This document shows, piece after piece, positions 1 through 33,249 of a stretch of DNA of 33,249 nucleotides. The translations under genes and the position numbers were made by a program. The stretch comes from Negativicutes bacterium (GTDB lineage: Bacteria > Bacillota > Negativicutes > Anaeromusales > Anaeromusaceae): the NCBI GenBank assembly GCA_009929485.1, contig SAAJ01000034.1, positions 1-33,249 on the forward strand, in the 5' to 3' direction. The notes under the pieces are model-generated. The model did not search any database. It was not told the DNA's origin and worked only from the letters and a program-made list of their open reading frames with translations. Position 1 is the stretch's first letter, and the number at the start of each line of letters is the position of its first letter.

Positions 1-1
1 C

Positions 2-364
2 ACCTTCGGCGACGTATACGGCAATGACGCAGGCCATCTGGAGCTGCAATACACCGCTCGCGCCAGCTACGCCATCAACAAAGCGTTCAATGCGCCTGTT
101 GGCAAAGCGTTCGGCCTGATCGTAGGCGCTCCGGCGGCTATCGGCGTACTGATGTCCGATGTGGCTGTCAAAACAGCGAATGTGGAGCTTGTCGGTTATG
201 CCAGCCCTGCTGGCGGCACCAGCTACTCCAACGAAGTGATCATCATGATTACCGGCGACTCCGGCGCGGTTCGCCAGTCGGTTTTGGCTGCTAAAGATGC
301 AGGTAAGAAGTTGCTCGAAGCGTTGGGCGGCCCGGCTCCGTCCGCGACTAAACCTTACATTTAA
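2..364 (+). CDS. pduB: PduB-type microcompartment shell protein (3' part only)
   Basis: This is the C-terminal ~120 residues of the tandem-BMC shell protein that forms trimers in the facets of the propanediol microcompartment. The frame is open from the first bases of the window, so the start lies upstream. The visible part is a BMC fold with GKAFGLIVGAPAAIGVLMSD, a VKTANVEL strand and an ITGDSGAVRQSV segment, all typical of the second half of PduB. It ends 18 bases before pduC, with a GGGAGG ribosome site between them. The first BMC domain and the N-terminal extension needed for core attachment cannot be seen. The assignment rests on the family pattern and on the position immediately before pduC; EutL- or EtuB-like alternatives fit less well. 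Confidence 0.9.
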   Translation, partial: TFGDVYGNDAGHLELQYTARASYAINKAFNAPVGKAFGLIVGAPAAIGVLMSDVAVKTANVELVGYASPAGGTSYSNEVIIMITGDSGAVRQSVLAAKDAGKKLLEALGGPAPSATKPYI

Positions 365-382
365 TAGCAGGGAGGGAACGAA

Positions 383-2053
383 ATGAAACGATCCAAACGG
401 TTTGAAGCGTTGGAAGCCCGCCCTGTTAACCAGGACGGCTTCGTGGTTGAATGGCCCGAAGTGGGTCTGATTGCCATGGGCAGTCCCAACGATCCAATTC
501 CTAGCATTAAAATCCAAAACGGCCGCGTTGTCGAGATGGACGGTACGCCTCGGGATAAATTCGATTTCATCGATCAGTTTATTGCGGACTATGCCATTGA
601 CGTGACGGTAGCGGAAAGATCCATGGCTATGGGCAATGAAGAAATTGCCAAAATGCTTGTGGACGTAAACGTGTCCCGTGACGAGATCGTCAAGGTCTTC
701 CGTGGCCTGACCGCCGCCAAGATCGTGGCGGTACTTAACACCATGAACGTGGTGGAAATGATGATGGCTTTGCAGAAGATGCGCGCCCGTAAGCGTCCTT
801 CCAACCAATGCCATATCACCAACGTAGCTGACAATCCGGTGCTGATTGCTGCTGATGCAGCGGAAGCTTCCATGCGCGGCTTCGATGAAATGGAAACCAC
901 TGTTGCTGTTGTGCGTTACGCTCCGTTCAATGCGCTGTCCATGCTGATTGGCGGCCAAACCGGACGCCGCGGCACTTTGATCCAATGCGCTTTGGAAGAA
1001 GCTACCGAACTGCAGCTGGGCATGCGCGGCATTACGGCGTATGCGGAAACCATTTCTGTATATGGCACGGAAAACGTGTTTGTTGACGGCGACGACACTC
1101 CTTGGTCTAAAGCGTTCTTGGCTTCGGCTTATGCTTCGCGCGGTCTGAAAATGCGCTTTACCTCCGGTACTGGCGCTGAAGTGCAGATGGGTTACGCCGA
1201 AGGAAAATCCATGCTGTATTTGGAAGTGCGCTGCATCATGATTACTCGCGGCGCTGGCGTACAGGGCCTGCAGAACGGCTCTGTAAGCTGCATCGGCGTG
1301 CCTGCGGCGGTTCCGTCCGGCATTCGTGCTGTTTTGGCGGAAAATCTGACTACTACCATGCTGGATCTGGAAGTTGCCTCCAGTAATGACCAGACCTTCA
1401 CTCACTCCGACATCCGACGGACAGCTCGTACGCTGATGCAGATGCTGCCTGGTACGGACTTCATCTGCTCCGGTTATAGCGGCGTGCCTAACTATGACAA
1501 CATGTTCGCCGGCTCCAACTGGGATGTAGATGACTATGACGACTGGAATATCATCCAGCGCGACCTTAAAATCGACGGCGGCCTGCGTCCGGCAGCGGAA
1601 GAAGACGTCATCGCCGTGCGTAACAAAGCAGCCCGGGCTCTCCAGGCTGTGTATCGCGAACTGGGCTTCCCGACCATTACCGACGAGGAAGTGGAAGCGG
1701 CTACCTACGCTCATGGCAGCAAGGATATGCCGGCCCGTAACATCGTTGAGGATCTCAAGTCCGCTCAGGAAATGATGAGCCGCGGCATTACTGGTATTGA
1801 CGTAGTCAAGGCCTTGTCGAAAGCCGGCTTCCAGGATCTGGCGGAGAACGTTCTCAACCTGCTCAAACAGCGCGTATCTGGAGACTATCTCCATACGTCG
1901 GCTATTTTGGACAGCAACTTCCATGTAGTTAGCGCCGTCAACGACGCCAACGATTATCGCGGTCCCGGAACAGGCTATCGCATGAGCGATGAGCGCTGGA
2001 ACGAAATCAAGACCATTCGTCAGGCTTTGAATCCGTCTGACTTTGACGTTTAA
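383..2053 (+). CDS. pduC: Propanediol dehydratase large subunit
   Basis: Alpha subunit of the adenosylcobamide-dependent diol dehydratase, which converts 1,2-propanediol to propionaldehyde by radical chemistry inside the microcompartment. The 556-residue length matches the family. Residues that line up with the Klebsiella active site are present with a constant offset of one: His144 in QCHITN, Glu171 in DEMETT and Asp336 in SSNDQTF. The segment [16 protein letters not shown] is also diagnostic. The start is set by GGGAGG seven to ten bases upstream of the ATG. It is followed by the medium and small subunits. A glycerol dehydratase is the nearest alternative, but the whole Pdu gene set around it favours propanediol as main substrate. 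Confidence 0.97.
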
Positions 2054-2072
2054 GCGGGGAGGTGCGCCGAAT

Positions 2073-2723
2073 ATGCAAATCAGCGAACAAATGATTCGTG
2101 AGATTGTCGCACAGGTGATGCAAGGCATGGAACAGCCTACTGCCGCCAGTGCGCCTGTAAAAAAAGCGGTTGTCGGTCGTCCGATGACCTTGGTGGAAAA
2201 AGGCGAAGCAAAAGCGGGAACTTGGGCCGATGAAGTGATCATCGCTCTGGCCCCTGCCTTTGGCAAATACCAGAATAAAACCATTGTAGACGTGCCCCAC
2301 AGCGATGTGCTGCGGGAAATCATCTCCGGTATCGAGGAAGAAGGTCTCAAAGCTCGGGTTATCCGCGTGCTGCGCTCTTCGGATGTGGCCTTTGTCGCTC
2401 ATGATGCAACAAAATTGAGCGGTTCCGGCATTTCGATCGGCATTCAGTCTCGCGGCACGACGGTTATTCATCAAAAAGACCTGCCGCCGCTGAGCAACCT
2501 AGAATTGTTCCCGCAGTCGCCGTTGCTGGATTTGGAAGCGTATCGCGCCATTGGCCGTAACGCTGCAAAATACGCAAAAGGCGAATCTCCGACTCCGGTA
2601 CCGACTCGGAACGATCAGATGGCCCGGCCTAAATTCCAGGCTAAAGCCGCTATCCTTCACATCAAGGAAACGGAACATGTTGTTCCCGGTGCTAAAGCGG
2701 TAGAAATTGAAGTGCAGTTTTAA
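2073..2723 (+). CDS. pduD: Propanediol dehydratase medium subunit
   Basis: Beta subunit of diol dehydratase, about 216 residues. The frame is open from an ATG at 2043 that overlaps the end of pduC, but the GGGGAGGTG site at 2056-2064 sits correctly for the ATG at 2073, so that start is chosen. The first ~18 residues ([19 protein letters not shown]) form an amphipathic helix of the type known to target PduD into the microcompartment lumen, followed by a flexible Ala/Pro linker. The body contains [15 protein letters not shown] and [20 protein letters not shown], typical of the family. It acts with PduC and PduE in an (alpha-beta-gamma)2 enzyme. Confidence 0.95.
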
Positions 2724-2744
2724 ACGACGGAGGTGAATCAAACG

Positions 2745-3260
2745 ATGTCTCAAAATAAGATGATTGAAGATATTGTGCGTGAGGTCATGCGCTCCATGCA
2801 CCAGGCTCCGCAAGGCGGCGCTGTCGCTGCTGCCGTGCCGACTAAAGGATTCTGCCCGGCCCAGGATTATCCGCTGGCGGAAAAACATCCTGATTTGGTC
2901 AAAACCCCTGGCGGCAAATCGCTGAATGATATTACCCTGGATAAAGTGTTGGGCGGTCAGATTACGGCCGACGATGTGCGCATCAGTCCGGAAACGTTGC
3001 GGATGCAAGCGGAAATTGCCGACGGCGTAGGCCGGACGCAGTTTGCTGCTAATCTGCGCCGTGCTGCAGAACTGACAGCCATTCCGGATAATCGCATTTT
3101 GGAAATCTACAATGCGCTGCGCCCGAACCGTTCGACCAAAGCGGAACTTTTGGCGATTGCCGATGAAATGGAACATAAATACAGCGCCAAAATCAATGCC
3201 GACTTTGTGCGGGAAGCTGCTGACGTATACGAACGCCGCAACCGTCTCCGCGTAGACTAG
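2745..3260 (+). CDS. pduE: Propanediol dehydratase small subunit
   Basis: Gamma subunit of diol dehydratase, about 171 residues. An in-frame GTG at 2733 lies inside the ACGGAGGTG ribosome site, so the ATG at 2745 is the likely start. The N-terminus (SQNKMIEDIVREVMRSMHQ) again looks like a lumen-targeting helix, followed by a Gly/Ala linker. The core has DYPLAEKHPDLVKTPGGKSL and the C-terminal ALRPNRSTKAELLAIADE segment of the family. The gene is 21 bases after pduD and 9 bases before the reactivase gene. All three dehydratase subunits are intact. Confidence 0.95.
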   Translation: MSQNKMIEDIVREVMRSMHQAPQGGAVAAAVPTKGFCPAQDYPLAEKHPDLVKTPGGKSLNDITLDKVLGGQITADDVRISPETLRMQAEIADGVGRTQFAANLRRAAELTAIPDNRILEIYNALRPNRSTKAELLAIADEMEHKYSAKINADFVREAADVYERRNRLRVD

Positions 3261-3269
3261 GACACGGTT

Positions 3270-5105
3270 ATGGCGATCATTGCAGGGGTGGATATCGGCA
3301 ATTCCACCACAGAAGTATGCTTGGCCAGAATTGATGCAGGTCAGCCCTTGCAATTTTTGGCCAGCAGCATTGTGAAAACAACTGGGATTAAAGGGACGCT
3401 GGCTAATGTGCCGGGTATCGTGCAGGCGATTCAGGACGCCTTAAAGAAGACCGGCCTTACCATGCGGGAGCTGTCTCAGGTTCGTTTAAACGAAGCTACG
3501 CCGGTTATCGGCGATTTGGCGATGGAGACCATTACGGAAACCATTATTACCGAGTCGACCATGATCGGCCATAATCCTTCCACACCAGGCGGAATTGGTC
3601 TGGGCGTGGGCGTGACGATTCTTATGGAAGAATTGCCGCGCACAAATGCCGGGGAAAGCGTATTATGCATTATTCCCCGGGGAGTTGATTTTGAAGACGC
3701 TGCCAAAGCGCTCAATGCGGCCTTAGCCCGAGGAGTTGACGTGCAAGGCGCCATCGTCTGTCAGGATGATGCGGTGCTCATTGCCAACCGGGTAAACAAA
3801 GCGATGCCCATTTTAGACGAGGTGGCGTTTATCGACAAAGTTCCTTTGCACATGTTGGCGGCTGTTGAGGTGGCTGAAGCGGGACGAACCATTACGACCC
3901 TGTCCAATCCCTATGGCATTGCGACGGTCTTTGGCCTGAACGCGGACGAAACCAAGATGGTAGTGCCTATTGCCAGAGCCTTGATCGGCAATCGCTCCGC
4001 AGTGGTGGTGCGTACGCCCCAAGGAGATGTCAAGGCGCGCGCCATTCCGGCCGGTTTTATTACCGTGCTGGGGCAAAAGGGACGGACCGAAGTGGATGTG
4101 GAGGCTGGCGCCTCAAAAATCATGGAAGCCGTGGAACGTGTACAGCCGGTACAGGATGTGCAAGGGGAAGCGGGGACCAATGTCAACGGCATGCTGGAAC
4201 GTGTGCGGCAGGTCATGGGCGATTTGACGGCGCAGCCATTAGCAGAAATGAAAATCCAGGATATTTTGGCGGTGGATACCTTTGTGCCACAGAAGGTGCA
4301 AGGCGGTCTGGCTGGTGAATTCGCCCTGGAGAATGCCGTGGCTTTGGCGGCCATGGTAAAAACCAGCCGTTTGCCGATGCAGCAGATTGCTGACCGGCTG
4401 ACGTCCGAACTGGGAATCGGCGTGGTCATCGCCGGTGTAGAAGCGAATATGGCCATTTTGGGAGCCATGACAACACCGGGAACGGATAAGCCTTTGGCGA
4501 TTCTGGATATGGGCGGCGGTTCGACCGATGCGGCTATTATCACCCGCGATGAAAAGGTGCATGCCATTCATCTTGGCGGCGCCGGCGACATGGTGACCAT
4601 GTTGATCAATTCGGAGCTAGGGTTGAATGACTTGTCCCTGGCGGAAGAAATCAAGAAGTATCCTTTGGCCAAGGTGGAAAGCCTGTACCATATTCGTCTG
4701 GAAGACGGCACGGTGCGCTTTTTCTCGGAGCATCTGCCGCCGCATGTCTTTGCTAGAAACGTGATTTTAAAAGAAGACGATATGGTGCCCATTCCGACGG
4801 ATCATGCGCTGGATCGCATTCGCCATGTCCGGCGGGAGGCCAAGAAAAGAGTGTTCGTGACCAATGCGCTGCGGTCATTGGCGCGAGTGGCTCCGACGGG
4901 AAACATTCGGCACATTGAGTTCGTGGTTCTTGTTGGCGGTTCGGCTCTAGACTTTGAAGTTGCGGATATGGTAAGCGATGCGTTGGCTGAATATGGCATT
5001 GTTTGCGGTCGCGGCAACATTCGAGGCTGTGAAGGCCCGCGCAACGCCGTAGCCACTGGCTTGGTGCTGTCGTATACGCATGAAGGCCCTGGCAGAGAGG
5101 CGTGA
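3270..5105 (+). CDS. pduG: Diol dehydratase reactivase, large subunit
   Basis: Large subunit of the ATP-dependent chaperone-like factor that expels damaged cobamide from inactivated diol dehydratase. The 611-residue length matches PduG/DdrA. It carries an actin/Hsp70-like ATPase fold: phosphate loop 1 at residues 6-15 (VDIGNSTTEV), phosphate loop 2 near residue 411 (LDMGGGSTDAA), and an adenosine-site-like VLVGGSALDFEV near 555. The last codons overlap an in-frame GTG of the next gene, which suggests translational coupling with PduH. It would act inside or at the microcompartment on PduCDE. Confidence 0.95.
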   Translation: MAIIAGVDIGNSTTEVCLARIDAGQPLQFLASSIVKTTGIKGTLANVPGIVQAIQDALKKTGLTMRELSQVRLNEATPVIGDLAMETITETIITESTMIGHNPSTPGGIGLGVGVTILMEELPRTNAGESVLCIIPRGVDFEDAAKALNAALARGVDVQGAIVCQDDAVLIANRVNKAMPILDEVAFIDKVPLHMLAAVEVAEAGRTITTLSNPYGIATVFGLNADETKMVVPIARALIGNRSAVVVRTPQGDVKARAIPAGFITVLGQKGRTEVDVEAGASKIMEAVERVQPVQDVQGEAGTNVNGMLERVRQVMGDLTAQPLAEMKIQDILAVDTFVPQKVQGGLAGEFALENAVALAAMVKTSRLPMQQIADRLTSELGIGVVIAGVEANMAILGAMTTPGTDKPLAILDMGGGSTDAAIITRDEKVHAIHLGGAGDMVTMLINSELGLNDLSLAEEIKKYPLAKVESLYHIRLEDGTVRFFSEHLPPHVFARNVILKEDDMVPIPTDHALDRIRHVRREAKKRVFVTNALRSLARVAPTGNIRHIEFVVLVGGSALDFEVADMVSDALAEYGIVCGRGNIRGCEGPRNAVATGLVLSYTHEGPGREA

Positions 5106-5110
5106 AGACG

Positions 5111-5602
5111 ATGTTGGGAGAGCAGAAAGTCCGGCCCAGTGTATTTCTCGCTGTGGCGGCTCACGACAAGTTGGAGACCAAACTGCGCGAGATTAAGGCC
5201 GGCATGGAAGAAGAAGGCATACCCTGGAGACTCACAGAGCAGGAAACAGGAGACGCTGCCCGCTTAGCGCATGAAGCAGCCTTCGCGTCGCCCCTGGGGG
5301 TGGGCGTAGGCGTTAGTGGCGAGGGGCTGTGCATCCATTACCGCAAATTGGCACTGGAAGAGCCGCTTTTTATACATCCTGGGCCTGGAGATCCGAGCGT
5401 GTGGCGGTTGTTTGGGTATAACGCCGCCAGGCTTGTCAAAGGCATTCCTTTTAAGGAAAAGGCTGAGGAAGTCGGCGTGCCTGCCGGCGAGGCGGAAGCG
5501 GTAGCGGAAGAAGATCTGACCTCGTTGGTAGCGGAGATTGTCCGCAGGATGTTGCAAGAAACGGCGGGGGCCCCGGGAGGGCCAGGAGGCCATGGGAGGT
5601 GA
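5111..5602 (+). CDS. pduH: Diol dehydratase reactivase, small subunit
   Basis: Small subunit of the diol dehydratase reactivase, about 163 residues, which swaps with the dehydratase medium subunit during reactivation in the known system. A GTG at 5102 overlaps the pduG stop, but the AGAGAGG site at 5093-5100 fits the ATG at 5111 better. Family features are [20 protein letters not shown] at the start, then [11 protein letters not shown] and a run of glycines ([18 protein letters not shown]). The C-terminus extends past the usual core into an acidic and then Gly/Pro-rich tail. It sits between pduG and a shell-protein gene, as expected for a coupled reactivase pair. Confidence 0.92.
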
Positions 5603-5606
5603 ATGC

Positions 5607-6212
5607 ATGGTCAGACAAGCATTAGGTATGATTGAAGCCGTTGGCTTGCCTGTCGCCATTACGGCGGCGGATGCAGCCGTAAAATCGGCTAATGTAAAAT
5701 TGATAGGTTATGAATTGGCGAAAGGCAGCGGCATGGTCCTGATCAAAGTGGTCGGCGACGTAGGCGCCGTAAAGGCGGCTGTAGAAGCCGGCAGCGCCGC
5801 TGCGGCAAGAGTGGGGCGCATTGTCGCCACTCATGTCATCCCCCGGCCGCACCAGGAGTTGGATTGTATACTTCTTACTAAAGAAACGGTAGGAACGAAG
5901 CTGGAAACTGCGGTGGAAGCGATGCCGGAAGAGCAAGCAGAAATGGAAGCGGAAGAAGAACCGCCCATAGCGTCGGAGTCGGAAAAAAACGTGCCGGAAG
6001 AAGCGTCTGCGGAAGCCGAAACAGAGACCATGGTTGAGGAAGAGTTTGAAACCGTGGAGGAAGAACAGGAACTTCTGAGCGAAGAGCCAGCCGCTGATCC
6101 GGCGGATAGCTGCAATTTGTGTCACGATCCAAATTGCCCGCGGCGCAAGGGCGATCCTCGTAATACTTGCCTGCATTATGGAAAAAACGACAAGGAGGAT
6201 GAATCAATATGA
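5607..6212 (+). CDS. pduK: PduK-like shell protein: BMC domain, acidic linker and Cys motif
   Basis: A minor microcompartment shell protein of about 201 residues. Residues 1-88 are a canonical BMC hexamer domain ([20 protein letters not shown], then [15 protein letters not shown] and [10 protein letters not shown]). Residues ~105-165 are a very Glu-rich linker with hardly any hydrophobic residues. The last ~35 residues hold four cysteines, C169, C172, C177 and C188, in [20 protein letters not shown]. PduK of Salmonella has a comparable Cys-containing tail that has been proposed to bind an iron-sulfur cluster. An in-frame ATG at 5592 is too close to its ribosome site; GGGAGGTGA at 5594-5602 supports 5607. 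The stop overlaps the next start (ATGA). Confidence 0.88.
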
Positions 6213-6487
6213 GTGGAGAGGCATTGGGAATGGTTGAAACCAAAGGCTTGGTAGGTGCGATCGAAGCAGCTGACGCCATGGTGAAAGCAGCCAACGTAAG
6301 TCTTGTGGGGTATGAAAAAATCGGTTCCGGTTTGGTAACCGTTATGGTGCGCGGTGATGTAGGCGCTGTGAAAGCGGCTACCGATACCGGCGCTGCAGCA
6401 GCGCAACGGGTTGGCGAGCTGATTTCGGTGCACGTCATTCCGCGTCCGCATACGGACATCGAGAAAATTCTTCCTAAATCTTTATAA
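6209..6487 (+). CDS. pduJ: Single-domain BMC-H shell protein, PduA/PduJ type
   Basis: A 92-residue single BMC domain, the main hexameric tile of the shell. It shows [20 protein letters not shown] at the N-terminus, [19 protein letters not shown] in the middle and [15 protein letters not shown] at the end, as in PduA and PduJ. The two paralogues cannot be separated from one sequence; position after pduK favours the pduJ role, and a pduA gene could lie upstream of the window. It is translationally coupled to pduK by a 4-base overlap, preceded by AAGGAGGATG inside the pduK reading frame. Confidence 0.95.
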
Positions 6488-6511
6488 TTTCTAGGGTAAC
6501 GAGGTGAGAGG

Positions 6512-7171
6512 ATGGACAGCGCAACGATCGAAGCCATTGTGACCCAGGTTTTGCAGTCTTTGGCGGCAGAGCCGGAAGCAACGGCGGTGACGGAAGGGAT
6601 TCCTGTCGGGATATCAAACCGGCACATCCACCTCTCTTCTGAGCATATGGAGATTTTGTTCGGCTGTGGCAGCCAGCTGACTCGCCAAAAAGATTTGAAA
6701 CAGGTGGGGGAATTTGCGGCAGCGGAAACAGTGACGTTGGTTGGGCCTAAAGGGGTAATTCGCAATGTGCGCGTCCTAGGGCCCATCCGCGGCACGACGC
6801 AGGTGGAAATTTCCCGTACCGACGGCTTTGCTTTGGGAGTCAAAGCGCCTGTACGAGATTCCGGCGATATCGAAGGAAGCGCTGGAATTATCCTGACAGG
6901 ACCTTACGGCGCAGTAACTTTGGAAAAGGGTGTTATCTGCGCAGCCAGACATATTCATATGCATAATGATGATGCCCGCCGCTTCGGTGTGAAAGACGGT
7001 GAGCGGGTCATAGTGGAGGTTGACGGTCCGCGAGGAGCGGACTTGAAACATGTTTTGGTTCGGGTGAAAGAAGATTTTCGACTGGAAATGCACATTGACA
7101 CGGACGAAGCCAATGCCCTGGGCATTGGCCCGGGGGCTACGGTGACACTGCGCCGGGAACAGGAGGCGTAA
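6512..7171 (+). CDS. pduL: Phosphotransacylase PduL
   Basis: Converts propionyl-CoA and phosphate to propionyl-phosphate and CoA, recycling CoA inside the compartment. The protein has 219 residues. The two zinc-ligand segments of the PduL fold are both present: ISNRHIHLS near residue 34 and AARHIHMHNDDA near 147. The central EVDGPRGADLKHVLVRV and LEMHIDTDEANALG are also family signatures. The first ~16 residues (MDSATIEAIVTQVLQSL) form a lumen-targeting helix like those of PduD and PduP, followed by a short Ala/Glu linker. It is unrelated to the Pta family. Confidence 0.96.
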   Translation: MDSATIEAIVTQVLQSLAAEPEATAVTEGIPVGISNRHIHLSSEHMEILFGCGSQLTRQKDLKQVGEFAAAETVTLVGPKGVIRNVRVLGPIRGTTQVEISRTDGFALGVKAPVRDSGDIEGSAGIILTGPYGAVTLEKGVICAARHIHMHNDDARRFGVKDGERVIVEVDGPRGADLKHVLVRVKEDFRLEMHIDTDEANALGIGPGATVTLRREQEA

Positions 7172-7172
7172 A

Positions 7173-7970
7173 GTGGAACGGGAAGACATAATCCGTCTGG
7201 TGACGGAAGAAGTCATGCGGCGTTTAGGAACGCCGCAGCCTGTGCAGCCAGCGGTAAAACAGGCGCTGGCCTTGTTTACAGGCGGCGCGTTGGGCCTGGA
7301 AGAGGCGCTGGCGCAACTGGCGCAGTTGCAGAATCAGGGCGTTCGTTTAACTGCTGTCTTATCCAAGGCGGCGGAGACGGTGATCGGTGTAGATCGATTG
7401 CGCAAGGCGCTGGGAATGGAGCTGGACATTCGTTTGGCGACAGATCCTTTGCCGAAACAAGACTTAAAAGAGGCTGATGTCGTGCTTGTGCCTGTATTGA
7501 CGCAGAATACAGCAGCCAAATTGGCTCGCACCTTGGCGGATACGACGGTTACGACGCTGGTGATGCAGGCGCTCTTAATGGGTAAACCGGTCATCGCAGC
7601 GCGTAATGCCGCGGATCCGAAAGATCCTTGGCGTGTCCAAGGAGGCATGGGAGCAGCCAGACCGACGTTAACTCGAGTGTTGCAGGATAATCTGAAAACC
7701 TTGGAATCCTACGGGGTGGCTTTGGTGGACGCCGGTACGCTGGCGGCCGAGGCTATGCAACAGCTGGGTCTGAATGGCATAATGACGCAAGCAAAAGAAA
7801 CTGCACAAAAACCGTCTTTGCCCAAAGGGCAGGGAAGGCGGGTTATTGACGCGGCGATGATTCAAGTGCTGGCAGCTCAAGGGGAAACCATCCTGACGGT
7901 TGGCCCCCAAGACCTGGTAACGCCCTTGGCGCGCGATGTGGCTCGGGAGTGCGGTGTGGACCTCAGATAA
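7173..7970 (+). CDS. Microcompartment-associated flavoprotein-family protein
   Basis: A 265-residue protein that I recognise as a flavoprotein-family (phosphopantothenoylcysteine-decarboxylase-like) fold: a beta strand plus glycine loop (ALALFTGGALGLEEALAQL), then VVLVPVLTQNTAAKLA and VTTLVMQALLMGKPVIAARN, which resembles the flavin and substrate loop of that family. It starts with GTG, supported by AGGAGG six bases upstream. The first ~19 residues (MEREDIIRLVTEEVMRRLG) closely resemble the encapsulation helices of PduD, PduE, PduL and PduP, followed by a Pro/Gln linker. It occupies the place of pduM-pduN in the enterobacterial operon. A cofactor-maintenance or redox role inside the compartment is an inference; its reaction is not known to me. 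Confidence 0.7.
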   Translation: MEREDIIRLVTEEVMRRLGTPQPVQPAVKQALALFTGGALGLEEALAQLAQLQNQGVRLTAVLSKAAETVIGVDRLRKALGMELDIRLATDPLPKQDLKEADVVLVPVLTQNTAAKLARTLADTTVTTLVMQALLMGKPVIAARNAADPKDPWRVQGGMGAARPTLTRVLQDNLKTLESYGVALVDAGTLAAEAMQQLGLNGIMTQAKETAQKPSLPKGQGRRVIDAAMIQVLAAQGETILTVGPQDLVTPLARDVARECGVDLR

Positions 7971-7994
7971 CCCAGAGGAATGGGAGAATGTAAC

Positions 7995-8999
7995 ATGAGT
8001 GTGTATACGCGAACCGGAGATGGCGGTACAACCAGCTTATACAGCAAGGAACGCGTTTCTAAAGATGACATAAGAGTCGAGGCTTACGGTACAGTGGATG
8101 AAGCCAGCGCGACTATGGGTGCAGCCCGGGCGTTAGTGGCTTGTTTTCCCTGGGCGGAAGCATGCCTGCAGACGCTGCAAAGCGAGCTGATCGATTTGAA
8201 TGCTGACTTGGCGACGTACTTTACTGAGCAGGCGGCAGGGCGCATTACTGAAACCCATGTGGCCAGGCTGGAGGCAGTCATCGATGAAATGGAGCAACGG
8301 CGCATTCCTCAGCATTATTTTGTTACTCCCGGCGAGTCGAAGGCCAGCGCGGCGTTGGATGTGGCGCGCACCATCGTGCGCCGCGCCGAACGGCGTACGA
8401 TTACCTTAAGTCAAAAGGCCTTTGTTCCTGAAGCGGACCGCCGTTATTTGAACCGTCTGTCAGATTTGCTCTTTGTGATGGCTCGCTGTGTGGAGCAAGA
8501 AGAAGTGGTGCAAAAGGCAACGGCCCAAATTATTGAGCGGTTGACAAATGGACAACAGCGTCCGGGAGGCTCGGCTCGCAAGGAGGCGAAAACCTTGCTG
8601 GATAAGGCGAAACAGATTCTTGAAGAAGCGGAATATAAGGCCATGGAAATCGGTGTACCTATGGTTATCGCTGTGGTAGACGCCGGGGGCAACTTAGTAG
8701 CGCAGCATCGCATGGACGGGTCTCTTTTGGCCAGTATCTCACTGGCTTTGGACAAGGCCTATACGGCGGCGGCGCTGAAGATGTCTACGGAGGAAGCGGC
8801 GCACTTGGCGCAGCCGGGAGGTCCCTTGTATGGTCTTAATACGGCGCAGCAAGGACGCTTTGTTGTTTTCGGCGGCGGCTTGCCGCTGCTGGACGGCAAA
8901 GAAGTCATAGGCGGAATCGGCGTCAGCGGCGGCGCGGTGCATGAAGATGTGCAAGTTGCCAATGCGGCTTTGGCCGCCTGGAAAAACGTCCGAGCCTAA
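7995..8999 (+). CDS. pduO: PduO: cob(I)alamin adenosyltransferase fused to a GlcG/HbpS domain
   Basis: Transfers the adenosyl group of ATP to cob(I)amide to form the coenzyme for PduCDE. Of 334 residues, about 1-185 are the PduO-type adenosyltransferase, with YTRTGDGGTTSLYSKERVSK at the N-terminus (ATP site), VEAYGTVDEASATMG and ARTIVRRAERRTI. About 200-334 are a GlcG/HbpS-like domain (VVDAGGNLVAQHRMDGSLLA, then FGGGLPLLDGKEVIGGIGVS). The same two-domain arrangement is known for Salmonella PduO. The frame is open from 7980, but the GGGAGAA at 7982-7988 fits the ATG at 7995. PduS, encoded two genes downstream, is its expected reductase partner. Confidence 0.95.
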   Translation: MSVYTRTGDGGTTSLYSKERVSKDDIRVEAYGTVDEASATMGAARALVACFPWAEACLQTLQSELIDLNADLATYFTEQAAGRITETHVARLEAVIDEMEQRRIPQHYFVTPGESKASAALDVARTIVRRAERRTITLSQKAFVPEADRRYLNRLSDLLFVMARCVEQEEVVQKATAQIIERLTNGQQRPGGSARKEAKTLLDKAKQILEEAEYKAMEIGVPMVIAVVDAGGNLVAQHRMDGSLLASISLALDKAYTAAALKMSTEEAAHLAQPGGPLYGLNTAQQGRFVVFGGGLPLLDGKEVIGGIGVSGGAVHEDVQVANAALAAWKNVRA

Positions 9000-9062
9000 G
9001 AAAGCGCGGTTTTGGCCGGCGGCTTTCGAAACGGCGCAGTAGCGCCGGAAGGAGGAACAAGA

Positions 9063-10502
9063 ATGGTAGTAGATCAGGCGCTGATAGCAAAAATCACCGC
9101 TGAAATTGTAGCTTCGCTGCAAGGCGGTGAAGGAAACGCGAAACAAGTGCAAGACGGCATTTTTGATACGGTGGATGAAGCCGTTGCCGCCGCCCGCAAG
9201 GCGTATAAAGAGTTGAAACAATTTTCTCGTATGGAACGGGAAAAGTTCGTGCAGGCTATACGGGATGCTGCCTATACCAATGCTGCTACGATGGCGGAAA
9301 TGGCGGTATGGGAAAGCGGTATGGGCCGTGTAAGCGACAAAATTCTTAAAAACCAGCTGGCAGCCATGAAAAGCCCGGGTACGGAGGATCTGAAGCCCGC
9401 CGCCTGGACCGGAGACGACGGCTTGACTCTGCTGGAAATGGGACCGTACGGAGTAATTGGCTCCATTACGCCGACTACGAATCCTACAGAAACCATTATC
9501 TGCAACGGCATCGGCATGATTGCCGCAGGCAATGCGATTTTTTTCAGCCCTCATCCGACGGCGAAGAATACCTCGCTTTGGACCATTCGGCTTTTTAACG
9601 AAGCCGTTGTTAAAGCTGGCGGTCCGGCTAATCTCATGACGTCCGTAGCGAATCCGTCCATTGAGGCGGCTAATGCTATGATGAACCATCCCGATATCAA
9701 CATGCTGGTGGCTACCGGCGGACCTGGCGTGGTTAAAGCCGTCCTGTCGTCCGGCAAGAAAGCCATCGGCGCAGGCGCAGGCAACCCTCCTGTGGTTGTT
9801 GATGAAACAGCAGACATTCCCAAAGCGGCCAAGGATATTGTCAATGGATGTTCTTTTGACAATAACTTGCCTTGCATTGCGGAAAAAGAGGTCATCGCTG
9901 TCGGCTCTATCGCGGATCAGCTGATGATGTACATGCAGCGCAATGGCGCGTACTTGATTAATGAAGAGCAGCGCGAAGCGCTCAAAGAAGTGATCATGAC
10001 CGCCAAAGAAGGCAAGATTGCCGAAGGCTGCACAGGTCCTGCCAAAAAAGTCTATGGCATCAACAAGGATTATGTAGGTAAATCGGCGCAGTACATTTTG
10101 GATAAGATCGGCATTTCGGTGCCGGATACGATCAAAGTGGTTCTGTGCGAAGCGCCCGAGGATCATCCTTTTGTTGTGGAAGAACTGATGATGCCGGTAT
10201 TGCCGGTTGTGTCCGTTAAGGACATTGATGCCGCCATTGAGCTGGCTGTCAAAGTGGAGCACGGCAACCGTCATACGGCCATTATGCATTCTAAGAATGT
10301 GGACAATTTGACGCAGATGGCCAAAGCCATTGAAACCACCATTTTTGTAAAAAATGCGCCTTCTTATGCCGGTATCGGCGTAGGTGGCGAAGGGTACACC
10401 ACCTTTACTATTGCCGGCCCTACCGGCGAAGGACTGACTTCCGCCAAGAGCTTTACCCGTCAGCGCCGCTGCGTGCTGGTGGAGGGCTTCTCCATCGTGT
10501 GA
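9063..10502 (+). CDS. pduP: CoA-acylating propionaldehyde dehydrogenase
   Basis: Oxidises propionaldehyde to propionyl-CoA with NAD+ and CoA. It has 479 residues. The catalytic cysteine is C271 in NNLPCIAEKEV. Earlier NAD-site segments are GPYGVIGSITPTTNPTETI and VATGGPGVVKAVLSSGKKA. The N-terminus (VVDQALIAKITAEIVASLQGG) is an encapsulation helix, matching the known PduP targeting peptide in pattern. The frame is open back to 9012, but the AAGGAGG at 9050-9056 sets the ATG at 9063. EutE is the closest alternative; the operon decides for PduP. Confidence 0.96.
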   Translation: MVVDQALIAKITAEIVASLQGGEGNAKQVQDGIFDTVDEAVAAARKAYKELKQFSRMEREKFVQAIRDAAYTNAATMAEMAVWESGMGRVSDKILKNQLAAMKSPGTEDLKPAAWTGDDGLTLLEMGPYGVIGSITPTTNPTETIICNGIGMIAAGNAIFFSPHPTAKNTSLWTIRLFNEAVVKAGGPANLMTSVANPSIEAANAMMNHPDINMLVATGGPGVVKAVLSSGKKAIGAGAGNPPVVVDETADIPKAAKDIVNGCSFDNNLPCIAEKEVIAVGSIADQLMMYMQRNGAYLINEEQREALKEVIMTAKEGKIAEGCTGPAKKVYGINKDYVGKSAQYILDKIGISVPDTIKVVLCEAPEDHPFVVEELMMPVLPVVSVKDIDAAIELAVKVEHGNRHTAIMHSKNVDNLTQMAKAIETTIFVKNAPSYAGIGVGGEGYTTFTIAGPTGEGLTSAKSFTRQRRCVLVEGFSIV

Positions 10503-11866
10503 TGGAAGAACAGGGGGCGAACCAATTGGCTGAGAATGTACGTGAAGAAATCATTGCCGCCGTTAAGGCGGCAGGTGTAGTGGGAGCCGGCGGTGCCGGC
10601 TTCCCTACGCATGTAAAAATCAACGCCAGTGTCGACACCATTCTGGTGAATGGAGCCGAGTGCGAGCCCCTTCTGCGGGCGCATCAGCAGCTTATGGCCA
10701 GTGAAAGCCAGGCCATGCTGCTGGGCCTGCGGGCCGTGATGGTGGCTACTGGCGCACAAAAGGCGTATGTCGGGCTAAAACACAAATACGGTCCGGCTAT
10801 TGAAAGTTTGACAAAGACTTTGGCCGATATGAATGAAAAAAATGTGGAACTAGCGTATTTGCCGGATATTTATCCGGCTGGCGACGAGCAAGTGCTGGTT
10901 CGTGAAATTACCGGGCGCATTGTGCCGGAAGGCGGTATTCCCCTGCAAGTAGGGGTGGTAGTCGCCAACGTGGAGACGTTGATTAATGTAGCCAAAGCGT
11001 TGCAGGGAGAAGGCGTTACCGAAAAGTACGTCACTATCGGCGGCGCGGTAGCCAAGCCGATAACCATCAAGGCGCCTGTGGGCATGTCTGTAAAAGAAGC
11101 CTTGGCCATGGCGGGCGGCCCCACAACCGGTCCTTACGCCATTATTGACGGCGGTCCGATGATGGGAAAACTGATTGAAGAAGACGCGCCAATTACGAAA
11201 ACAACCGGCGGCTTGTTGGTTTTGCCGGAAAGTCATAGCATTATTCGAGGGCGGCGCTTGTCTTGGGAGCATGTGCTCAATCGTTCCCGCGCGGTTTGCT
11301 GCAATTGTCGGGCTTGTACCGATGTATGCCCGCGAAACCTTCTGGGACACGGCTTAGAGCCGCATCGTATTATGCAAGCCATCGGCCACAGCAACAGCGA
11401 GCAGCCGGATATTCTGCAGCGAGCCATGCTTTGCTCGGAATGCGGCGCTTGTGAAGTGTTTGGCTGTACAATGGGGTTGTCGCCACGCTTGGTAAATGGG
11501 TATTTGAAAAAGGAATTTGCCAAACAGAAAGTGCGCAATCCATACCATGAAGCTCCTTGCGCGGTACGCGGGGGCCGTGAATATCGCATGATTCCCACGA
11601 AACGCCTTGTGGCTCGGCTGGGCTTGTCGCAGTATGATGTGAAAGCGCCGCTGTTGGCGGAAATGCCGCAAGTACGCAGCGTGAAACTATTGTTATCGCA
11701 GCACATCGGAGCGCCGGCAAAGCCGATTGTAGCCGTGGGAGACAGTGTCGCGAAAGGGCAATTGGTGGCGGAGATTCCCGAAGGAGCCGGGCTGGGAGCT
11801 AACGTGCATGCCAGTATAGCCGGCAAGGTTGTAAGCATCGACGGCGCCATTGTCATTCAGGCGTAG
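10502..11866 (+). CDS. pduS: PduS: RnfC-like cobalamin reductase with iron-sulfur clusters
   Basis: A flavo-iron-sulfur protein of about 454 residues that reduces cob(III)amide and cob(II)amide so that PduO can adenosylate. The N-terminal GVVGAGGAGFPTHVK and the ILVNGAECEPLL segment are the RnfC/NuoF-like flavin and NADH-binding portion. Two 4Fe-4S motifs follow near residues 265 and 310: CCNCRACTDVCPRN and CSECGACEVFGCTMG. The C-terminal ~60 residues (SQHIGAPAKPIVAVGDSVAK) form a sandwich-hybrid lipoyl-like domain. The ATG overlaps the pduP stop (TGATG); a GTG one codon earlier is possible. It lies directly before pduT, whose pore can hold an Fe-S cluster. Confidence 0.94.
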   Translation: MEEQGANQLAENVREEIIAAVKAAGVVGAGGAGFPTHVKINASVDTILVNGAECEPLLRAHQQLMASESQAMLLGLRAVMVATGAQKAYVGLKHKYGPAIESLTKTLADMNEKNVELAYLPDIYPAGDEQVLVREITGRIVPEGGIPLQVGVVVANVETLINVAKALQGEGVTEKYVTIGGAVAKPITIKAPVGMSVKEALAMAGGPTTGPYAIIDGGPMMGKLIEEDAPITKTTGGLLVLPESHSIIRGRRLSWEHVLNRSRAVCCNCRACTDVCPRNLLGHGLEPHRIMQAIGHSNSEQPDILQRAMLCSECGACEVFGCTMGLSPRLVNGYLKKEFAKQKVRNPYHEAPCAVRGGREYRMIPTKRLVARLGLSQYDVKAPLLAEMPQVRSVKLLLSQHIGAPAKPIVAVGDSVAKGQLVAEIPEGAGLGANVHASIAGKVVSIDGAIVIQA

Positions 11867-11887
11867 TAGCGTACAGGGGGAATGAAC

Positions 11888-12439
11888 ATGAAGCGAGCCA
11901 TTGGCTTGTTGGAATTGAAGAACATCACGCGGGGCATTTTATCGGCGGATGCTATGCTTAAAGCGGCTAATGTGGACATGGTTATGGCTCAGCCGCTTTG
12001 TCCTGGTAAATATGTGGTTATGGTAGCCGGTGATGTCGGAGCGGTGCAAAGTGCGATTCGCAGCGGCAAGGCGGTAGGCGGCGAAGAAAATGTAGTGGAT
12101 GAGTTTGTGCTGCCTAACCCGCATGACTCCTTGATTGGCGCTGTGAGCGGCTGCAGCGACGTCCATGAAATTCATGCTTTGGGCGTGATTGAAACCTATT
12201 CAGTGGCTTCCGCAGTGGTTGCTGCTGATGCGGCGGCTAAAGCGGCTAATATCGCTCTTATTGATGTGCGTTTAGCGCGCGGTATGGGCGGCAAGGCGGT
12301 TGTGACCTTAACAGGTGACGTGGGCGCTGTCAATTCTGCTGTACGTGCAGGCGCGCATGCCATTGAACATGGCGGCTTCCTGGTGGATCAACTGGTCCTG
12401 CCTGCGCCGCATAAAAATTTGCACGAAGCATTATTCTAA
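11888..12439 (+). CDS. pduT: PduT: tandem-BMC shell protein with pore cysteine
   Basis: A trimeric shell protein of 183 residues with two BMC domains, about 1-90 (AIGLLELKNITRGILSADAM, VAGDVGAVQSAI) and 95-183 (ALGVIETYSVASAVVAADAA, LTGDVGAVNSAV). Cys38 in QPLCPGKYV corresponds in position and context to the cysteine that holds a 4Fe-4S cluster in the central pore of known PduT. The ATG at 11882 lies too close to AGGGGG; the second ATG at 11888 has a normal spacing. With pduS adjacent, an electron route through the shell is the usual proposal for this pair. Confidence 0.95.
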   Translation: MKRAIGLLELKNITRGILSADAMLKAANVDMVMAQPLCPGKYVVMVAGDVGAVQSAIRSGKAVGGEENVVDEFVLPNPHDSLIGAVSGCSDVHEIHALGVIETYSVASAVVAADAAAKAANIALIDVRLARGMGGKAVVTLTGDVGAVNSAVRAGAHAIEHGGFLVDQLVLPAPHKNLHEALF

Positions 12440-12459
12440 AAATATAGGGGGTGCGCACT

Positions 12460-13620
12460 ATGGTTAAACGTATGGTTCTCAATGAAACATCCTATTTTGG
12501 CGCAGGCGCTATTGAAGTGATTCCGGAAGAAATGACGCGGCGCGGTTTTTCCAAAGCCTTTGTAGTGACCGATAAGGATTTGGTGGCTGCTGGCGTAGCT
12601 GCTCAGGTTACAGGGGTTTTGGAAAAAGCGTCAGTTCCTTTCTCGCTCTATGATGAAGTAAAACAAAATCCGACAGTGGCTAATGTCAATGGCGGCGTGG
12701 CTGCTTTTAAAGCGTCCGGCGCTGATTGCATTGTGGCCATTGGCGGCGGTTCTCCCATTGATACAGCCAAGGGGATTGGCATTGTGGTGAACAATCCTGA
12801 GTTTGCCGATGTATGTTCGCTGGAAGGCTGTGCAGCGACTAAAGCCAAAAGCGTGCCGGTCATTGCGGTGCCGACGACAGCGGGAACCGCGGCGGAAGTT
12901 ACCATTAACTACGTCATTACTGATGAAAAAAACGTCAAAAAAATGGTTTGCGTGGATCCTAACGACATTCCCGTTATGGCGGTCGTAGACCCGCAGCTGA
13001 TGACTTCTATGCCTAAAGGGCTGACGGCTGCCACCGGTATGGATGCGCTAACTCATGCGATTGAAGGGTATATTACCCAGGGCGCTTGGGATATGAGCGA
13101 TATGTTTGCGTTGCAGTCCATTAGCCTCATTGCTAAGCACTTGGCTACGGCTGTAGAACAGCCTGCTAATGTGGAAGCCAGAAGCGGCATGGCCTTGGCT
13201 CAGTATGTGGCTGGTATGGGTTTCTCTAATGTCGGTTTAGGCATCGTGCATTCCATGGCGCATCCGCTAGGCGCGCTCTATGATACGCCTCATGGCGTTG
13301 CTAATGCCTTGCTGCTTCCTTATGTTATGGAGTACAATGCTCCGGCATCTGGAGAAAAATACAGAGAAATTGCTCGCGCTATGGGGGTTCAGGGTGTGGA
13401 TGCAATGGAGCAGGATGCGTATCGCAAAGCGGCTGTAGATGCGGTAGTGAAGCTGTCTAAGAAGATTCGTATTCCGCAAAAACTGCAAGATATCGGCGTA
13501 CAGGAAGAAGATCTGCCTAAACTGGCTGCTGCTGCCTTTGCCGATGTTTGTACGCCTGGCAATCCTCGCGAAACGAATGAAAAAGAAATTCTTGCTTTGT
13601 ATCAGAAGGCGTATTCCTAG
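12460..13620 (+). CDS. pduQ: Iron-type propanol dehydrogenase
   Basis: Reduces propionaldehyde to 1-propanol and regenerates NAD+ for PduP within the compartment. The 386 residues are a group III iron-dependent alcohol dehydrogenase: the nucleotide-site GGGSPIDTAKGIG near residue 94, PTTAGTAAEVT near 138, and metal ligands in DALTHAIEGY and the HSMAHPLGALYDTPHGVANA region (three histidines visible). AGGGGG at 12446-12451 sets the ATG at 12460 rather than the GTG at 12451. It is the last gene of the pdu operon and is followed by a strong terminator. Confidence 0.95.
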   Translation: MVKRMVLNETSYFGAGAIEVIPEEMTRRGFSKAFVVTDKDLVAAGVAAQVTGVLEKASVPFSLYDEVKQNPTVANVNGGVAAFKASGADCIVAIGGGSPIDTAKGIGIVVNNPEFADVCSLEGCAATKAKSVPVIAVPTTAGTAAEVTINYVITDEKNVKKMVCVDPNDIPVMAVVDPQLMTSMPKGLTAATGMDALTHAIEGYITQGAWDMSDMFALQSISLIAKHLATAVEQPANVEARSGMALAQYVAGMGFSNVGLGIVHSMAHPLGALYDTPHGVANALLLPYVMEYNAPASGEKYREIARAMGVQGVDAMEQDAYRKAAVDAVVKLSKKIRIPQKLQDIGVQEEDLPKLAAAAFADVCTPGNPRETNEKEILALYQKAYS

Positions 13621-13685
13621 GCCGTTGGGGGCCGCCGCGACGCCTCACGGGGACGGCGCGTCACGATAGGACCCATTCGACATGC

Positions 13686-13727
13686 AAAGAAGAAGAGCCG
13701 GCAGAAAACTGCCGGCTCTTCTTCTTT
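13686..13727 (+). terminator. Terminator of the pdu operon
   Basis: A perfect 18-bp inverted repeat, 13686-13703 against 13710-13727, with a 6-base loop. The stem ends in a pyrimidine run (CTTCTTCTTT) on the plus strand, with GC-rich bases at the tip. It lies 65 bases after the pduQ stop. Because the lower stem is AAAGAAGAAG/CTTCTTCTTT, it could also stop transcription from the other strand. Confidence 0.9.
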
Positions 13728-13781
13728 GCTCTGGTATATCTGTTGTTACGGTTGAAAACACAGCAAGAGGTAGCATGAAAC

Positions 13782-13960
13782 TGGCGGCATGATTGTACTT
13801 GAGACAAGCTTTGCGCGCGCCTCGAAAAAGCTGGCTAAGGCGGCAGTTTCTTAACTCGCTGTGCTCAAACAGGCGAAACTGTTATCCGCCTTAACCGACT
13901 TTTTCGTCCTGCGGACCGTCTTGCTTCAAGAAAAGTCTCAAATACAATCATTGCCACCGC
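13782..13960. repeat. Long imperfect palindromic element
   Basis: About 180 bases of non-coding DNA that fold back on themselves. The outer arms GATTGTACTTGAGAC (13791-13805) and GTCTCAAATACAATC (13935-13949) match as inverted repeats with one mismatch, and the match extends weakly outward (GGCGGCAT / TTGCCACC). The inner arms 13823-13850 and 13875-13906 pair across CGAAAAAG, TAAGGCGG and GTTTC. The middle reads TTAACTCGCTGTGCTCAAAC. There is no reading frame of note. It looks like a small non-autonomous, dispersed palindromic repeat; no target-site duplication was established. Confidence 0.65.
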
Positions 13961-13970
13961 AACCTTCGCG

Positions 13971-14024
13971 GCCCTCTGGATTTTCTCTGTTACTCCCTTA
14001 CTCTGTGTTCCGTTTCCTGCGTTC
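13971..14024. repeat. Copy of the CTCTGTTACTCTGTG dispersed repeat
   Basis: Low-complexity tract CCCTCTGGATTTTCTCTGTT followed by ACTCCCTTACTCTGTGTTCC and then CTGCGTTCTTA, ending at the stop codon of the minus-strand PII gene. A closely similar tract occurs at 18315-18362 (CCCTCTGGCTTTTCTCTGTT, ACTCTGTG, CTGCGTTTTTTA), also ending at the stop of a minus-strand gene, and in reverse orientation at 18107-18160. Confidence 0.6.
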
Positions 14025-14399
14025 TTAGGCGCTTTTGGTATCTTTGGGAGCTTTGATAGCGGCAGCGCCTTCGTCGCCTGTGCGGATGCGCACGGCGTTA
14101 GTCAGCGGCTGAATAAAGATTTTGCCATCTCCGAGTTTGCCTGTTTTCAAAATTTCTTTAGCGGTTTTCACTACGGTTTCGACAGGTACTTCGCAGACAA
14201 CAATTTCAACTTTAATTTTTGGCAGCAAGTTTACGGAATACTCGGAACCGCGGTATACTTCTACATGGCCTTTGGTCAGGCCGCTGCCGAAGATTTGGCT
14301 GACGGTCATGCCGGTAACGCCGATTTTATTCATGGCTTCCTTGAGGTCGTCCAACTTGGCGGGACGGGTGATAATTTCCACCTTGGTAATAGGCTCCAT
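14025..14399 (-). CDS. glnB: PII-family nitrogen-regulatory protein
   Basis: A trimeric PII signal protein of about 124 residues, which senses ATP/ADP and 2-oxoglutarate and controls nitrogen targets by protein contact. The T-loop is intact with the usual tyrosine (KGHVEVYRGSEYSVNLLPK), and the C-terminal nucleotide site GKLGDGKIFIQPLTNAVRIR is complete. The tail after AAAIKAP is slightly longer than usual. The start is set by AAAGGAGG a few bases before the ATG at 14399; the frame stays open for 25 more codons upstream, but that stretch is a leader with a hairpin. No amt or glnA gene is adjacent, so GlnB and GlnK cannot be told apart. Confidence 0.9.
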   Translation of the reverse strand: MEPITKVEIITRPAKLDDLKEAMNKIGVTGMTVSQIFGSGLTKGHVEVYRGSEYSVNLLPKIKVEIVVCEVPVETVVKTAKEILKTGKLGDGKIFIQPLTNAVRIRTGDEGAAAIKAPKDTKSA

Positions 14400-14424
14400 G
14401 TGTATTCCTCCTTTTTTAGGGAAC

Positions 14425-14469
14425 AAAAAAATCGCTCCACTGCCAATCAAAACGATTGTCAGAGGAACG
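14425..14469 (-). terminator. Intrinsic-terminator hairpin inside the PII gene leader
   Basis: Reading the minus strand, bases 14469-14454 pair with 14448-14433 (14 of 16 positions, one of them G-U) around a 5-base loop, and a run of seven U (14431-14425) follows directly. It lies between the predicted promoter (14507-14535) and the ribosome site of the PII gene, so it would end transcription before the gene unless read through. A small competing hairpin, GGAAC/GTTCC at 14480-14464 on the minus strand, shares bases with the 5' half of the terminator stem. Attenuation is an inference. Confidence 0.65.
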
Positions 14470-14506
14470 ACCATTGTTCCGGAAACATATTCAAACTATG
14501 CTTATA

Positions 14507-14535
14507 ATTATAGCGGCAATGCAGTGATAAAGCAA
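14507..14535 (-). promoter_or_regulatory. Sigma-A-type promoter of the PII gene
   Basis: On the minus strand TTGCTT (14535-14530), a 17-base spacer and a consensus TATAAT (14512-14507). The expected start of transcription near 14500 gives a leader of about 100 bases that contains the terminator hairpin. Confidence 0.75.
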
Positions 14536-14547
14536 GATATTCCGTTC

Positions 14548-14576
14548 TTGACGAATGAGAAAAGTGTTGGTATACT
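14548..14576 (+). promoter_or_regulatory. Sigma-A-type promoter of the riboswitch-arsAB unit
   Basis: TTGACG at 14548-14553, a 17-base spacer and TATACT at 14571-14576. Transcription would start just before the cobalamin riboswitch. The promoter is divergent from and only 13 bases away from that of the PII gene. Confidence 0.8.
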
Positions 14577-14598
14577 GACTTCAATTTCATAATATATG

Positions 14599-14772
14599 AC
14601 TGAGGTGCCGCTAATTGCGGAGAATAGGGAAGTCGGAGCGGCTTAATCAAAGGCCGTGTACGCGCGGGCCCGCCACTGTACCGGAGAGAGCTTGCCAGAT
14701 GCCACTTGCGCCGAAAAGTTGCAGGGAAGGCGGCAATGTATCGATGAACCGGGAGTCAGGAGACCTGCCTCA
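14599..14772 (+). ncRNA. Cobalamin (B12) riboswitch
   Basis: A class of RNA that binds adenosyl- or methylcobamides and lowers expression of downstream genes. Diagnostic blocks occur in the right order: GAGGTGCCGC near 14602, AGGGAAGTCGG near 14626, GGGCCCGCCACTGTACCGG near 14668, GCCAGATGCCACT near 14694 and the B12 box AGTCAGGAGACCTGCC at 14754-14769. It is followed by an intrinsic terminator and then the arsA gene, so control is probably by transcription termination when the cobamide is plentiful. Confidence 0.94.
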
Positions 14773-14796
14773 GATCAGGAAGACCTTGTTGGATAC

Positions 14797-14835
14797 AAAG
14801 GCTTTTTAGGATTGCTTCCTAAAAAGCCTTTTTTA
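14797..14835 (+). terminator. Terminator forming the riboswitch expression platform
   Basis: A 15-bp stem, AAAGGCTTTTTAGGA (14797-14811) against 14817-14831, with a 5-base loop and a T-rich end. It lies between the B12 box and the arsA ribosome site, where a ligand-controlled terminator is expected. Confidence 0.85.
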
Positions 14836-14871
14836 TTAAGGTATGGGGTCTTTCAGAAAGAAAGGGAGTAA

Positions 14872-15924
14872 ATGATGAATTTATTGCAAGAAACTATAGC
14901 GAAAATTGAAAAGCCCGATGCGGCAGCGTATGAAAGTGTCAAAAAGAGCTTGGCTCAGACCGTATACCCTTCGGGAATGCTTGGGCGGTTGCCGGAGATG
15001 GCGGCGACCTATGCGGCTGCCACAGGGAACCCCAAACCACGGGAATTGAAGCCATGCATGGTGATTGCTTGTGCGGATCATGGGGTGGCGCGGCGTTCTG
15101 TCAGCGCTTACCCCATAGAGACAACGGCGCAGATGACCATTAACTATGTGGCTTCTAAGGGGGCCAGCGCCAATGCATTTGCTAATTTTTGCGGTGCTGA
15201 TATGGTGGTAGTTGATGCGGGCGTAGCGGTGGATCTGCCGTCTTTCCCAGGGCTTTGGGAGCGGAAGATCGCCTATGGTACGGAAGATTTTACCCAGGGG
15301 CCGGCCATGACGCAGGAGCAGGCTGTAAAAGCATTGGAAATTGGCATTTCGATTGTGCAGAAAAAAGTGCAGGAAGGATATCGCTGCTTTACTTTAGGTG
15401 AAATGGGCATTGGCAACACAACCAGCAGTGCTGCCATTGTGGCGGCTATATCCGGCGAGGACCCGCTGCAAACCACCGGGCGGGGCACGGGAATTTCCGA
15501 TCAGCGTTTGGCGGACAAGCGCCAATATGTCCGGCAAGCGCTAACGGTCAATCAACCCCAGGGGACTGACGGCTTGGATGTTTTACGCAAGGTGGGCGGC
15601 TTGGAACTCGGCGTGCTGGCAGGTGTGGTGCTGGGGGCTGCGGCGCATAAGTGCCTGGTAATTGTTGACGGGATGAATACGACGGCGGCGGCCTTAGTGG
15701 CGCAAGGCATTCATGCGGAGAGTGCCGGTTATTTACTGGCGTCCCATTTGTCCGGCGAACCGGCCCATCGTATTGCCTTGCGCCAACTGGAGTTAAAGGC
15801 GTGCGTGGATTTGGGAATTCGTCTTGGCGAGGCGATTGGAGCCTCGTTAGTGGTGGATATGCTGCAGATGGTTTTAGCTATGCTGCAAGACGTGTACGCA
15901 AGTGCAGAGGAGGGGTTGGCGTAA
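14872..15924 (+). CDS. arsA: CobT-family phosphoribosyltransferase, ArsA-like (lower-ligand activation)
   Basis: Member of the nicotinate-nucleotide:base phosphoribosyltransferase family, which attaches ribose-phosphate to the lower ligand of a cobamide. It has 350 residues. The family loop GEMGIGNTTSSAA near residue 175 and the catalytic-base segment RLGEAIGA (Glu about 319) are intact, as are ADHGVARRSVSAYP and DFTQGPAMTQEQ. A second ATG at 14875 has better ribosome-site spacing. The next gene is a divergent second copy. In Sporomusa ovata such a tandem pair (ArsA, ArsB) forms a heterodimer that can use phenol and p-cresol; that precedent is the reason for the symbol. An ordinary CobT remains possible. 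Confidence 0.8.
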   Translation: MMNLLQETIAKIEKPDAAAYESVKKSLAQTVYPSGMLGRLPEMAATYAAATGNPKPRELKPCMVIACADHGVARRSVSAYPIETTAQMTINYVASKGASANAFANFCGADMVVVDAGVAVDLPSFPGLWERKIAYGTEDFTQGPAMTQEQAVKALEIGISIVQKKVQEGYRCFTLGEMGIGNTTSSAAIVAAISGEDPLQTTGRGTGISDQRLADKRQYVRQALTVNQPQGTDGLDVLRKVGGLELGVLAGVVLGAAAHKCLVIVDGMNTTAAALVAQGIHAESAGYLLASHLSGEPAHRIALRQLELKACVDLGIRLGEAIGASLVVDMLQMVLAMLQDVYASAEEGLA

Positions 15925-17015
15925 TGAGAAAGGAAAAAATGATCGAACAGATTATTGCGTCAGTAGGCCCGATGGATGCAGCGGCGTTAGAACGCTGCCA
16001 AAGGCGCTTAGATAACTTGACTAAGCCACTAGGGAGCTTGCATCATTTGGAGTTTTTAGCGTTAAAATTAGCTGGCGTAACAGGGCAGTATCGTCCGGCT
16101 TTGCAACAGAAGCAGGCTGTGTTGGTTGTGGCGGCGGATCATGGCCTTGTAAAGGCGCTGTGCAAAGAGGGCAAAACAACAGCGCAGCGTGTTGCCGACG
16201 CTTGCCGCGTGGACAGTCCGCTGCACGTTTTTGCAGCGAAAAATGCTGCCGAAGTGGTCCTGGTGAATGCGGGTATGCGCGAAAAATTTGTACACGAGCG
16301 GTTGCAGCAGGCGGCCGTGGCTTTTGGAACTTGCGATTGGCGTCAAGGACCGGCGATGAAGGAAGATCTGGTTTTGAAGGCGCTTTGTTTAGGAATCTCT
16401 CTGGCGCAGGCGGAAGCGGACAAAGGCGTGCGGATTTTAGGTCTGGGCAGTATTGCCAAAGGCGGTATGCTTTCTGCATTGATTTTGGCAACTGTTTTGG
16501 GAGGGGGCGTCCCAGTTTCGCTGCGACAGCAAGCGGCTGCAAGCGAGAGGGCCGCGAATCAGTTGGCATTGGTGGAAGAAGCTCTTGTTTTATGGAATGG
16601 AGAAACCGATGCAAGGGCTGTGCTAGGTCATTTCGGCGGCTTAGAAACGGCCGTTTTATGTGGGGCGATTTTAGGCGGAGCAGCTAGAGGCATGTTGTTG
16701 GTTCTTGACGGGCTTGAGACGGCTGCGGCTGCCTTAGCGGCGGCGCAAATGCAGCCGTTGGTAAAGAACTATCTGATTGCGCCACATGTTGCTGCGGAAC
16801 CTGGATTTCAGGAAATGTTATTTTTGATGGGGCTGCCAAGCTACTTGCAATTGCAGTTGCAGCAAAGCGAAGGTATTGGCGCTGTACTGGGAATGTCTCT
16901 TTTGCGGGCGTCTTTGCATATGCTGAATGATATGAGAACCTTTGGAGAAGCGGCTGTGGCGGTGGCCCAGGACGGGCCGGGGGCTGAGCGGCAGAGTCAT
17001 GCAGTACGAGACTAA
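15924..17015 (+). CDS. arsB: Divergent CobT homologue, ArsB-like partner
   Basis: A second CobT-family protein of 363 residues, coupled to the first by a TAATG overlap with a GAGGAGGGG ribosome site. Shared family segments are NLTKPLGSLHHLE, AADHGLVK, CDWRQGPAMKED, HFGGLETAVLCGAILGGA and SEGIGAVLGM, which keeps the catalytic-position glutamate (about residue 316). Two parts are degenerate relative to its neighbour: the GEMGIGNTT loop is replaced by GLGSIAKGGML near residue 173, and the YPIETTAQM substrate segment after ADHG is missing. Such loss in one copy fits a heterodimer in which this subunit is specialised. The expected partner is the preceding gene. Confidence 0.8.
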   Translation: MRKEKMIEQIIASVGPMDAAALERCQRRLDNLTKPLGSLHHLEFLALKLAGVTGQYRPALQQKQAVLVVAADHGLVKALCKEGKTTAQRVADACRVDSPLHVFAAKNAAEVVLVNAGMREKFVHERLQQAAVAFGTCDWRQGPAMKEDLVLKALCLGISLAQAEADKGVRILGLGSIAKGGMLSALILATVLGGGVPVSLRQQAAASERAANQLALVEEALVLWNGETDARAVLGHFGGLETAVLCGAILGGAARGMLLVLDGLETAAAALAAAQMQPLVKNYLIAPHVAAEPGFQEMLFLMGLPSYLQLQLQQSEGIGAVLGMSLLRASLHMLNDMRTFGEAAVAVAQDGPGAERQSHAVRD

Positions 17016-17152
17016 AAACACTGAAAAACATAGGAACGCAGCACTAGCTTAATGAAGAAATGCGGGCAGGATTGTCTAAGGTTGACGGCGAATTTTTATT
17101 ATACCTGTTATAAGTGTAAATATTTTAGTATGCCTTTAAAGGAGGCGAAACC
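17016..17152. other. Intergenic stretch before the FliG-like gene
   Basis: No gene. It contains TTGACG at 17082 and AT-rich TATTATACC and TATAAG stretches at 17097-17114, but no pair with the normal 16-18 base spacing, so a promoter is likely yet not placed. AAAGGAGG precedes the ATG at 17153. No terminator hairpin was seen after arsB. Confidence 0.5.
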
Positions 17153-18076
17153 ATGGAAACGCAATGTGAAAAAATGTCGATGGCGTGGGCTATGACTTGT
17201 TTTTCCGCTGAGGAAGCGGCGAAGTGGATGGGACGGCTTACGTTGGAAGTACAAACTAAGTGGCTGTTGGCCTTAGACGAGTTGTCTCCGGAAATGTTGC
17301 CGGAAGAGATCCGGGAGAGTTGGCAAGATTTTTCCTCGTTGCGCATATTTGGGCAACCGGTTCGGCAATTAGGGGCGGTATTGATGGCGATGGCCCTGCG
17401 CCGGGGAGACTCGGAAACATTGCGTCTCATGGACCGTTTAGAGGAACTTCGTCCGGGAATCCGCAGCCGCATGCGCTCGCATGTTTTGTTTTTTGAGGAA
17501 CTTCAGGGGATGCGGGATCGCGATCTTCAAGAAGTGTTGCGTCGTGAAGGGCTGCATCCATCTCTTATGTTTGGCACTAGCGAAGAGCTGTGCGCGAAAT
17601 TGCTGCGCAATGTTTCGCGTCGGGCTGCCTCGGATGTGGCGAATACGCTGCCGCCGCCGGAGAAACGGGAAGAATCGGTTGCGGTGCGTCAGCGCAAGGT
17701 GGCGTTTACGCAGGTGGTATTGTCCTTAATGGAAGCAGGAGATATATTGGGGCCGGCTCATGTTTTAACTAAAGATGAAGGCTGGCAGCTGCTGGAGCTG
17801 CGTAATGAAGCTTCTGGTTGGCTCAAAACCAGAAGCGATGAAGAATTGGCTTCGTTTTTACGAGATCGCCTGCAATGGGTGGATGTGGCGATCTTGTTGA
17901 GGTTAAGCAGCGGCGCGGAAGCCAAGCTGCTGCAAGAGGTGCTGGATGAGGCCTCGTGGAAGATGCTGCAGGAATTGGTGGAAGCGGAAACCGAAGCGAC
18001 TACCAGCCGCGGTCTTGATGGCTTGCGACGCATGTGCCTAGAAATAAGGCGCGATGCAGAAGAAACCGAGGAATAA
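17153..18076 (+). CDS. Stand-alone FliG-like protein
   Basis: A 307-residue acidic, helical protein that matches the armadillo-like middle and C-terminal repeats of the flagellar rotor protein FliG. The clearest stretch is residues ~105-200: HVLFFEELQGMRDRDLQEVL, then LLRNVSRRAASDVAN and a helix ending in LSLMEAGDI, which follow the FliG pattern of a Phe-Glu-Asp helix, an N-(M/V)-S-x-R-A-A motif and an E-x-G-E/D-I end. A further FliG-like repeat follows near 210-290. The EHPQ motif of FliG is absent, and there are no flagellar genes around it. It may be a rotor paralogue, an MgtE-N-like regulator or a scaffold; function unknown. No membrane segment or signal peptide is visible. Confidence 0.65.
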   Translation: METQCEKMSMAWAMTCFSAEEAAKWMGRLTLEVQTKWLLALDELSPEMLPEEIRESWQDFSSLRIFGQPVRQLGAVLMAMALRRGDSETLRLMDRLEELRPGIRSRMRSHVLFFEELQGMRDRDLQEVLRREGLHPSLMFGTSEELCAKLLRNVSRRAASDVANTLPPPEKREESVAVRQRKVAFTQVVLSLMEAGDILGPAHVLTKDEGWQLLELRNEASGWLKTRSDEELASFLRDRLQWVDVAILLRLSSGAEAKLLQEVLDEASWKMLQELVEAETEATTSRGLDGLRRMCLEIRRDAEETEE

Positions 18077-18106
18077 AATGCGGATTTTTGAACAAGAGAG
18101 AGTAAG

Positions 18107-18160
18107 GTTTACGGAGAACGGAACTCAGAGTAACAGAGTAACAGAGGAAAAGCCAGAGAG
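18107..18160. repeat. Reverse copy of the CTCTGTTACTCTGTG dispersed repeat
   Basis: The plus strand reads ACGGAGAACGGAACTCAGAG, then TAACAGAGTAACAGAGGAAA and AGCCAGAGAG, the reverse complement of the tracts at 13971-14024 and 18315-18362 with small differences. Adjacent DNA (18170-18198) holds a copy of a second short repeat, AACAAGAGAACCGGAGTAAC, that recurs at 19181-19210 and 30553-30583 in reverse orientation. Confidence 0.6.
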
Positions 18161-18233
18161 AATAAGATTGAACAAGAGAACCGGAGTAACTGAGGGTGCG
18201 AATGAGGGCTATGGTTTATAAAAATTAGACGCG

Positions 18234-18278
18234 AAAAAAGCTGCGGGCAACCTGCCTCTAGGTCGCCGCAGCTTTTTT
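18234..18278. terminator. Bidirectional terminator between the FliG-like and ttcA genes
   Basis: A 13-bp stem, AAAAAAGCTGCGG (18234-18246) against CCGCAGCTTTTTT (18266-18278), with a small inner CCT/AGG pairing. It has T-runs on both strands and sits between convergent genes. Confidence 0.88.
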
Positions 18279-18314
18279 ATAGTTTGGGAAATTTTTTAAA
18301 TCTTCCATCTGTAT

Positions 18315-18362
18315 CCCTCTGGCTTTTCTCTGTTACTCTGTGTGAATCGTGCTTCTGCGTTT
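18315..18362. repeat. Copy of the CTCTGTTACTCTGTG dispersed repeat
   Basis: Reads CCCTCTGGCTTTTCTCTGTT, ACTCTGTG and CTGCGTTTTTTA, and ends at the stop codon of the minus-strand ttcA-like gene. It matches the copy that ends at the stop of the PII gene at 13971-14024. Confidence 0.6.
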
Positions 18363-18363
18363 T

Positions 18364-19170
18364 TTAGTTCTTATCTTTAATTTGCTTGTTCCAAAAGAGC
18401 AGATTTTTTTCTTTTAATTCTGAGCGGGTAGCTTCTTTGGGCCAGAGTTCATGTACGGAGTCTTCGCGCATGGCGGCGGCCAAATGGTCGTAAATGGCTG
18501 GATTTTGCAAAGCTAGAGAAGCGATGAGTTCCTTAGTGGCTTGGCGCTGCGTTTTGCCGTTAAAAGGGCAAGGGTTGGGGATGGGTTCTTGACCGTGCAG
18601 CGTCCAGGCCTCACGCAGTTCCTCTTCGCGAAAAAAAAGCAAGGGGCGAATTACGGTGACGCCACTGCGTTCTAAGATTGTTTTCGGTAGAAACGTGCCA
18701 ATTTGCCCGGAATGAAGAAGGTTCATCAGCAGGGTTTCTACGGCATCATCGTGATGATGTGCATAAGCGACTTTTTGAAAGCTGTGTTCGGCGGCAAAAC
18801 GGTTAATGGCGCCGCGACGGAAAAAGGCGCAAGTAAAGCAAGGATCTTTTCCGTGGTTTTCTTCAATGATGGAGGCAATGTCCGCCTGAATAAAATGAAA
18901 GGGAATCTCCAGTTTGGCGCAAAAAGAGGCTAATGTTTCCTGAGGGAAGTTTGGAGCAAAGCCGGCGTCAAGGGTCAGCGCCGCCAGTTCAAAACGCTTG
19001 GCCGAAACTTTTTGCAGCGCCGCTAGGGCAAAGGCTAAAAATAGGCTGTCTTTGCCGCCGGATAGGCCGATGAGGATGCGGTCGCCCTCCTCAATCAGAT
19101 CAAATTCAAGGACGCCGCGCAGCAGGCGGCTGAAATAGGCTTTAGGCAAGTTGTGAATTGTCGTCGTCAT
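18364..19170 (-). CDS. ttcA: TtcA-like tRNA 2-thiolation ATPase
   Basis: A PP-loop ATPase of 268 residues related to TtcA, which thiolates a cytidine in tRNA using a 4Fe-4S cluster. Near residue 34 there is the ATP site GLSGGKDSLFLA. Cysteines that could hold the cluster occur in DPCFTCAFFRRGA (two, spaced CxxC, near residue 115) and in NPCPFNGKTQRQ near 200. KVAYAHHHDDAVETLLMN is also typical of the family. The ribosome site before the ATG is weak (GGAGGG, 12 bases). TilS and other PP-loop thiolases are less likely because of the three-cysteine pattern. It is transcribed towards the FliG-like gene and alone. Confidence 0.8.
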   Translation of the reverse strand: MTTTIHNLPKAYFSRLLRGVLEFDLIEEGDRILIGLSGGKDSLFLAFALAALQKVSAKRFELAALTLDAGFAPNFPQETLASFCAKLEIPFHFIQADIASIIEENHGKDPCFTCAFFRRGAINRFAAEHSFQKVAYAHHHDDAVETLLMNLLHSGQIGTFLPKTILERSGVTVIRPLLFFREEELREAWTLHGQEPIPNPCPFNGKTQRQATKELIASLALQNPAIYDHLAAAMREDSVHELWPKEATRSELKEKNLLFWNKQIKDKN

Positions 19171-19180
19171 TTCGCTGTCG

Positions 19181-19210
19181 TACCCTCCGGTTACTCCGTT
19201 ACTCTTGTTT
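19181..19210. repeat. Copy of the AACAAGAG-CGGAGT-GAGGGT repeat (reverse)
   Basis: Plus strand TACCCTCCGGTTACTCCGTT followed by ACTCTTGTTT, the reverse complement of the tract at 18170-18198. A third copy lies at 30553-30583. This one covers the weak ribosome-site region of the ttcA-like gene. Confidence 0.5.
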
Positions 19211-19249
19211 GCTTTTCTTTATTATACAGCCTGGCGTCAAGGTACGGGG

Positions 19250-19278
19250 TTACGGAAAAGGCTGGAATAAGGTATAAT
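19250..19278 (+). promoter_or_regulatory. Probable promoter of the pyrophosphatase gene
   Basis: TTACGG at 19250-19255, a 17-base spacer and a consensus TATAAT at 19273-19278, 56 bases before the start codon. The -35 box is weak; the -10 box is perfect. Confidence 0.6.
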
Positions 19279-19333
19279 AAAACTAATTGCATTTTTTTGC
19301 AGGCAAACCAGAACGAGGAGTGTTGATTCGATT

Positions 19334-20968
19334 ATGGCGAAACCGATTTATGCTATTGGACATCGTAATCCGGACACGGATTCGATTTGTGCTGCTATTG
19401 GCTATGCGCATTTAAAGCAAGCGCTGGGGGAAAATGTGGTAGCGGCCCGGGCTGGCAAGATTAATGCCGAAACAAAGTATGCCTTAGAACACTTCCGCCT
19501 AGAGGAACCGCTGCTGCTGCCGGACCTCAATCCGCGGGTAAAAGATATTATGTGCACCGATTACCTTTCAGTGGCTCCGGAAACGACGCTGCGTGAACTA
19601 GGGAAACTGATGCAATGCGGCAATGTCAAATCGGTGCCTGTTGTAGTCGGGGACAATCAACTGGTCGGTATTTTATCAGTAAGTGATTTGGCAAAATTGT
19701 ATTTTAACGAACTGCAGATGCCGGATGATTTGGCGGAAAGCGGCGTAGATTATGCGGCGGTGCAGCGTGTGCTGGACGCTAAAGTACTTTGCGGCGACGA
19801 TTTGCTGAAGCGTACGTTGGCTGGGCGGGTGCGCATCGCTTCGGGAACGTCGGCGGCTGTGTCTCGCGTCATTAAGGCGGGAGATATTGTGCTGACGGCG
19901 GATCGCCGGGAAGCGCATTTGTCTTGTTTGGATTTGAATGTAGGCGCCTTGGTGGTTACTGGAGACTATGCGGTGGATGAGGAAGTATTGGCAAAAGCGA
20001 AGCAACAAGGTGTGCTTGTGCTGCAAACAGCCTATGACACGTATACTTCGGCGCGGCTCATTAATCAGAGTACGCCGGTGAGGGAGATCATGCAAGGCAA
20101 AGTGCTTTCTTTCAAACCTACCGATTTGATTAACGATATCACAGGACCCATTGCGGCGACTAACTACCGTAATTATCCAGTAGTGGAAAATGGTCGTTTG
20201 GTGGGCCTGGTGGATCGGGACAAGCTGATCATGCCGGAACCGGAGCGGGTTATTTTGGTGGATCATAATGAAACAGCGCAAGCGGTGGAAGGCATTGAAG
20301 AGGCGAAGATTCTAGAAATCATTGACCATCACCGTTTGGGCGGGCTGACAACCAGCGAGCCCATTCTGATTCGGCAAGAGCCTGTGGGCTGTACGTCGAC
20401 CATTGTAGCTAATATGTATTGGAATTTAGAGATTGATATTCCCAAGGAAATTGCCGGCGTGCTCTTGTCCGCCATTATTTCCGATACGGTGCTCTTTAAG
20501 TCGCCTACGGCAACCGCTGTGGATCGCCAGGCTGCGGAAAAGCTGGCGGCTATTGCGGGGGTTTCGTTGGAAGAGTATGGCATGGCTATGCTGAAAGCGG
20601 GTTCCGGGCTGCAGGATATGACGCCGCCGGAGATTACGCAAACAGACTTGAAGGAATTTCGCATGGGCGATTACCGCATGACCATTGCGCAGCTGTCGGT
20701 GATGGATGTGAGCGAGGTGCTGGCGTTGCGTCAGGAACTGCTGCACAGCATGGAGCAGATTCGGGCCAAGGGCGGCTATGACATGGCGCTTTTGATGATC
20801 ACCGATATTTTGACTGAAGCAACGCATTTGGCCTATGTCGGCCAGCCGGTGGAATTGATTGAACGAGCTTTTGGCAGCAAAGGCGAAGAGCAGGTAGTGT
20901 ATCTGCCAGGTGTTATGTCACGCAAAAAGCAAATTGTGCCTCCTTTGACAGAAGCGGCCAAAGTATAA
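19334..20968 (+). CDS. ppaC: Manganese-dependent inorganic pyrophosphatase with CBS and DRTGG domains
   Basis: Hydrolyses pyrophosphate to phosphate in the cytoplasm. The 544 residues hold the DHH/DHHA2 family II catalytic parts at both ends: metal ligands in IGHRNPDTDSICAA (residues 6-19), VDHNE near 316, IIDHHRLGG near 334, and the C-terminal SRKKQIVPPL segment. The insert of about 240 residues carries two CBS repeats (CTDYLSVAPETTLRELGKLM and REIMQGKVLSFKPTD) separated by a DRTGG-type domain. Known enzymes of this type are inhibited by AMP and ADP and activated by ATP or diadenosine polyphosphates through the insert. AGGAG lies 12 bases before the ATG. Confidence 0.95.
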   Translation: MAKPIYAIGHRNPDTDSICAAIGYAHLKQALGENVVAARAGKINAETKYALEHFRLEEPLLLPDLNPRVKDIMCTDYLSVAPETTLRELGKLMQCGNVKSVPVVVGDNQLVGILSVSDLAKLYFNELQMPDDLAESGVDYAAVQRVLDAKVLCGDDLLKRTLAGRVRIASGTSAAVSRVIKAGDIVLTADRREAHLSCLDLNVGALVVTGDYAVDEEVLAKAKQQGVLVLQTAYDTYTSARLINQSTPVREIMQGKVLSFKPTDLINDITGPIAATNYRNYPVVENGRLVGLVDRDKLIMPEPERVILVDHNETAQAVEGIEEAKILEIIDHHRLGGLTTSEPILIRQEPVGCTSTIVANMYWNLEIDIPKEIAGVLLSAIISDTVLFKSPTATAVDRQAAEKLAAIAGVSLEEYGMAMLKAGSGLQDMTPPEITQTDLKEFRMGDYRMTIAQLSVMDVSEVLALRQELLHSMEQIRAKGGYDMALLMITDILTEATHLAYVGQPVELIERAFGSKGEEQVVYLPGVMSRKKQIVPPLTEAAKV

Positions 20969-21003
20969 GCTAAGCGTGCAAAGTAGTAAAAAAAAGGTTA
21001 GCG

Positions 21004-21041
21004 GCGGACCAACGTCAACGTAGAGTGTGGCGTTGGTCCGC
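21004..21041. other. Hairpin between ppaC and the YedE-type gene
   Basis: An 11-bp perfect stem, GCGGACCAACG (21004-21014) against CGTTGGTCCGC (21031-21041), with a 16-base loop. No T-run follows on the plus strand; an A-run precedes it (20989-20996), so the T-run is on the minus strand. It could be a terminator for antisense transcription or an mRNA structure before the next gene. Confidence 0.55.
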
Positions 21042-21070
21042 TCTATCGATTGTAGGAGTTGTGTTATATA

Positions 21071-22123
21071 GTGTGGATTTTGCTGACAGGATTAATTTTC
21101 GGTTTAGGGGCGGTACTGCTGGTGGCGCAAGGAAATCCGGGGAATTACGGCTTTTGCGCAGCCTGCCATTTGCGGGATATTGCCGGTGCATTGGGCTTAC
21201 ATAAGGCAGGGACGCTGCAGTATGCGCGGCCTGAAATTCTGGGCATTATTTTAGGCGCTGCCGTTATGGCGGCTTTTCGCGGCGAGCATCGTGTGCGCGG
21301 CGGTTCGAAACCAATGATTCGGTTTTTCTTAGGTATGGTCATGATGATCGGCGCCCTGGCATTTCTTGGCTGCCCCCTTCGGGGCATTTTGCGCTTGGCC
21401 GGCGGCGATTTGAACGGCTTAACCGGCTTGGCTGGCTTTGCCAGCGGTATTGGCGCGGGCATTTGGTTTTTGAAACGGGGCTATAATTTAGGCCGCTCCC
21501 ATTCGCTGGAGAGCAGCGCCTGGAAACCGGCTGGCTATGCGACGCCGTTGGCGGCTGTCGTACTAGCTGTTCTTGTTTTTGTCGGCGGCGCCGGAGTGCT
21601 GGCCTTTAGTAAAAGCGGCCCTGGGTCCATGCATGCCCCGATTGTGATGAGCTTGGTTTTTGGCTTGCTGGCCGGGGTGGCGGCGCAAAAAACGAGAATG
21701 TGTCTTTCCGGGGGGATTCGGGATTTTATTTTAGTGAAAGATACCTACTTGCTGAAAATCTATGGCGTGCTTTTTTTAGCCGCCTTGGCGGGTAATTTAG
21801 CTTTTGGCTTTTTTAAGCTTGGTTTTGATGCGCAGCCGTTGGCGCATACCATGCATTTGTGGAATTTTTTAGGACTGATGCTGGTGGGCTTGGCGGCTAC
21901 GCTAGCAGGAGGCTGCCCTTTACGGCAGCTGATCCAGGCTGGCGAAGGCAATCTGGATGCTGCTGCCTGCGTGCTGGGCATGCTGGCGGGAGCGGCAGTG
22001 GCCCATGGTTTGAATACAGCTGGAAGCCCGGCTGGGCTGGCTTGGAACGGGCAAGTAGCGGTAGCGGCTGGCCTCGTTGTTACAGCGGCCATCGGCTATT
22101 TGCATTGTAAAGAAGCGGTCTAA
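21071..22123 (+). CDS. yedE: YedE-family membrane protein linked to selenium/sulfur uptake
   Basis: A hydrophobic protein of about 350 residues with nine to ten membrane segments, of the YeeE/YedE family. Conserved cysteine-bearing motifs at the membrane are NYGFCAACHLRDIAGALGLH (residues ~26-45), FLGCPLRGILRLAGGDLNG, QKTRMCLSGGIRDF and LAGGCPLRQLIQAGEGNLDA. The family includes thiosulfate carriers and a branch tied to selenium metabolism; the first motif is like the selenium branch. GTG at 21071 is chosen because a TTG at 21059 touches the AGGAG site. The TusA-like gene follows 15 bases later. Confidence 0.85.
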   Translation: MWILLTGLIFGLGAVLLVAQGNPGNYGFCAACHLRDIAGALGLHKAGTLQYARPEILGIILGAAVMAAFRGEHRVRGGSKPMIRFFLGMVMMIGALAFLGCPLRGILRLAGGDLNGLTGLAGFASGIGAGIWFLKRGYNLGRSHSLESSAWKPAGYATPLAAVVLAVLVFVGGAGVLAFSKSGPGSMHAPIVMSLVFGLLAGVAAQKTRMCLSGGIRDFILVKDTYLLKIYGVLFLAALAGNLAFGFFKLGFDAQPLAHTMHLWNFLGLMLVGLAATLAGGCPLRQLIQAGEGNLDAAACVLGMLAGAAVAHGLNTAGSPAGLAWNGQVAVAAGLVVTAAIGYLHCKEAV

Positions 22124-22138
22124 GGAGGAAACTGTGCG

Positions 22139-22351
22139 ATGAAGCGACTGGATATGAGAGGACTTAGCTGTCCCATTCCATTGATGAAAACCAAAGAAGC
22201 CATGGATGCCGGGGCAGTGGAACTTGAAGTCTTGGTGGATGAACCGGCGGCTTGGGAAAATATTGGCAAGCTGGCCGCCTCTCAAGGCTGGCAATGGATT
22301 TGTGCCGCCGGAGAGGGCGAATGGACGCTGACACTGCGCAAAAATGTCTAA
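22139..22351 (+). CDS. TusA-like sulfur/selenium carrier protein
   Basis: A 70-residue protein of the TusA/SirA/YedF family. The active-site motif is complete: LDMRGLSCPIPLMKTKEAM, with the single cysteine in a CPxP context that carries persulfide or selenium in this family. The last half forms the usual beta-alpha-beta fold. It is in an operon with the YedE-type membrane protein (AAGGAGG before the ATG), so it is the likely first acceptor of the transported species. Whether this is sulfur or selenium cannot be decided from the protein. Confidence 0.88.
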   Translation: MKRLDMRGLSCPIPLMKTKEAMDAGAVELEVLVDEPAAWENIGKLAASQGWQWICAAGEGEWTLTLRKNV

Positions 22352-22381
22352 AAAGGCGAAGGATACCTTGGAATCCTGGCG

Positions 22382-22410
22382 TTAAGCGGCATTTTTTGCT
22401 ATACTATATT
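22382..22410 (+). promoter_or_regulatory. Possible promoter before the DUF3343 gene
   Basis: TTAAGC (22382-22387), a 17-base spacer and TATATT (22405-22410). The -35 box is poor. It would serve the DUF3343 gene and pcrA. Confidence 0.4.
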
Positions 22411-22451
22411 AGTTAAGGCGGATCGATTCGTAGAAGAAAAGAGGAGACACG

Positions 22452-22685
22452 ATGCCGTATTGGGTAATCACGTTTCCTTCGGTGTATCAGGCGTATCGGG
22501 CGGAAAAACTGTTGCTCCAGGCAGGATTGCCTGGAAAGCTGATCGCGGTGCCGCGACAGCTAAGCGGTTCTTGTGAAGGTTTGGCAATGCGCCTGGATTC
22601 GGAAGAGGCGGCGCGTCAAGCGGTAGAACGTTTAAAGCAGGCCGGAGTGCCGTTGTTGAAGGAAGCGTTTTCGATTGCAGAATGA
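22452..22685 (+). CDS. DUF3343 (putative Se/S carrier-like) protein
   Basis: A 77-residue protein of the DUF3343 type, which the family databases describe as putative Se/S carrier-like. Visible features are the N-terminal YWVITFPSVYQAYRAEKLLL, then LPGKLIAVPRQLSGSCEGLA with a conserved-context cysteine, and a C-terminal helix. It follows the YedE/TusA pair by 100 bases and precedes pcrA by 15 bases. The neighbourhood supports a Se/S trafficking role, but no biochemical function is established to my knowledge. Confidence 0.75.
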   Translation: MPYWVITFPSVYQAYRAEKLLLQAGLPGKLIAVPRQLSGSCEGLAMRLDSEEAARQAVERLKQAGVPLLKEAFSIAE

Positions 22686-22700
22686 GGAGGACAAAACGTC

Positions 22701-26944
<4,244 letters not shown>

Positions 26945-26949
26945 AAATG

Positions 26950-26958
26950 TGCTATAAT
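26950..26958 (+). promoter_or_regulatory. Extended -10 promoter of the gatCAB operon
   Basis: TGCTATAAT at 26950-26958, a TG-n-TATAAT extended -10 box just after the ligA stop. No good -35 box lies at the proper distance, which is usual for extended -10 promoters. It is 48 bases before the gatC start. Confidence 0.6.
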
Positions 26959-27005
26959 GAACCAATATACCCTTTAAACTGTCAAATAGGATGGTGAGAG
27001 TACAA

Positions 27006-27296
27006 ATGAAAATTGATAAACAAGACGTAGAAAAGGTGGCTCTCTTGTCGCGCCTGGAGTTTTCCGAAAGCGAACTAGAGACCTTTACCGGACAGCTCAA
27101 TTCCATTCTCGATTACGCGGAAATGATGGAAAACTTGGATGTGGCGGATGTCAAGCCGACGGCGCATGTACTGCCTTTGCAGAATGTGCTGCGTAAGGAT
27201 GAAGTGCGTCCTTCTTTGGATCATGATTTGGCGCTTTCTAATGCGCCGGAAGCCGAAGACGGCTACTTTAAGGTTCCTAAGATTGTAGAAGGTTAG
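27006..27296 (+). CDS. gatC: Asp-tRNA(Asn)/Glu-tRNA(Gln) amidotransferase subunit C
   Basis: A 96-residue belt-like subunit that stabilises GatA and GatB. It has the family start KIDKQDVEKVALLSRLEFSE, the middle LNSILDYAEMMENLD and the end APEAEDGYFKVPKIVEG. The frame is open from 26991, but GGTGAG at 26993-26998 is the ribosome site for the ATG at 27006. It leads the gatCAB operon. Confidence 0.95.
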   Translation: MKIDKQDVEKVALLSRLEFSESELETFTGQLNSILDYAEMMENLDVADVKPTAHVLPLQNVLRKDEVRPSLDHDLALSNAPEAEDGYFKVPKIVEG

Positions 27297-27311
27297 AAAG
27301 GGGCGATGAGC

Positions 27312-28781
27312 ATGCATTTGTGGCAGCAATCCTTGCACCAATTACATACCCGCCTGGCTCAGCGCGAAGTGACGTCTGAGGAAATTACGCGTTCCGTGCT
27401 AGAGCGCGTAGGGGCGGTAGAAAACGATGTGAAAGCCTATGTGACTCGTCTTGATGAGGCGGCGTTGGCTCAGGCGAAAGCGGTAGACGCGAAAATAGCC
27501 CAAGGAGGCGCGATATCTCCTTTGGCAGGTATTCCCAGCGCGATTAAGGATAATATGTGCACCAAAGGCGTGCGTACGACCTGCTCGTCGCGCATGCTGG
27601 AGCGCTTTATCCCTCCTTATGATGCGACGGTCATGAAAAAACTGGCGGCGCAGGATTTTGTCATGGTGGGCAAGGCCAATATGGATGAATTCGCTATGGG
27701 CGGCTCTACGGAAAACTCCGCGTTTTTTCCTACGCACAATCCCTGGAACTTGGCGGCAGTTCCCGGCGGCTCCAGCGGCGGCTCGGCCGCAGCCGTTGCG
27801 GCAGGCGAAGCCATTTGGGCTCTTGGCTCGGATACAGGCGGCTCCATTCGTCAACCGGCGGCGTACTGCGGTATTGTAGGCTTGAAACCTACCTATGGTC
27901 TAGTGTCTCGTTTTGGCTTGGTAGCATTTGCCTCTTCGTTGGATCAGATCGGACCGTTGACGCGCAATGTCACGGACTGTGCGATAGTGCTCAACGCCAT
28001 TGCCGGGCACGATCCCATGGACTCAACGTCCATTAACCAAGAAGCGCCTGACTATACCAAGGCGCTGGTGGAAGATATTCGAGGCTTGAAAGTGGGCATT
28101 CCCAAAGAATACTTTGTGAAAGGGATGGACCCGGAAGTAGAGAAGGCGGTGCGCGCCTCTATCGCCCGCCTCGAAGAACTGGGCGCTACTTGTGTGGAAG
28201 TGTCCATGCCGCATACGGAATATGCTTTGACTGCTTATTACCTGATTGCTCCGGCGGAAGCCAGCTCCAATTTGGCTCGCTATGACGGCGTCAGCTTTGG
28301 TCATCGCAGCGCCGAGGGCAATGACATTGTCAGCATGTATAAGAAGACCCGCAGCGAGGCTTTCGGGGCGGAAGTAAAACGCCGCATTATGCTGGGCACC
28401 TATGCCCTAAGCTCCGGTTATTACGACGCCTACTATCTGAAAGCGCTCAAAGTTCGTACCCTGGTCAAGCAAGACTTTGACAAGGCTTTTGAAAAAGTAG
28501 ACGTGCTGGTGACTCCTACTGCGCCGACGACGGCCTTCAAAATTGGTGAAAAGAGCGGCGATCCGCTCTCTATGTACTTGCAGGACGTCTGCACCATCCC
28601 CGTGAACTTGGCTGGCGTTCCCGGTATTTCCGTTCCCTGCGGCTTTGCTCAGGGCATGCCTGTGGGCTTGCAGTTTATCGGTAAGCCCCTGGCGGAAGAA
28701 ACGCTGCTGCGTGTGGCCTATACCTTTGAACAAAGCCATGATTATCACAAGCGCCTGGCGCCGCTCGGGGAGGGTAAGTGA
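27312..28781 (+). CDS. gatA: Asp-tRNA(Asn)/Glu-tRNA(Gln) amidotransferase subunit A
   Basis: The glutaminase subunit, an amidase-signature enzyme of about 489 residues that releases ammonia from glutamine for transfer to misacylated tRNA. The Lys-Ser-Ser triad is intact: K79 in [11 protein letters not shown], Ser in the [14 protein letters not shown] loop near 155, and Ser in [11 protein letters not shown] near 178. An ATG at 27306 is in frame, but the GAAAGGGG site gives better spacing to 27312. The stop overlaps the gatB start (TGATG). Confidence 0.96.
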
Positions 28782-30220
28782 TGAAATACGAAACAGTTAT
28801 TGGTCTGGAAATCCATGTGGAGCTCAAGACCAAGTCCAAGATTTTCTGCGGTTGCAGCACCGAGTTCGGCTGCGGTCAAAATACCAATGTTTGTCCAGTG
28901 TGCCTTGGCTTGCCTGGCGTGCTGCCGGTCATCAATGAAAAAGTAGTGGAATACGCTATTAAAGCGGGTTTGGCGCTGAATTGCAGCATTGCATCTTTTA
29001 GCAAGTTTGACCGTAAAAACTACTACTATCCGGATTTGCCGAAAAACTTCCAAACTTCGCAGTACGATTTGCCCATCGTTGGGATGGGGCATCTGGACGT
29101 TGAGGTGGAAGGCGAGACCAAACGCATCGGCATTACTCGGATTCATATGGAAGAAGACGCAGGTAAACTGGTGCATTCCGGCAGTACCATTACCAGCTCG
29201 GATTCGGCTCTTGTCGATTACAATCGTACCGGCGTGCCGTTGATTGAAATCGTGTCGGAACCGGATATTTCTTCTCCGGCGGAAGCTAAAGCGTATCTGG
29301 AAAAAATTAAAACCATTCTGGAATACTTGGATGTTTCCGACTGCAAAATGGAAGAGGGCAGTCTGCGCTGCGATGCCAACATTTCCATTCGTCCGGTGGG
29401 CGCTAAGGAATTGGGTACGAAGACGGAGATTAAAAACCTCAATTCCTTCAAGGCTGTGCAGCGCGGTCTAGAATATGAAGTGGCTCGCCATATCGACGTC
29501 ATTGACGATGGCGGCCGCATTATTCAAGAAACCCGTACTTGGGATGACGCCAAAGGCATGACTCTTTCCATGCGCAGCAAGGAGCAGGCTCATGACTACC
29601 GGTATTTCCCGGAGCCGGATCTGGTGCCGATCGTCATTGCCCCGGAAAAGATCGAAGCCATTCGCGCTACCTTGCCGGAACTGCCTGATGCACGGCGGCA
29701 GCGTTTGATGGACGACCATGGCCTTCCGGCTTATGATGCATCCATTCTTACCTCTAGCCGAGCGCTGGCTGACTACTACGATGCCCTCGTAGCCGCGAAA
29801 GCCGATGCTAAAGTAGCGGCGAACTGGGTTATGGGCGAATTTGCCAAGCATTTGAATAGCTCCGAGTTCACTGTGGCAACCGCTCCGGTCAATCCGGTCG
29901 CGTTGGCGGGTTTGATTCAACTGCTGGACAAGGGAACCATCTCCGGTAAAATCGCTAAGGACGTCTTCCAGTTCATGTGGGAAAGCGGCAAAGACGCGGA
30001 AACCATCGTGAAGGAAAAAGGCTTGGTGCAGATTTCCGATACCGGCGCAGTAGACGCCATTGTGGAAGCAGTGATTGCCGCTAATCCTCAGCCGGTGGCT
30101 GACTTTAAAGCTGGCAAGCAAAACGCTTTGGGCTTCTTGGTAGGTCAGGTTATGAAGCAGTCGAAAGGCCGCGCCAACCCCGGCATGGTCAACGAAATGC
30201 TAAAGCAGAAGCTACAATAA
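28781..30220 (+). CDS. gatB: Asp-tRNA(Asn)/Glu-tRNA(Gln) amidotransferase subunit B
   Basis: The kinase and tRNA-binding subunit, 479 residues, which phosphorylates the misacylated tRNA and amidates it. The start [20 protein letters not shown] and zinc-binding cysteines (CGCSTEFG and CPVCLGLPG) are visible, then [19 protein letters not shown] and [11 protein letters not shown] from the active site. The C-terminal ~130 residues are the YqeY-like tRNA-binding domain. It is followed by a terminator. Confidence 0.97.
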
Positions 30221-30231
30221 GTTTATAAGCC

Positions 30232-30267
30232 AAGCTGTGCGGGAGTACTTCTCGCACAGCTTTTTTT
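30232..30267 (+). terminator. Terminator of the gatCAB operon
   Basis: A 10-bp stem, AAGCTGTGCG (30232-30241) against CGCACAGCTT (30253-30262), with an 11-base loop and a run of seven T (30261-30267). It begins 12 bases after the gatB stop. Confidence 0.9.
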
Positions 30268-30382
30268 AGTTAAACAAGAGTCTAGGGAGAACCTGAGGGC
30301 ACGCAGGAGGGCTGCTGGGTACGGCTTTTGAACAGGAGTAGAGTGAGTAGATGGAGGGCACAACAGGGAGAAAATATGAAAA

Positions 30383-30511
30383 AATGCACGAGGAGATTGC
30401 TTCGCCATCGCTCGCAAAGACCAAAGGTGGTTATAATGGCAATAACTTTGCTTGATATAGGAAAGCCAGCTTATCGCGTCATTGCGAGGAGCGGAGCGAC
30501 GCGGCAATCTC
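30383..30511. repeat. Palindromic GAGATTGC...GCAATCTC element
   Basis: The left end reads GAGATTGCTTCGCCATCGCT and the right end, in reverse, CGTCATTGCGAGGAGCGGAG, CGACGCGGCAATCTC. The ends are imperfect inverted repeats of each other over about 25-30 bases, separated by about 70 bases of unrelated sequence. The arm sequence resembles a short repeat that I recall as widely scattered in many unrelated bacterial genomes. No reading frame for a transposase is present. Confidence 0.6.
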
Positions 30512-30552
30512 TTTTGAAAAATTGATTCTCTGGTGTCGGCTCTTCTCTGGTG

Positions 30553-30583
30553 TACCCTCCCGTGACTCCGGTTCTCTTGTTCG
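30553..30583. repeat. Copy of the AACAAGAG-GGAGT-GAGGGT repeat (reverse)
   Basis: Plus strand TACCCTCCCGTGACTCCGGT followed by TCTCTTGTTCG, the reverse complement of the tract at 18170-18198 apart from a few changes. A third copy is at 19181-19210. Confidence 0.5.
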
Positions 30584-30678
30584 TTATCTTCTTTTTGTGT
30601 TTTGTATTTAACTGCTAGTTAACAAAACGAGCGATTGGAAACCGTGTCAAAATAAAAATGTAATTTTACAATTTACAC

Positions 30679-30707
30679 TTGACTTCATTTGTGGCGCGAT
30701 GTATACT
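30679..30707 (+). promoter_or_regulatory. Sigma-A-type promoter of the T-box-aroF unit
   Basis: TTGACT at 30679-30684, a 17-base spacer and TATACT at 30702-30707. Transcription would start near 30714, giving a leader of about 410 bases before the aroF start. Confidence 0.85.
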
Positions 30708-30729
30708 GAAAACAATTAAAAAATAGAAA

Positions 30730-31082
30730 TGCGAAGAAGGAAAGAGTAACTTTTCTCAACTGTGCAGAGAGCGGATGGCTGGTGAAAATCCGACGGGGCG
30801 GAAAGGTGAAGTTCATTCCGGAGCAGCGGGCTGAAAGAATAGCGAGTAGGCTTGGCCGAGTTCCCGCGTTAAGGGATTTAAGTGGGCTGTTGTCAATAAG
30901 GGTGGTACCACGAGCGCAAGCTCGTCCCGGTTACTGCTTCTTTTTTATTTGCAAGCCAGAAGGGGTGGTACCGCGAGCGCAAGCTCGTCCCGGAGTAGCA
31001 TCCTTTTTTGTTTGTCAGCAGCCAAACAGGGTGGTACCGCGCGAGTCGCTCCTGAATTTTGGGAGCGGCTTTTTTCGTCCCT
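30730..31082 (+). ncRNA. T-box riboswitch with three antiterminator elements (tRNA-Phe type)
   Basis: A leader RNA that senses uncharged tRNA. Stem I signals are present (GCAGAGAGCGGATGGCTGGT with the following GAAAATCC), the specifier loop reads GAAGTTCATTCC with TTC (Phe) at 30812-30814, and the stem II region AGTAGGCTTGGCCGAGTTCC with CGCGTTA follows. Then a T-box antiterminator, GGG-TGGTACC-(A/G)CG...CGT-CCC, occurs three times, at 30900-30928, 30963-30991 and 31028-31082. Only the third encloses an intrinsic terminator (stem 31045-31052/31062-31069, T-run 31070-31075). The downstream gene is a DAHP synthase, which agrees with Phe control. Confidence 0.9.
31045..31075 (+). terminator. T-box regulated terminator
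   Basis: An 8-bp stem, GTCGCTCC against GGAGCGGC, with a 9-base loop and a run of six T. It is nested inside the third antiterminator element, so pairing of AGGG with CCCT (31028-31031/31079-31082) and formation of the terminator compete. Confidence 0.85.
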
Positions 31083-31126
31083 GTGTTCTGCAGTGACAAT
31101 CGATTTTTAAAAAGGAGGAAACAAAG

Positions 31127-32140
31127 ATGGTTATTGTATTGACGCCCGGGGCTAAAGAAGAAGAGGTAGCGGTGTTGCGCGAGGTGCTGCAGGAAGCAGG
31201 CTGCGAAGTGTGGCCGACAAAAGGCGCATTTCAAGATATTTTGGGGCTTGTCGGCGAAACCCATAAGGTGGATCGGGAACAGGTCATGTCCTTCCGCTGC
31301 GTAGAAAAGGTATTGGCGGTTCAAGATCCTTATAAGAAAGCAAACCGACTGTTCCATCCGTTGGATACGGCGATTCGGGTAGGCAACAGTTGTATTGGCG
31401 GTGGCGGGCTCGCAGTGATTGCCGGACCTTGTTCGGTGGAAAGCGAGGAACAGATCGTCGGCATTGCCAAACAAGTGCAAGCTTCCGGCGCGACCTTCCT
31501 GAGAGGCGGCGCCTATAAACCCAGATCGTCACCGTATAGCTTCCAGGGAATGCAGGAAGAAGGTCTGGAGCTGCTGAAGCTGGCTCGGAAAGCAACGGGC
31601 TTGCCTATTGTGAGCGAGCTGGTTTCTACAGACCAATTGGACCGTTTCGTCGACGATGTCGATGTGATCCAAATCGGCACCCGTAACATGCAAAACTATG
31701 AATTGTTAAAAGCCGTAGGGGAAGTAAATAAGCCGGTGCTGCTCAAGCGCGGTCTGTCCTCTACCATTGAAGAATGGCTGATGTCGGCAGAATACATTAT
31801 GGCGGGCGGTAATGAGCAGGTCATTCTTTGTGAACGAGGCATTCGTACCTTTGAGACCTATACGCGTAATACCTTGGACTTGAGCGCTGTGTTGGCAGTC
31901 AAGCATTTGAGCCATCTGCCGGTAGTGGTGGATCCTAGCCATGCCGCTGGTATGTGGTGGATGGTGGAAGCGCTCTCCAAAGCGGCGGTGGCTGTCGGAG
32001 CAGACGGTCTGATGATTGAAGTTCACAATGAGCCGGAGCGAGCGCGCTGCGATGGCGCGCAGTCTTTGAAACCGGAGCGCTTTGACCGCCTGATGGGGCA
32101 ATTGCAACGGCTGTCTGCCTTAGAAGAAAGCGCTATGTAA
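31127..32140 (+). CDS. aroF: 3-deoxy-7-phosphoheptulonate (DAHP) synthase, type I-beta
   Basis: Condenses phosphoenolpyruvate and erythrose-4-phosphate in the first step of aromatic amino acid synthesis. The 337 residues begin with a ferredoxin-like regulatory domain of ~70 residues ([20 protein letters not shown]), as in the feedback-inhibited Thermotoga type. The TIM-barrel core has [39 protein letters not shown] and VVDPSHAAG; the metal ligand Cys in GPCS and the His in DPSHAAG are visible. AAGGAGG lies before the ATG. Control is by the upstream Phe-type T-box. Confidence 0.95.
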
Positions 32141-32144
32141 TAGC

Positions 32145-32183
32145 AAGGAGCTGCTGATTTAACTCAGCGGCTCCTTTGTTTTT
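32145..32183 (+). terminator. Terminator after aroF
   Basis: A 13-bp stem (one G-T pair), AAGGAGCTGCTGA (32145-32157) against TCAGCGGCTCCTT (32164-32176), with a 6-base loop and a T-rich end (TTTGTTTTT). Confidence 0.9.
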
Positions 32184-32208
32184 GGTATCGAGAAGGATTT
32201 CTATTTTT

Positions 32209-32237
32209 TTGAGTCGAATACAGTGGCAAGACAGAAT
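32209..32237 (+). promoter_or_regulatory. Possible promoter of the LonC-like gene
   Basis: TTGAGT (32209-32214), a 17-base spacer and CAGAAT (32232-32237). The -10 box is a four-of-six match. Confidence 0.4.
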
Positions 32238-32266
32238 GTTCGGAACATCGAAGGAGGTTATGCAGC

Positions 32267-33229
32267 ATGGCACAGATCCAAGAATTGCCGCTGGAAAAAT
32301 TGCGTTTTCATTGTGATGATTGTCTGTTTGCTTTTGAAACAACGGAGAATATACCGCCGCTGGAAGTCATGATAGGCCAAGAACGAGCCGTACGAGCCGT
32401 GCGTTTTGGCTTGGCTACCTCCAGCCACGGATATAACTTGTTCTTATCCGGCCTGACTGGGACCGGAAAAATTACGTACGCCAAGTCGGCGGTGCAGGAA
32501 GTGGCTTCCAAAGAAGCAGTTCCTGTCGACTGGTGCTATGTGAATAATTTTGATTCTTCCAGCCAGCCGTTGGCGATGATGCTGCCGGCGGGCATGGGGC
32601 GTATTTTTAAGCAGGATATGCGGGAATTGGTGGATGATCTAAAAACCGATATCCCTAAAGCTTTCAGCGGCGAAGAATACGAACGGGCCAAAGCCACGCT
32701 GATTAAAAGCTATCAAGTCAAGCGGGCGGAAATTGTCGAACGGTTCAATGAAATGGCCGAAGCCAATGGTATTTTGCCGCAGTGGAGCACAACCGGTTTT
32801 GTCGGTGTACCTACCATTGAAGGTAAACCGCTGACGCCGGAGGAATACCAAAAGCTTGAAAAAGAAGAGCGCGAAGCCATTGAAGAAAAAATGCTGATGA
32901 TGCATGAACGGGCGACCGAAGTGGTCCGGGAAATGCAGCATCTGGAGAAAAGCATCCGTGAAGAGGTCAAAGAGCTGGACTCTAAAATCGGCTTGTATGC
33001 GGCAGGGCATTTGATTGAAGCGCTCAAAGAAAAATACCAGGACTATGATCAGCTTACCACCTATCTGGAAGCGGTAAAAAACGACGTTGTTAAACATATT
33101 CATGACTTCCGTCCGGCATCGGAAGAGGAGCAGAACAATCCTCTGATGCTCTTTAACTCAACTTTCGCAGCAGGAAATTGGGAAATAAGCCTTGATGTAA
33201 TTGGGCAAGGCCGCCATCCAGTTGTATAG
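32267..33229 (+). pseudogene. LonC-like AAA+ protease, N-terminal part ending in foreign sequence
   Basis: The first ~295 residues match the N-terminal part of LonC-like ATP-binding proteases (AAA_32 family, normally close to 800 residues). Visible are IGQERAVRAVRFGLATSSHG, the Walker A GLTGTGKITYAKSA near residue 65, a CYVNNFDSSSQPLAMMLPAG segment, and a long coiled-coil region (residues ~125-245). After EEEQNNPLMLFN the sequence no longer follows the family: STFAAGNWEISLDVIGQGRH and a stop at 33227-33229. The Walker B, the rest of the AAA+ domain and the protease domain are missing. Insertion of a mobile element, a true truncation or a contig-end artefact are all possible. Confidence 0.65.
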
Positions 33230-33249
33230 TTGCTTTTCGATGAAAGCAG

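Follow-up and report, generated by a model that had tools for sequence, protein, structure and literature searches.

Duplicated terminator-antiterminator elements in T-boxes are said to have been described by Vitreschak et al. in 2008. Partially tandem T-boxes, in which one sensor is followed by at least two terminator/antiterminator units, have been mentioned as being of unexplained action and as an open question (PMC7583486). In the accessible text of two surveys of tandem riboswitches, the arrangements described are repeated aptamers, each with its own expression platform (PMC9481103, PMC12452182). The initial annotation of the leader considered here had stated that in tandem T-boxes it is usually the complete sensor that is repeated, which agrees with PMC12452182. 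Its view that repetition of the 3' part only is unusual also stands, although this arrangement was not new, the term "partially tandem" being already in use (PMC7583486).

The leader lies within a 33,249-nucleotide stretch of DNA (the window), between gatB (28778 to 30220) and a forward-strand gene (31127 to 32140) encoding an aroF-type 3-deoxy-7-phosphoheptulonate (DAHP) synthase (NCBIfam NF006421, 481 bits; Pfam PF00793 and PF18152). A promoter-like sequence on the same strand (30679 to 30707; consensus scan, 10/12) consists of TTGACT (30679 to 30684) and TATACT (30702 to 30707) separated by 17 nt. Stem I, the stem II region, stem III, and antiterminator 1 are covered by one forward-strand match to Rfam family RF00230 (30725 to 30932; 116.6 bits, E 2e-25, against a cut-off of 93 bits), which includes a stem I with the specifier and apical T-loop motifs. 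The specifier codon is the Phe codon UUC (30812 to 30814, forward strand), as GAAG-UUC aligns in register with GAAA-UAC of the tyrS T-box of the same genome, on which the register was calibrated and where the codon reads UAC; the Phe specificity assigned initially is thereby borne out. The F-box CGUUA of stem IIA/B (30867 to 30871, forward strand; Rfam alignment) is present in a single copy. It is followed by the 5' strand and loop of stem III, GGCUGUUG (30885 to 30892, forward strand), and the stem III of the leader itself is merely GGC/GUC (30885 to 30887 with 30892 to 30894). The genome has two tRNA-Phe(GAA) genes with 3' ends ...GCACCA, so that the UGGU bulges, which occur three times in the leader and are complementary to the discriminator base plus CCA, fit the ACCA end of this tRNA. 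The RF00230 alignment revealed no second specifier in the leader, and the units lie 63 and 66 nt apart, which leaves no space for a stem I between them. A single RF00230 sensor is present, and not the two or more complete sensors of a fully tandem T-box; one stem I and one F-box are followed by three units, which is the partially tandem arrangement. By all testable features, the leader is identified from its sequence as a tRNA-Phe T-box upstream of aroF. Elsewhere in the window, a cobalamin riboswitch (14587 to 14786; RF00174, 89.4 bits) ends about 85 nt upstream of the ORF at 14872, and a GC-rich imperfect palindrome, CATTGCGAGGAGCGGAGCGACGCGGCAATC, lies between gatB and the leader (30480 to 30520) and may be a dispersed repeat.

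Copies of GGGTGGTACC start at 30900, 30963, and 31029, with TGGTACC bulges from 30903, 30966, and 31032, and units 1 and 2 differ by a single base over about 31 nt. These positions and the near-identity are as first annotated, as is the count of three antiterminators to one stem I and one stem II region; the Rfam match covers the sensor and antiterminator 1. On the forward strand, antiterminator 1 (30900 to 30928; Rfam alignment and folding) is composed of GGG/CCC, the UGGUACC bulge, and an ACGAGC/GCUCGU upper helix, antiterminator 2 occupies 30963 to 30991 (sequence and folding), and antiterminator 3 (31027 to 31054), drawn from the sequence by analogy with units 1 and 2, has CAGG/CCUG and the UGGUACC bulge at 31032. 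The initial annotation assigned a terminator to unit 3 alone, and this was not confirmed. Terminator 1 (30900 to 30946, forward strand) pairs GGGUGGUACC (30900 to 30909) with GGUUACUGCUU (30929 to 30940) ahead of a U6 run (30941 to 30946), and terminator 2 (30960 to 31009, forward strand) pairs GGGUGGUACC (30963 to 30972) with a 3' arm at 30992 to 31003 ahead of a second U6 run (31004 to 31009). In a nearest-neighbor model that includes neither tRNA nor transcription kinetics, the minimum free energy (MFE) fold of unit 1, GGGUGGUACCACGAGC-GCAA-GCUCGU-CCC-GGUUACUGCUU, has -17.8 kcal/mol and ends one nucleotide ahead of the U6 run, and the unit 2 hairpin, with its bulge sequestered as in unit 1, has -21.3 kcal/mol (about -21 to -23). 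In both, GGG and UGGUACC pair with the sequence preceding the T-run, so that the bulge forms the 5' arm, the antiterminator CCC bulges out, and the hairpin stops 0 to 1 nt short of the T-run. The two T-runs had been located correctly, but they are not detached from a hairpin as had been claimed. When the spacers were shuffled, terminators 1 and 2 taken alone gave borderline values of P = 0.052 and P = 0.032, respectively. Terminator 3 (31043 to 31075, forward strand; U6 at 31070 to 31075) is of the canonical T-box type, leaves the bulge free, and is the only canonical terminator of the three, whereas the partially tandem T-boxes found outside the class have canonical terminators in both units. 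Terminator and antiterminator are mutually exclusive in the folds of all three units, and the leader is modeled as three serial terminator/antiterminator checkpoints behind one sensor, not as decoys.

The same two types of unit recur among relatives. Close-spaced T-box motifs were found in 37 of 100 genomes (this genome, its genus, and the same class), a number that exact motif patterns undercount, and a reversed-pattern control gave 0. In the class, the terminators of non-final units pair the bulge almost without exception, and those of final units are canonical; the bulge is left unpaired in final units and in nearly all single T-boxes. The duplex between the bulge arm and the spacer in non-final units of the class averages -13.7 kcal/mol, compared with -6.7 kcal/mol for shuffled spacers, with P ≤ 0.05 in 31 of 40 units and the remaining 9 of 40 missing this threshold. 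For non-final units with canonical terminators (24 from other classes and the trpD leader of this genome), the values are -4.6 compared with -5.7 kcal/mol, with P ≤ 0.05 in 0 of 25. The downstream genes checked in the class mostly encode either a sodium:solute symporter (PF00474), with a UUC specifier where aligned, or an ABC substrate-binding protein (PF04392); the non-final/final layout is a recurrent one at Phe/Tyr transporter leaders across the class. The ABC substrate-binding leader family has UUC in one genome (L045) and UAC in another (L055), a Phe/Tyr specifier switch in a tandem T-box. In this genome, which probably belongs to a diderm (Omp85 matches), there are 27 T-box matches, and both traits suggest that the class is probably Negativicutes. 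The T-boxes found at pheS and at a second aroF of this genome have single antiterminators. Another partially tandem leader of this genome (L007; contig C56, minus strand, units at 1732 and 1819) precedes a trpD-like gene and has a UGG specifier, unlike bulges (UGGUAAC and then UGGCACC), and two canonical terminators.

In each linker between units, about 5 nt ahead of the next GGG, lies a sequence that could replace the 3' strand of stem III, a complementarity that the initial annotation did not mention. Linker 2 (CAGCAGCC, 31016 to 31023, forward strand) forms 8 bp with GGCUGUUG and is separated from the GGG of unit 3 by 5 nt (AAACA). In a fold of 30880 to 31034 the resulting swap helix has a pairing probability of 0.98 to 1.0 and the old stem III does not form; none of 300 shuffled linkers matched it, and the pairing of linker 2 has P = 0.002. 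When the fold is extended through terminator 3, the global MFE structure differs and the swap helix is absent, and the swap is therefore predicted to be transient and cotranscriptional. Linker 1 (GCAAGCC, 30951 to 30957, forward strand) is a weaker partner, pairing with GGCU and UGU across a 2-nt bulge; this pairing is in the MFE fold of 30880 to 30968 and lies 5 nt before the GGG of unit 2, and taken alone it has P = 0.33. Comparable linker-stem III pairs occur at other loci, such as UGAUCUUA/UAAGAUCA (L036), AAUCUGAAC/GUUCAGGUU (L052), and GGUUGUAAAAC/GUUUUACAACC (L084). Across 20 mutually dissimilar loci, a subset that reduces but does not remove the kinship of species within families, linkers paired with their own stem III at -12.6 kcal/mol, compared with -6.7 kcal/mol (standard deviation, 0.6) for permuted pairs (0 of 10,000 permutations). 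Of five control windows placed further upstream, four gave no signal and the one at offset 140 gave P = 0.005, which points to some background relatedness. Most linker helices leave 5 nt between their end and the next GGG, as stem III does ahead of unit 1 in the window. We infer that stem III re-forms ahead of each successive unit, so that one docked tRNA is tested repeatedly.

These features, namely, three units, two terminator types, and a complementarity and spacing that are conserved, can be read from the sequences and their comparison. The leader probably acts as a transcriptional tRNA-Phe T-box in which one sensor (stems I and II) serves three serial checkpoints, with hand-over as stem III exchanges its 3' strand. 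One tRNA-Phe would stay docked on stem I, and as each unit is transcribed, the uncharged acceptor end (ACCA) would pair with the UGGU of the bulge and stabilize the antiterminator; without an uncharged acceptor end, the unit would fold into its own terminator. Because terminators 1 and 2 pair the bulge itself, the acceptor end would have to contend with the terminator for a single set of nucleotides. After the polymerase has moved on, the spent unit would collapse into its hairpin and free the acceptor end, and the 5' strand of stem III would re-pair with the next linker, looping out the spent unit. This re-pairing would set the next antiterminator at the normal stem III distance, so that the same docked tRNA is tested again. 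The expected outcome would be multiplied terminators, low leak, and a steeper response. Occupancy by one tRNA, the hand-over, the order of events, their kinetics, and the sharper response are all matters that we infer. The full scheme, a stepwise riboswitch in which one docked tRNA is proofread at up to three terminators through stem III strand exchange, with each spent antiterminator collapsing onto its bulge, is put forward tentatively, and our confidence in it is somewhat short of even.

Three other explanations were weighed. The three cassettes might act on one tRNA through a flexible tether, the linker complementarity being a functionless by-product of partial duplication of stem III. Part of the complementarity could indeed have arisen when the 3' strand of stem III was duplicated, as some linkers resemble the 3' half of the old stem III plus spacer, and at L083 and L072 a complete stem III hairpin lies within the linker, which makes cross-pairing automatic. 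However, almost no in-class linker forms a stem III hairpin by itself, and the helices run 1 to 9 nt into the old stem III loop, which is not expected from copying of the 3' strand alone. Matched pairs also exceed permuted pairs by far at unrelated loci, and the distance to GGG is held close to 5 nt, all of which makes a functionless by-product unlikely. A related candidate, in which each linker has its own stem III, was rejected for nearly all class members and is true at some loci outside the class.

The suggestion of the initial annotation that units 1 and 2 lack terminators and serve as decoys or pause sites, or are relics, with regulation by unit 3 only, could draw on the differing unit number within the genus (3, 3, 3, and 2) and on the bulges in hairpins 1 and 2 of the window. 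It is either wrong or unsupported in the light of their own bulge-pairing terminators, a type conserved in the class (31 of 40). In both units the bulge, the helices, the terminator, and the T-run remain intact, and the three leaders with a unit 1 show no difference in it, so that decoys or decaying relics are very improbable. It might also be proposed that each unit binds a different tRNA-Phe, one held on stem I and the others through NCCA alone, and the identical UGGU in every bulge would suit such binding. From established T-box knowledge, however, a 4-bp NCCA contact without stem I/II anchoring is weak and not codon specific, and the leader offers no second specifier to additional tRNAs, which leaves this proposal with next to no credibility. 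Hand-over of one tRNA along three checkpoints is the reading that we retain.

The triple unit is present in three of the four genomes of the genus, namely, the source genome (G000), a second assembly of the species (G484), and a sister species (G001), so that the leader is kept among close relatives. The leader of a third species (G002) has two units, the 63 nt missing from it being precisely unit 1 and linker 1, and unit number is judged from these leaders to be evolving within the genus. A contig scan for triple units elsewhere, with a strict pattern that undercounts, gave 45 matches, mostly GC-rich repeats, and no T-box was recognized among the motif sequences listed. No tandem T-box was found within about 1.5 kb upstream of aroF at 27 orthologue loci inspected outside the genus, which speaks against an ancestral aroF leader; on this evidence, the leader seems to have been acquired in this genus. 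A phage origin of the leader found no match. The units are also not a dispersed repeat, a possibility that the initial annotation had named, because the close-spaced pattern is confined in this genome to the aroF leader and one other T-box leader. In another class, a DAHP synthase gene also has a partially tandem T-box with linker-stem III complementarity (L060), possibly of independent origin.

Compared with a canonical class I T-box (RF00230), the leader has the same specifier stem I, stem II region, stem III, UGGN antiterminator, intrinsic terminator, and downstream amino acid gene, but it differs in having three antiterminators per stem I, terminators 1 and 2 that pair the bulge, and linkers that hold alternative stem III strands. 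In the tandem (pseudo-cooperative) riboswitches treated in the accessible text of PMC9481103 and PMC12452182, serial expression platforms are likewise expected to sharpen the response, but each platform there has its own aptamer, whereas here one aptamer serves three platforms. A single aptamer that reads one ligand again was not found among the tandem types in the accessible text of PMC9481103, and if the proposed mechanism is true, the leader would be an RNA device whose single aptamer allows one ligand to be read several times. With the partially tandem T-boxes it shares one sensor and a repeated terminator/antiterminator part, and stem III complementarity is also seen in several such leaders outside the class (L060, L076, L084, and L087); it differs in its three units, bulge-sequestering non-final terminators, and proposed stem III re-pairing. 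Its plan is that of a partially tandem T-box, an already known kind, of which it is a variant, and its anatomy gives partially tandem T-boxes a concrete, testable mechanism.
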